From positions 1 to 64,000 of the forward strand of contig AJFK01000612.1 in NCBI GenBank assembly GCA_000467715.1: a DNA stretch of 64,000 nucleotides, given 5' to 3'. Shown here piece after piece: positions 1 to 64,000 of the stretch (position 1 is the stretch's first letter; every line of letters starts with the position of its first letter). This DNA is from Hysterium pulicare CBS 123377. Its lineage: Eukaryota; Ascomycota; Dothideomycetes; Hysteriales; Hysteriaceae. Position numbers and translations under genes: made by a program. The notes under the pieces are model-generated. The model was not told the DNA's origin and made no database searches. It saw only the letters and a list, made by a program, of their open reading frames with translations.

Positions 1-174
1 TTTAGGGGTAATAGAAAGGCTTACCGCAATTCAAGTGTATATTTGTTGCAGGTACCAGTCGATTCTTTCAATTTTCAACTTCCACCGATGTACTCACCGT
101 TCACGCTCAGTATTCTGACCAGACGCCTGAACCCACTGATGCCTGATTGACACAATCTCTCATTCTTTTCTAGA

Positions 175-1521
175 ATGACATCCGCCGTCGATCGTGCTCT
201 CGCCACGTACGAGATTCTTGAGAGTATTCTCGTCCAGCTCCAAGATACTCAAGAGATAATCCTCACTCAAAGGGTATGTCGCACATGGCGATCAATCATT
301 TCAAATTCCCTCGCTTTGCGGCGTGCAACTGGGTATGCACCGCAAGCAGATGATTTTCCCGGCTTCAAGAGACATCGAGTAATATCAGGGGAGTGGAGGC
401 TTCCGAATATAGTTACGAACGAAATACATTCGATGTTTGGGTGTGCAATCCCGTGTTCGAAAGGCTGGGTTTCAACAGAGACGCGAACGAGCCACTCGCC
501 ATTATGTTACCCGGGCTAAGAACTCGCATATGCTATGACTCCAGATCTTAAGCTGCTATGCTTGCAACTCAACCACCCTGTCGGCATATGGTAGTGGTGA
601 TAAACGCATGATAAGACCGAGACCGAGCATTTTTTCACCAACATTTCGATGCTACAATGTTCCTCAAGAAATTTTTAGTATTTGGATCGAAGTTTGCGTT
701 TCGTTACTGCTTCTTCCCTGCCCATTTGATCCATCGCTCCTATTGCTCACTTTTCTTTCCTTTGAATAGAGTCTGACAAACACTAGCCCGTATGTCTGCT
801 CAACCAACGCCGCCGCGATCCTAGTCGGCGATGCTATTTGCATCATTCATGAGTTTCAGTACAGAGATTGGGGCGATGGCGTCCGCGAACGCTTTCCATT
901 GCCTGTAACTGCCCACCCGCATGATACTTACGACACCGTATTCTCGTTCACATATCCAGCATCTGGAGGGGCGACAAATGTCTACGTGATTTTATTACAC
1001 CATTGGAGGACGATATCGATATCAGGGTAGCGCAAATAAAAGGAGATGAAACAACGGAACACGCATTCTCCTTACGCCGAATGACGCCCCCAAGAAATAC
1101 AAGAACTTTGGGGCCCAAGGACGGGTGGGAGTTTCGACATGAGCTTTTACATCCAGTTTCAGAAGGAAGCCACGATGACAATTTTCATACGGGCAACGAT
1201 GAAGATGCTACCAAAGAAGAAGGAAGCAGTGCTGTGCCAGTCAACACAAGATATCTCATCAAAGGCCCATTACTTATGGAGAAACACCACCAGTAGTGTG
1301 AGGGGATGCACCCAAGAGGTCTAGCCCAAAACAACATCGATATCCTCCCACGCTTCTCGGTTTCAAATATCTTTCGCGACTCGGCCAAGAGCTTTGCGAA
1401 ACGCTATGCCAGTGTCATGCACAATCCAAAGCACATCATAAAACTAATACGCCTGGCTCGCACGGGCTATATTCCTTCCCATCATCTTCGAAAATTCACT
1501 CTACAAGAAGCCCACAAATAG
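175..1521 (+). pseudogene. F-box protein gene, apparently fragmented
   Basis: The first 114 codons (175-519) encode an F-box-like N terminus. ETAELL-type residues appear as YEILESILVQL, followed by QRVCRTWRSII, the usual helix layout of an SCF substrate-receptor F-box. The frame then closes. Coding-like text continues in other frames: around 400-540 (CNPVFERLGF, PLAIMLPGLR), 768-1037 (including VFSFTYPASGGATNVYV) and 1306-1521 (including MHNPKHIIKLIRLARTGY). I could not join these with convincing short introns, so the locus looks decayed, or holds remains of two genes. F-box genes of this kind are abundant and fast-turning in Leotiomycetes. A functional multi-intron gene is the alternative. 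The F-box call is moderately firm; the extent is not. Confidence 0.45.
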
Positions 1522-1796
1522 TGGATTAGATCAATCGGCAATATAGAATAACAAATTAATGGTACATATAGATCATGGACTTCTCGCATCAATCCCACAA
1601 GAAAAGTTTGTCTCCTATCTGTCGAGGGTCCACCTAAATTAGACACGAAGCATGTGCAATCACATGATTCACATCCATCACTTCTCGAGTTCGAGCAAAT
1701 CCTGAGTTTTAACTAGCTGAATCCCACTCAATTTCGATGTATTCAACAAGTTTCTACTTGCTCCTTTGGGACGGTAGTGACAGACGATAAAAAGAA

Positions 1797-3589
1797 TTAA
1801 GTAAAGTATCTCCACATCTTACTGTCCTCACCCTCACCCAACTCTCCTGTGCTCACGTCCTCTGGTCTGATCTTGACACCCTGCTCACGATCTCTCTTCC
1901 TATTCTCCATCTTCATCCATAGGCCCAGCCAAAGCGTAAAGCCGATACACGTGACATTGCAGGCTGCTGTAGCTACCAACGTCGGTATGTATTTTGGCGC
2001 ATAATCGGTTCTGAAGGTAGCCGCTGATAAGATACCTCCCAGATTCCCCAGACCCACAAGCAGACCTGTGTTAGCAGCCCGAGAATTTTCGTTGAAATTA
2101 TTGTTGTTGTGCCAGCTGTGTACGAGACAGGAAGGGATGTAAGCTCCAGATGCTAATAGGAAGCAGGCAAAATAGGCCACCCCTTTATTCTCCAAGACGT
2201 CGATGGTGGCGAGGATGATCAGTCCAATCAGAGAAACCGCGAGGGAAAAGACAATATGGAAAGTTCGCTCCCTGAACCAATCCGATGAAAAGGTGACGCA
2301 TAGCAAGACGACAAAGCCAACGGCGTTCGGTGCAACAGTCCACAAATTTGTCTTGATCACACTATATCCAAGCCTCTGTACTATCTGCGGTAGGAAATTG
2401 GAGGTCGTGGCGAAAGCGACTGGATACGTGAAACTGATCACGAGCCAGGGGAAGAACTTCCAATTGCTCCAAGTTTGGAAACACTCGCGTATGTTGAAGT
2501 CTGAATGCGTCATACTAGATGAGTCTCTTAGTGAACGAGCTTCGGCGGCAGCTTTTTCCGATGGGGAGAGGAACCAGGCGGAGGCAGGAGATGCTGGCAG
2601 CCAGAAGAAAGCTACGAAGGCGACGATAATGGTCATTCCGCCTTCAATGATAAATAGCCACTTCCATCCCTGGATGTGAGGGTCGTTGATTCGGAAAACA
2701 CCGTAGGAGATCAGACCGCTGAATGCGGCGGCCAGGAGCGCACTGCCAAAGTAGATGGCGATGCGGAATCCGAGTTCTCCGCGTGTGTAAAATAGGGTGA
2801 GGTAGAAGACGGTGCCTGCAAAGAAGCCTGCTTCGAATGTTCTCAGATGCTTGTTAGCATAGTTCTTTCTGACGAGAATGAAGGAGTATAAACGAATGGG
2901 AGAAATATACCCGAGGATCAACCTCACCACCAAAATACCAGCAAAATCTTTGGTTCCGCACTGGATAAGAGCCATTGCACCCCAGCAGAACATCACTGTC
3001 GTCAAGATGCATCAGCACTGTTAAAGTCTCTTCGAACACCAAGAATACTCACACGTCGGCAGCACGGTTCTCCCCGAGAAGCGCTTGGTCAATAGGTTCA
3101 GAGGTAGGTCGCACAGTCCAAATGGAACGTAGAAGAGCAAGATCAGGAGCGAATATTGCTCGCCCGTGAAATGAAGGTCTTTGTCCATGCCGTCCGTTTT
3201 GGCATTTCCGAGATTGCTCTAATAGGGGAAGGTCAGGATTGATGATTGAACAAAGTTGAGAGAGGGTATCATCCTACACGGTCAACGGAATTGAAGAAAT
3301 ACATCTGTAGAAATAATTAGACATATTATACTATGCGAGGGTTTTCGAAGCAGATTATCCATACCAATGAGAGAAACGGAAGAAGATAGAAATCCAACTT
3401 CCTTACTGCAATACACGTCAATTCACGTTTAACTAGAGGAGGTCGACGGAGATACTCACCGTATGATCTCTCTGCCGCTTTGTCAATATACGGTGTCGAT
3501 GTTCCGATGTCATGTTCGGACTCGGTAGGTGGTCCAGAAACTGGTTTGCTCTCATTGTGAAGGCGATGCTTCTCTGAATCGAAAGCCAT
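1797..3589 (-). CDS. MFS permease, Dal5/TNA1 (anion:cation symporter) family
   Basis: A plasma-membrane transporter of the allantoate/nicotinate permease family. The start is the ATG at 3589 (MAFDSEKH). Short introns split the N-terminal half: one begins at 3459, and another (about 69 nt, near 2910-2843) joins RLILG to TFEAGFFAG. After joining, family landmarks read in order: RKLDFYLLPFLSL (TM1), YFFNSVDR, SNLGNAKTDG, the FTGEQYSLLLILFYVPFGL helix, LTKRFSGR, FEAGFFAGTVFYLTLFY and the long C-terminal membrane half. Predicted length is about 490 aa with about 12 TM helices, normal for the family. Family members carry allantoate, nicotinate (yeast Tna1), pantothenate or biotin. The substrate cannot be read directly, but the neighbouring genes favour nicotinate or a related N-heterocycle. 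It could correspond to A. nidulans HxnP. Its promoter carries GATA motifs and a tandem repeat. Confidence 0.88.
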
Positions 3590-4308
3590 TCTGATAAGCA
3601 CGCTCGTGTTGATCCTTGGGCCTGAAGACAAATGCAAATGTGATGATAGATCGGAAAGACACCCCTTCGAGAAATCATAGAAAGGTGGATGCGAGGAATG
3701 TACTTATTCTTAGTCGATCAGTTCCGATCTCCCTTTCCCACGTGTGCTGTATTTCCGGCAAGCTCTCCGATTGATATTCTGTGGCGTTGACCCTCCATTT
3801 TGCTAAGTCCTACTTTTGCAATTTCGTAGCATAGCAGATCGATTCTAGGATTAGCTTGTGCCAAGATAGAAAGATGGAACGATGAGGTCGAGAGTGGGGG
3901 ATCGATACAAGCACTAAATTAGCCCTTGCAGTGTCGATAGGAAGTCGGCACACAGCTTAGTAAGGCAGAGAGACTAAGATAGAACAAGATACCTAAGATA
4001 TACCTAAGATATACCTTAGATATACTTTAGATTGAGGAGTTGAGGCTATCGTTTCCCGATAGACTACATTTTATCTAGCCCACTCCTAAACGGTGTCTTT
4101 CCCAGAAGATCTAGAACCGAAGCTCTGGATTGATCAAAGGGTGGCAAAGGTTGTTGAGACATCTCCCCAGCGTTGGTTACTAAAATGGCTTTTGGGTTGA
4201 TTCAGGTGATTGGATTGTTTGACATGCTGCTAATTATTCAAGGCTCGTGACGACACTGCGCTCTAAATATCCTCTACCTTCATTCATGCTTGAAAAGAGA
4301 AAATCATT
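3590..4308. promoter_or_regulatory. Promoter region of the Dal5-type permease, with GATA motifs
   Basis: About 720 nt separate the permease start from the 3' end of the next minus-strand gene. It contains HGATAR-type sequences (AGATAG at 3864-3869 and 3977-3982), the consensus bound by fungal nitrogen regulators of the AreA/NIT2 family. It also has an AT-rich tandem repeat at 3989-4032. No gene is seen. That the sites are functional is inference. Confidence 0.45.
3989..4032. repeat. Four tandem copies of an 11-bp unit
   Basis: Units at 3989-3999, 4000-4010, 4011-4021 and 4022-4032 follow the form ATACCTAAGAT. The first two are identical, the third differs at one position and the fourth at two. 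Each unit nearly contains its own inverted partner (CTTAGAT / ATCTAAG-like). It lies about 400-440 nt upstream of the permease start. An 11-bp period is close to one helical turn. Confidence 0.9.
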
Positions 4309-6509
4309 TCAAGCATCATTCAAAAACGATGCATAGTAGTCATCCATCCACTTTACAGCGCTCTTACCGCACTCCACGCTCCCTGTTGGCCAACGACGAA
4401 CCATGCCCACATATCCATCGGGTCTAACATTCAATACGGCGACTTCGTCCTTCGCCAGACCACCTAACCACTTATCCATACAAGTCTGCTTACGCGTGTC
4501 CTTTTCAGGAATGTCGTCTAGATAAAATGTCCATCTGCTAGCATTCAAGATGGGCGGCAGATCAGTGAATTCGACATCATTGCGGTTCATATCGGTAATT
4601 AAAGAGTAGGTGAAGACGCGACTGACGGCTGAATACCTCTCAGGACATACAAATTCATCAGTGAGTGCCGCGGGTGGTGGTTGGCGTGCGTATGACAAGT
4701 TTCCGGCAGTAATGACCCTGCCCACGTAGGAGGTCGATGATTGATGCATATTGCAGACTGTATCCAGGAATGGTTTTGCATCATGGAAATCGTGCACCAG
4801 GAAGTATATGCGAAATTGACCAAGAGCGGGAACATCGTTCTGTATGTCGACAGGGTTTGCGTCTATGAAGCGCGTAACCTTCGCAAGAGGAAGTAGACAG
4901 CCTGGTCTCGCGGCGCCGAGATCAGCTCCTTTTGAAGGGACATTGAGAATGTTGTTGTGGTATGTTGCACCGACTCCGGATATAAATGCGACATTTGTTT
5001 GGAAGTTCTTCGCTAAAGCATCGGGATCGCCTGCCGCAAAAGCATTTGCGTGCTCGTAGTCGAAATTGATCAGATCTTGGGCAATCTTTCTCCTCTCCTG
5101 CTCGTATGTTTCTAGGAGAGATGGTTTTGCTAGACCACGAACGGCAAAGTTAAGTTTCCAAGCAAGATTCCATGAGTCGTGTATCGATGTGTTCATCCCT
5201 TGTGCTGCTTTGGGGGAGTGTGTATGACTTGCCTATAGATTGTCAGTGAGGTTTTCTTTGGGGGAACGAAGGGAATCTCACATCTCCGGCAATAAACACT
5301 CGTCTCTCATCGTCGGTAAATTTACTGGCCACACGTTGACCTATTTGGTATCTACCAAACCATTCTAAATGCCATCAGAATGACTTCAGGATTACAACCA
5401 GTTTGGGGCCTGAACTTACCGACACTCTGCCAGCGAACGAAATATGGGTCCATTATCTCCTGAGCACGTTTCATGACAAAGTCCTGAGTAAGCTCATCCT
5501 GCGGCACAGTTTCTTTAGAATCTGATTTCAGTTCGATGTACAGCCGGGTCATGTTGCGTTCGCGAGGAATCATGAGGATTGATCCCAGTTTCTCTGAATG
5601 CACCACAACTTTGCTCCAAATATCTGGGAAGTCTGTGTCCAAAACTCCATCCAGAACTCCCCATATAGCGTCGTTCGAAGCTCCTACAGCCTTGGAATCT
5701 GGCAGTGATCGCCGGACTTGTGAATGAGCACCATCACAACCAATGAGATATCTCGCTCCCAGGGTCTTGCTGTTCTGATCAACGTTCATTTTGCAGTGGA
5801 CTTTCAAATGCCCCGTCTTTGAGGGTGTATCGTCATAGTTGACAAATGTGATATTCCTTTCGACCTCTACCCCTCGCTCCCTCAGGTCCTCAATGAAGAC
5901 AGACTCGACCATGCCCTGATGGACGAGCAGAATGTACGGATCGAGAAGATCAACGATCGGAGGGTAATGGACTTCGCGGGCAGTGCGATGTAACGATTTC
6001 GAGAGAGTAGATTTCTGGTAAGGAGCAGTCATAAGCTTTCTTGCTATCTCATGGTGTAGGATGGGCCTGATGACTTACCCAGAACGCAATGTCGTATATC
6101 CTCACCCCCTTCTGTAGCAAAGAATCTGCCAGTCTCATCTGCCGCAATGTCTCAATTGTCTTAGGTTGGATTCCGTCGGCACGTCCGGTGGATGTCTGAT
6201 CGGGTCTGTTGTCTACAATGGCAGTTTTTACTCCAAATCGTACAAGATTGAGACTACATCATTTCAGCTCCAACATGGAAAGAATAGAGGCTTCAATTAT
6301 ACACACGCCAATACAAGCCCGGCTGGGCCGGCTCCAACTATGACAACATCACTTTCGAACGACCCATGGTCACCGCAATTAGATTCTGCAGAGTTCGTCT
6401 GAATAGCATCGACGCCATTATGTTTGAGCGAATCGACCTGCAAGCCTGGAGACATTTCCCTGGATTCTGGAGGGGACCTTTGAGATGCAGTGCGCTTCAT
6501 GTTTCCCAA
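4309..6509 (-). CDS. FAD-dependent phenol 2-monooxygenase-like hydroxylase (HxnV-like)
   Basis: A flavoprotein aromatic hydroxylase of about 640 aa. Exon 1 (from 6509, or the second Met at 6500) ends in the Rossmann motif VVIVGAGPAGL. An intron of about 50 nt leads to NLVRFGVKTAIVDNRP and the substrate-loop region GRADGIQPKTIE. The next exon (from about 6032) carries YLIGCDGAHSQVRR, the NAD(P)H/FAD DG motif. A further short exon supplies FIAGDASHTHSPKAAQGMN, the second FAD-binding GD motif, and then DSWNLAWKL. The C-terminal 200 residues match the thioredoxin-like dimerisation domain of phenol hydroxylases. Proteins of this type hydroxylate phenols or, in A. nidulans HxnV, a dihydroxypyridine. 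It lies between the permease and a divergent amidase, which supports a pyridine-catabolic role, but a phenolic substrate is possible. Confidence 0.85.
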
Positions 6510-6944
6510 TAAGTGATTAGAACCACAGCATTAAAGTAGGGAGGGTTAGGATGGAAAATGGGGGTGTAGTCGGGTTTGCCAGTTGCAGACGAGTTGACGG
6601 AGCTCCATGAGGAGTTGGCAGCTATTTGTTACGTCAGTTAGATTGATCAATGCATTTTTAGAAGATAATATCAGTTCAATGCTATGGCTCCCTCATACTG
6701 AACTATAATGAGTAGGTTTGGATGCTGAACTGTGTGGAGTGATGACGAGGAGAGCTGCATCTTTTCGGTCCCCCACTCTCGGTCAGTTCTCGGAGTTAAA
6801 GCACGTTATCCGTAGATATCAACAGCAGCTCGACATCAGCACCCCTTACTAATCAATCAGCGACCGTTAGTACATCTTGTGAATTGTGAAAATGGGATAT
6901 CGGAGTCCATCCCTTACTTTTCATATTCTTCCAAAATCTGGAAG
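6510..6944. promoter_or_regulatory. Shared divergent promoter between monooxygenase and amidase genes
   Basis: The two start codons face away from each other across about 435 nt. One AGATAA (HGATAR) site is visible at 6663-6668, plus a TTATC (reverse GATAA) at 6806-6810. Nothing coding is evident. The arrangement would allow co-induction of the two enzymes. Confidence 0.5.
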
Positions 6945-8874
6945 ATGGGTAGTACTCCACGACCGGATTGGACAGACGTCGTCAAGCAAAAACGCCGAGC
7001 ACGAAATGCGGCCATAGAGCGACATCTAGCTACGCAAACTGTATCAAGTGCTTCAAAAGAGCTCACCAAGATTGAAACTGTCGAACACATTATCAAAGCC
7101 ATCTCCTCCGGGTCTGTGACAGCAAAGGAGCTCTGTTTTGCCTTCATCAGCGGGTAATCACTGCCTGACCGCCTTATCTGCGAAGAGAGCTCACAGATTT
7201 GCAGGGCTATTGAAGCTCACCAACGTGTAACTGTTCTGGAAATTCTTTATTGGAGTATTAGCTAACCTACGCAGACAAATTGGCACATCCCTCCGCCTTG
7301 AAGTACTTGATGCGGACTAGTACTAACGTATATCAGTCTTACCGAGATTCTATTTGAAGATGCCGCCAAATGCGCTGAGGAGCTGGACCAGTACTTCAAG
7401 GAGCATGGCAAAGTTATCGGCCCTCTACACGGAGTTCCTATGACCCTCAAGGACCAATTTGATGTGAAAGGCTATGACAGCACCCTCGGATATGTAGGAA
7501 GAGCGTTCCATCCAGCCGCTGAAGACTGCGTCTTGGTAGAATTGTTGAAGAAAATGGGCGCTCTCATAATTGCCAAGACGAATGTACCTCAGAGCATTAT
7601 GGTTCGTATAAGGCGATCTTCGCCCCCTCGGCACATGGCTGAAACGAACACAGTGGTGCGAGACCGAAAACCCTCTATGGGGTTTAACGGTACACCCGAA
7701 CAATCCTCAATTCACTCCTGGCGGTTCTACAGGTGGAGAGGGTACGACGCTATCGATGCAAGGCTCTGTCGTTGGATGGGGAACGGATATTGGTGGTTCT
7801 ATCCGTATTCCGTCACATATGCTAGGTCTTTATGGCTTGAAACCGAGCGTATGTCTACTGGAGCATACGCAATCACTGCTTTGCTGACACTGTATAGAGC
7901 ACTCGGTTGCCTTATCAAGGAGTATCCGTATCCACAGAAGGCCAAGAGCACGTTCCATCTGTGATAGGTCCTCTGGCTCGCAGTCTCGAAGCTCTCACAA
8001 CAACTACGCAAGCAGTCATCAATGCGGCTCCATGGAATCTGGATCCTAAATGCTGCCCATTGCCGTGGAGAAACGATGTATATTTGGAAATCCAATCACG
8101 CCCGTTAGTTATTGGATTGATGGCCGATGATGGTGTCGTTAGGGTTCACCCGCCGGTGGCACGAGTGCTGGAAGAACTAGCCACGAAGCTAAGAGACGCG
8201 GGACATGAAATCATACCTTGGGAGCCAGGAAACCTTCACCAAGAGTGTATTGAGATTATGGTATGGCTTTTCATATTTTCATGCCTCGTTATTCTCTACT
8301 TCTTTTTGACGAATACTGACTAGAACGTCAGGATCAATACTACACAGCTGACGGTGGCGAAGACATCAGAAGAGAAGTCGAAGCCGGAGGCGAACCGTTC
8401 ATACCTCACGTGGAAGCTCTCGTTAACCGCGGCAAGCCAATCTCGGTATACTCGTACTGGCAGCTAAATAAAAGTAAACTTGCAGCGCAGAAGCGGTTTC
8501 TAGACAAATGGAACTTCACCGTATCTCCAACATCCGGACAGAAGCTTGATGTTCTACTAACTCCAGTCATGCCGCATTCCGCAGTCCCACACCGGAAATG
8601 TCGATGGGTGGGCTATACTAAGGTATTCAACTTCGTCGATTATTCGGCTATCGTCCTGCCTGCTGGCCAGGTTTCGAAGAATCTTGATCCGAGGCCGGAA
8701 GATAGGCCTGCCTACCAGCCAAGAAACGAGTTAGATAAATGGAACTGGGATCTCTACGACCTGGATAGTATGGATGGTATGCCAGTTGGTGTTCAAATTG
8801 TAGCTCGAAGGCTTGAAGAAGAGAAGGTGTTGGGAATTGGCAAGGTTTTGGATGGTTTACTTCATATGGAATGA
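6945..8874 (+). CDS. Amidase-signature family hydrolase (acetamidase/HxnN-like)
   Basis: Start is the ATG at 6945 (MGSTPRPDW). Several short introns interrupt the gene. An in-frame path joins FISG to AIEAHQHKLAHPSAL and LTEILFEDA, then PLHGVPMTLKDQFDVKG. A further intron before WCETENPLWG restores FTPGGSTGGEG, and GTDIGGSIRIPSHMLGLYGLKPS follows. The amidase catalytic triad is therefore present: Lys in the LKDQFD motif, cis-Ser in GGSTGGEG and nucleophile Ser in DIGGSIRIP. The C terminus contains MDGMPVGVQIVARRLEEEKVL, as in AmdS-type amidases, and total length is about 560 aa. These enzymes hydrolyse primary amides to acid and ammonia. The neighbours suggest the last, ammonia-releasing step of N-heterocycle breakdown. 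A general acetamidase is the alternative. Confidence 0.87.
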
Positions 8875-9482
8875 GACAAACATACAGCTAATGAAGACTT
8901 TTTATGGCTTCCGGCTCTTCAGTATAGATCAAGTTAATATGCTACTCCCTGAATTATCTCTAGGTTAGAAACTTAATTTAAAACCTTTGATCAATTCATT
9001 GTCGGATAGCAAAGCTGTGGTTGGTAGGTACAGATCCTCCGAAAACGATGTATACTAACACCCATGTTGACAATCTAATCATCTTATGGAAACGAACACT
9101 ACCTTCATGATTGAGAACACATAAACCCCTGCTCGACTTTTTGAATTGACCACTCCCCTCCGTAAGCATGAAGGCTGGTAACCTTGGCCTTGGAATCACA
9201 GCCATGCATAATGCGGGAACTAATGCAAGCACCACGATAAGTACCCGCAGATAAAACGGCGTCATCATACTTTCAAAAGCTCCCCCACTCTTGGAATCCA
9301 TCAATCAACTCGCGTGTAACGCTGCGTCTAATCTCAAGCTTTAGCTCAAGCAGGAGCGGGGTTGTGGAGCTTCTTTCCAAAGTTTGCCCTGTGCAAACAA
9401 TCATCCCACATCCGCTTTCGTCATACATCGCGAAGTCTGGGAATAATCTCTAGTAGAGCCAATTGAAAGGTAATTGGGAAAT
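8875..9482. promoter_or_regulatory. Intergenic spacer upstream of the NodB-fold hydrolase
   Basis: About 600 nt between two plus-strand genes. One minus-strand ORF (8996-9304) with a hydrophobic stretch is present but has no supporting features. Otherwise I see nothing specific here. Confidence 0.4.
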
Positions 9483-10578
9483 ATGGGCAAGAAGAGAGTG
9501 CTTGTTAGCTATGGAGTCGATATCGATGCTGTTGCGGGGTGGTTGGGTAGTTACGGAGGAGAGGATTCGACGAGCGATATCAGTCGAGGTGAGCCTTGCA
9601 GCTGGTATTGCGACTCACAAGACTAAGATTGGGATTTTAGGTCTTTGGGCTGGTACGGTAGGCACTCAGCGACTCCTCAAGCTCTTCGACAAGTACAAGA
9701 TTAAAGCAACATGGTTTATTCCTGGTTAGTTCCTTTCTTGATCTCGAGCTCCTCGTATTGATAAAGTGAAGGACACTCCCTCGAAACATTCCCAGAAGAC
9801 TGCGCTGCCGTGCGCGATGCAGGACACGAGATTGGCCTTCATGGATATTCCCACGAGAACCCTGTTGATATGACCTTCGAGCAACAGCGTGATGTTTTGG
9901 ACAAAACGTACAAGATGCTCACAGACTTCTGCGGCAAGCCTCCTCGAGGAAGTGTGGCACCATGGTGGGAAACAAGCAAAGAGGGATGTGAATTGCTTCT
10001 CAGCTACGGCATTGAATATGACCACAGCATGAGCCATGAAGATCACAGATGCTATTGGCTGCGTGCTGGAGATGAATGGACCAAAATTGACTATAAGAAG
10101 AAAGCTGAGGAATGGATGAAGCCTCTTGTAAAGGGCAAGGAGACAGGTCTCGTGGAAATTCCGGGCAGTTGGTATATCGATGATCTACCACCGATGATGT
10201 TCATAAAGAAAGCGCCAAACAGTCATGGGTTTGTGAATCCGAGAGACGTCGAAGCTATCTGGATGGATCACTTTGACTACTTCTATCGCGAATATGACGA
10301 GTTCGTCTTTCCGATGACAATTCATCCAGATGTCAGTGGGAGACCGCACGTTATTCTGATGCATGAGAGGTATTGTTTCATACTCCCTTTAAGATTATTA
10401 ACTGATTCTGATATTCTATAGGATCATCGAGCATATCAACAAACACGAAGGAGTCGAATGGGTTACAATGGAGCAAATGTGCGACGAATTCAAGAGCAAG
10501 AACAAACCGCCAGAAGGCGCCATGATGCCAGCGCCACCAGGGGAGATTCTCAAGAAGCAGCAAGAAGGGAAGGCCTAA
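9483..10578 (+). CDS. NodB-fold polysaccharide-deacetylase-like hydrolase (cyclic imidase, HxnM-like)
   Basis: The gene starts at the ATG at 9483 ([16 protein letters not shown]). Introns after ...DISRG (GTGAGC...TTTTAG), after TWFIPG and before [13 protein letters not shown] give a protein of about 310 aa. NodB-homology landmarks are the metal-binding Asp in [14 protein letters not shown], the His pair in [22 protein letters not shown], and the C-terminal [19 protein letters not shown]. No signal peptide is visible, so it is probably cytoplasmic and unlikely to act on cell-wall chitin. Proteins of this subgroup resemble Helicobacter PgdA-like and allantoinase PuuE-like hydrolases; HxnM of the nicotinate pathway is a cyclic-imide hydrolase of this fold. 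The position beside an amidase fits ring opening of a cyclic imide followed by deamidation. Substrate is inferred. Confidence 0.82.
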
Positions 10579-11007
10579 TTGTCTTCTCCAATTCATACAT
10601 TAATGCTAGAAATTCAATGAATTCATATCTCACGTAGCTATCCTGATTTAGGGAAAGAACTAATCCCTGAACAGAAGCTTGAGCTTTGACCTTGCATATG
10701 TCCACCCCTCCTTCGACATCCCACTTCTGATGCATCACCACCACTCACGCCTCATTGTCCATCCAATGCCGATCGCATCTGCCCTACCGCCGGCGCGCTT
10801 CCGCTCAGTTACCTGAGCTAATCGATGGTCGCAGCCGCCTCTGCGTTGCGTGCGTGGTAAACGTGGCGGTAGGATGAAGCTCTCATCACCCTTTCTCTGA
10901 AGATGTCAAAACTCCCATATACAAGCGAATTGACCTTCCCTCTCTATATTTATTCTCCTGTTTCCATGAGATATATGTGAAGGACCAATCTCACTTCTCA
11001 CAACACA
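10579..11007. promoter_or_regulatory. Promoter of the salicylate-hydroxylase-like gene
   Basis: About 430 nt between two plus-strand genes. A TATA-like CTATATTTATT lies around 10945, some 60 nt before the start codon, in a CT-rich context typical of fungal core promoters. No gene is seen. Confidence 0.4.
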
Positions 11008-12551
11008 ATGGTTCCGCAACCGCCAAAAGTGCTGCAGGAGCTCCATCGCGATGACTCCAGCAAATTAGACGTATGCTCCGCTTTATATTCATACTTCCGA
11101 CGTTGATTCAGCCATCTCTCAATCCCTTCCACTAACACACCCTACCAGATCATAATCGTAGGAGCTGGTCTCGGAGGTCTCGGCGCCGCAATCTCCCTCG
11201 CCCTCGCCGGCCACAAAATCCACATTCTTGAAGGCGCTTCACAAATTTCAGAAGTCGGCGCCGGCATCCAATGTCTACCAAACTCCTCTCGCGTGCTCAT
11301 ATCCTGGGGCATGGAAGAAATGCTCGCACCGTATGCCACCCGTCCCAAACAATGCAATATGATTGGATGGAAGGGGGATGCCATATCTACCATGAATTTC
11401 CATGAATATCAGAAAGAGTGCGGAACACCCTTTTGGGATTTCCATAGGGCAAATCTTCATATGTGTCTTCTGGAGAGAGCGAAGCAGTTAGGGGCGACGG
11501 TTGAGGTGAATGCCAGGGTCGTGGATGTGGTTGTTAGTTCTGATGGGAGGACATCGGATGCTGTGTTGAGTAATGGGAGTAAGCGGACAGCGGATCTAAT
11601 TGTGGGCGCGGATGGTATTCATTCGAGATGTAGGGAGATTTTATTAGGAAAAGAAGACCCGCCCATCCTGACAGGAGATCTGGCGTACAGACTACTCCTG
11701 AAAACGGAGGAAATGATGAAGGACCCCGAATTGCGAGGCTTTGTAGAAGATCCTCAGGTCAACTACTGGATGGGGCCAGACGCTCATGCTGGTATGCGCC
11801 CGTTACTCAAACCTGGTATTCAGGTAAACTAACTAAATTAACAGTAAACTACGTCCTCCGCGGCGGCGAACTCTTCAATATGGTCCTACTCGTCCCCGAC
11901 GACATGCCCGCCGGCGCCACCACCCTCACCGGCAACGTCTCAGAAATGCGCGCCCTCTACAAAGACTGGGACCCCCGCATCCCCAAGCTCCTCAACCTCT
12001 GCGAATCCGTCTACAAATGGCGATTATGCATCCGACCCGGCCTCGACCCCTCCTGGTCTCACTCTTCGGCCACCTTCACCATGCTCGGCGACGCCGCTCA
12101 TGCGACACTCCCTTACCTCGCCTCTGGCGCTGGCATGAGTCTGGAGGACGGTCATGTGTTGGGACTGTGTCTAGCTAGGCTTACATCGAAAGAGCCCGCG
12201 CAGAAAAAATTGGCGCTCGATGTATATGAGCAATGTCGACGGTTACGTACAGAACGTGTGGTTCAGCGGGGAAATGTGCAGCAGGATCTCTATCATCTGC
12301 ACGACGGGGCCGAGCAGCGGGAACGGGATAGGTTATTTCGAGAATTTGGGAAGGTTGAAGGTAAGGCGAATGAAGCGGAGTTGAAGGCGAGGGGTTTGGT
12401 TGATGGGACGGATCCCTTACCTTGGAGGTGGGGTGGAGTGGGGAAGTGGTTGCTTACCTATGACTGTGAGAAGGATGTTGAAGAGCGGTGGCCGAAGAAA
12501 GGGTGGAGTGAAGGGAGTACGCAGGCGGTTAGGGAAAGGGCAGTTTTATAA
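11008..12551 (+). CDS. FAD-dependent salicylate/6-hydroxynicotinate hydroxylase-like monooxygenase (HxnX-like)
   Basis: Three exons begin at the ATG at 11008. The first intron sits right before the dinucleotide-binding strand IIIVGAGLGGLGAAISLALAG, and a second, short intron joins GPDAHA to VNYVLRGGELFNMV. Further family signatures are EVGAGIQCLPNSSRVL, LIVGADGIHSRCR (DG motif) and TMLGDAAHATLPYLASGAGMS (GD motif). Length is about 470 aa, normal for class A flavin monooxygenases. Relatives decarboxylate and hydroxylate salicylate, or convert 6-hydroxynicotinate to 2,5-dihydroxypyridine (NicC, HxnX). In this cluster the nicotinate reading is favoured, but sequence alone does not separate it from salicylate hydroxylase. 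The third exon begins with a notably GC-rich stretch (11870-12060). Confidence 0.85.
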
Positions 12552-13391
12552 GGTATGTTTGGAAAGGTCTTTGCATTCGTGAGCGTGGCAGGCAAGGAGT
12601 GTTGCATTTGGTTGGATACATGCCGAATTTGACATGCGAACTTGAATACCAGCCTTCGTATAGACCTTCTTTACATGCCCATGTGCCATCATCGAATAGA
12701 CTAGGACCCGTTCTAGATGTTCCATAGTATGAATGAGTAGAGTTGAGATCAGGAGAAATATGACTTGATTAGGAAGGAAAGTACAAAAGTATTGGTTCCA
12801 CACCACACAGCACCGCACCAACACCACAACATCTCTACTGCACACCAGTACCGCACTCTTACCCAACGCCGAAGATTATCTAACCGGGAAGTTAAATAGC
12901 AAAAGTGTCGAATCTAGGCCTTGGGGTCAATTACCCCATAATAACTCACGACTACCACCGTGAAGAAAATATATCCGTAATCGGGTAATATATAGGAAAA
13001 GTGTTGGTTTCGGTACTGGTCAAGCGAAAGACCACTACCGCAACCATCAACACCATCAACACCACAGCATTATTGGATCTACATCCTAAGCGCCGGAACT
13101 CAGCTGTTATAAAACTCTCTGGATGATCTTCAGATGCAGACGTTCCTATCCCTAGATATATATTGTTATTAGCATTGAAAGGGAGCTGGGTGAAGTTATA
13201 GCCGAATTAGGAAGGATATGATGAAAGTGTTGATGCCCCCATTTTCAGTAGAGTGTTGGTAATTGGTTGGTATCATGTTAGCAACATGTTAGGAAGACGT
13301 TTGTAAGACGTTGGAATCTGTCAAGAGGATTTAGGTAAGAAGCGGCAGTTTGCTAAGATAATGATATTAATATTTGAATAATACGCTCCAA
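12552..13391. other. Convergent intergenic region with short repeats
   Basis: About 840 nt between the 3' ends of two convergent genes. It has CAACAC-rich tracts (around 12800-12830 and 13046-13075) and close direct repeats of CATGTTAG and AAGACGTT between about 13270 and 13310. A near-perfect 10-bp inverted repeat (GGTACTGGTC / GACCACTACC) lies around 13011-13040. No coding region is supported. Confidence 0.4.
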
Positions 13392-16300
13392 TTACGCAAG
13401 CTCAAAAACTTGCACTTCCGCTCTCGTAGGTCTAGTACTCGGAGTCTCGTTTTGAGGTAGAGGAGGCCCTCCGCTCGTATCTCCAGACATGATATACTGG
13501 TACATATAAAGCGCGCTCCGACAACCCTTGCACTGCAGATCCGTGGTCGATTTCCCAGATGCACTGCACTCATCACAAACAACGATTGCATCTTCAGGAT
13601 CTGGAATAGGAGGAAGGTCGGGCGGAAGAGGAGCTTCTCGCCTCGGCGGAGAAGGAGAACGCGGCGTCGGTACTGAGGGTATTGTATTGGATGTAGTATT
13701 GAGGGTTGGCGGGACGGGTGGAGGTGGTCTGGTAGGTGATTGAGGAATTCTAGGAGAGCGAGGCGGTGAACTTTCTTGGTTATTTGGTGACCGAACACCG
13801 AATGATGGTAAAGGCGAAACGTATTGATACGAGTAAGAGGGTGACGAGATGGCTTGAGATGGCAACGGCGATACAAATCTGTTTGATGGTGATGCAGACG
13901 TAGGTACGGGTGGAACCGGAGGGACTACAGGCTTCCATTGGGGGCTTGACCCAGAACGTGGGTCCAAGGTGAATCGACTGGCGTGGGATTCCCGACCTGG
14001 CGGCTGTGGTTCATCATACAAATCATCGGTGTCAGAACGCGATGGCGGCATTGAGATCGGATCAGGGTTGTCGTCTTCAGACTGAGGAGTAGAATCCTGC
14101 TTGGGGGTACTATATGGTGTTGGATGCTTTGCTGGCGGTGACCTCTGGAAAGCAGGTAATTCTTGCCTTTCCTGGGGAGCAGAATACGCAGAATATGCCG
14201 CAAGGCGGGGAGATAGAGCTTGTGGAGGAGTTTCTTGGTCATCTGCTTTTTCAGCGGGGGAGTCTTGCATCTGTGATGGTGTAGCAAAGGGCCGTTGAGC
14301 CATAGCAGGGGAAACTTGAGACTCTTGCTCGCGGACTTCCGCGTCATGAAGTAACATTAGCACAGATTGCTTTCGGAATTCGTCAATGCTAGCATTCTGC
14401 GCAAACCCAATCCTTGAAGCAGTAAGATTAAAGCCAAAGCTACCGGGAGTGTCCAGCCCAGAGATCGATGCTCCAGAGGCTAGTAGGTATTGAACGATCT
14501 CGGGATGACCAAAATAAGCCGCGTATCTGAGTGGTTGCCAATTTGATTCATCTCTTTGGCGCACAGAAGCACCCCGGGCGACCAGCTCTTGAACGACGGA
14601 CAGATGGCCATTTTTAGCGGCAATACAGAGTGGAGAATCCTCGTGCGATGGCCCTTTCGCATATCTCGTCCGCATTGCTGCACCGGCACTAAGTAGCAAC
14701 CGAACGACTTCAATATTGCCCTCCGCACTCGCTATGCAAAGGGGTCGGTCTCCGATCCCGTCTCTTGATTCAATTTGTGCGCCTCTTCGCAGAAGTAGGT
14801 CAACGATAGAAGAAGTCCCTTGCAATGTGGCATAGTGTATAGCTCTCTTCCCAAGCCGACTCTCTGCTTCAACCATCGCACCGTGCCCCAATAGAAGCTG
14901 CAGTATGTCTGAATTTGTTCCCATGGCTGCATAGTGAAGGGGCCGCATAGAATTCTGGCACTGTGCTTCCACTGAAGCTCCTCTACGTAAAAGGACTTCG
15001 GCTGTGGCAAAGCTATCAGCCATCACTGCTAGATGCAACGGCGTTCTCCCATCACTTGTTCGAGGATCAACAGGGACTTTCTTTTCCAGAAGCAAGTCTA
15101 CAACATCGGAATGTCCATTGTAGCTAGCCCAGTGCAAGGGTGTCATTCCACCGTCGCCTTTATGCTTGAGAGACGCCTTTCTTTGTAGGAGCAGTCTAAC
15201 AACATCCGTAGCTCCAGAATGGCATGCAGTGGTCAACGGAGACATAGACTCCTTTCCTAAGGCCTCAATGTCTGCCTTCCTAGTAAGAAGAATATCGACG
15301 ATTCGATCATGACCCCCTTCTGCTGCATGATGAATAGCTGCCATGAAATTGCCATCCTTAGCTTCGATATCTGCTCTGTGATTGATGAGGAGATTCACCA
15401 CATCCTCATCCCCAACTCTCGCCGCTGAATGAAGGGCGGTCAGATTCTTCGCATCCCTGGCATTGACTTTTGCACGTCTCCGGAGAAGAAGCTCGACAAC
15501 TTCCACATGACCGTTATCAGCAGCGAGGCGCAATGGAGTTTTCTTTTCAGGACCAAAGGCATCGACATCTGCTTGCTCTTGAAGCAAGTTTTCCACCACC
15601 CTGTAATGACCTCTTGTTGCAGCTAGATGTAGCGGGGACATAGACAGGGAATCCCTCGTATTTGGATTGGCTCCGTGTTGCAGCAGGATTGAAACGACAT
15701 CATCGTTCCCACAGTGGCTGGCGACGGCGAGCGCGGTCCTTTTCGTCCGTTCATGCTTCGCCTCAATATTTACTCGTTGGTCAAGCAATTCTTCGATTTC
15801 GATACCAGACCCCATTTGAGCAGCTTGGACGAGAGCTGGAGCGTTACGACCGTCTTGTGAAGTGAGGTCAATACTCCTATGGATATCGGTATCGGAATGG
15901 CGCCTTCCTCTGCGCCGTCCAGAGTTATTACCAAACGAGTCTTGTGACAGAACTGGAGAAAGATTGGCAGAGCTCCGACTAATGAATGAAGTCAAGAACG
16001 ATCTCTTCTTCTCAACCCCTTTCGTCCTGAGTGGTATGTTCAAACCTGGAAGATACGAATCTGATGCGGAAGTGATGTGCACATGCGGCCTCGTCTGCTG
16101 TCGAGGGGTGTCTGCTGGATCAGATGCTACAGACCGCTCATATGGTCGTGGTCTCTCCCATTTACGAGTAGTTCGAACGTCAATAGGAGAAAGACGATCA
16201 GAACCCTCAGAACCATCAACGAAGCCCGAATCGTCGTCTCGACTAGGTAGCCTATTGAAGCCATTTGGGCTGATAGGACTTCTGTCGCCACTCTGATCTC

Positions 16301-17061
16301 CAGTTCTATAGATTCTGTTTTCGGCGCTTCTGGATCGCTGATGCGCCATTGCTTGACGATAAACCCTGGTATTTATAAGACCGTTGTCCATTTCAAATTC
16401 AGTGCTTCCGATTGTAGAGTTTGTGTGGCTAAGGATAGATGGTGGCCGGCTTTCAGAGGCTCGAGAAGAAGTTGCGCGTAGGGTAGATGTATCATCTGCG
16501 ACCTTTTGCACAATTTGGCGACTTCTAGGTTCTCGAAGTAGAGCTGTCTGTTCTGCAGCTGTTCGACTACGGAAGACTTGTTAGCAGAGCTATATGGTGC
16601 GCGCGGTCCAAGAAACAAACATACCACTGGACAGCTTGAAGCAAGAGTTGGAGCGCTTGAACTTGAGAGTCCAATCGTCCTTGATGGTCCTTCATACTGG
16701 TCTCATTCCAAACATAGCGCATCTTCATCGTACGATGCTGACCTGCCAATGAGACTTTGACTAAATCCGCGACTTCTTCTGCCATTGCTTCTAGAGCCTC
16801 TTTGCACCCTTCAAAGGAAATATCGAACGCATCAACCAGATCACGCTCGCGGAGTGAGCCCTGAAGGTTGAGGTCAGTCCAATCTTGGATCTGGATGAGC
16901 GCTGCTTTGATCGCCGTCAACTGCCGTATAAGCTGCCGAATAGACATTTCTGCATCCGCATATTTCTCGCGCAAGTCGCAAAGGTTCTTCACGGTCTTCG
17001 TTATAGTTCCGATGATGCCACCGGCAGCGGCAACCCCACCTACGATTGAGAGAGGATCCAT
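13392..17061 (-). CDS. Ankyrin-repeat protein with HeLo/PigL_N-like N terminus and C-terminal zinc-ribbon-like motif
   Basis: Exon 1 runs 17061-16625, a 58-nt intron follows (16624-16567) and exon 2 runs 16566-13392, giving 1203 aa. The N terminus (MDPLSIVGGVAAAGGIIG, then a helical region with coiled-coil tendency) resembles the N-terminal domain of fungal STAND/NLR proteins. A Ser/Arg-rich linker follows. About 14 ankyrin repeats come next (roughly residues 380-860; SPLHLAATRG, TPLHWASYNG and TPLHLAVMAD are clear copies). A long Pro/Ser-rich segment leads to a CDEC...CKGC pair (4 Cys, 17-19 residues apart) close to the end. No NACHT or NB-ARC domain is present between the N-terminal domain and the repeats. 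The family often takes part in incompatibility or immune-like signalling; the role of this protein is unknown. Confidence 0.85.
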
Positions 17062-17913
17062 AGTAGGTAGATCTCCCTTTTACGTCGAACGGTCGCTGTA
17101 CAGGACGGATGTCTGGAGAGATTGCGGGAAGGCACATGTAATTCATGGAAAGGTGTTACAGACGAAGAAGGACTGCGAACAGAAGTTGGAGACATCGGAG
17201 CGAGAATGCCTGGTGCTTTTTCCGGGCTCACGGGACCCTCCACAGACCTCTAGGCCAGGCATGTTGATCCTGGAGGCTGAAGTTGCTGCGGCTTCCTGCA
17301 AGGCTGAGAATTCGAGTCTCCGATTGGCCGATAGCGGCCCCCATGTTGCATTTACCTTGAATAGATTGGTCGAGCCGGAGATTGTGGCTGCATGAACTCG
17401 TTTGTGAGATGCAATGGGGAAAATTCCATGGACAATCTTGGAAGCTGTGGCGCATTGCGTGAGCATCGCCGAGAGGCTAGATGTTCGCAGGCGGCTCCAG
17501 CTGAGATTATTACAACTCCTTTGCCAGTTTGCGTCGGTGAAATTTGGACAAAACATTCAGTTCTCCCCTTTAGTTCTTCCCCTACATGAACATGCTTTGT
17601 GATGCGTCAGATATGTTAGAAGTCGGGCTTTCCGATTGTTGACGAGGTTGGTCGTTGAAGTCAGTGTTGAAGGCAGTTGGTCCGTGCAAATATTCTATGT
17701 GTACAACTTGATCACGTGCAATTCATGATTCAGGGGCCAGGACTTCTCTGATGCATTCACTGCTTAACAATCTCAACATGTACGTATTGCAAGACAACCA
17801 CAAAAGTACAAGCTCTCATTGTGTCAAATTCCTAGTCTAATTACTAAAATGTGACATGAATCAAATCACTCCTTTATCTAAACCCAGCTACCCACAAATC
17901 CGCATGGGAATCT
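17062..17913. promoter_or_regulatory. Upstream region of the ankyrin gene
   Basis: About 850 nt between the ankyrin gene start and the 3' end of the next minus-strand gene. ORFs appear on both strands (for example 16868-17395 and 17143-17556), but they are mutually antisense and lack recognisable features. I treat the stretch as promoter and 3' flank. Confidence 0.35.
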
Positions 17914-18419
17914 CTACAAGTCAATCTCATTGGCAGGCCTCGCAATGTTAGCTCGCCAATGGTGCGTATTGACGGGATCCTTCTCATAGATATTGATCTC
18001 AAAGAACTTGTTGTGCACTGAGCATTTGAAGTTTTTGAACCTGTTCTTTCCATTATTTCTGTCATCCAGGACGTGGGATGATCAATTAGTCGTAAAGAAA
18101 CTTACGTATTCAGCTTCTGAAAGTTTGCATCAATCAACGCTCTCTCGGAAACCTCGATAAACTTCTCCTCTCCGTCTGTAGCAGCTGAAGCAATGAAGTA
18201 TCGTTTGCTTTCAAGAGGGCCGAAGTTCACCTGCTTAACGACTTGAACAACGTACGTCGAGTTCGTTTCGAACATCTGTTTGACATCGTCGGTAAGATTC
18301 TCCATGTTGCTTGCCTTCGGAAATCCCGCCCAAGCCAGGAAGCGTTGGAACTTGGGTTCATGAGAGAGAACTCGAGGCCTGTACGCCTGGATTTCTCCGC
18401 AGCAGAAGATGGAAGGCAT
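17914..18419 (-). CDS. Small hypothetical protein (about 150 aa)
   Basis: Start is the ATG at 18419 (MPSIFCCGEIQAYRPR). Exon 1 ends at ...FQKLNT with a GTAAGT donor. A short intron ending GATGACAG leads in frame to NNGKNRFKNFKCSVHNKFFEI and a stop at 17914-17916 after ARPANEIDL. The splice site, the preserved frame and a CTAAT branch point make a real gene likely. The protein is mixed alpha/beta with no TM helix or signal peptide, and two adjacent Cys near the start. I do not recognise the family. Confidence 0.6.
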
Positions 18420-19287
18420 CTTGTGGAGGAAGTAAAGTTTTCGAAGCTTAGCTGTAAATGGAGGCTAACTGTACAAAGGGGGCTCTGAACGATGGCTGTC
18501 AATAGACTTTGGGGACTCGGGAAGAGACTGGATCTATGCCTCGTTAAATACCTGTGGTCTTAGTCGGGTATGAATCAATCCAGACGTACTCTCCACAAGA
18601 ATCATGGTCCAGAACGGCAATGAATGTACTAGGGAGGGAAAGTGTTGCCCGTCTACTACGTAACATGTTGCACAATACGCAGCACGGATTGCACAACCTC
18701 AAAAGTATCCAGTTTCTGGATTACTCCATTTGGCTTCGGTTCTGTGATTTCCATGGGCATTGCTCCTCTGACTGGATTGCATATCATGCTTGTGCAGGTG
18801 GTCAGGAAGCCCGACAGTGCAGAGACTGATACTAACGAATGAGAGGTGGAAATGTAAGTGAAGACTGCGCATAGAGTACGCTCTAGACAACGGACCCCTA
18901 GAAAAGTGCTTCATTCAAAAACCTATCAACTTGAAGATATTCCACAAGATCGTTCATACTGCAGAAATCAATTGCAGATCTTTGAGGCCTACCATCTCAC
19001 ATACGCGAGTCGGGCCGATTCATGCGTCAGCCAACCAACGGCAAGGCTCCCATTCCACCACGAAATATATATATTCCACACCGGTTGCCCAGTTCTTTCT
19101 CTTTCCTCACCGCGGGGTCTTCGGCACCCAACGTGTGCCACTCTTTTAACCCCTTTGCATTCTTCGTTTCTTGTGCCTTTCTTTTCTTCTGAAAGTCTTC
19201 TCTTGAGCCTGGTGCTCCTTCTTTTGCGGGATCATCCAAGTATCAGAGAAGCTCCTTTAACGGAGACCGATCTCTCAGTCTAACCAG
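18420..19287. promoter_or_regulatory. Intergenic region containing the missing 5' end of the zinc-finger gene
   Basis: Divergent gene starts flank this region of about 870 nt. A TATATATAT tract at about 19066-19074 and a following CT-rich stretch look like a plus-strand core promoter. The sequence CTAACCAG immediately before 19288 looks like a branch point plus 3' splice site, so a first coding exon of the downstream gene should lie here. I could not fix its position. Confidence 0.4.
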
Positions 19288-19937
19288 GGAAGATCTGAAG
19301 AACAACATCTAGATTATCATCATCACAGTCAGTTAGAGTTCATCGATCCCTTCCTGCTAGACAAGAGGAATCATAATCCGTATCCTGAGATCCCGCAAGA
19401 GAGTCATCAATATCAAGAGTCCAATCCTCAACGTTCAGAAGCAAGTCAAAGGCACAATGACGACCCAGTTTCCCAACTACCATACCATTCCTTCATTTCA
19501 AGCCCAGACCTCACAACATATCCTCCCGATCAATCGAATAGTTCTGCACCACCCATCCAAAACCCAAGCCCTTCGCTTCACTCCTGTCCGTATTGCTCCC
19601 TTACCTTCGCCAAAGCCCACGAGATAAAGTACGACCTTTTCATCCTCACTTCCCTGATTGTCTGGGATCAACCGTTAACTTCCATAGCCGTCACCTCAAA
19701 TCCCACACCCGTCCCTTCGAATGCACAAGCCCGGGCTGCACTGCAAGTTTCCGGTACAGAAAAGACCTAACCCGACATACCAACTCTAAGCATTCCGCTA
19801 CAACAGCTGAGAGTGTTTTCTTTTGTCCAGTTCTGGACTGCCGATTTGCGGAATCTAAGGGGACGGGGATGCCGAGACGAGACAATTTCGAGAGGCACAT
19901 GAGGACCAAACATCCCGAATTGACGGGAGAAAGGTAG
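19288..19937 (+). CDS. C2H2 zinc-finger protein (5' exon not resolved)
   Basis: The reading frame is open from about 19261, but no in-frame ATG precedes the zinc fingers. A CTAACCAG acceptor before 19288 suggests an upstream exon. The visible part begins with a Gln/His/Ser-rich disordered region. The first finger, CPYCSLTFAKAHEI, is split by a 59-nt intron (19629-19687) and continues as NRHLKSHTRPFEC. A second finger (CTSPGCTASFRYRKDLTRHTNSKH) and a third longer one (CPVLDCRF...DNFERHMRTKH) follow, and the protein ends shortly after. Such proteins are usually nuclear DNA-binding regulators. Target genes are unknown. Confidence 0.72.
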
Positions 19938-20147
19938 TGTAGTGTGGGTGACAAAGAAACGCGGGTTGTAGTGTAGTCAATAGAAAATGAGATGTGTTTG
20001 TGTGATTATGGACCTTCTTTGAGATGATAGTGAACAGTGAAAAAGCTAAGCTTCTTATGGCGGAACCATGGGTATACGATAGCGACTAACCTTTGGGAAA
20101 TGATGATGGAAGATGGGATCTTCAGCTGCTCAGTAGAAGTGTAGTGT

Positions 20148-20462
20148 TCAAAGAGGGATAGAAGGCTTATCGTAAAGATCTGCAAGGGAGGGGGAAGAAA
20201 AGGAACAACCCTGGAGGCTGTGAATCGTGATCTTCATGACTGCCATAGCTAACAGGCACTTTTCCCAGTCAGAGTTCAAGCTTCCTTCGGTTTCATTCAA
20301 AATCTTGTCGCATAGTACGAATCGCGAGAGATCAAGCTTTACGGAGATGGTCTCTTGAAGCTTGAAGCAACGTTCCGTCACCCGCAGCCGGGTTCTTGCA
20401 TCTTTCTGTAGAACGGCGTAGGAAGACTTGTGGGTCAGCCAGGCCTTGACGTAGACCTTCAT
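20148..20462 (-). CDS. Hypothetical 104-aa protein
   Basis: A single open frame begins at an ATG (MKVYVKAWLTHKSSYAVLQ) and ends at 20148. Composition is that of a helical soluble protein with basic and acidic residues evenly mixed. There is no signal peptide, TM helix or known motif. It stands alone between the zinc-finger gene (3' end 19937) and the coiled-coil gene (3' end 20795), and no introns are evident. It could be a chance ORF. Confidence 0.3.
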   Translation of the reverse strand: MKVYVKAWLTHKSSYAVLQKDARTRLRVTERCFKLQETISVKLDLSRFVLCDKILNETEGSLNSDWEKCLLAMAVMKITIHSLQGCSFSSPSLADLYDKPSIPL

Positions 20463-20794
20463 TGAAGCAGAGTCCGAATGGTGAGACTACCGCGGATGAG
20501 AGATGTGCTCAGGAAAGAGAACCTGCCTGAAGGCGGAGAAGGGAGGCGCCAGCAATCATCCAATGAGCAAATATCAGCCTGAAGGGAAACATTAGGATTG
20601 ATGAATGAGGTGCCTTAAGCTAAAGAGATCCCAATGACATTAATGCGCCTATAAGCAAGACCAGACCATATTACACCACAAGCCATGCCATCACTGCTCC
20701 CTTAGGCATTCTTCCATCCTCCGAATCTACCCAACACTCCATAGACGACACCAAAGAAGAATAGCACCCGCCCCATGGGCGCAAATGTAGGGAG

Positions 20795-22109
20795 TCATTT
20801 ACCCGCAACATGCTTCCCCCCGGTTTGCTTCTCGAGCGCCCTGGCCTTCTCCTTCCAAGTGTCGCGCTCCGCTTTGGCTTCATCACGTTGGTGTTCAGAC
20901 TTGGTAACTTCCTTGTCAAGCTCAGACACCTTCGCCTCTTCCGCGCGCAGATTCTTCTCGAACTCGGCAGCTTCTTGTTCGGCGGCAGCCTTAGCATTCT
21001 CGGCCTCCGTCACCTTTGTCTCCAAATCCTTGATGTTCTTCTTCTGAGCCTTGGCCTCATCTTGTTCCTTCTTGAGATCCGCCTGTGCAGTTGCGAGCGC
21101 CTTCTTTGCCGCAGCAGTCTCATCGTTGGCCTTCTTGATGTCCTTTCCGAGATCCTTGATGTCCTTCTCAAAACCCTTGATATCCTTCTCAAGTTTCTTG
21201 ACCTTGTTGTTCGCCTTCTCGAGTTCGCCATCCCTGTTCTTCAGCTTCTGTCTGGCGTTCGCAAGATCAGTGTCCAGGCCCTTGGCCTTGTTTTCTGCCA
21301 CCTTCTTGGCCTCCTTCGCCTTCGCGAGCTCAGCCTCAGCATCCTTCCTGAGCTTAGTTTCGGCTTGAAGCTTCTGGTGCTCCGCTTTCAGATCCTTGTG
21401 ATCCTTCAAGTGTTCATCGTTCGCCTTCTTCCAGAGGTTGTGCTCCTCCAGTAGCTCCTTGCTGGAATGCTTGAGTTTCTCCTCAAGATCCGCCCTGATT
21501 TTCTGGCCCTCGCTGATCTTCATGTCATACTTGCAGATTTCCTCCTGGTGTGCTTTGACGTCGGCATCATGATGAGCCTTCATATCGTTGATCGTAGCTT
21601 CGCGAGCTTTGGCGAGTGTCTCGGACTTCTCGAGGGCACGTTTGAGATCTTCGATTTCCTTCTTGGCTTTGATCTCTTCTGCATGGGATTTGTCGCGTTG
21701 GGACTCGGTGTTGGCGATGACGTCTTGGAGGTCCTGGATCTCATTCTCCAGGGATTTGACCATACCAAATGCAGCCTTCGTAAGTCAATATTGTATCAAT
21801 AAACCAGGGACACTTGTCACTCACCTTCATCTCAGCAGCTGTCATAATAGCAATTCGATCGACGAAGGCATCAGTCCAAGCAATGACCTCGCGGAGGGTA
21901 TCAGGGAAGGGCAGCGGATCGCGGACTCGAGCCACATTGGGATCAACAGTGGGGTATTCGCAGTCGAATGTCTTCGGCACTTTGTTTGAACTCGGTTGAA
22001 ACTCGCAGATAATACGTTCGTCGCGAAGTTCAGTGCCAGTAGACTCGGGAACGAACTTCTCGGCGACGGGCATTTTGCAAAGGATCTCGGGTTGCATGCT
22101 AGGAGCCAT
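20795..22109 (-). CDS. Long coiled-coil protein
   Basis: The start is the ATG at 22109 (MAPSMQPEILCKMPV), directly after a 53-nt 5'UTR intron (22163-22111). An intron of about 50 nt joins TAAEMK to AAFGMVKSLENEIQDLQ. After a non-helical first 110 residues, the rest (about 300 residues) is a continuous Lys/Glu/Ala-rich heptad region (KKLEKDIKGFEKDIKDL and similar) ending GGKHVAGK. It resembles structural coiled-coil scaffolds; I see no motor head, ATPase motif or DNA-binding domain. Such low-complexity coils produce misleading database matches to SMC or myosin proteins. The function is unknown. Confidence 0.75.
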
Positions 22110-23480
22110 TCTAAGAAGCCAAATTAGTTCATCTGTGGTTCGGAACATCGCTGGTACGCTTACTGATGAGTAGATTGGTAGGAAGAGGACAAGTTAGATG
22201 ATTAACGGTAGTGAATAGAAGATCGAGGTTCTTCTGGGCTTGAGACGAAGTCGTTGAGAGCAAGGCAGCGAAAACGCCGTGTCAGAAGATGTAATTGGAG
22301 GAGAGGAGTGTGGTGAAGAAGGAGTTTCTGAAAGAGCAGTCGATCTTGACCTTATATATTAGTTGGATAATGACAAGTGTCTCGCGTCGCTTCTGGAGAC
22401 TCAGCGGAGTCGCCGTCAAGTAGACGGCCTTACAGCAGCACGCATTGATGTCGATTTGTCTGGACTCCACATGGCTGTGCATGTGGAGAGTGAGGGGCTA
22501 AATCACATAGTCCATGCTGAGCTGTTTCTGTACAGATCCAGTAAAGAAGGGATTCATTTAGCGATGGATATGCGGTCTTTCCGATCGGCCAGACCGTAGG
22601 ATATTGAATGCAAAGTTGAGTGTGAACTAGTCTTATGCCCCAGCAGTTCGAGAGAGACACCCATGCAGCGTGGACTGCATCGTGAGGCTGTCCATCAGGT
22701 CGCGGAACGTTGCGTGGCGTAGATGTGGATGGCTGGAGCTCGTCCTCAGCTAAGACCTCGTGCGTGCGGCCCGCTTCCCCTGCATATCGACCAATTCCGG
22801 ACCGCACCGTGAACGCCTCTTGTCTGACAATAGTCGATCATGGCTGTGGAAGTAACGCGTCACATGCAATGGAGCCTCTCCTCGCACATTGCTTGATGGC
22901 ACTATTTCCACATATGGCGATGTTCAACCCGAAAGAGAAGACCGAGGGGCTGGAACGCCACAATTAACCAAGGCGAAGCGAGCCGAGTACATCTCAGCCA
23001 GCCATATTGGTCTCACCGCGCCAGAGATCGAATGTCCTTCCCATGCCACAGACTCGTTCTTGAAGCTAATTCGAAAAGTTCAAAAAAGTCAAGCGAAAGC
23101 CAGTCGATCTAGATAAAGGATTGAACTGAAGAAGAAAGAAACTCTTGCTGAACTAAGATTCAATGCATGCAAATATTGAGGTTTCGGCTTAGGATTTCAA
23201 GCCACACAGGATAGGACCGACCCAGAAGTAAATGAAGTCTTTGATTGGGGTATATTTCTGAGAGCGTCTGATAAGCTCTTCCGACCATAGGCATATCCTC
23301 TGGGTAACCTGGACGACGAAGGTTCCATATGGTAGGCCTAAGAATCTCCACATCTGTATTATCGCTGAGCATGTGGTGCCGTATCCATGGACCGACAAGC
23401 CTCATCGTCCCACATCCGCACAAGCTGGAAGTGAGGTACCGTTGTGTTATCATTTCCTATCGAACACCATGTATGTTATT
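22110..23480. promoter_or_regulatory. Upstream region of the coiled-coil gene and 3' flank of LSM2
   Basis: About 1.37 kb. It contains the 5'UTR intron of the coiled-coil gene (22163-22111) and a TATATATTAG tract near 22352, a possible core promoter for it. Open frames at 22710-22967 and 23160-23453 have no recognisable content. No other feature is seen. Confidence 0.4.
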
Positions 23481-23993
23481 TTATTTCGCCTTATTCTTCG
23501 CCGCCTGAGCTTCCCGTCTCGTTGCATCCTCGAGCAGTGCCGTGTCCACTGCTGCGGCTGGTAGGTGGACGTATCGCACTACGCTTCCTCGAATAAAGAC
23601 ATCCTTCGTGGAGACCTGCAACAGAACCCGTAGTTAGGTCTCATATTCATTTAAAAGGGGTTCTCCTCCGACTCACTAGATGCGGCCATCTTGTGTCCTC
23701 AACCACCTCCGCGCCCTCCAACTTGATATTCAGAAATTGATCGACGCTCTTTAGCGTCCCACGAATACTGATTTCATTCTTCAATTCGACCGTGACTTCA
23801 TGATCGACGAGTGTTTTGAAGAAACTGTTGGATAATTTAGTGACAAGGTCTATAATCCAGGGTCATGGGACTTTTGGAATGTAGCGGTTGAAGATTAGGG
23901 GACCTAGCTGGCGTAGGATTGGAGGTCTGGAGACAAGCTGCGCTTGGAGATGAACTTGATATAGAGGAATGAAACATACCTGAAGAATAACAT
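23481..23993 (-). CDS. LSM2: LSm2, U6 snRNA-associated Sm-like protein
   Basis: A three-exon gene that I assembled: exon 1 is only 14 nt (23993-23980, MLFF plus 2 nt), exon 2 runs 23824-23677 and exon 3 runs 23615-23481. The product, about 98 aa, begins MLFFSFFKTLVDHEVTVELK, contains Sm1 (IRGTLKSVDQFLNIKL) and Sm2 (DVFIRGSVVRYVHLP) and ends LLEDATRREAQAAKNKAK. This is very close to yeast Lsm2. Lsm2 is part of the Lsm2-8 ring on U6 snRNA in the spliceosome and of the cytoplasmic Lsm1-7 mRNA-decay ring. All splice sites are GT...AG and CTAAC-type branch points are visible. The identity is secure. Confidence 0.95.
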
Positions 23994-24387
23994 ATTTGCT
24001 TCTGGGTAGCAGTGAAGGAGAGCGTGAGTCGAGGTTCAGTAGTGTCGAAGTCGTGGTAGTGGCATTTCGAATAGCTTCGCGATGAATCTAATCGATACGC
24101 TAGGCTCCGATGAGGTCACGTGCTTGCACAACCAAACCTACTCTATAAAATGGTACTACAAATAAGAGATGAGATTCAATTGACACAATTTGTTGATTGC
24201 ATTACAAATGAGACGAGGCAAAGTGGTATCTATTAACTCAGCGAAGCAGTTTTGACAGAGGAAACGCCAATGATTGGTGAGTGATTCCATTTCCAATCCC
24301 ATCCCCATCCCCCAAACACCATACCGAGTTTGAAGCAGTTCCACCCGTCCGCATCATACACATCACACATCACACATACCATCTCAT
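23994..24387. other. Intergenic, 5' flank of LSM2
   Basis: About 390 nt between the LSM2 start and the 3' end of the next minus-strand gene. It carries a short CACATCACACATC microsatellite near 24360-24378. Nothing else is seen. Confidence 0.4.
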
Positions 24388-27039
24388 CTACCGCTTCCTA
24401 GCATAGCCGGTTAGATACCTCCATCCTGCCCCATCCTTTGAACCCTCCTCTAACACCTGCACGAATCCCTCCAACAACTTCTCTTCTTCCTTACCCATCT
24501 CCATTTGCAATTTGAGTAACCATCTCTCGTACGCCCATGCACCAACAATACCGGTCATCATCGCTGCATCAACCGTAGTACCGAACACTTCAGGCACACC
24601 GAATTCGACATTGCCCTCGGGAGTAATGCTCTTCTCCTCTTGTTTCGCCTCTGCGCCAACCGGTAAAACGTCTTTCCAGTTTGCTGCTGTCTTGCCCATT
24701 GGAAGAACCATCCATGCCCGCTGTACATCTTGAAAGCCGGCTTTCTTCAACCGCGGGAGGAATGATTTCGTTGGAGCTGCGTCGTAACCTCGAGTCTTGA
24801 GATTGAATCCGAACTCGACACCCGTCGCTTGCGCCTGTCGGCCGGCGTGGATAATGTCGGAATCGATGAGAGAGAACTCCAGGAAGCCACCCGGCTTAAG
24901 ACAGCGGAAGCATTCCTTCAGGCATAGGTCATACTCATCCATTGAGCGACCAAGAGGCTTGTCAGTCTTGAGTAATTCATAGATTGACCGCGCGGAGATG
25001 ACATCGAAATGACCTGATGGGAATGGCAATGTCCAGAGATTTGGTACTGTTGTGTGTTTGTGGTTGTCAGGACCTCTGACATTTGACGTAAGGTTGTGGC
25101 CCGCAGTGTACACGGTAGTGACAGTTGCGTATGGGTAGTCGTACGACATTTGCCATGCCCAGTCGTTGGTAGGCACACCACCGACATCGAGGATGCGTGG
25201 ACTTCGTGCCCTCGACATGTATCTTGAAGCGAGCTGGCTGAGTAGTTTGCCACCGTTCAACTGCTTGAGTGCTTGTAGGACCCATGTAATTGGTAACATT
25301 TGGTCAAGCGCTTGTCGTTCCATCTGGGCGCGAGCGATGCGCTCTTTCAGCACAGTCGGATCATCTGTATAGAATTCCGAGACTGGCCGTGGCGGAGATG
25401 GCCGCACTGGGTTGGTGAGTTCGAACTTTCCAAGTAATTGATCTCGATGGAATTGAGGTGTACATCTCCTTCGGATATGCATTGCCTCTGCTCGTGTTTG
25501 TCGATGGATGAAAGGATCGCCTTTCCGGCTGCGATTGCGAAGGTATTCCCAACCTTGGATATACGTCACCGTCTTTTTCGATTTGTCTCCTTCGTCCTCT
25601 GATTCTTTTTCTTCAGCCTCTTGGAACCTCACCGATTTCTTTGGCGACTTGTCGATTGAATTGCCTCGGCTATGACTATGCGTTGGAGTCTTCGGTGAAC
25701 TCATAATATTCATCTCCCGAAGCAAGGCCTGAAGTTCATCTTGTTCGGTCAACCAGTCGTCGGTACGGTTGAGGTTCGCAGTTGCCAATTTTTGGAGTTC
25801 AGAGTTGTACTTTTCGCTGTACTGGAATATTGTCTTGCTTGGGTTGATTTCTTTGACTTCCAGGACATCTTCGTCTTCTCCCGAGAGCATAACGGGTTTG
25901 GATGTTGGCAGACCATCGCTGAAGCCGCCAAGCGTTGAGCCGGCAAGGGTAACAGTCTGCTCGGCTATGCTACTTCGTTCAAGCTCCCGTACAATGTCCC
26001 GTCTAATATCCCGACCAATGTCCCAAGGTAACGAATAGAATTTCTCCGCCGTGGTGGTCGTTGGCATTGAATCTTCCGCCTTCGGAAAGCTCCATGTGTG
26101 GCGAGCGGATGTATCGAGAGATGAGAAGAAGCCGCCGGGTGATGGTATAGAGATTCCAGACACAGGCTCGCTTCCCCATCCGCTACTTGAATCTGTAGGC
26201 ACTGCTAGAGAGAGCTGAGGCCTCATAACCTCTTGCATTTCTCCTCCTGGGACTTCGATCAATTGAGTGACGTCTTCTGGTTCGTCTTCCTGTTCTGGCG
26301 TAAACTGCTGGAGATGCTGAAGAGTTTCGAAGGCTTGAGGGTGCAGCTGTACCGGTGCGGCCCATCTTTCGTCTTTTGGTTCGTCCGTATTCGACTTGTC
26401 CGGGGTAGAAGGACAACTTAATCGGTCCATCTCTTCCGAGGTCATGCTCCCATCAAGTGAAGGTGTTGCACTAGTTGCAGGTACCTGAAGACTGCGTGCA
26501 GCAAGCATATACAACGCATTGGTTGACGGTGATAGCAATTGGGATGGCGTTGGAGGTACCGGTGACATTGCACTTTTGAGCTTCTCGATGGTCGGCCAAG
26601 CTGAAGGAGAGGGTATGATGAGGGAGGGGTATCGACTCCGACTCGTTTGGACGACTGTTTGCTTGACTGAATTGGAACACTTCAAGGGAACTTCTTCTTC
26701 GTCGTCGGTAATATCGTATAAGTCGTCGAAATCGTCTGCTCGGTCGGCCATGTGATTGCTTGGCTGTCGTGGATCGTTGTACTGCGGCGACGATCTCATG
26801 TTGTCAAAGATGTGTGCTTTCGGTGTAGGGAAGTCCTCGCTGAGGACTGGGGACATCAATGCGGCCTGAGGTGAGAGTTGCGAGGTGGTGGTGATGGAGG
26901 AGTATCTTGGCGTGAAGTAGTATCGCGGGATGACGGAATCGTCTTCAATTATTGTATTAAGGACCTGTCTCTGAACCAGCGGAGATACAGGGCTAGATGT
27001 GCTAGGATGGAAGGCTGCAGATGGAAGTATCTCTGCCAT
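24388..27039 (-). CDS. Large fungal protein with C-terminal SAM-methyltransferase-like domain
   Basis: An uninterrupted 883-codon frame starts at the ATG at 27039 (MAEILPSAAFHPSTSS). Roughly the first 560 residues are Ser/Pro/Asp-rich and disordered, with an acidic patch (DDFDDLYDITDDEEE) and a basic motif before KSVRFQEAEEKE. From about residue 560 a Rossmann-type methyltransferase fold is visible: RILDVGGVPTNDWAW (motif I position), LWTLPFPSGHFDVISARSIY, and CFRCLKPGGFLEFSLID (post-motif II). The SAM-binding glycine loop reads DVGGVP rather than D(V/I)GCGxG, so activity cannot be taken for granted. Proteins with this layout are conserved across Pezizomycotina; no substrate is known to me. 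Confidence 0.82.
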   Translation of the reverse strand: MAEILPSAAFHPSTSSPVSPLVQRQVLNTIIEDDSVIPRYYFTPRYSSITTTSQLSPQAALMSPVLSEDFPTPKAHIFDNMRSSPQYNDPRQPSNHMADRADDFDDLYDITDDEEEVPLKCSNSVKQTVVQTSRSRYPSLIIPSPSAWPTIEKLKSAMSPVPPTPSQLLSPSTNALYMLAARSLQVPATSATPSLDGSMTSEEMDRLSCPSTPDKSNTDEPKDERWAAPVQLHPQAFETLQHLQQFTPEQEDEPEDVTQLIEVPGGEMQEVMRPQLSLAVPTDSSSGWGSEPVSGISIPSPGGFFSSLDTSARHTWSFPKAEDSMPTTTTAEKFYSLPWDIGRDIRRDIVRELERSSIAEQTVTLAGSTLGGFSDGLPTSKPVMLSGEDEDVLEVKEINPSKTIFQYSEKYNSELQKLATANLNRTDDWLTEQDELQALLREMNIMSSPKTPTHSHSRGNSIDKSPKKSVRFQEAEEKESEDEGDKSKKTVTYIQGWEYLRNRSRKGDPFIHRQTRAEAMHIRRRCTPQFHRDQLLGKFELTNPVRPSPPRPVSEFYTDDPTVLKERIARAQMERQALDQMLPITWVLQALKQLNGGKLLSQLASRYMSRARSPRILDVGGVPTNDWAWQMSYDYPYATVTTVYTAGHNLTSNVRGPDNHKHTTVPNLWTLPFPSGHFDVISARSIYELLKTDKPLGRSMDEYDLCLKECFRCLKPGGFLEFSLIDSDIIHAGRQAQATGVEFGFNLKTRGYDAAPTKSFLPRLKKAGFQDVQRAWMVLPMGKTAANWKDVLPVGAEAKQEEKSITPEGNVEFGVPEVFGTTVDAAMMTGIVGAWAYERWLLKLQMEMGKEEEKLLEGFVQVLEEGSKDGAGWRYLTGYARKR

Positions 27040-28260
27040 ATTGTCTGAGGTGAGCTCCGCCTCGCACTATTAAAAGTTCGCTAAAGAAGGAATCCGAGGT
27101 GCTGGGATCAGTCGATGTTGGTGAGGATGCTATAATCAGAAAGTAATCGCATGCGAGGTAAATTAATGGGCAATAACCCAGGGCCGATCAACGGCTCGTG
27201 AATAGAAATGTCAGAAAAATCAGAATGCTTCGATCAACGAAGTCTTGTTAAGGGTTCGGAATTGAGAGGCACGCTCGGAGGGAGAAGGGAATGGCTCAAA
27301 TGACAAGCATGAAGCGTGCGCGGAACGGAACGAACTGAGTTTATAATGGAGCCCCCACTGCAGCCTACTACATCTCGCCCACTGCAACGGTGGCACATCG
27401 ATGGCTCAAGGCGAGCGGTTCCGTCCAGTGGAAAACAGGAAGCACTGCAGCAAAGGCGGCTGGCCCTGAGCCTCCGGAGAGGTGAAAGGCGGCTTACAGT
27501 GGGCCACGACATGGCGACCAGCATACCAACAGTATGGTTGGCTACGAGAGTGATCAGACTCGGCACTTGACAGAAACCGGGCGTCGCGCTGTTCTGCCTG
27601 GTAGGAGGGGCGCATCCAGTAGCACGGCATCAACGGCGATGTTGATGGAGGATTGGGCGCAGGAGTTCGAAGCGCTGAAAATAGCCAGACGAAAGCGCTT
27701 CGAGCATGCGGCATTGGCCAATGAGCAAGCGCCAACAGCTGCTTGCATTGCCTTCGCTACCTTGGACGTGCAGGCATTCTGAATATCGAAAACGAACCTA
27801 GAAGCCGTCTTCGCCTAGCTGTTTCGATTCTTTTACGGACTCGATGAGGCTGCGGAGGGCATATATCGTCCAGCGACTGCCGCTCCGCGAGTTGTTTCGC
27901 ACCGTTCGTCCCGACTCTAAGTATGGCAGCGGCGAAGAGGTCTGAGACACGGCAAGCGGAGCAATGCCTCGAGGAGCAAAGAGCTTCGATAGAGATATCA
28001 ATGAGCGAGCCTTTGCTTTCGGTGAATTGAAACGACGTTGTAGAGTCAATGAAGATGGACCAAGTGGGATGCATGAATGCCAAGGCAGATCCCCCGCCGA
28101 AGCGCCTTTCAGGGTCAACACCAAGAACATATCGTGATCAATCATCAACAAATCTCCACGTCGCCAATTGCACCGTGAATTGGTCTCGATTCACGTCATA
28201 ACTGAACTCATATATTGAAAACTCTCCCAGTCTCGCACGACAGCTTGTACTGCGCCTATC
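27040..28260. promoter_or_regulatory. Divergent promoter region between the methyltransferase-like gene and RPE1
   Basis: About 1.2 kb separates two divergent genes. ORFs on both strands overlap each other (27234-27566, 27534-27782, 27757-28151) with GC-rich, non-conserved content, so none is called. CTATAT/TATATTG sequence near 28210 lies about 50 nt before the RPE1 start. Confidence 0.4.
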
Positions 28261-29640
28261 ATGCCACCTCCCGCTATCATCGCTCCATCCATCCTATCCG
28301 CCGACTTCGCTGAACTCGGAAGGGCATGCTCAGACACCATAAGCCAAGGGGCCGATTGGCTTCATGTACAGTGTTCCTGCGTGTCTGGCAGGTACCTTTG
28401 CCACTGACACTCGAAAGGTGGACATAATGGATGGCCATTTCGTGCCCAATATGACCTTCGGCGCCCCAGTGGTCACTAAGATACGTTCGCACGTGGAGCG
28501 CCCTACCGGCGCCTACGGAAAGGGAACATTCGATTGCCATATGATGATAGCAGAGGTAAACAAGACTCATATATTGATTCATGAAGGTTCCACGACTCCA
28601 CGCGCTTTATCGATTGCTATGGCCACTTGCATTGCCGCCCTCCCCATCCTATACACTTTCCTCTCGCTTCCCCCACACTTTAATATATTAAGAACGTACC
28701 TGGCTAACGTGGGTATTGACATAGCCCAAAAGATGGGTTCGAGACTTCCAGAAAGCTGGCTGCGACCTCTATTGCTTCCACTACGAAGCCGCCGTCGACT
28801 CCACTGCCGCCGAGACACCTTCGGAGACATCTACATCCAGAACATCGCCTAAGGAACTCATAAAATATATTCATGACCTTGGCATGCAAGCAGGAATCGC
28901 AATAAAACCAAAAACGCCCGTCGATGTATTATGGGAAATACTAGAGAACCCCAATGAAGCGGAAAGACCGGATGTGAGTTGCGAATGATTCTGATTCACG
29001 CACACCTTCATCCAAGTCAGTGGAGAGATTAAAGGAACCATGATTCCTCTCAGCCCTGCACCAGGCATGGAAGGCCGTAAAAGGGCTCAGCTCTCGGGGA
29101 GTCTAGGGGAGTCCCGTGTGATATCGCGGGCGCGTCGAGAACACGGCGCTTAGGGAACCGCGAGCAATACGTATAGCCACCACCGACCTTGAACATTCTC
29201 CTTGGAATATGTCATTGTCGCGTGCTCACGTCGCGTTTTCCCGGGCTGCCCTTTCAGTACTCCCTTGGCAACCGCCTTCAGGTCTCCTCATCCTACAATC
29301 TCCCCTTCGCACTTGCATGAACGACCTTCCATGCAAGTCTCATATCCTTATCTTGACTAATGCTTCGATCTAGATGGTTCTCGTCATGACGGTCGAACCC
29401 GGCTTCGGCGGCCAATCGTTCATGGCCTCTGAACTTCCGAAAGTCTCGGCCCTACGGTCGAAGTATCCGGACCTGCCCATCGAAGTCGACGGTGGTCTGT
29501 CAGAGAACACGATCGACCAAGCCGCAGATGCGGGCGCCAATGTCATTGTGGCAGGATCAGCTGTGTTCGGCGCGAAGGACCCTGCTGAGGTGATTTCGAA
29601 ATTACGACATGCAGTGGAGTCACGGAGGGGAAAGCTGTGA
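28261..29640 (+). CDS. RPE1: Ribulose-phosphate 3-epimerase
   Basis: Four exons were read by eye: 28261-28365, 28418-28555, 28725-28973 and 29374-29640. The product (about 252 aa) starts [16 protein letters not shown] (Ser and Asp of the active site). It continues with [15 protein letters not shown] (metal/catalytic His-Asp region), [11 protein letters not shown] (second metal ligands), [14 protein letters not shown] (phosphate-loop region) and [12 protein letters not shown] / [10 protein letters not shown]. It interconverts ribulose-5-phosphate and xylulose-5-phosphate in the cytosolic pentose phosphate pathway. All catalytic landmarks are present. The insert [20 protein letters not shown] is typical of fungal homologues. 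The third intron is 400 nt, far longer than others in this window. Confidence 0.95.
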
Positions 29641-30820
29641 GAGGCAGGCCGAAGAGCATAGTAAGTCGAGAAGTTCCGTCATGCCGTAGTATGCCCTACG
29701 TGTTTGAACGGGATGGTTTCCAATCTGCTGGGAATAATGCTATGTTAGCACAATGTACAAAATAACTGAATGTACAAATTGGGAGATGGGGGTTGACGTG
29801 AGACGAGACGATCATCATTAGATGAACATCCATTCAGTTGATGACATAGCATGTCGAATCAACACTTTTAGAAATCATATTCAAACTATTGATGTTGATC
29901 TCTATATCCGTGCTGCCTTCCCTGCGCTGAGAGACGGCGTTGCTACCGAAATTACAGCTCACTTGCCACTATTTCCACAACGACGATACGAAAAACAGAA
30001 AGCTTCATTTCCCAACGTCTAATTACTCCCCACAAGCTGACTACAAACATAAGACACGGCAGCGGCCTACCTTCCATTCATCCATCCACAAGATCAGGGG
30101 TTCCTATATAGCATTCCCCTTTCCGGATACATACCCTGCGAAGAAAATAGAGATCTCACCCACCAGCCTTACACATCTCCAATATCAGAATCGATAAATG
30201 CAGCTTACCTTACCCCCCTCCCTTCCCTCTCTCGTCATCACTTTAATTCCACCAAAGCTTAACTAGACCATTTATTGCCGGTGAGACTGTTGTGTAACGG
30301 GGCCATCGCTAGGATGCATGTCAGCAAGAGAAGGATGCGGAGTGTTGGGGTTGGGGTTGGGGCTTGGGGTGAAGCTTGTACCTCCTAGCGGGAAGGATCT
30401 CGAGCTGCTTTTTATTTTTGAGAAGGTGGACTGGGGAGGGTTGAAGAGGGTATATATAGATTACAACGAGAGTTATGTAAACGCCTCGTTATGAAATTGC
30501 CATGGTGAAAGTTGGGGCTGGGGAGTTCTGATATTGTATACACTTCGCCGAGGTAATAATGGAGTGTCTGTTAATGGCTAGATTAAGGAAAGAGATTTGG
30601 AGAGTTGAAGTCATCAACGTAATCAATTGACAACCAATACTCCATTCTTCTCGTCTCCTTCATTAGAATATATACAAGAACCCCAGTCTGAAGAGTGGCT
30701 GGCCGCTTGATGCACTGAAGTCCCGATTCTCTAATACGTAACAATGCTCATGATCATAATCCTCCATTAACACCACATTGCATTCAATGCCCGTTTCCCC
30801 CCTTAAGCGTATGCGACATC
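29641..30820. other. Intergenic region between RPE1 and the Lec1-like gene (convergent)
   Basis: About 1.18 kb with no supported gene. A G-rich TTGGGG tract lies at 30345-30369. Scattered TATATA tracts (near 30451) and CT-rich stretches are present. The small plus-strand ORFs at 29822-30197 lack support. Confidence 0.4.
30345..30369 (+). repeat. Short TTGGGG tandem tract
   Basis: Three perfect TTGGGG units (30345-30362) plus a CTTGGGG unit (to 30369). Four runs of four G separated by 2-3 nt fit a G-quadruplex pattern. The unit differs from the fungal telomere repeat TTAGGG, so a former telomere is unlikely. Confidence 0.85.
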
Positions 30821-33800
30821 TTACTCCGCAAGTACCGACCTTAGCATGGTCAAAAAGCTTGGATGGAGTTTATCCAGTTCAGAGATGGGAGGTTTCTTCG
30901 GCTCTCCTGCCGTTCTCCTCAGCTTCTCTTGAGCGCGTGCTCTTCGTTTCCTTTCGGTGGCGATGGGGTCTGCAATTTCTTCGTCGTCGAGGTCGCTCTC
31001 GCTTTCGTCGTAGCTGCCTTCGTCATCTAGTTCGAGATCTTGGAGATCCATCTACGAGACCACGTTAATGATAAATCCTATAGACCATAGCATCATCAGA
31101 CATACCTCGTTAAGCCCAAAATCGCTGGTCTTAAAAGCAGACATGCCGCCGAGTATATCTCCCTCATCTCCACCGCCCGAAGCCATTTTCTGCCTCGTCT
31201 TGTCCTGGTGCCACTTCTTGCGCGCTGTTTGCCATCTAATCAGCGAATTGATCTCACGAATTGCAGCTCTCTTGTCGATGATGCCCGAGTCCATCGCGCC
31301 TTGGAAGAGGGCATTCATATCTAGTTTTCCGCCACCTCTAGGGCCCTTGCGAAGGAACTCAAGGATGCCTTCCAACCAACCCATTAGCTGATCAAATAGA
31401 CCGTTATCGTGGAGGTGAACTTCATGCACAAATTTGTAGAAGTTATCTTCATGTCGTGCACAGAGGTCGATGAAAGCTTGTACAGTCTGATTGGGATCGG
31501 CTGAGACGTCTTGGCGTTGACATCCTTCAATGACTTTAATCGCGTCGTCCGCAAAGACGGCGAAGTCCGTGATGCTGTTGTAGACGTTCGCCGACTTGTA
31601 CACTCGAACAAGCGGTTCGTAAAATATGGTGAAAAGGTCACGGAATAATTGCAAGGTTGTAGGCTAGATCAATAATTGTCAGCGTTATCATAAAGTGAGA
31701 GCGTTGTCCGAAAAGAGGTAAAGCATACCTCTTCAATAATATGCAACATCATTACTTTGTCGCGCTGCCTCATACAAAGCTTCAAGAGCTGTTTCAGATG
31801 AGCAAACAGCTCTGCACCTTGGCGCATCTCTTCGTCGAGCTGATTTGAGCCGGTTGTGCTGATACTATAACTGCTATAACCGCTCGATTTCCGGGTCAAG
31901 CGCCGGCTGCGCTCGTTCTTTTCCACCGCGCTATTCCACGCAACATATGCATTGAAAACCTTCCCGATTTGTTCTGCAGTGAGTTCCGGCTGAAAGTATT
32001 CGGACCGCAGGATAGTTACAACGACATCGACATCGTCTGCTGCTGCTTCCTGTCGGATGGCGTCCTTAACTTCTTCATCCGCGTTAGTGAAAGCTTTGAG
32101 CTTGTCGACCAATACAGGATCATTTATTTTCGAAGTAGCCAGGGTGTCTATGGACCTTTGTACGCTTCTTACACCGTCGTTAATCGCCATCCCAAACATT
32201 CGCTGTAGTAGAGATCGAGCGCCAAATGGCTGCGCCAGGAAAAGGTCTAGTACTCCACTCATGACAGCGGCAGGATTTGCGATTCGGATGACGTTCTTCA
32301 AAACTCCATATGGGACAAGCGAATGTATACGTTTTGCTTGAGCGAACAACTCTGGTGAATTGTCTTCTGCGAGAAAGAGATGATACAAAGTCGCTGCAAC
32401 TCTAGAACAGGGTCAGCAGGTGATGGATCGGGAACATTGTTGGACTTACTCTATCCGTAGCCACTCCGCGAACTTCTGATATTCAGGCTTAAGTTCTGAG
32501 ATCTTGTTCTTGACTCGAATTTCCTGAAATAGGTGCGATAGGCCATCTATGAGGAGCAAAAAGTAAGTACTCGACGGGGACTAGGCATGAAGGACGACTT
32601 ACTGCTTTCTACAATTTCTCGTCGAAACTTTTCCATGTGTACATCAAGCTCCGCCGCTCTCTGCCGCGCTATTTCATAGAATTGTTTTTGCTCTTCGATG
32701 CGTTTGTCGTCCATGTCCTTGCGCCGTTCAATGTCCTCTAGCTCTTCTTCGTTTAGTTCGATGGGATCCTTAGCAAGGAACTCGGTCATGGCGTTGGATT
32801 TCGCGATAATCTCATTTTGTAGGAATGTCCGCAGGAAAGCTCTGAGGGAAACACGTTGTTCCTCTCTGTAAAGAACTCGAGGTGCCTTGTATGCTACGTT
32901 TTCACTTGAAGCTCGGGGCGACCGGTCTTTGAGGGAAGCGGCAGACGCATTCCGCCTATGGTTGCTGAAAATGTAACTCCTTAGGCCGCCGCCTCCGCTG
33001 TCATAGTTATCCGCGACAGGCGCGTCTTGATCAGATGCAGATGAAATCGAATCAGCATCATCGTCTGCATTCGAATGAAGGAGAGAGTTGGTTTTATTCT
33101 TGCGCGGGAGTGGAGCCAGAACCTTCCCAGGTAATTCCAGCCTTATTCTTTTATGTAGGCGAATGAAGTCTGAATACCGCCGTCCTACGTAAATTTCCGG
33201 CTTGTCTGCTCGTTTGACACGTATGAGGAACTCCTGTGAATAGCAGCTAGTCAGCAACGCCAATCTCTTGTGCAACCTAAGAGAGCCTCAACCTCTACAG
33301 ATTACTTACGGCATGTGTGTGATATCTAAGGTGCTTCTTCACAGACATGGTGCGGACTCCAGCGACGTTCACATCCCAGCCATTGATGAAGTGACCGCTT
33401 GGAGCATTGACCGCGAGTCCATTCTCATTTGCACCGCGTTCCACGATTTCCATTTCTGAGAATCGTATCCTTTCTTCGTATCCAGAAGCTGTAGGGATAC
33501 CGGACACCATCATAAGTTCCATGAGCTTCTCAGCCTTGAGTGCTAGCTTCTTCCTCTTTGTTTCCTCCAACCGATCTTCCGAGGATGATATGTGCTTCTT
33601 CGCAAATGATTCAAGGAACTATACCCCCTCCACCGTTAGCAACTGTCCTGGTACCCGTAAGTTGTCATCCAACGTACGACTTGTAGTTTGTTCTGCCAAA
33701 ACTCCTTCTCCTTGGCCTGATCTAAGAATGGGAAATTTCGAACATGATGAACGAATATGTATCTAAGTATAGGAAGCTCCGAATCTTGTGGTGCTACCTC

Positions 33801-34171
33801 TCCCGCATCCGAACGAAACGGTGCGCCGAATCTCTGGAGTGCCGTGGGCGACGATAATTCGGAAATCTCGAAGTTTGTCTGTCGGGAGATGAGCTGTCGC
33901 TTTAGATCTGTCACGGAGGTTAGAAGAGTTGTGATATGTTTAGATATAGCTACTGCTCACAATGCTCTTGCTTCCCTGTCAAGATAGATCCTTCAGGCGG
34001 TACAGACATCATGGAAAACTTCGAGTAGTTGGATGTTCCTGATCGAGTGGGTCGCGGTCGTGACGTCTCCTGTACTGGCTCACCAAAGTTTGTGACTCGG
34101 GGTTCCATGCGCGCTGTTGTCGGCTCAGTGGAGCCGTTTAGCTTCAGGGCGGGAGTTTTGCTGTTGGCCAT
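30821..34171 (-). CDS. PX-domain protein of the Lec1 (YPR097W) family
   Basis: Seven or more exons on the minus strand, from ATG 34171 (MANSKTPALKLNG) to a stop at 30821, give about 1050 aa. Order: a disordered start; a helical region with LPILRYIFVHHVRNFPFLD (the PX-associated PXB-type domain); a PX domain (EFLIRVKRADKPEIYVGRRYSD, FIRLHKRIRLELPGK, with the phosphoinositide-binding RRYSDF and proline-rich loop); a Ser-rich insert; a helical linker; then a long all-helical domain (DUF3818 type; HSLVPYGVLKNVIRIANP, FGARSLLQRMFGMAIND). It ends in an acidic tail and LDKLHPSFLTMLRSVLAE. The yeast homologue is a phosphoinositide-binding protein linked to lipid distribution at mitochondria and lipid droplets. 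Exon borders are approximate. Confidence 0.88.
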
Positions 34172-35310
34172 CGTGGGTCGTCAAGTAGGGTGTGGGTATA
34201 AGGGTGCGGAAAGGGTAAAGAACATCGAAGGATGAAGATTAGTCAAGCCTGAAGCTCCAGCAGAGGCACAGAGTGTCCTTCTGTGTGTATTGCAATGTTG
34301 ACGCGTGGCTCTATGACGACAATGACTGGATTGCGGCCGGTGAAGAGCTGCGGTGGATCATGGAGAACGAAGTGGGTAACAGCAAAGACAGGCCCTTCAC
34401 TAGTCAGCCGGGCGGCCGGTCAGGTGGTGGTCTAGAAGGGAGGTAGAAGAAAAGGTTGGCTTGGTGTTGTCTCTCTGCCCAGGTGGTCAGCAGCAGCAGG
34501 ATTGATGAGAGCGGCTCCCTGCCAGCTCCGAATTGGCTGATGGGTGGAGATGCGGCTAAGGGCCAAGGCTCAGTCCAACGTCACAAACACTGGCGCAGCG
34601 CATGCTCGCAGAAGGATCGCTGGAGACTTAGCCTTGCCAAGTATCAGACAGGTGAAGACAGGGCAGACCGGAAACTGGGCCATGCGGCTCGCGTCTTCCA
34701 TCCCCATTCTTCCGCCTGACGCCTGCCCACCACCACGAACATCCCCCGCAGCAAAGCTTGGCTGTGATCAACCCGGACCATCTAGCCTGAACTGCGCTAA
34801 AACATTTCTATTCTGGAAGAACTCGAGACTGTGACGCTGAAACGGAGGACTATACCAGCATCATCTGTGAACTGTCTGCTACAGATGAGTGCAATGTCGA
34901 ATTCACCAGCAACGCGAGTTTGTGAGAACATATGTTGGTTTTCTCCCTCTAGTAGTTACATGACAAAAACCCATTTTACCCTATCCAGGTCATTCAACCT
35001 CCCCATGGCAGATGAAAGACACCACACGGCCGGGTATTAAGGGCCAAGATTTGAGGTGCAGGAAAGTACCAAATTGCCTGACATCCTAGCCCAGACGCCA
35101 ACAGCCTATGAGCCGAAAGGCATCCATCCGGAATGCAATAGTAAAAGAAACAAAGCACCGCCATCTTGTTGGTATCCCGACCAAGCCTCGGATGGGAAGG
35201 TATTTCGCTGTGCCTAAAACAAAAACTGAGAAGCCCACAACAACATCGGAGAAGCTAGCCAGATCGAGGCCTCAATGCTATCGAAGAGAGAACCTCGCCA
35301 GATCATGGCT
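34172..35310. promoter_or_regulatory. Upstream region of the Lec1-like gene and 3' flank of ARS2
   Basis: About 1.14 kb. Open plus-strand frames (34456-34834, 35108-35317) have no recognisable domains and no convincing splice structure. It most likely holds the promoter of the 34171 gene and the ARS2 3'UTR. Confidence 0.4.
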
Positions 35311-38220
35311 TCAATAATTCAACTCAGTGTCGCCACTACCATTGGTAGCATCAAGGTCTTCGTAGGTCTTGAGAGTGCGTCCCTGTGTGGACTGAAGAGG
35401 ACCAGGACCGCCGTCTCCGAAACGAGGAGCACTCCCGAGGCGAGCGCCGCCGCGCGGTGGTGGAGTCAAGCGGCCGTTATTGGCACCGTATCTAGGGTTC
35501 CGCATATCCTTTTGCTGTCTGTCGTATGGACCAGATCGGTTGTTGTTGAACCGGTTACCGCCACGTCGCATTGCGCCTATCTGGTGTCTGTCATCATCGC
35601 CAAGGCCTTGACCTCCCCAATTGCCTGTCAATCCGGCAGGGCTGAACATGGCCTGGATGCCCGCTGGGTTAGGCATTCCGTTTGCGACTCCTGACGGGAA
35701 GCTGAAAGGCATGTTGCCCAAGGAGAAGCCACGCGGAGTTCCGGCAGCCACATGGTTGTTCATAGGGAAGTGACCGTTGCTGTTGGCATCACTTCGCGAT
35801 GGCGCGATATGTGCAGGGTCGAGGACGTATTTGTTGACGAGATTGATCTAGAAAGAATTTAGCGACGATGGCCTGTCAGGCGCGATGGACAGACAGCCTA
35901 CCTCTTCCTGTAACTTCTCGAACCATTCTGTGTGCCGCTTCTCAACGTGCTTCTTCCAGAAGTGTTGTCCCTTGAACAACTTCGTGCAGTCCGGCACTTT
36001 GCAGCGCCACTTGGATTCATCCTCCTGTTTGACGTACTTCGTTAGTTCGTCTTCAAGAGCTTCTTCTAACGGCTTTCCGCCCAGTTTCTTCAAATCAACC
36101 TGGTCAGGCTCAAGAATCTGTAGCAATTTATCCTCGTACGTCTTGACCCAATTAAATGCCCTCTGGAGTTGCTGTTGCGTCTTCCCACTGATTTTGAGCG
36201 GCTTTCTCTCCTCGACAGGAGACTCAGTCATTTCAGCATCGCCGGATGACTCTTGCTTCCTATACGGGAACGGTTGGCCGTTGGCGGTGGCCTTCGCAGT
36301 AGCTTTGGCAGCGGTAGTCAAACTAGAGCGAGGCCTTCGCAGATGTCCACCGGGACACTTTCGGGTTAGTTCATGAACCGAATCGCTTTCGAAGACGCAG
36401 AAGAAGCAGAAGTTGAAGACACGGCGAAGGTATTCGATCAACAAGTCCAACTTCTTCTTCTTGGCCAACAGTTCTTCATCGTCGACTTCGTCGTCAAAGA
36501 GTTCACCGTCTTCGTCTTCCATCAAGGCGTCTTCCCCATCTTCAAGTTCATCCAGATCCTTGTCTTTCTTTACGCCAGTCGGGGCGTTAGCTGGGGGCTG
36601 AAGCCAACCCTTGCTACGAAGGTCCTCAACTCGCTGCACGACCTTGGCAAGTCCATCATAGTCAGTGCCGAGCTCAGCGTCCATCTTGGCCACTAGTCGC
36701 TCAGCCAAATCGAGGTCGCGTTCAATTCGCTCTGGCTCAGAGAAGAGATCCCAAAGCGCCTTCTTCCGTGGGGCGGCAGGAGGTTCGTGGATGCCCACAT
36801 GGCACGTAAAATCGCCGCGCTCCTCATCGTGGATAGTTTTTCCGTTGAGATCTGCGAGTGCTTTCTGTGCAGGGCCTTGTGCACTATCTGGTTCCGCTGT
36901 CTCCTCGCCTTCCTCGCCTTCGTCATCGCGTCCGTCGCCGCGATCATCCTTCATTGGCTGATCTTCATCAGGGTTAAGGATGACCCAACCAATGCGATGA
37001 CATTTTTTAAGAGGATTCGGGTCGCTTAGACTGAGCCATTTAAAACCGCCAGAGCCCTCGCCAAGATGTTCTTTGCAAAAGGCTTCCATTTTCTCCCGAC
37101 TAACGGTAGGTGCAATGGTCTTGATGAGTAGAGTGGGCTGCAAAGCGGATTCATCACGCAGGTCTCCACCTCGTGAAGGTAGTAAGTCGCCGACGCCAAG
37201 AACTTCATTAGCGGCTGTGGTTTCTCCTTCTTCTTTTTCAACAATGCCACCGGCGCCGTTACTCTCGCTCTTATAGATACCTTCTAACGTGAACTCATCG
37301 AAGAGGCCCTCGTCCAAGTTTCGCGCCCACTCAGCATATAGGGCGAGCCGAGATTCACATAATTTGGCCCGAAATTTGGCATTCAACTCCGGATCGTAGC
37401 GCTCCTTGAACCATTCTTCGCCTTTGTGTTTTTCGACAAAGGTTTTCGCCATCTGCACTTGAAGCCGTTCTTTATAAGCATCGTACGCTGCTTGAATTTG
37501 TTCCCGCTCTTTGCCTTTCTCTTCTCTAGCCTCCCGCTCGCCCTTGAGACCGGGTTTTCTTCCCCCATGTTTAGCACGCTCACGTTCGTCTTTAATTGTC
37601 TGTTCCATACGCCACCACTCTGCGAACCAGTTGAACCCCACTTGGAAATCCATCGTCAGAGGGTTTTGCATCGGGTTCACCGTGTAAGTGGGGACGAACG
37701 TCGGCTCTTGGCCGGGAACGTAGCGATCGATGCCGGCTTGAACAGGCGGAGGTGAGGATCGACGACGGGTATGAAGGAGTTCACGAGCACGATAGTAGTC
37801 GTCTCTCGGTAATCTATCTGGTTGATACCTATCGATGGCTTGTGGTGATCGAGATCGTCCACGGCTATGGCGAGATCGTTGGTCATCAATTCCTATATAA
37901 TGAGTCTCGTCAGCAAGTGTTTAATGTGCAAAACAACCATAACAGATAGATCACATGAGTGATCGGAATGAGTTTGAGAGTTTGAGAGTTTCAGAGTCTG
38001 AGAGTTTGAGTATTGAGAGTACGGAAATTCAACGCGATAAAAGCAAAAGGTTGCCCTTAGACAGGCAGTGTTAGTTCCAAAAATGCGCGACCCAACCCGA
38101 GGCATTGAAGCCAACAGAGAGTGTGTCAGCATCGATAATCGATAATAGATTTCGAGCTTACCAGGGGACCGTCGACGGTAAGAATCAATACCGGGCCTGT
38201 CGGACCCTTCGCGGGTTCTA
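35311..38220 (-). CDS. ARS2/SERRATE-type RNA-processing zinc-finger protein
   Basis: The body is in three parts: 37889-37677 (Arg/Ser-rich, SRGRSRSPQAIDRYQPD), 37680-35848 and 35763-35311. An intron near 35900-35847 joins KLQEE to INLVNKYVLDP. It has the N-terminal SERRATE/Ars2 domain (MDFQVGFNWFAEWWRMEQ), an RRM-like central region (TLLIKTIAPTVSREKMEAFC) and a C2H2 finger WRCKVPDCTKLFKGQHFW. It ends in an Arg/Gly-rich tail. Ars2 links the nuclear cap-binding complex to RNA export, decay and small-RNA processing. An exon near 38162-38220 (GIDSYRRRSPG, GTAAGC donor) fits the start of the RS region, but no in-frame ATG is seen there, so the first codon is unresolved. Confidence 0.87.
37970..38009. 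repeat. Five tandem octamers, GAGTTTGA
   Basis: Five units in perfect 8-bp register (37970, 37978, 37986, 37994, 38002). Three are identical and two differ by one base, and a degenerate continuation runs to about 38020. It lies in the probable first intron of the ARS2 gene. Confidence 0.9.
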
Positions 38221-39203
38221 TGATGGAATCAGCTGGAGGTGGACGACGAAAGATGTGACAAACAAACGTGTAAGAATCCATGATTGAGCAATTCAGCCGA
38301 GCAGTTTCGTCTATGAAAAGTGAGGTCTATGGTGTGGGTTGTCGTGATGCCGGAGGGCGAAGTCGATCTAGCCAGCTAAAGGCGGTGGAAGCTGCGAGTT
38401 TGACGGATCATCAGACCATAAAGTCGATATATAGTCTAGGTGGAAGCGTCGGTTCGTCAGGTGATTTGCGGCGAAGGACGATTGATGGACAATCGTCCGT
38501 GAGTAGCTGTTTGCCAACATGACCTCGCGTTAGAGTAGAACGTCAAGAAGAACGGGCGAAGGATGCAGTGAAAGGCAGGGTGAGAATCTGAATGGATTGG
38601 AGCAACAAGGGGCGCCAGCTGACGATGCAGTCGCATTCGCAGTGGTTTAAGTGTCCGCAAGAAGTGAAGTGAGAATACAATAGAGGAAAGGCTTGGGCGG
38701 CAACGAGAGGCCGGGGGAGGAGGGCAGGGGAAGCGCAGGGAGGAACGGGCGGAGAGACGAACAATAAATGTGAAGCTATCGGTATTGCTAGACAAGATTC
38801 CTGCACTCACGATGTGCTAATGTGCCTGGCGGCTGAAAGAAGACCAGGTGTTGCAGAAGAAGGAGCGAGTCGAGGTGAGGCTGCAGAGGGCGTGAGGAGT
38901 TGCAAGCACGGGCCACGCGCTTGACGGAGCTACACCTATTGGGATTAGCATCGAGCTGCACAGATGCACGGCGAGCTGGCCTGACAGTTTGGAGACACCT
39001 CGGCCGTTAGTGGAGTGACATAACGACACCAAAAACGCCATACATAAAGCTTCCTGGACAGCTGTATAGAGTTGCTTCCTACGTCTCATCGTCTCCAAAT
39101 TATAAAGAGCAGAATTGACATAAGTGATCACTTCTTGTTTGTGCAACTAGCCATCATCCGTCTCGAGCAAATCTAATTCATCGCAGTAGACAACTTGCCC
39201 AGC
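38221..39203. promoter_or_regulatory. Divergent promoter region between ARS2 and TspO genes
   Basis: About 980 nt. A TATATATCGAC element around 38425-38436, read on the minus strand, may be the ARS2 core promoter. Minus-strand ORFs (38457-38810 and 38817-39146) are GC-rich and lack domains. No gene is called. Confidence 0.4.
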
Positions 39204-40055
39204 ATGACAACCTACATTCCCTCATTGACATTTCCGAACTTCGTCTTTGAGCAGCCCGCTGTCTCAATACTTCTGCCCGTCATCGCAGGAGCTGGCATCG
39301 GTTACTCAACACGCCGTATGTTCAAACTGCCCTCTCAATGATGACATACGTCAAATTGCCCCGTATCTAACATTGTTTCTCTACCACAGCGGACAAAGCC
39401 CAGAACACATATCGTACTCTGAAGCAGCCCCCATTGCATCCTCCGCCGTCCGTCTTTGGACCAGTGTGGACTGCATTATATGCTACCATGGGTTACGCCG
39501 CCTATCGGGCGTGGAACGCTGGTGTCACTTCATTCGACCTGAATAAACTCATTCTGGCAAAGGTTTGTACCTGCATTATGATCAATTTGCTTTGATTTTC
39601 ATCCCATCATATCCGTGTAACTTGTTGCAAAGTCATCCTGCCACTCTCCATTGCGCTTTTCCCCATCCGATCATACTGTAAAATCGACACAAGGATGTAG
39701 CCCGCTAATTTACACAAAGCACGGCGCAACCCTCTACACCATTCAACTCGGCCTGAACCTGATCTGGATGCCGCTCTTCTTCCATTTTGGCCGACCCATC
39801 GAAGCCACCGCCGACATAGTTGCTCTCACCGGCGTAACCGGTTATCTGGCCTATATCTGGCATCAAGTCGATCCCGTCGCTGGATGGCTGATGGCTCCAT
39901 ATCTAGGCTGGCTGGGCTTTGCAACGTACCTAAGCGTAAGTCCAGTTCATTTCCAAGTAAACTGATTTCAAAGCTGATTGTATGAGCAGGCTGGGTGCGG
40001 CTACCTGAACAACTGGGACTTCTCCGACGCACAGAAAGAAGGTAAGGGTGCTTGA
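39204..40055 (+). CDS. TspO/MBR family membrane protein
   Basis: Start is the ATG at 39204 (MTTYIPSLTFPNFVF). After an intron of about 75 nt the frame gives NTYRTLKQPPLHPPPSVFGP, then VWTALYATMGYAAYRAWN (the signature P-P-x-x-x-F-G-P-V-W-T-x-L-Y). A second intron leads to YTIQLGLNLIWMPLFFHFGRP, the N-x-x-W motif. A third joins GFATYLS to AGCGYLNNWDFSDAQKEGK. Five hydrophobic helices are visible, and the protein is about 185 aa, normal for the family. Homologues bind porphyrins and cholesterol in outer mitochondrial or bacterial membranes. The fungal role is poorly known. Confidence 0.92.
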
Positions 40056-40164
40056 TTGGGGGGATCTGAGTCTCGAGGGGAATTGATGGCTTGCACCGTT
40101 TTTATCCATCTTGTATAGTTTCCAAGAATTCTAGAAGAATGATTCAGACTTTGTTGTGTGAAAA

Positions 40165-41397
40165 TCATAATTCATCGAAAATACGTAATCTGGGGTGGTC
40201 GTCTGCTGGAGAACTAGCTGGTGAGCTCACCGGGAGTGAGACACTGCAGGCCCTTGCTGCATGAATGCTGCTCAAGATTTCTTGGGCTTGGGGCGGTAAG
40301 GAAGCTTCCGTGTAGTTGATGCTAGGAGGTTTGCTGGCCTCGTCCGCTGGTTGAATTGTTTTGAGACGTGGAAAGAAGACAGCTGCCAAGAGGAGAACAG
40401 TTATGGTCCCAACGATGCTCCAAAGAAGCCGCAGGCGCCCTATAGTATATTGTTAGCCGATGTATGAATCTCAAAGAGCTGATTGGAGAATGTACTGGTC
40501 GTTCTGGCCTCCCCATCCCCCTCAATTTTTGCCCGTGCCTCTACGCGCTTCCGCGCTTCCTCCAACCGAGCTTTTAGAGTAGTTGCTTTCTCCCGCCCTG
40601 CTTTTATTTGAGCGTCTAGCTTTTCCACTTGTTGTTGCTGCGCCTCGAAATGATTGAAGCCGTCAATTTGTCCCGATACGTCCTCCGTCAATCCATCCGC
40701 GTCTGTCTGAAATCCGTCATGGAGCTGCTTCGTCAATGCAGAGAGCTCCTGAAGTTTCCCAATCGTTGATCGAAGTATAGACACTTTCTCCAGTATCGAA
40801 TAGTACGTATCATCGAGACGGCGAGTCGTCTGAAGGGAGTGCTCGGATAAGGATTGGAGGGAGGAACGTAGCTCACTAAACTATGTCAGCAGCCGCAGCC
40901 AAATTTCGGCATTTCACCACGAACTCTTCTCTCATCTTCGCTTTTACACGTTCCTTTTGAACATCTTCAGGTCGCACCGGGTTCGTTGGAGGAAGGTTCG
41001 ATTCCGGGTTTCCATCTGTCTTCGCAACACTTTCCCGCCTGCTTTCAGAGATGCTTTGAGCCGATGAATGAGTAGAACTTCGGCTAGCTGACTTCAAAAG
41101 ATCTCCAAAACTTGTAGGATGATGCAGCTGAACCGCCGACTGGATTGTATCCTTGGCATGGTGGTGATGATGTCTGTGGGGATGGTGGAGGGACGGTAGG
41201 TGTGGTTTCTTCGAACCTTGCGGAGCCGTACTCAATCTCGCAGGAGGCGCTGGTTGGGCCATGGTGGATCGTGAAGCATGTGACTTATGTGACCACTCGG
41301 GCGTACTTGAAGCTTCCATGTCATAATTGTCGTGTTGCGGAAATGTTGGTGTGCATGGGAGGTTGCTGTTCGGGGAAGATTTCGGCAAAAACGTCAT
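40165..41397 (-). CDS. Coiled-coil protein with a single C-terminal membrane helix
   Basis: Three exons start at 41397 (MTFLPKSS) or the in-frame Met at 41319. The N-terminal 130 residues are disordered and His-rich (HRHHHHHAK). The next exon has KMREEFV joined by a very short (37-nt) or alternative intron to ELRSSLQSLSEHSLQTTRRLDD, then a coiled coil (KLDAQIKAGREKATTLKARLEE). A last intron joins GEARTT to RLRLLWSIVGTITVLLLAAVFF, one TM helix, with a short tail of about 60 residues. Predicted type: tail-anchored coiled-coil protein of a cellular membrane. I do not recognise the family. The first join is uncertain. Confidence 0.72.
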
Positions 41398-41817
41398 TGG
41401 TCCAAATACATACTTACAAGTAAATACAAATTTGTACCCAAAAATGCACGAAGCATGCCACTTCTAGCTCCCGTTCTTGTTGAATCCAATATCATTGTTA
41501 TTGGTAGCATGGTTGCTGGAAAGTCTTCCTACTCTTACCAAATAGATAGGATGTTTCTGCCCTGATCTCGTGCGTCGCGCTGCCGCTGACACTAAGTATC
41601 AAAAATATATAACAATTGGTTCCGTACTGACGGAGAAAAAACCTAAGCTCAGGCACTCTCAGCAGCGATTTCCAGGCTGCCAGGCGATTGTAGAGCCTTA
41701 CGCATTTATCGTGTTTGCTCCGACGGAGCTTGTATCACGGCCATTTTGACGATTGCCCCCTGTCAGCGATGATGTCCGCTTCAATGGGTATTGTGCGCTC
41801 AGGATGGCGATGTTTGT
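41398..41817. promoter_or_regulatory. Intergenic between the coiled-coil TM gene and CGR1
   Basis: About 420 nt holding the start region of the coiled-coil gene and the 3' flank of CGR1. No feature beyond an AT-rich AAAATATATAAC tract near 41605. Confidence 0.35.
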
Positions 41818-42277
41818 TCAAGATTTCAACATTTTATTCCGCTTTTCTCTCCTCTTTAGCCTCTCTACCCTCTTGCGGTGCATTTTCTCCTCCATTTTCT
41901 GGTATCGCTCTCGCTCCTCCCTCGCCTCCCGTTTTGTTCTGATGGCGAGAATTCGTCGCTGCTTCCGGTTAGTGTTTCTCTCGACGCAGTTGTTCTTTAG
42001 AAGCATACTTGTCGCTCAGTTTCCTTCTCGTCTTTCATTTCCTTCTCTTTAGCCTTGACTGCGGCAAGGGCTTTTCGATCTTCAGTGCGTTTCTCATAAG
42101 AGGCTCGACCAGCTTTGGGTCTGAAGGCGGTTTTGGTCTGGTGCCATTGCTTGCCTGGATAACTGTAAGTATTCCGAGGACAGACACTGGAAAGCTGAGC
42201 AGACCATTCAGGCGCATTCCCTTGACTGGCGGAGTCATTGTAGCCGTAGCCACACTCGCCTGAGTTTGTACAGACAT
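41818..42277 (-). CDS. CGR1: Cgr1, 60S ribosome biogenesis / rRNA-processing protein
   Basis: Three exons starting at ATG 42277 ([15 protein letters not shown]). An intron splits GMRLNG from [21 protein letters not shown] second intron of about 50 nt (with an ACTAACC branch point) joins KETERQ to [20 protein letters not shown], followed by [17 protein letters not shown] and a stop at 41818. The product is about 115 aa, highly basic and helical, with the hallmark G-K-x-W and [10 protein letters not shown] motifs. Cgr1 is a nucleolar factor needed for pre-rRNA processing towards the large subunit. Open frames shown by unspliced translation hide the gene; the join above restores the family sequence. 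Confidence 0.92.
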
Positions 42278-42947
42278 GGGTAACCTCTCGAGTCGAGAGC
42301 GTAGATGTTCGTTGAGTGTGGGCTCCCGGGCCGCAAAAAAGTGTAGTATTAACCGATGATGGCGGCCAGCTTATCGATAAGCATTCTACATAGGCATTCT
42401 ACATAAGCACGAGCTCTTCCACAGCACATGGATATTGTCAAAGAAACAACATATTCTTTCAAAACTAATTTCGGAACTATTCATGCTCTCAGCATTAGCA
42501 GTGATGCCTTAAATTCAATTCCCGAGGTTTGAGCAGAGTCAATATTGCGACAGTAACCCAATCTATACCTAGCACTTCCAAAAATAGGTGATGCTTCTGA
42601 CGGCTAAAATTTTGCTCGTTTTCGACGCCGCTTGTTGCTCCTGCACTCACCAACGAACAACCCTACACATTCCGACATCTTAGCCATTGGGTATACATAA
42701 GACCCGCATGGGAGTAGGAAGCAGGTTTTGTCCTTTCCGGAACTCGTGAACGGTGCCTGACTGACCGACGTAACCTTAAATTTTACCCACATGTTAACTG
42801 CATATCTATAACTAGCTCACCTTGCTCTCCACACCGCTTCCTTCGACTCTACAAACCCTCTTAAACAGCAATGTTCCTTTCATGAGCTCAACCACTGCGT
42901 TCCATCATCCACATAACACAGTCTGATAAACACAGTCTGCGTGGGTC
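42278..42947. promoter_or_regulatory. Divergent promoter between CGR1 and the ornithine carrier gene
   Basis: About 670 nt between two divergent start codons. An exact direct repeat (GCATTCTACATA, two copies) lies near 42383-42406. A 62-codon minus-strand ORF (42604-42792) has no support. No other feature is seen. Confidence 0.4.
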
Positions 42948-44015
42948 ATGGACGCCAAGAAGAGTCCGGTATCGGTGGTGGAGAGCGAAGGGAGGCTGCT
43001 ACAATCAACAAGTTCAGAGCCTGTGTCTGGGCAAGGCGAAGAGGCTCTCAAAGACATCACATGTGGTTCAGTCGCAGGAATCGTGGGAAAATACATCGAA
43101 TACCCCTTCGATACAGTCAAAGTCCGCCTTCAATCGCAGCCCGATCACCTACCATTACAATACACTGGCCCGTTGGATTGCTTCAAGCAGTCGCTGAGGA
43201 ATGATGGATTCATTGGTATCTATCGAGGCATCAGCGCACCCCTTGTGGGTGCAGCTGTTGAGACAAGCTGCTTGTTCTTCAGTGTGAGTTTCTCCTGCAT
43301 GTTCTATCTCCACAAATTCAACCGATGACTCATGCCATATCAGTACCGACTCGCTCAAGATGCACTCCGATCGACTATGTTTCCAAATCTGCCATCTTCG
43401 CAGGATCTGCCATTTTCATCTTTACTATATTGTGGTGCCGCTTCTGGGGCATTTACCTCTATCTTTCTCACGCCAATTGAACTTGTGAAGTGCAAAATGC
43501 AAGTCCCCATTGAGACCCCTGGGGCCCAGATCCGCAGTCCTGGCATCCCAAGCATCATAGCTTCGATCTATCGCCATCAAGGTATCCTGGGTTTCTGGCA
43601 CGGTCAGCTAGGAACACTCATCCGGGAGACTGGCGGTTCTGCTGCATGGTTTGGCGGGTTTGAAGGGATGAAACTCATGTTTCGCAAAGCAAGCCGTTCT
43701 TCTTCTTCTTCATCATCATCTGAGGATGACACTTTGCCGATTTACCAACGAATGACTGCTGGAGCGGTCGCTGGCATGTCTTACAATTTCCTATTTTACC
43801 CCGCCGATACTATCAAGTCAAGGATGCAGACCGAAGATGTCAGCCAGATAACAGGTGGAAAACGTACCTTCGGTGCGGTGGGGAAGGCTCTATGGAAACA
43901 GCATGGATTGAAAGGACTCTATCGCGGATGCGGCATCACCGTCGGCAGGTCTGCTCCTAGCTCAGCTTTCATCTTCACCGTCTATGAAGAGTTGAGGCAA
44001 CGATGGCCGGAGTAA
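42948..44015 (+). CDS. Mitochondrial ornithine/basic amino acid carrier
   Basis: Two exons: 42948 to about 43282 and about 43345-44015 (an intron of about 62 nt, GTGAGT...ATATCAG, joins LFFS to YRLAQD). The protein of about 335 aa shows three mitochondrial-carrier repeats with [16 protein letters not shown] and PADTIKSR signatures. Each is followed by a glycine/aromatic motif ([39 protein letters not shown]). A Ser tract (about 8 Ser) sits in the matrix loop before the third repeat. The sequence matches yeast Ort1/Arg11 and Neurospora ARG-13, which exchange ornithine and citrulline/H+ across the inner membrane for arginine synthesis. The start ATG is directly upstream of [10 protein letters not shown]. 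Confidence 0.92.
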
Positions 44016-44791
44016 CGTCGGTACCTCAACTCACACCAAAATATCACACATGCAGGAGCCACTCATTCTTTTTTCGCATTTCTGCAACAATATCCAAAAA
44101 TATTATTAGAAGTATAGGGAGGTGTTCTGGGGCACGGGAGCGGTCTGAAAGCATTTGCGGGAGTTGAGATGGACGACCATTGAATGGTCTACAATTGGGA
44201 CTTTTTTGGGAGGTGTGATGAATATCATGAAGGAATAAGTGCGATGCATCTACGGAGATACCCTTGATCTGGGCCAATTTCAACTATATTCCAACAATGA
44301 AATCCTGAGAACTAATTCTTAGGTTGCATGTCTGAATTTCTACTTCGCACATTTCTAAAATATATTGAGCAGAGACGAGGGTAGTAGAGGAGCCGCATTC
44401 ACATGCTAAAGAGCCATGCACGCATGTTAGTCACTAGCGTGGTGTGGGGGATGCATTTGCGATCTTGCCGAGGATGCCTTTCATCATCCCGAATCGCAAG
44501 TTTCCACACTGCTCACACCAAACATGCACTCCTCAAACTCTTACTGCCCATGATAAACTTCAAGTATAGCTCAACCTTCTCTACAACATCATCATCGTGC
44601 ATAAGGCGAATTTCCTCCGAATTAAAACTTCAAATCGCCCTTTCAGCCGAAGTCCGCAGCCGTTCACTACTAGTACAACTTAAACAACCACAATGGACAG
44701 TCTGCAGGGCATTGAGGTTCGATATGCCAAAAACAATTCATGGAACCATTTATCTGAGATCTACTACTAGGCTGCCCTTGGGAGGGTCGTC
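44016..44791. other. Intergenic between the ornithine carrier and PMP24 genes
   Basis: About 780 nt. A minus-strand ORF (44044-44283) and a plus-strand ORF (44403-44825) have no domains. The latter overlaps the PMP24 start in another frame. Treated as 3' flank plus PMP24 promoter. Confidence 0.35.
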
Positions 44792-45650
44792 ATGGACCCG
44801 AAATACCATGACGTCCTTACATTAGTGAAAGGCCTTCGCAATGGCATAGTATACGGATCGAAAGTGCGGTTTCCACATGCTCTAGTGTATGTTATCTCTC
44901 TCTCAATACCAGCGGGTCGTTCCGCAGAAAGAATTCCACTGTGATCCTCGTGACCTCTCACTGAAAACTCAAGCTAACACCTCAATCTCTCCAGGATGAT
45001 ATTCCTCTTCAGACATGGCTCGTACGTCTCCTCTACCAGTCCTCCCAAAATCATATCCTAACCTCCTTCAGCCTCCGTTCGAAATGCTGGCTTGTCTTCA
45101 AAGCCACCCGCCAACATGCCCGTAACCTCGGCCTCTTCGCCCTCGTCTACAAAGCCAGCATGCTCCTCCTACGACATGCCTCCCCAACAGGCAAAGAGCG
45201 CTACTACGACTCCTTCCTCGCTGGTCTAATCGGCGGCTACACAATTTTCGGGCGTGACATCCACAACTCTGTATCTCAGCAGATTGTCATATACGTATTC
45301 GCAAGAGTATGTCTTGCAATTGCAAAGTTAGCCGTGCAGCCGAGAGGGCATGGGAAAATAAGTGAGGCAGGAGGTGGGATAGGATTGATTCGAAATGAGA
45401 AGTTGAGGAGGGAGATCACGCGAAATGCGTGGCCTGTTTTTGCGAGTGTGAGTTGGGCCGCTGTTATGTTTGTTTTCAGGTGGCATCCCGAGACTGTACA
45501 GCCGAGTTTGAGGAGTAGTATGCACTACATGTGAGTATTTTTCCTTCCTTACACCTCATTTAGGATGATGGGCGGATAGCTAATGGAAGCAGATACGTGC
45601 AATCGGACCATTGGGATTCACTAAGGAATTTTATATGGCACAATAAATGA
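44792..45650 (+). CDS. Pmp24/PXMP4-type peroxisomal membrane protein (Tim17 family)
   Basis: Four exons starting at ATG 44792 (MDPKYHDVLTLVKGLRNGIV). Exon 1 ends at HALV, a 9-codon exon reads MIFLFRHGS, and a large exon starts LRSKCWLVFKATRQHARNLG. A last exon gives YIYVQSDHWDSLRNF with the stop at 45648-45650. Product is about 225 aa with the Tim17/Pmp24 core (GLIGGYTIFG) and four hydrophobic segments. Relatives are peroxisomal membrane proteins of unclear transport function. Splice junctions are canonical and the small 27-29-nt exon is needed to keep the frame. Confidence 0.9.
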
Positions 45651-47387
45651 GTCTAGCAGCTCTGACGAAGTTCTCTCGAACTCTGGCTCTGGGGTATCGA
45701 GATAACTTCGGGCGAGTCAGCCTCAGCTACTCTCCCGGCTATGACTACACACTTCACAGCTCTTGAAGGGCTCTTTCTTCATGTACATGTTTTGCTTGTA
45801 AGTTAACGATCACCCGCATTGGTTTCTGCATGATATGGTCTCGGGATTGTTGGCGTATGGAGGTGCATATACCACAACGTTGTCTGATGTAGTAAAGCAT
45901 TTAGAGGAAGAGGATAGACGTAGAACCAGTCACAATCATTGGAATTGAAATAGATGGATCTATGCGAAGTTGATTTTTATCTGAGGTATGCAGTCTAACT
46001 GATGTTTTACATATGCGGCACGATAGACGCATGCAATGGACGTTCTAGTTTCAAAGGCCAGGCCTCGTCCACAACAACCTCGTTCATAGAGTTCATGGCA
46101 TATAGTAGGTATGCAACGGACGCCAGACGGTCCTTGACTGAAAGGTTGGACAGTATTCCGCACCGGGTTGGTCTGGATCAATGGTCCGCAAGTTTCCAAA
46201 GGGCATTGCGGGGCATGAAATCGAGTCAGGCCGTTTATGTATGTGGATGTCACTTGCGGGGTGCGTGTGACGGACTCATAGTGCAGGCGTATTCGGGCGA
46301 GATGGACGTTCGTAGGAGAATTGCATCTTTTCATGGCATTGTTGCATTTCCCATGTTGCCTTAGTGGAACAGGGCAACGAATGACAAGCACAGTGTAGCG
46401 ACTATCATCTGCACAGTGTCTGACCAGCAAGACGCCCTTATGCAGGGTGGAAGGCGAAGGCAGGATTAGTTGGCATTCAAAGGCAAATGCAGGAGTTATG
46501 GGGATGTCGGGGTAGGCCGATATGGCGGGTTGGGCCGAACATTGTTTCCAAACGGTGACTGAACTAAGTAATTTCTGCCGTGCTAGCGAGCACGTCGTGT
46601 TTGCAGTCGCAAGAAGAAGGCATTATTGGCGATATTTGAATTTGTAATTGTCCTGTTTGCACGTCATAGTCCAGTTGAAAGGTGGAAGTTCAGCCTTGCC
46701 GCTTAGCAACGGCAACACCACTCACCGGAGAGAAAAAGCACTACTCAAGCTCAGCATGTCATTCGACAATTCCACTCCACAAGCGACGGGTGGAATGTGG
46801 AAGTCTGAGACCAGTACGTGACGGACGTTGTGTAACGTGTTTCCAGTACAATGCAGAGCGGTCGACATAAATGGATGCCTGAAGCCGATATGTGACACTC
46901 ATTCATGGAGCTCCGCCTCCGGACCTCTGTTCCCGTGGATGGGATCAACGTGTCTCGCAGAGAACATCAGTCACAGGGTCTCCCAGTAATAGGGTATCTG
47001 ACTCACAATGGTGAACATAAAGCCAAGTCTCCTCTGGTTTCTGGGTCTTGTCATGAACTCCTACCATATCACACTCGGCATACATTTGGATGTAAACCGT
47101 CTCTTCGCTCGTGTATTATAAACCATTGACTATTAATCGACGTTTGTGTTCTTGCAACAGCTGTGCACATACCACGATAGAAAGCTAGGCCAACCTTAGT
47201 GCACCGGTTGACACTATATTTTTTTGGCTTAAGTGCTGGATTTCGTCGGCGCTGAATATCTTCAATGTTGGTTTCCCGCACTTAATCTGCCATGCTATTC
47301 AGGACGCCACGAGAATGAGTAAACATGCTAATCCTCTCCGCTAGCATCGACTGCACCATTTGCAATTAAGAACTCCGCCATCTCATC
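45651..47387. other. Gene-poor spacer
   Basis: About 1.74 kb with only antisense-paired ORFs (for example 45960-46430 minus and 46002-46364 plus) that show no codon pattern or domain. I see nothing I can name. It may hold an unrecognised intron-rich gene or long UTRs. Confidence 0.4.
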
Positions 47388-48137
47388 ATGCCATACTTCG
47401 AAGCTGATGAGACTTATAATCAAGGCACTCCAGCTATGGAATCGCTCGAAAATCGTCCCCCGCAATTGAATCCAACGATTTGCGGCTGTCGGTGCGGTTT
47501 GTGCGGATGCTCCTATGGTGACAATGATGGTGGAACTGGCGACGATGATGGTGCCCGGGCCCTTACGCCAGAAACCTTTGACGTCGATTCTGATGTTACC
47601 CTAGCAGATGAGAGCGGCTCGGAATACTCTCAAGGTTTCGAAGACCCAGCAAATCCAGAGGCGTTCGCCGTGCAGGCACCGCTCTTCTTTGGCGGCCTTG
47701 ACGACATTCGTCAAATCGAGACACCTTACGGAGGATTTTCTATGACTAGAGAAGGGTTTCGTCCTGTGGGTCGGGTATTCACTCCTGAAGACCTTCGACT
47801 CCTACATTTGACCAGGGAGTTCCTTTCGGACGAAGAGAACGAAGCCCCAGATTCCATGAAGAACGAGCCGATTCGCAGCGATTCTCACAGTGTTGTGAGT
47901 TCCGCAATCCCGTGCCGTTATGGATCTCCCGGGCCGGGCCTAGGGGCATGGACTGAAGAAGTTCGGGTGACCGGATACCATTTCCTGACCAAACCCCTTC
48001 GACTTACACCACAACGTCGGGACTGTCGAGGCTTAGTAGCAGAGCACTTGATTTGGTACGATGATGATCTGTCATTTGAAGACTTTCCGCTTTCGCAAGC
48101 GTTGTTTGATCGTCGACCGGTAGCCGTAGGAATTTGA
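47388..48137 (+). CDS. Hypothetical 249-aa protein with a Cys-rich N-terminal motif
   Basis: A single intronless frame starts with MPYFEADETYNQ. Residues 31-41 hold a dense cysteine cluster (CGCRCGLCGC) followed by an Asp/Gly-rich stretch. The middle is acidic and disordered. The C-terminal third has a more ordered, aromatic composition (VRVTGYHFLTKPLRL, LIWYDDDLSFEDFPLS). No signal peptide or TM helix is seen. The compact C-x-C-x-C-x-x-C-x-C arrangement could bind a metal. I do not recognise the family. Confidence 0.55.
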   Translation: MPYFEADETYNQGTPAMESLENRPPQLNPTICGCRCGLCGCSYGDNDGGTGDDDGARALTPETFDVDSDVTLADESGSEYSQGFEDPANPEAFAVQAPLFFGGLDDIRQIETPYGGFSMTREGFRPVGRVFTPEDLRLLHLTREFLSDEENEAPDSMKNEPIRSDSHSVVSSAIPCRYGSPGPGLGAWTEEVRVTGYHFLTKPLRLTPQRRDCRGLVAEHLIWYDDDLSFEDFPLSQALFDRRPVAVGI

Positions 48138-50296
48138 AGGGGGTACCATAAGCTGAGGTCAGTACTGGAGAATGGCGTTGGCGGAAGTCTCATCTTTAGC
48201 GTTGGTTTTCAGGACCGTCTTTCACGATTACTTGATGGCTGTACTGTAGGATTATGTGAATATGGCCACCAAGGTCCCCAGTAGATTACCTGGCAGCGGT
48301 CGTTTTGTAGAATTATGAGACTACGACTACGAGACTACGAAATATGAGAATTTAGTGGTGTTCTTCGTGAATCTAGACATACGCTGTTGGAAATTGAAAC
48401 AAGAAGAAAGCATGTGTCTGCATGATCGAGACGTCGAACCTGGGGTGAGATATCTGGCGGTCAAGGAACATGTACGGTACATGGTACTGGACTGAGTTGA
48501 AGGCGTTCTAGCCAAGTCAGCTTTGGAGGTTGGAAGTTGATTGGCGTTCCTGCCAAGTATCGTTGATGAATCAAGACCGAATACCTGGACGGTTGGGGGT
48601 CTACTCATGCATGTGAATCACATAAGCGGCTGAGCAGCACTCTCAAATAAGCTCCTGATGATGAATGGCAACTCAGACAGCATATTCAAGGTTTTCTAGT
48701 CGCGTGCGCTGGGAGGTGACAAAACAACAGCTTCGAGAGCTATTTCCAGCGCATACTGAGGGATTTACATAGGATTCTCCGTCCATCTTCTGGCGTGGGG
48801 TGTGTCGTTGAGAGCAACGCGTGACTGGGGATGGCGGTGTGGAAGAGAGGAAAACTCAATGGGTGGCTCCAGAGAGGTTTGGCTGGGTAAGGCCTCACTT
48901 CTCCACGACCCACGCGGCGTTCGGCGTCGTGGGAGGAAGTGCAAGTGCCCGAAGCGCAGACTGGAGGTGATGGAGACGGTGCTTCCCCGCGACAGTTGAC
49001 ACTCGTCTCCGCAGTAGATCCCCCGATGCCGCAGCCTTCTTGCGACGTCTTCCCAGAGTCCGGTGTGTCGTTTCCTCAGTCATGGCATGGGATGCGTCCC
49101 ACTCGGCCTCCGCCTGCGGTGTTGCCCGTGCTACTTGTACGATGCGCGATGCATCAGCTGGCAGCCAGATGTTGTTTGCGCTTGTCTGCAAGCCCTCAGA
49201 CGCCCGAGATGCTTATCGGGCAAGATGGTTAGTGTGTTACCGTGTCCTACATTCCCGCCCGCATTCGGCTTCACGTTTCTGCCCATTTTCCATACAGATA
49301 AGTCCTCGACGTGGACCCTTTCGAATCATCTCCCTGCGAATTGGCCATCGACTCAGCCCACGCTAGCTTGTGGCGTTGCTATCGTGGAAAGCTGGTCTTT
49401 CTTGGGCTAGGGGCTGGACCTGGGACGTCGAGTATCCCTGCCCTCAACAACACCTCTTCTTTCACCGTGTCGCCCCGTAAATCCTCTCAGCCGTCCAGCC
49501 TCTCCTGTTTGCCTACCTCCAATTCCCAAGAGACTCTCTGCTTCATTCCTTCTCGTGAGTTTGGCGCTGCATTGGACCCAGAGAATCCGTAGAGCGCCTT
49601 CGAACCCGTCCTTGTCCAAATTCTGGACAAACGTCACCCTGCACAAGTCTGCATTTCCTCCACCACCCGACGCCAATTTCACATGCAACCACGGTTGCCA
49701 ACCGAATACCTTCTCAGCTGCAATCACATTCGCATACATCTTAGGTTCTTGACCTAATCGAACTACTTTTGCCTCGGTGAGTCGAGACATCTGGCTTGAC
49801 TGACCCATTGGCGAGAAGCTCGTGCTAATTGAGGGCAGTGGACTTTTAGTGTGGAGCTCCTGTAAACGATTACCAGCATAGACGAACTCCGTCTCACACT
49901 CCTCCAACGTTATCGTTCTTCGATTTTCACGCCCGAAGATATAAAGATCGAGTTGAGGTGGGGATTTTTACTTTCAGCTCTCCGGAAATTCGGGTGAAAG
50001 GGGGGACACAATTCTCGAACGGAGGCATCAGGACGCATGATACACTGCCAGATTGATAGAAGTAACAACCCAGACAGTTCTCCAGTCTTCCGAAAATACC
50101 CGCGTACCTCCTCCCCGCATTGTACCCCCGGAGATTTCTTGGCTAAGCAACGGACGGCACCGAGTTATAGTCAAACCTAGCCTAAGTTAATCTGGCAGTG
50201 ATTACTCCATCTGCAGGCATATTACAATCATACTGGCAATGACATTCAAGAGACGCTTCCTCGTTTACATCTAGTCGCCCTCTGTAGTCACCAGTC
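48138..50296. other. Long spacer upstream of the PEPIET-repeat gene
   Basis: About 2.16 kb. A short microsatellite of ACTACGA/GAGACTACG units lies near 48318-48345. A 166-codon minus ORF (49407-49907) and several overlapping plus ORFs (48939-49592) are GC-rich and mutually contradictory, so none is called. The last 400 nt are likely promoter and 5'UTR of the next gene. Confidence 0.4.
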
Positions 50297-52363
50297 ATGT
50301 CTAATCCTACACCTCCAAGGCGCTTCAAGCCTGAGCCAATTGAGAACAGCGTCAAATCGTCTAGGAAGTCTGCTGAAGAGTCGCCAGAATCAGCATCTAA
50401 ACCTCGACGCAGATTCGCGCCTGAGCCCGTTGAAACAACCTCCAAGACGACTCGTAAATTTGCATTGGAGCCAGTAGAGACTACGCAGCGTACACGCCGG
50501 AAGTTTGCTCCAGAGCCAATCGAAACAACCGTCAAAAGCAATCATGCCATGGATACGACAAAGTCATCAAACGAGACGAGGAGAAGGTTTAATGTCCTGC
50601 CGATCGAGACTACTAGCACCAGCAATCGCCAAAAAGAAGCCGATGGAGATGCAACCAGGAAAAGCAGTGCTATATCATCTGATCCATCTGAGAAACCGCA
50701 GCAGAATGAGAAACGCCCACGACGGAAATTTGCGCCGCAACTGATCGAAACCGCAAAGCGGACTCGCAAGGCTGGGGATACCTCGCCAGCCATTCTTCCC
50801 GCGGACAAAACTGAGGCGACTCCTGGAGACAATACGCGTGCGCTTAGGAAAACGCGACTGGAGCCCATTCCCGGCCCGCCGGAGAATACACCAACATCTG
50901 CCAACGGACATAGTGTGCATTTCTTAGAAACTAGGCGTTCGATTTCGCCTTTTGCCGGACGGTCAAGCTCTCGAGGCAGTAACCGCTCCCAACATTCTTT
51001 CAGAGTCCCAGATCTCGAACCAATAGAGTCTTCCGGTTCCGAAGAAGAAGACTCCGCTCCTCCATCACTGTCGACATCTCCCTCCGCTGATTCGGATCAT
51101 TCTTTCATGTACAAAGAAGCCACAAGGATGCGGGAGAGTGTGGACGACAGGTTCTCGGGCTATCTTCTGGAGTTGGCCGCACGAGCAGCAGAAAAACAAA
51201 TGCGAGAGCAAGCTATGGCGGCATTTCCTAACTCTGACTTTCACGAACCTGTCGATCACTTCATAGACAGAGACTCCGACGACTCTGACATGGCTACTGA
51301 AATATTTTCGGCGGAAGAAAGAGGAAGCAACTTTGTTCGGCACGATTCATCCTTCACAAAGACTAATTGGGAAGTACTCGCCATGCAACAGCATCGGGAG
51401 AAACAAGAGAAAGAAAAACAGAAACAGCAGGAACAGGAGAAAATTGATACCAAGGGACGTCAAGCGCATAGCGCGTGGGGTAATCCCGCCGCAGAGATAT
51501 TTTCAAATTCGTCCGCAAATAAAAACATCATCGGCGGCTGGCAGAAAGATGGGGAACTGGATAAGATGCGCAACGGAGCGAGACCCCCAATGCTCGGGGC
51601 CGATATCAAATTCCCTCGATGTAGGTCTCCCGAGCCGGCCCGCTTCGATCCCACACAAGGTTCTCATGCGGTGAGAAACTCCATGTGCTACCTGACTGAG
51701 CAAAGTAATGCGGCCGAGCAAGAAGATGGCGGTCTTTGGCATGGACAAAAGACCCCTAACAGTCAGCGTTCCTTTCGATCAAACGCAAGCAGCCGAACGG
51801 GCAGCCGTCATGGGCTCTGGGGAGGCTGCTGTGTGGGAGTTCAAACGCCACCGAGAGGTCCCACAGGCCTCATGACGCCCCAAGTCGAAGTGGAGAACCC
51901 CTTCGATAAACCGTCGATCTTGGCCCACAGCGGCAATATGCCCCCTTCACCGCCAACCTCAAATGCCGACATTGCTAGTATCGATGAGAAACTCGCTACT
52001 GAATCCAGCATTGACGAGGAATTTGGAGACGATTTCGTCACTCAGGTGTACAACTACCTCTCCCTAGGTTATCCATCTATCGCGCGTGGTTTCGATGAGG
52101 AGTTAGCCAAGATTTCGAGGATCCCGATACCAGATTTGAGACAGGATGACCATCTGGCGCAGTCAAGAGGTTATATCCGCCTTGGTGCAGACGGCAATCT
52201 CAAGAATGCTGATATCACGGAGGAAAGCTGTATGCGATGGCGAGCTCTTAGGTTGTATATTCGGGAGTGGGTGAGGCAGCAGCCCAGGATGGCGCTTGTG
52301 GGGGATAGAGCGCCGGGAGGGATGATTGGAACCAGTGTAAGAAGGGGAAGTTGGGCTTGGTAG
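50297..52363 (+). CDS. Large disordered protein with repeated RR(R/K)FxPEP(I/V)ET motif
   Basis: A 688-codon intronless frame starts MSNPTPPRRFKPEPIENS. Six clear copies of a motif with consensus (R)(R/K)F-x-P-E-P-(I/V)-E-T-(T/S) occur in the first 155 residues, with the Phe at about residues 10, 40, 55, 70, 98 and 146. Copies 2-4 recur every 15 residues, and copy 1 sits 30 residues (two periods) before copy 2. A Ser/Pro-rich middle and an acidic EEEDSAPPS patch follow. A Gln/Lys coil (REKQEKEKQKQQEQEK) comes next, then an ordered C terminus (DFVTQVYNYLSLGYPSIARGF, CMRWRALRLYIREWV). Copies differ in codon use, so the protein sequence rather than DNA repetition has been kept. Function unknown; possibly a multivalent docking protein. 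Confidence 0.75.
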   Translation: MSNPTPPRRFKPEPIENSVKSSRKSAEESPESASKPRRRFAPEPVETTSKTTRKFALEPVETTQRTRRKFAPEPIETTVKSNHAMDTTKSSNETRRRFNVLPIETTSTSNRQKEADGDATRKSSAISSDPSEKPQQNEKRPRRKFAPQLIETAKRTRKAGDTSPAILPADKTEATPGDNTRALRKTRLEPIPGPPENTPTSANGHSVHFLETRRSISPFAGRSSSRGSNRSQHSFRVPDLEPIESSGSEEEDSAPPSLSTSPSADSDHSFMYKEATRMRESVDDRFSGYLLELAARAAEKQMREQAMAAFPNSDFHEPVDHFIDRDSDDSDMATEIFSAEERGSNFVRHDSSFTKTNWEVLAMQQHREKQEKEKQKQQEQEKIDTKGRQAHSAWGNPAAEIFSNSSANKNIIGGWQKDGELDKMRNGARPPMLGADIKFPRCRSPEPARFDPTQGSHAVRNSMCYLTEQSNAAEQEDGGLWHGQKTPNSQRSFRSNASSRTGSRHGLWGGCCVGVQTPPRGPTGLMTPQVEVENPFDKPSILAHSGNMPPSPPTSNADIASIDEKLATESSIDEEFGDDFVTQVYNYLSLGYPSIARGFDEELAKISRIPIPDLRQDDHLAQSRGYIRLGADGNLKNADITEESCMRWRALRLYIREWVRQQPRMALVGDRAPGGMIGTSVRRGSWAW

Positions 52364-52796
52364 CTCGTGGCATCTTTTGAAGTTCGAACTTGTACCCTTT
52401 CATCACGGTTCCTTTTTGGCGCGCACTGGGGTTTGTTCGGTATTTTGATAGATGCTAGAAGAGGGCATTACGGGGCATTTCGGACTCGGAGTTGTGCTTT
52501 TGGCGTTGGGGTTGACATGGTATTTCAGCGAGCGCTCCTTTCTTGTCTTCGTTTAATCGTTCACTGTATATATTTTGATATATTTTGGAAACTATCTACT
52601 ACTAGGAGAATAGCGAGAGAATCAATGAAAACACATCTATCATTACAACTTCGAGATAGTCCAGCTAGACTACGCCCTTCTTCCGCCAACGCTATCTGAC
52701 AGGAAATGACAATCAGGAAACAAATGCAACGCTTAATTTCTCGCCGGACATATCTTACACCTCCATCTCCTCCTCGTTACCTTACCTACGTGCTAA
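52364..52796. other. Convergent intergenic region
   Basis: About 430 nt between the 3' ends of two convergent genes. It contains AT-rich 3'UTR-like sequence (TATATATTTTGATATATT around 52566). No gene. Confidence 0.4.
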
Positions 52797-54212
52797 TCAT
52801 TCAAACCCCATATTCACCACGACTCCATAAGTCCCGCTCGGACTGGCGGCATACTTCTTATATACAATCGGCTGCGCCGGTTGCCATAACCCAATCAACA
52901 CCACCATTACAAGAACACCGAACCAAACTAACTTCCGTCGCAAGAGCGATCCACAAGCATTGGGAAGCACATGCATAACCGGATGCGTCAAAACCCAATC
53001 CTTATAGAAGATGAAACCCTCAAGGCTTATATAAGAGAGTATGCACGAGATGAAGTAAATAAGCCCCAAGAAAGCAGACACAAGGCGGCTTCGGCATTGT
53101 TGCGCATAGATTGGAGCGTTTTGGCTGAATATCAGGAGCTGAGAGAGCAGGTAGGAGGTATTGACGTTGTCGAGGAGGGCGGGATAGATTGTGGTGTTGA
53201 TGTATTGGAGGAGGGTGTGAATACTGTCGATGGCTTGGAGGGCGGAGTGTCGCCATATCACGGAGATTAGGTAGAGTGTGATGTAGCCGATGACGAGGGC
53301 GTTGGCACATGCGTTGATGTAGAATGTCCATTGTTGGATGACAGGGGAGATGAAGAGGGCGAGGGTCCACAGAGGATGCAATATGGGGGATGAGAGATTG
53401 AAGGTGGCGAAGGGAAGGGTGAAGAGAGAGAATTTCAGGAGATCGAAAGGGAGGAATAACAGCTTTTGGGGGTGCAAGACGTAGTAAATGAATGCGGAGC
53501 AGATTGTCAAGATGAACATGCCAAGGAAGATGTCGAACCATGATGATTGTTGTCCACTGGAGACTCTAGAGAGGAGTGCTGTGGCACGACCGGTGTTACT
53601 CTCTTGGATCAAGAGTGTTGTTCTTGTGAACATGTTTCCAAGGCCTTGCTCGAGATGCTTGATGCTTGCGGAGAGAATTCTGCGTATTTGTTCTTGAGTG
53701 TCGGTTTGAGGATAGATCTCTCGTTCTGTCTTCTTTTCGTTCTCTTCTTGATCCCTTTTTACTTGTTCTAGGTATCGTGATGTGGGACTGTAAGGTGTAT
53801 TTGGGAGTTTTCCGGATGTTGAAGGTGCGATTGCTGTGGTTAGGTCCTGAGAGGTGCTTGAGCTTGATGATAGATTTGAAGGTAATGAATACTCAGTTAC
53901 TGGGAGGAAATAGTTACTTGTATATTCCACGTTTCCACCAAAAACGTAAAAACTTGACGTCTCGCGAAATGTGGAACCTGTAGGTCTCACTTGTCTCACT
54001 CGATGGACCTGCTCTTTTTCGGGCCATGAGTAAAGTGGTTTGACAAATTTCGTAGGCGATGGGTTGCGGTCGTATTGTTTGCCATCGTAGAGCGGAAAAT
54101 AGTAAACATTGAAGTGCGTTTTCTGCATCTTTGTCTTGGATGATCCGTCACGAGGAAGTAGCTCTGCAGTAGAACTTGGCCTCTTGAGTGAACGTATTTC
54201 TTGGAGAGACAT
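52797..54212 (-). CDS. Multi-pass membrane protein, unknown family
   Basis: A single 471-codon frame starts at ATG 54212 (MSLQEIRSLKRPSS). The first 225 residues are soluble and Ser/Thr-rich, with a coil (EQVKRDQEENEKKTEREIYP). The C-terminal half has five or six hydrophobic helices: FDIFLGMFILTICSAFIYYVL, FSLFTLPFATFNLSSP, PLWTLALFISPVIQQW, ALVIGYITLYLISVIW, FLGLIYFISCILSYISL and WFGVLVMVVLIGLW. Signal peptide is absent, so the N terminus is probably cytoplasmic. I do not recognise the family; the layout resembles fungal proteins with an unknown membrane domain. Confidence 0.7.
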   Translation of the reverse strand: MSLQEIRSLKRPSSTAELLPRDGSSKTKMQKTHFNVYYFPLYDGKQYDRNPSPTKFVKPLYSWPEKEQVHRVRQVRPTGSTFRETSSFYVFGGNVEYTSNYFLPVTEYSLPSNLSSSSSTSQDLTTAIAPSTSGKLPNTPYSPTSRYLEQVKRDQEENEKKTEREIYPQTDTQEQIRRILSASIKHLEQGLGNMFTRTTLLIQESNTGRATALLSRVSSGQQSSWFDIFLGMFILTICSAFIYYVLHPQKLLFLPFDLLKFSLFTLPFATFNLSSPILHPLWTLALFISPVIQQWTFYINACANALVIGYITLYLISVIWRHSALQAIDSIHTLLQYINTTIYPALLDNVNTSYLLSQLLIFSQNAPIYAQQCRSRLVSAFLGLIYFISCILSYISLEGFIFYKDWVLTHPVMHVLPNACGSLLRRKLVWFGVLVMVVLIGLWQPAQPIVYKKYAASPSGTYGVVVNMGFE

Positions 54213-55257
54213 GACGGATAGTAACAGCTAATAACCGCAAGTGGAAAACAATCGTCGAAATGAAATCGATGGCAATGATAGTGGACTTTGAAAAGGAAAA
54301 GGGGCACAGTCCAGCTGAGCGAAGATAAAATAGCACAATATGGAGAAGGGAAACGGTCTATGATACCCAATATGGCATTCCTGGGATTAAAGCGAAACAG
54401 AAAGGGTGCCATGAATAGTACAAAGAGATATTCTTTGTCGCCCTTCAAGGGACATCTTTGATTGATCCATTTGACCTCACAAAGAGGATGGACAAAGAGA
54501 CGATGAGCTTGGACAACGGGATTGTCTAGAACTCTCCAAACCAAGTATGAAAGCCGTCTCCGTCTTGATGGCTCTCTACATAGAATATTGACATGCGGAG
54601 GAGTAAGGGTAAGTAGACATACTCTGGGAGTGAAACATCCACGATACCTGCTCAAGATTAGAAGTTGAGATGCGGAAGATCGTCATAAGAGAAACGGAAA
54701 TCAGAGCCGAAAATGACCACAAGCGAGTTCAGCCGAACTCATCAGGCACACCCGAGCATCGCTTCACGCAGCTGAGTTAGTGAAACAGTCGTGCAACGTC
54801 TCCATCAAGTACAAATAGCTGAAAGGTTTATCGCTCTGTAAATTCAATGAAGTAGAGGTATGGACGTCTAACATTAATGAGTAAGTACGTTCCAACTATT
54901 GTCAACTACCTGATGAGATCTATCCAACTGATCGGAGCAACTCCAATAAGAACGCATTCATCAAGACCTGATGAACCAAAGTAACCAAGTATACAACAAT
55001 ATAGCAAGAAGCCATGAATCCTTCATAGCAAGTAGTCATCAAAATCATTCACGTCGTCATGGGAGCTACCATACTCCAAAAACACCAAACGGGAAGAAAC
55101 CCGAGGTCCAACAAAGTGCAAAACTCCGGCCTTGACCTAGTCTTTAGGCAGGTGTTTCGCTGAACGCCGAAGTTCCCATACACTAACAGCTCATTACAAA
55201 AGTTAACAAGAAATGAAAGAATAATTAGCAAGAATAGAAACGTGCCCTTATATGATC
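54213..55257. promoter_or_regulatory. Upstream region of the membrane-protein gene and 3' flank of the C2H2 gene
   Basis: About 1.05 kb. A minus-strand ORF (53996-54655) overlaps the membrane-protein start in another frame and is a shadow. Low-complexity AT sequence (54950-55230) looks like 3'UTR of the next minus-strand gene. Confidence 0.35.
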
Positions 55258-55272
55258 CTATTGGGTCATATA
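55249..55272 (-). terminator. Hairpin spanning the stop codon of the C2H2 gene
   Basis: TATATGATCC and GGGTCATATA form a 10-bp stem (one G-T wobble in RNA) with a 4-nt loop. The last codons (Met-Thr-Gln-stop) of the C2H2 protein lie inside it. It is an RNA hairpin candidate rather than a classical terminator, and its role is unknown. Confidence 0.4.
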
Positions 55273-57189
55273 TGAGTTCAAATCATCATGCTGATGTGCG
55301 TCAAATTGAAAGTTCGCCGAATTGTCATTGTCGAATATGAAGTCTGGCGCGAATGTATCAGGGTAAGTTAACGGTCCTGTCGAGTCGAATGTGCCGTTAA
55401 ATGCAGACATAGGAATAGTGCACTCTATCATCTGATTTGTACCGACAACGTCCGAAGATTGCGTCGGAAGCGAGCTGGGATATGAAGTATCACATGGACT
55501 ATCGCCATCGTAAGAGGGACTGACGGTGAGATACGAAGTGTCAAAGTTGGATGATGTGGTAAGGCGATCTAGAGGAACATCGGCAGATTGTAGGTTGATG
55601 TTGTCACTGGGAAGAGTGCAGACTTCGATTTCTTTCATCCAGTGTTGCTTGAGCAAATCCATTGGTGGATCATCTCCGCCCCCCTTGCCACCACGTTTCT
55701 CGTCGTGTTTGCCCTTTCGGCCTCGCTTGCGGGGGTGAAAATGAGCTCTTCGCAAATGAGCGGCGGCATTGTAGTATGCACCATACTTCTTCTCGTTGCG
55801 ACAATGTTTGCAGTTGGCCAGGAACTTCTTGTCAGGCGAAGCATCTACGCAAACCCAGAATCGCTTTACTTCAGCATGCGCACGTTCAGTATGCCTTCGA
55901 AGCTCGTGCTCACCACGAAACCCATCAGGGTTTGCGTTGCAATAAGGGCACTTGATCTTAGGATGTGTAGGCCGAACATACGGAGCTTTCGAAATTGCAG
56001 CGACGTCTTTTGACGAACCATCGTGTGATCGAATTCGCATCATCTTAGCATTTGATGATGTCTGACGAGTATTCATTGCCTCGTCGTCCTTGACTGCTTT
56101 TGGGGCAATCGGTCGAGAACTTTGAGCGATATACTCTCGTTGACGACGTGAATGTCGAGAGCTATTCGATGATGACGTCGAATTGCTCTCATTTGAAGTC
56201 GACCTCTCCATATCCTCCACCAGGTCCGACTGAATCTGAAGATGTTGTGCTGACGCACCAGAAGAAAATTGAGCAGGGGGAAAATAGAATTCATTGGAAG
56301 TAGAGCTTCCAATGAAATCTACGAAAGGAGAAACAGTAGTATCAAAGTTACCACTTTTACATTCAACATCAGAAGAGGAATTAGGAAAAGTGTCTTGAGA
56401 CAAGACATTTGAAGAATTCGATTGAACTCGCAACATAGAAAGATCACCCAACACTTGGGTATTGAAGCTGTTTTGACGTGTCATACTACTTGCAAGAGTA
56501 GATGCGTTGGTCAATTGGTCAGTATCTGGTGTGCTTGGGGCGGATTCATCATATGAATGGCCCCAAAGTATCGATTGAGAAACGCAAAGTCGGCTCGCAT
56601 CTTGGTTAGTTGGAGCCTGAAGTCGTGGTGTCGATTGGAAACTCGGGGCTTCTATTTGACTCGAGACATATTCGTCTGGGTCATAGACAACCACAGAAGA
56701 CTCGTTGATTGGGTGAAGAAGCGAATTGTTTCGGTTTGATATCGAAGCCGGGCCTAGTGTGTAGGAGTTGGGCGTAACTTCATTCGATGTTTGCCAATTC
56801 GACATGGCGGATGGGGATCGGGACATTGATAGGGCGGCCGGGGCAGAATGGCTAGTGCGATCCAGAGGGAAAGAGGTGTCTAGATCCTAAGAGCTGTTAG
56901 ATAGGAAGGATATCCGACCAAAGCCAGGTGGAGATCATACGGGAGATTGTTGAGTGGATGAAGATTGTCCGAAAGTCATGGTTCGGGGAATGTGAGAGGC
57001 CGGTGTCTCGATGGACATGGCACGGGGGTTGTTGATGCTCTCATGGTTGAGGAGAGATGCTATCCTCTCTCTCAGAAGAATGTCTCGCTCCTGGTCGGAG
57101 AGATACGGATTTGAGGCCCAGATGGATTGCTGTATAGAGTGCTGCAGCTGATTGAAGAGATCAGTGGTCGACGCCGTCGAAGTAGTCAT
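55258..57189 (-). CDS. C2H2 zinc-finger protein (DUF7896-like layout)
   Basis: Two exons: 57189 (MTTSTASTTDLFNQLQHSI) to about 56940, then, after an intron of about 50 nt, DLDTSFPLDRTSHSAPAALSM continuing the long frame to a stop at 55258. I chose the internal Met at 57189 because it begins a conserved-looking helix; an upstream in-frame Met at 57270 adds 27 residues. The N-terminal two thirds are Ser/Asn-rich and disordered. The zinc-binding part has CPYCNANPDGF / HELRRHTERAHAEVKRFW, then CKHCRNEKKYGAYYNAAAH / LRRAHFHPRKRGRKGK, and a basic tail. It ends in an acidic C terminus. This paired degenerate C2H2 arrangement is common in Pezizomycotina and usually nuclear. Targets are unknown. Confidence 0.8.
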
Positions 57190-58228
57190 GGCTTTGGGTA
57201 TGGTTTTGCGAAGGGGAGCAAAGCTAGCGACGATCAGTTCTGTCTTTGAGCGATCATACACAGCAATCATGCAACTGTCTTACTTGGAGATGTAGGAAGC
57301 AATAACGAGGGTACGAATGAAGTATCAAAGTAATAGCTGGGGCGAGCGGAGATGGAGCGTTGTTGGACGAAGGGATGGAAATGGGAGCGAAGGGAAGCAG
57401 GAGCTGGCAAGCCTTTTACCGTGCGCGAGAGTCGTGGTGAGCTGGCACGGGCTGGATTCGTGGTGCGACGGGAAAAGGCGACGGGTGGGGACAATAGCGC
57501 CGAATGGCATGCAAAGCTAGACGGGACACGGGCAGCATCACGGAGATCACACTCAACGCCCTCCAGCTTGGTTGGCCGTCGACATGGGCATGGCTGATGA
57601 GATTGGATGCTTCATTTTTTCTTCCCCGACGGCACGGTACGGCCAGCATCCAGCTTGTTTGCCTGCTCTCTGGGCACATTCACCGTCTCTCGCAGTCCAC
57701 TCCACCCCAGTCAACCCTCACCCCCAACTGCATCGCCATCGAGATGGAAGACATGCCACAATCCTGTCCGTCGCTGCAAACGGCTGCATCTCTCATCATC
57801 GTCCCCACTCATTGATTTGCTTCTGTTGCACAACACCGGTGACCTCATATGCCTCCAAGGCAGCCCGTCAGCCGGCCGCGTTGCGTCGACAAGTGTGAGA
57901 AGCTCTTGCATACACGAGGAAACTCTCGAACGCCATGCATGTTTCTGAGTACGTAGCAGATCCCGTCAACAACAACTGTCTCAACTGCTTCTGGAACCCA
58001 ACATCTCCATTAATCTCTATCACCATGTGACCCTTCCCGGCTTATCAGACCCGCGTTCAAAGTCCTTGTCCGCAGACAGCTAAGTCTTGAGGCTGTTGGC
58101 CGCTATCCAATCAACCCGATCAATTTCATCGTGTCTCAAGCCAACCTTCCCTCTGGGTGCTGCTTTTCAGTTTCAACCACATGATGTTTATCTTCTGATT
58201 TTCGGCTATTCATCTCATCCCTTTCTCG
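57190..58228. promoter_or_regulatory. Promoter of the C2H2 gene and 3' flank of the Ser/Pro-rich gene
   Basis: About 1.04 kb of GC-rich sequence with overlapping ORFs on both strands (57317-57948), none with a recognisable domain. No gene is called. Confidence 0.4.
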
Positions 58229-59650
58229 TCACACTATCGATGAGGCAGAATTTAGCAATCTGCGAAGCTTCATACGTTGAGGAGGACGACGCGGGGATGC
58301 CCGGGCTATGCCACCTGTGCTGTTGTGCCTCACCGTCGCTGGTGGCATTACTGCAGACCGCGAGGGCATTATAGCAGCAGGTGGCGCAGCTGGTGATACC
58401 GCGCTTCTTGGACACGTTGAACTCGGCTCCCAGAATCTGTCCAACCCATCATCATCCGAAGACATGGCAATGCCGAGTTGTTTGAAGTAGTCCACAATGT
58501 CATCCAAGGCTGCGTCATCAGATGGCCTACGTGGTTCTCCGCCCACTTCCTCTACAACCCCGACGAAAGGCTCGAGCGAGGCAATAGATCCTTTGCGAGC
58601 CGCAGCAGAAGAAACGAACCGCTCTTCTAGCCGAATTTGGCCAGGAACATAGACCTGGTTCTCCCACGGAGACTCTTCCGGTGAGAACACGGCCAAAACA
58701 GCACCACTCCGGAGCGTCAGCCTTGCACTTCGTGCACTTCCACGGCGACTCGAGGCGATTGGCGTACTATGGCCACTAGCCACACTCGATGGTACCGGTG
58801 TATGTGTAAAGGGAAGAGAGTATGATCGATGTTTATTAAACGAGATCTCTTGTAATGCTCGCCGCTGTTTGGCTGGAGGTGTGATCGGAGAACTTAGTGA
58901 TGGCCTCCAATCAGGATAGAGTTCCCTTGGTGTAGTTGCTACCGACGACGGTGTGTCTGGCAGCGTCTTCGCACCAAAGTCAACGATCCCTGTCCTCAAA
59001 GTCTCCACTTTCTTATCTTTGAACGCCTCCCGAACTCGCGATCGTTCAGAGAACGATGACAGTTCTGGATTTCTCCATCCTTCATGCTCTTCATTGAGTA
59101 ATTGGGAGATCGCCTCAATTTTCTTTGGGCTCGTTGGAGCCAACCTCCAAACGTTTCCTTTCGGTTTCAACCCAATTCTACCTCCTGAGAGCCGCATATT
59201 CTTCCTCCTGCTGATGATTGACCGTGTCATAGACTTTGTGGATCGAGGAACTCGAGGTGATGTCGGAAGTCGAGGTGACGTGGGACTCACATCCCTGGTG
59301 ATTGAATGTTGTTGAAACGTATCGACAACTCTGGCGCTGATAGCTCTCCTCGGAGGCTCTGGTGCAGGCATTATCATATTGATCGTTCCGGGCGGCGCAG
59401 TTGCTGCTTTTCGTGACAATTTCGGTCTCATCGAACGTGAACTCGGAGTACGTAGGAGATGCAAATCGTCTCGTGCTTCGCCTTGCGCGCGATCGCCCAT
59501 CGGTGTTCCATCATCACTGAGCTCGAGTTCCTGCATGCTTTCTGTTATGTCAATGAGTTCCATGGGCCCTCCTATTGTTGCCCAACACAATGGGTTATCT
59601 GTTAATGACTCTTTGCGTAATCTCTCCATGTCTTTGTTTCCAGTCTTCAT
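58229..59650 (-). CDS. Ser/Pro/Arg-rich hypothetical protein
   Basis: The long open frame starts at 59878, but residues before MKTGNKDMERLRKE (59650) are hydrophobic and unlike the rest, so I prefer 59650; that gives about 473 aa. It contains basic stretches (RSIISRRKNMRLSGGRIG, ARGSARSARLTLRSG) and several Ser/Thr-Pro sites. A more ordered block reads VWRLAPTSPKKIEAISQLLNEE, followed by DIVDYFKQLGIAMSSDDDGLD near the C terminus. No TM helix is seen. It looks like a substrate of proline-directed kinases. I do not recognise the family. Confidence 0.68.
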   Translation of the reverse strand: MKTGNKDMERLRKESLTDNPLCWATIGGPMELIDITESMQELELSDDGTPMGDRAQGEARDDLHLLRTPSSRSMRPKLSRKAATAPPGTINMIMPAPEPPRRAISARVVDTFQQHSITRDVSPTSPRLPTSPRVPRSTKSMTRSIISRRKNMRLSGGRIGLKPKGNVWRLAPTSPKKIEAISQLLNEEHEGWRNPELSSFSERSRVREAFKDKKVETLRTGIVDFGAKTLPDTPSSVATTPRELYPDWRPSLSSPITPPAKQRRALQEISFNKHRSYSLPFTHTPVPSSVASGHSTPIASSRRGSARSARLTLRSGAVLAVFSPEESPWENQVYVPGQIRLEERFVSSAAARKGSIASLEPFVGVVEEVGGEPRRPSDDAALDDIVDYFKQLGIAMSSDDDGLDRFWEPSSTCPRSAVSPAAPPAAIMPSRSAVMPPATVRHNSTGGIARASPRRPPQRMKLRRLLNSASSIV

Positions 59651-60818
59651 GTCAGATAAGCTGGGACAGAATTTTGACAGCGTCTTAACTTTTAATGTGT
59701 AGCCGCGAATTGAAAAGCTTATACTGAGTACCTTCAGTGTGAGGAGGATGAAGCTTCGTAGATTAGCAAACTTTCCAACACATGGAAGTAAGTGCGAACG
59801 CGGGCTTTGTTGCATATATTCGTGATGGACGCTTGCGGTTGAACAGTAGCAGAAGCGAACAAAGAAAACGGCTTGCATACATCGTGCAACATGTGGTACT
59901 CCAAGCCACCTCAGACTCGGAAACTGCTCTTCTTTTTTTCGGACTATCAGTATGTTAAGCAGTTCTGTGGCGGTGGATTGAGTCCTCGAAGGGCCTTGGT
60001 ATTAAAAGAATATATTGTACTGTCAGAACCATGTCGACGGGCGTACACTATTTGAGGCCTTTCACTCGAGATGTTTTAAAAACCTTAATAATACCACGCC
60101 TGAAACTTTGAAGGACTGTCTCATACGCTATTGTCAAAGCCAGTACCTATGGCACTAGATCACGTGGAATGAAAGTACCTGGGTATCATCTACCCTCGAA
60201 CTGATCACCCCTTGTCAGCATTTCACAACAGCACATACTTCTTACGCCACTTTTTTAGACCCGCCTGAAGATGGAAAAGAGTTCAATAGCCATGTGCGAA
60301 TCGAATTCATATATGTATTGGAGCAATATATAATAATAGAGCAGAGGGCGTGGGCATAGTCTTGAAAAGCCACAAATTCTTTCGCCCTCAGTGATACTTA
60401 CCTGTCCCAAATGCACTGAAGAAGACTTTTGGTAGCGAAGACCATATTCATACTTTGCCAAGTACAAATTGAAAAATAAAAAGGTTCTTCATCTTCGAGC
60501 GTGACTTCGATGTCCTTACCTACCCCAGCGGACCTCCTCCGCCCTACCCCGCGGACCCAACCCCTCTCCACATCCCCATCACAGATCAGAACTCCATCAT
60601 GGGCATCCCTCATCCGACAAATCAGAGCCAACGGGTCCAATTTACGTAGACCTACCCCGAGTAAGCTCTTAGGATAGAGTGGGGCTCTTACTCCCCAATG
60701 CGCATGAGTGGAGCAGGCCCGGAAATAAAATATGACGCTGGTGAGCTTGGTATGAACATCGAGAGGCTTCCAACCTGTAGAACTTCGAGACTGTATTTTT
60801 AACGAAAACCATACCAAT
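59651..60818. promoter_or_regulatory. Divergent promoter between the Ser/Pro-rich gene and the lactonase gene
   Basis: About 1.17 kb. A minus-strand open frame at 60398-60817 has no true ATG at its start and no support. A TATATAATAATA tract near 60327 and an AT-rich region around 59985-60110 are present. Confidence 0.4.
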
Positions 60819-62062
60819 ATGTCGGCGGCTACTTCAATTGATTTGATAAATAGAGCTCCAGAGGTAGGTTGCAGCCCTTACTATCTCAATGAACGAATAG
60901 AACGATCAGCTCACGAGACCTCGACCTAGGGAACTAAATTATGGGTATGAGGACCCCAAAACTTATTTCACAGCTTCAATTGATCTCTAGATAGCTCCTC
61001 CACGTTGGTAACCTCGAATGTGATGCAGGGTTCTTCTTCCGCGCAGTACGTCCACCCTTTCATAACCCGTGTCATAATTCTTTGAATACAGACTTCACTA
61101 TTCCTGCACCCTCAAGAATAGAAAGCTATGCGAACGACTCCTGTCAAGTCCACTGCGGGCTAAATACTCCTTTATAATCGCGTTACCAAGCTCAAACGGT
61201 GTACGTGATCAGCTGGAAGAGTCATCACGAGCTTGATACGTAGCCTAGACTCCTGCAATTCCTTATACCTAGTATGATCTCTCCGTCTAGATTCTCCCCT
61301 AACAAAATCAATGCTCAGGGCAACACATCCACGCTCTCGAATCCGAACCCCCCAATCCGCGAACGCCGCAAGTTAATCCAACTCTGCATCCTCATTGAAC
61401 ACCCAACCGAAGGCCTCATCCTCTACGAAACCGGCTCCGGGAAAGACTACCCTGAAGTATGGGGCGCACCCGTCAACGACATCTTCGCGCGAGTCGACTA
61501 TGAAGACGACCAAGAACTAGACGTGCAGATCAAGAAGACCGGGCACGACATCAAAGACATAAAGATGGTGATTATCGGACATCTGCACCTGGATCATGCC
61601 GGGGGGTTAGAGTATTTCAGGAAGACAGATGTGCCAGTCTACGTGCATGAGCTGGAGCTCAAACATGCGTTTTACTCCGTGGCGACGAAGAGTGATTTGG
61701 GGGTTTACTTGCCGCATTATCTCACGTTCGATATCAATTGGCAGTCGTTCAAGGGATCCTTCTTGGAAATTGCCCCTGGGTTGAATGTCCATCTTGCCGC
61801 TGGGCATACGCCTGGGCTCTGTATCCTGCAGGTCAACATGCCGAAGTCTGGGACGTGGATTTTCACGAGCGATATGTATCATGTTTGGGAGAACTACGAG
61901 CAGAGCGTGCCGCAGGGGTGGTTGGCGAGGGATCATGATGCGTGGGTGTCGAGTAATCAGATGATCCATATGCTGCAGAAGAGGACAAAGGCAAAGATGG
62001 TGTTTGGACACTGTAAAGATACGGTAAAGGGATTAAAGATGGCGCCGGAGGCGTATGAGTAG
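60819..62062 (+). CDS. AHL-lactonase-like metallo-beta-lactamase fold hydrolase
   Basis: I place the start at ATG 60819 (MSAATSIDLINRAPE). Exon 1 runs 60819-60863, exon 2 60995-61045 (LLHVGNLECDAGFFFRA), then a longer intron, and exon 3 begins at 61319 (GNTSTLSNPNPPIRERRKL) in frame to 62062. The ATG at 61274 lies in the intron and is not the start. The fold has HLHLDH (H-x-H-x-D-H metal motif), AGHTPG (metal His), FTSDMYH (bridging Asp) and MVFGHCKDT (last metal His), plus the Tyr/Asp spacing of N-acyl homoserine lactonases. The family also holds lactonases acting on other lactones. A role in quorum-signal or lactone breakdown is possible; substrate is not readable. Length about 280 aa. Confidence 0.85.
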
Positions 62063-62464
62063 GCAGCCGTCACAGGATAAGGCGGGAATTGGGATTATGC
62101 TTGATAGACAGTTGGCGACCTTAAGGCTACCATCACTGCACGTAATTAAACTCCTCCTGAAATGCTGTAGTCCTCGAATAGGCTTTAGATTTCTTAAGCC
62201 CTATTCCATCCACTCCACATCCAGAATGACCCCAATCCCTAGAACCCTTCCATACTTCCAGCGCCATTGTGGAAACCCCACACGATCCAGATGCTTAAAA
62301 CAACGCTACATACATTTGGGGTATTGGGTATAAAGTGCAAAAGGAATTAAGGGAAAAAGAAAACAACAAAAGCAGTTCACTTACCAGGCTCATGATCCAG
62401 TTCCAAAGTAGGTGCAAAAGGATTCTGACAAGCTGGTGATAGTGGCCTATTTCCAGTTGTAGTC
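62063..62464. other. Convergent intergenic region
   Basis: About 400 nt between convergent genes. There is an A/G-rich stretch near 62340-62375 and no other feature. Confidence 0.4.
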
Positions 62465-63908
62465 CTAGGGACTAATGGGCAAAGGTAACTCGCAGGCGGC
62501 CTGGAAATCGGTGCGGCGGCGCAACTCCTCTTTTGCATCTATCCAATCGAGGTGTTTGAGCGACTCAGGGCCGCTGGAAGCTATAGTTGACAGCGATGAT
62601 GGGATGCTTGGTTCCCGTACCTCGGGTCGTCGACGGTCAGCCGCTGGATTCTGGGGTTCAATGTTCTGAGGGAGTTGAGTGACTTGGTCTTGTCCCCAGC
62701 GACGGTTCGGCGAGACGCTGCGGCGGTATTGGGGTCTCTGAAAGCTGGGAGGCCCACAGTTGGCACAGGGAAATGGGTACCACGGCTCGTTTCCTCTTGG
62801 GAGGTCTGCCATTAGCGTTGTGTTGAAAGTCGCCAGTCGCTCTTGGAGGCGTGCCTGTATCGCAGCTAGCCTCTGTGCTTCTAAGTCCTCTTCTGAAGGT
62901 TGTGGTGGTTCTTCGGAAACTTCGACAACCGGCATCAGTTCTGGCTCAACATTCATGCAGTACCGAGCTTCGAAGTTTGGGGTATTGACTAGGAAATAGT
63001 CAAGTTCTTGCTTGGTCCAAATGATGCTGAAGCCCGCTTCACCAGTAAGTATATCTGATTGGGGTTCATCAGTGCACTAATCGTGAATGTTATTGCGGTC
63101 TCACTCACTGTACCGCTCCTGGGCGTAGCGATTCTGGAACTGCACGCAAAGTTAGTCAAGTCTGACTCAGTAGCGGCTGGAACAAACATACTGCTCGCTT
63201 GACAAGCGGCGCCTCAGCCCGCGTGAGATATTGGATAATTGGGTCGACGGCATGGGGACGGTCATAGATGACTTGGATGTCTCTCAAACCATGTACCAAA
63301 CAATCGTGAGCCCAACGACGCTTGGCGAGATCAATCTTCGGCAGCAACATCTCGACGCATTTGTGGCTCAGCTGGTAGAGCTCCAAGTAAATGGTTTGGT
63401 CATTGCTACAAGAGATTAGTATCGGTGCGACAAAGGTAAAATGGAAAGTAGACGGACGTGTCTGGGATCAAGCGGTAATCTTCCATGGTCAAGGTGTCGG
63501 CGACATAGTAAGCTGCAACGGTTGCTCCAACTACTTCGACATATTGCACAGCGTAGAAAATATCTTTAAGAAAAGAGTTGAGAGCTTTATGAGACGCAAA
63601 GTCCTTCGTTGCCAGCTTCCTTGATATGATGAGGCCAAGCGGGGCGAATCCGAGACCAAATCGGACGAAATCGACAATGTGAGGTGAGGCAACCACCATG
63701 CTGCAGGCTGTCCGGTAATACTCGAAGCCTGAAGAGGCCATCTGGAGCGAAAGAAGAAGTAGTGCTTGTGAAGAGACGATGGTATTGGGAGCGTTGAAGA
63801 AGAAATACGTCGAAAGGACTGCGACGAGGTTGAAGATGCGGTGGAGCAAAATGTTGTGATAGTGAAATAGGACATTTTTGCGTCAGGTGCGGGGTCTGTA
63901 TCTCTCAT
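62465..63908 (-). CDS. Membrane protein at the right edge, unknown family
   Basis: Several exons: the N-terminal part (63908 to about 63460) contains LLHRIFNLVAVLSTYFFFN, then two or three further hydrophobic helices (FVRFGLGFAPLGLII, VEVVGATVAAYYVAD). An intron of about 50 nt joins RLIPDT to SNDQTIYLELYQLSHKC and the soluble block LPKIDLAKRRWAHDCLVHGL. Further introns lead to EAGFSIIWTKQELDYFLV and a final 160 residues, Pro/Glu-rich (PVVEVSEEPPQPSEEDLE), ending PISP. The upstream ATG frame MRDTDPAPDAK and the downstream frame differ by one base at a T5/A5 run (63875-63879), so the first residues are uncertain. I do not recognise the family. Confidence 0.6.
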
Positions 63909-64000
63909 GATAGTAAAATGAAGGTGAAAGTACTCTAAATATTCACTGGTGGTGAATCTGGAAACTTGCTGACTTGACGGTGAGAGTTTTGGATTCGAAC

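What the first reader, a model, noticed from the sequence alone, without database searches (positions are those of the whole stretch)
1797..12551. Five-gene cluster matching part of the fungal nicotinate (hxn) catabolic gene set
The sequence shows, side by side, a Dal5/TNA1-family permease, a phenol-2-monooxygenase-like flavoprotein, an amidase-signature hydrolase with an intact Lys/cis-Ser/Ser triad, a cytoplasmic NodB-fold hydrolase and a salicylate/6-hydroxynicotinate-hydroxylase-like flavoprotein. From knowledge of Aspergillus nidulans, these correspond to HxnP (or HxnZ), HxnV, HxnN (amidase), HxnM (cyclic-imide hydrolase) and HxnX. No other common pathway combines these five classes. The oxidoreductase genes hxnS/T/Y/W and the regulator hxnR are not in this window. 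That it is a rearranged hxn cluster is inference, but the combination is specific.
Basis: partly seen in the sequence, partly recalled or inferred. Interest (0 to 1): 0.78.

Follow-up and report, generated by a model that had tools for sequence, protein, structure and literature searches.

The report
Partial fungal nicotinate-breakdown gene cluster
A short block of five fungal genes looks like part of the known pathway by which moulds such as Aspergillus nidulans break down vitamin B3 (nicotinate) for nitrogen, in a gene order that fits the known family of such clusters, so it is a sensible but not surprising find.

Summary
The five genes are real: hand-spliced models read through without internal stops, fall in the stated families and are close in length to A. 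nidulans HxnP/V/N/M/X. Beyond gene class, two tests favour the hxn reading. The phenol-2-monooxygenase-like and amidase genes are divergent, the hxnV-hxnN couple reported as conserved in Pezizomycotina. The X protein carries 8 of 8 published HxnX active-site residues, against 5 or 6 of 8 in three phenolic-type hydroxylases, though only three positions discriminate. V carries 5 of 6 HxnV residues, but so does a 3-hydroxybenzoate hydroxylase. Against: X lacks the C-terminal PTS1 reported as conserved in HxnX; its closest solved relative is a 4-hydroxybenzoate enzyme; the amidase model needs a GC donor; no hxnW/R/S/T/Y was found in the window. No genome is held and no A. nidulans Hxn sequence could be compared, so orthology was not tested. 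Most likely the block imports a 6-hydroxynicotinate-like pyridine, hydroxylates it twice, opens the imide ring and deamidates it, with the middle redox steps encoded elsewhere. New member of a known kind; low to moderate interest.

The parts
1797..3589 (-). HxnP-like MFS permease, 497 aa, exons 3460-3589, 3365-3405, 3278-3304, 3053-3218, 2911-2995, 1797-2841
   Evidence: spliced model; Pfam MFS_1 E 1.8e-35; only solved relatives at E up to 0.001 are two D-galactonate transporter sequences, best E 2.1e-06
3590..4308 (.). region upstream of the permease with 8 HGATAR (AreA/GATA-type) sites
   Evidence: 8 observed; mean 1.55 and 0 of 1014 overlapping same-length windows from 12.6 kb on reach 8; 4 of 500 mononucleotide shuffles reach it. 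One of 12 motif/region tests
4309..6500 (-). HxnV-like FAD monooxygenase, 656 aa, exons 6307-6500, 6079-6253, 5420-6014, 5282-5364, 4309-5232
   Evidence: Pfam; best NCBIfam model PRK08294 E 3.7e-105, below its curated cut-off; 5 of 6 published HxnV active-site residues
6501..6944 (.). 444 bp shared upstream region of the divergent hxnV-like/hxnN-like pair
   Evidence: gene models; divergent hxnV-hxnN couple described as conserved in PMC8478523
6945..8874 (+). HxnN-like amidase-signature hydrolase, 534 aa, exons 6945-7153, 7205-7226, 7275-7282 (8-nt microexon, followed by a GC donor), 7337-7601, 7654-7848, 7898-8260, 8332-8874
   Evidence: Pfam Amidase E 2.7e-97; fatty-acid amide hydrolases among the best solved relatives; triad K118/S193/S217; donor problem
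9483..10578 (+). HxnM-like NodB-fold, cyclic-imide-hydrolase-type protein, 314 aa, exons 9483-9588, 9641-9724, 9772-10369, 10422-10578
   Evidence: HpPgdA 3qbu 448.5 bits, 184 of 287 aligned residues identical
11008..12551 (+). HxnX-like FAD monooxygenase of the decarboxylating-hydroxylase type, 470 aa, exons 11008-11070, 11149-11791, 11845-12551; C-terminus AVL, no PTS1
   Evidence: PDB matches; 8 of 8 published HxnX active-site residues; no PTS1 form among 19 alternative splice pairs

Best explanation
The block is a rearranged, partial hxn-type cluster for catabolism of a hydroxylated pyridine acid, most likely 6-hydroxynicotinate (6-NA). The permease brings in the pyridine. X replaces the carboxyl group by hydroxyl (6-NA to 2,5-dihydroxypyridine). 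V adds a second hydroxyl (to 2,3,6-trihydroxypyridine). Ring reduction and alcohol oxidation (the HxnT and HxnW steps) are done by enzymes encoded elsewhere. M opens the cyclic imide hydrolytically and N removes the amide nitrogen as ammonium. Shown here: the five gene models, their families, catalytic residues and gene order. Inferred from the A. nidulans work (PMC9304392): every substrate, the order of steps and the regulation.
For: Five matching classes side by side. Divergent V(-)/N(+) pair, the hxnV-hxnN couple that PMC8478523 calls conserved across Pezizomycotina classes. X protein: Q62, V225, H234, V236, Y238, V249, L250, L251 equal HxnX Q59, V223, H232, V234, Y236, V247, L248, L249 at 8 of 8 positions (Q-to-H spacing 172 versus 173, residues from PMC9304392); 8gsm matches 6, 8x38 matches 6, 8r2t matches 5 with the gap of the alignment, NicC 5eow 3 by the paper's own pairing (totals counted by eye). 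V protein: D91, K258, L270, I272, Y282 equal HxnV D65, K231, L243, I245, Y255. M is 64% identical to HpPgdA, the closest solved homologue that PMC9304392 names for HxnM. A cyclic-imide-hydrolase type plus an amidase beside two flavin hydroxylases points to a nitrogen ring (inference). GATA sites are enriched upstream of the permease, as nitrogen control would predict.
Against: X ends in AVL with no PTS1, and no alternative 3' splice form among 19 gives one, whereas PMC9304392 states that the PTS1 is conserved in Pezizomycotina HxnX. X is much closer to the 4-hydroxybenzoate enzyme 8gsm (352 bits) than to NicC (154 bits). Five of the eight HxnX positions are the same in all three phenolic-type enzymes compared, so only three discriminate. 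The five matching V residues are also those of the 3-hydroxybenzoate hydroxylase MHBH according to PMC9304392, so they do not separate HxnV from it. No hxnW, hxnR, hxnS, hxnT or hxnY was found in the window. HxnM relatives are widespread: paralogues in all investigated dikarya (PMC8478523) and 57-68% identical proteins in the 80 bacterial and archaeal loci kept of 102. The amidase model needs a GC donor. Predicted HxnR sites are near background except three GHGGGG between N and M.
Confidence: 0.65

Rival explanations
1. A catabolic cluster for a different nitrogen ring or imide (for example another hydroxypyridine acid) assembled from hxn-like enzymes: X and V hydroxylate it, M and N open and deamidate it.
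For: Missing PTS1 in X, no hxnW or hxnR found in the window, and X nearer to other decarboxylating hydroxylases than to NicC allow a shifted substrate.
Against: 8 of 8 HxnX active-site residues match; the V-N divergent couple is the hxn arrangement.
Confidence: 0.16
2. A phenolic-acid funnel: X turns 4-hydroxybenzoate or vanillate into a hydroquinone and V hydroxylates that further, with the amidase and NodB genes as unrelated neighbours.
For: Best solved relatives of X are 4-hydroxybenzoate and vanillate decarboxylating enzymes; best of V is a phenol 2-monooxygenase, 8r2u; the V pocket residues equal those of MHBH at 5 of 6 positions.
Against: No ring-cleavage dioxygenase turned up in the ORFs scanned; M and N have no role in such a route (inference); at the three discriminating positions X equals HxnX; the V-N couple is an hxn arrangement.
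Confidence: 0.1
3. A relict: remains of a larger hxn cluster that is decaying after loss or separation of the other hxn genes, with the amidase already impaired.
For: Non-GT donor at the amidase microexon; no PTS1 on X; only five of the eleven genes found; PMC8478523 describes partial cluster loss and hxn pseudogenes.
Against: All five reading frames are otherwise intact with catalytic residues kept.
Confidence: 0.08

Closest known systems
Aspergillus nidulans hxn regulon (three clusters, 11 genes; PMC8478523, PMC9304392)
   Same: Same five protein classes, similar lengths, HxnX pocket residues 8 of 8 and HxnV residues 5 of 6, HpPgdA-like M, FAAH-like N.
   Different: In A. nidulans these five are split over clusters 1/VI, 2/VI and 3/I and accompanied by hxnR/S/T/W/Y/Z; here the five are contiguous, X lacks PTS1, and the hxnR/S/T/W/Y types were not found in the window.
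Cyphellophora europaea 11-gene hxn cluster (PMC8478523)
   Same: hxnP, V, N, M and X inside one cluster; divergent hxnV-hxnN couple.
   Different: There hxnW pairs divergently with hxnM; here M is followed directly by X on the same strand and no SDR gene was found.
Decarboxylating 4-hydroxybenzoate and vanillate hydroxylases (PDB 8gsm, 8x38)
   Same: Closest solved relatives of X; shared His/Tyr substrate motif and five of the eight HxnX positions.
   Different: Two of the eight HxnX pocket residues differ in each; by their PDB names they act on phenolic acids.

Membership tests
hxn nicotinate cluster | Clustered genes of the HxnP/V/N/M/X classes | tested here: met
hxn nicotinate cluster | Divergent hxnV-hxnN couple (PMC8478523) | tested here: met
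   V on - (4309-6500), N on + (6945-8874), 444 bp between
hxn nicotinate cluster | Divergent hxnM-hxnW couple (PMC8478523; not universal, e.g. not in Talaromyces or most Aspergillus) | tested here: not met
   M is in tandem with X; no SDR found in the window
hxn nicotinate cluster | HxnR regulator in the regulon | tested here: inconclusive
   no fungal-trans domain in the ORFs scanned and only small or unrelated C2H2 hits; rest of the genome not held
hxn nicotinate cluster | hxnS, hxnT, hxnW, hxnY, hxnZ elsewhere in the genome | not testable with these tools
   no genome held
hxn nicotinate cluster | Co-induction by a 6-NA metabolite, ammonium repression | not testable with these tools
   motif counts only: of 12 motif/region tests, GATA sites before P and GHGGGG between N and M stand out against other windows, the other ten do not
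HxnX | Published active-site residues Q59, V223, H232, V234, Y236, V247, L248, L249 | tested here: met
   8 of 8; five of them are shared by the three phenolic-type enzymes compared
HxnX | C-terminal PTS1, stated as conserved in Pezizomycotina HxnX (PMC9304392) | tested here: not met
   C-terminus AVL; 0 of 19 alternative splice pairs give a PTS1
HxnX | Clade membership in a phylogeny with A. nidulans HxnX | not testable with these tools
   I found no held collection of fungal genomes or of A. nidulans Hxn sequences
HxnV | Published residues D65, I126, K231, L243, I245, Y255 | tested here: met
   5 of 6 identical, I126 position is Leu at either offset but gapped in the 2dkh alignment; MHBH has the same five, so not specific
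HxnM | HpPgdA-like, cyclic-imide-hydrolase-type NodB fold | tested here: met
   3qbu 448.5 bits over residues 4-290; the family is much wider than hxn clusters
HxnN | FAAH-like amidase with conserved triad | tested here: met
   triad kept; residue after the cis-Ser is Thr, and the gene model needs a GC donor
HxnP | TNA1-related MFS permease | tested here: inconclusive
   MFS_1 only; TNA1 not compared

The most novel reading that the evidence does not exclude
The five genes are a chemically complete, shortened route rather than a fragment: M hydrolyses the imide-like keto tautomer of 2,3,6-trihydroxypyridine directly to alpha-ketoglutaramate and N deamidates it to alpha-ketoglutarate, so HxnT and HxnW are not needed. 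This would converge on the C-N ring opening of 2,3,6-trihydroxypyridine known from Arthrobacter and Rhodococcus (there by a polyketide-cyclase-like enzyme; PMC9304392, PMC6214936), with X working in the cytosol.
Probability: 0.07. Interest if true: 0.6.

Novelty: new member of a known kind. Interest (0 to 1): 0.3.

Why it matters
It adds one gene order to the catalogue of hxn clusters: permease, then the divergent V-N couple, then M and X in tandem, without hxnW between (whether this order is already drawn in the published supplementary figures I could not see). If X truly lacks peroxisomal targeting, it bears on whether the peroxisomal location of the 6-NA step is essential. If the five genes suffice on their own, a shorter eukaryotic pyridine route would exist.

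Tried and rejected
A simple codon-usage gene finder failed on the short exons and was replaced by hand splicing from open frames. A search of bacterial and archaeal genomes with M (102 relatives, best 80 kept) gave no linked pathway: tblastn of the five window proteins at E up to 1e-5 against those 80 loci, which are 3.2 to 16.9 kb long, found no X-, V- or P-like gene and a weak amidase (24-36% identity) in 7 of 80. A loose PTS1-like pattern gave 38 splice forms, of which 20 were printed, all ending CRI and all needing introns of 120 nt or more against 47-78 nt in the five models; the stricter scan of 19 donor/acceptor pairs gave none. Predicted HxnR sites: with mononucleotide shuffles the relaxed GNGGDG motif looked enriched between V and N and between N and M (4 and 6 of 500 shuffles), but not against other windows (9% and 13%). 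Paper searches for the 4-hydroxybenzoate enzyme: two gave no paper, one gave 11 that I saw only as a listing. Structure prediction was not used, because spliced proteins are not contiguous in the window. An earlier count said that a tandem repeat supplies the GATA sites; that is wrong: the eight sites listed lie outside about 3985-4035.

Papers: PMC8478523 parts 1-5 of 7 read and searched; PMC9304392 parts 1-4 of 7 read; PMC7842363, PMC5746545 and PMC6214936 passages only; others seen as listings with abstract starts. Supplements could not be read, so figures S5A/S5B of PMC8478523 were not seen.
Full report
The window is taken as fungal from its gene structure (short GT-AG introns) and neighbours such as PX/DUF3818, ARS2, mitochondrial carrier and Tim17-family proteins; the species is unknown. 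No whole genome is held for it, and I found no held collection of fungal sequence, so direct comparison with A. nidulans Hxn proteins was not possible. The tests rest on gene models, profile libraries, solved structures and residues printed in the literature.

Observation. Five genes lie between 1797 and 12551. Hand-spliced models give a 497-aa MFS permease (-), a 656-aa FAD monooxygenase with a phenol-hydroxylase dimerisation domain (-), a 534-aa amidase (+), a 314-aa NodB-fold hydrolase (+) and a 470-aa FAD monooxygenase (+). Pfam agrees. The best NCBIfam models of V and X are PRK08294 (phenol 2-monooxygenase) and PRK08163, both below their curated cut-offs; PMC8478523 Table 1 gives PRK08294 for HxnV and its footnote lists PRK08163. 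Lengths are close to the published A. nidulans ones (P 491, V 620, N 543, M 307, X 461).

Gene order. V and N are divergent with 444 bp between them. PMC8478523 section 2.3 reports divergent hxnV-hxnN and hxnM-hxnW couples as conserved across classes of Pezizomycotina, though not in Aspergillus or Talaromyces. The first couple is present here. The second is not: M is followed in tandem by X, and no SDR-type gene was found in the window.

Active sites. PMC9304392 prints eight HxnX positions. All eight residues occur in X at matching spacing: Q62, V225, H234, V236, Y238, V249, L250, L251. The 4-hydroxybenzoate enzyme 8gsm differs at two (I and A), the vanillate enzyme 8x38 at two (M and M), 8r2t at three using the gap of the alignment, and NicC 5eow at five by the paper's pairing. 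Five of the eight positions are identical in all three phenolic-type enzymes, so the discrimination rests on three positions: supportive, not proof. For HxnV five of six printed residues are identical in V; the Asp is one residue off a fixed offset, so there is a one-residue insertion, and the I126 position is Leu but gapped in the 2dkh alignment. The same five residues are those of the 3-hydroxybenzoate hydroxylase MHBH, so this test does not separate the two. M is 184 of 287 identical to HpPgdA, the homologue named for HxnM. N keeps K118, S193 and S217; the residue after the cis-Ser is Thr.

Results against. X ends in AVL. No PTS1 form arises among 19 alternative splice pairs, although PMC9304392 says the PTS1 is conserved in Pezizomycotina HxnX. 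X is nearest to decarboxylating phenolic-acid hydroxylases among solved structures (352 bits for 8gsm, 154 for NicC). M has paralogues in all investigated dikarya (PMC8478523) and 57-68% identical relatives in the 80 bacterial and archaeal loci kept of 102, so it is not diagnostic alone. For N, 15 enumerated models with GT donors only keep the frame but none keeps the AIEAHQ or TNC segment (up to three introns between 7060 and 7337, later exons fixed). A GC donor after an 8-nt microexon does, so either this is a GC-AG intron or the gene is impaired.

Surroundings. On the left, an F-box-like piece lies at 151-519, and the window ends 1.8 kb left of the permease. On the right an ankyrin-repeat ORF spans 13392-16580. 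Pfam on 20 ORFs from 13.4 to 63.1 kb and on 7 further pieces, i.e. 23 of the 59 ORFs listed plus four pieces left of the cluster, and six-frame motif scans with recalled patterns found no xanthine-dehydrogenase, old-yellow-enzyme, SDR, 2-oxoglutarate-oxygenase or HxnR-like gene. Genes in short exons could have been missed, and hxnZ-type transporters were not looked for specially.

Regulation. Of 12 motif-by-region tests against other windows, two stand out: 8 HGATAR sites upstream of P (0 of 1014 overlapping windows reach this) and three GHGGGG sites between N and M (0.9% of 1016 windows). The other ten do not. This fits nitrogen control of the permease but is weak.

Mechanism. By analogy with A. 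nidulans (PMC9304392): uptake of 6-hydroxynicotinate, X to 2,5-dihydroxypyridine, V to 2,3,6-trihydroxypyridine, reduction and oxidation by genes not seen here, M ring opening, N deamidation. The substrates are inferred. A bolder, untested option is that M acts directly on 2,3,6-trihydroxypyridine, giving alpha-ketoglutaramate as in the bacterial routes summarised in PMC9304392 and PMC6214936; the five genes would then be a complete route from 6-NA.

Verdict. The hxn interpretation is the best reading at about 0.65, with X called HxnX-like rather than filed as HxnX because one stated feature was tested and not met. The kind is known: PMC8478523 defines it, and the Figure 6 legend of PMC7842363 also describes five additional genes recurrently clustered with the first six hxn genes.

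Noticed in passing
7275-7336: 8-nt amidase microexon followed by an intron with a GC donor (GCACAT) and a TACTAAC branch-like sequence; no GT-only model enumerated keeps the conserved segment.
   Followed up: partly
13392-16580 (-): Large ankyrin-repeat ORF forming the right neighbour of the cluster.
   Followed up: no
151-519 (+): F-box-like piece near the left edge, Pfam F-box-like E 6.4e-06; rest of the gene not modelled.
   Followed up: no
28343-28852 (+): ORF matching only positions 27-71 of the ribulose-phosphate 3-epimerase profile; neighbouring exons not modelled.
   Followed up: no
3985-4035: Short tandem repeat of a CCTAAGATATA-like unit upstream of the permease gene (read).
   Followed up: no
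61244-62062 (+): Metallo-beta-lactamase-fold ORF (Pfam Lactamase_B E 2.4e-15), lactonase-like by eye.
   Followed up: no
L001-L080: HxnM relatives 57-68% identical in Helicobacter, Campylobacter, Rubrobacter, Geodermatophilus, Selenomonadales and Thaumarchaeota records among others, with no X-, V- or P-like gene found in those loci.
   Followed up: partly
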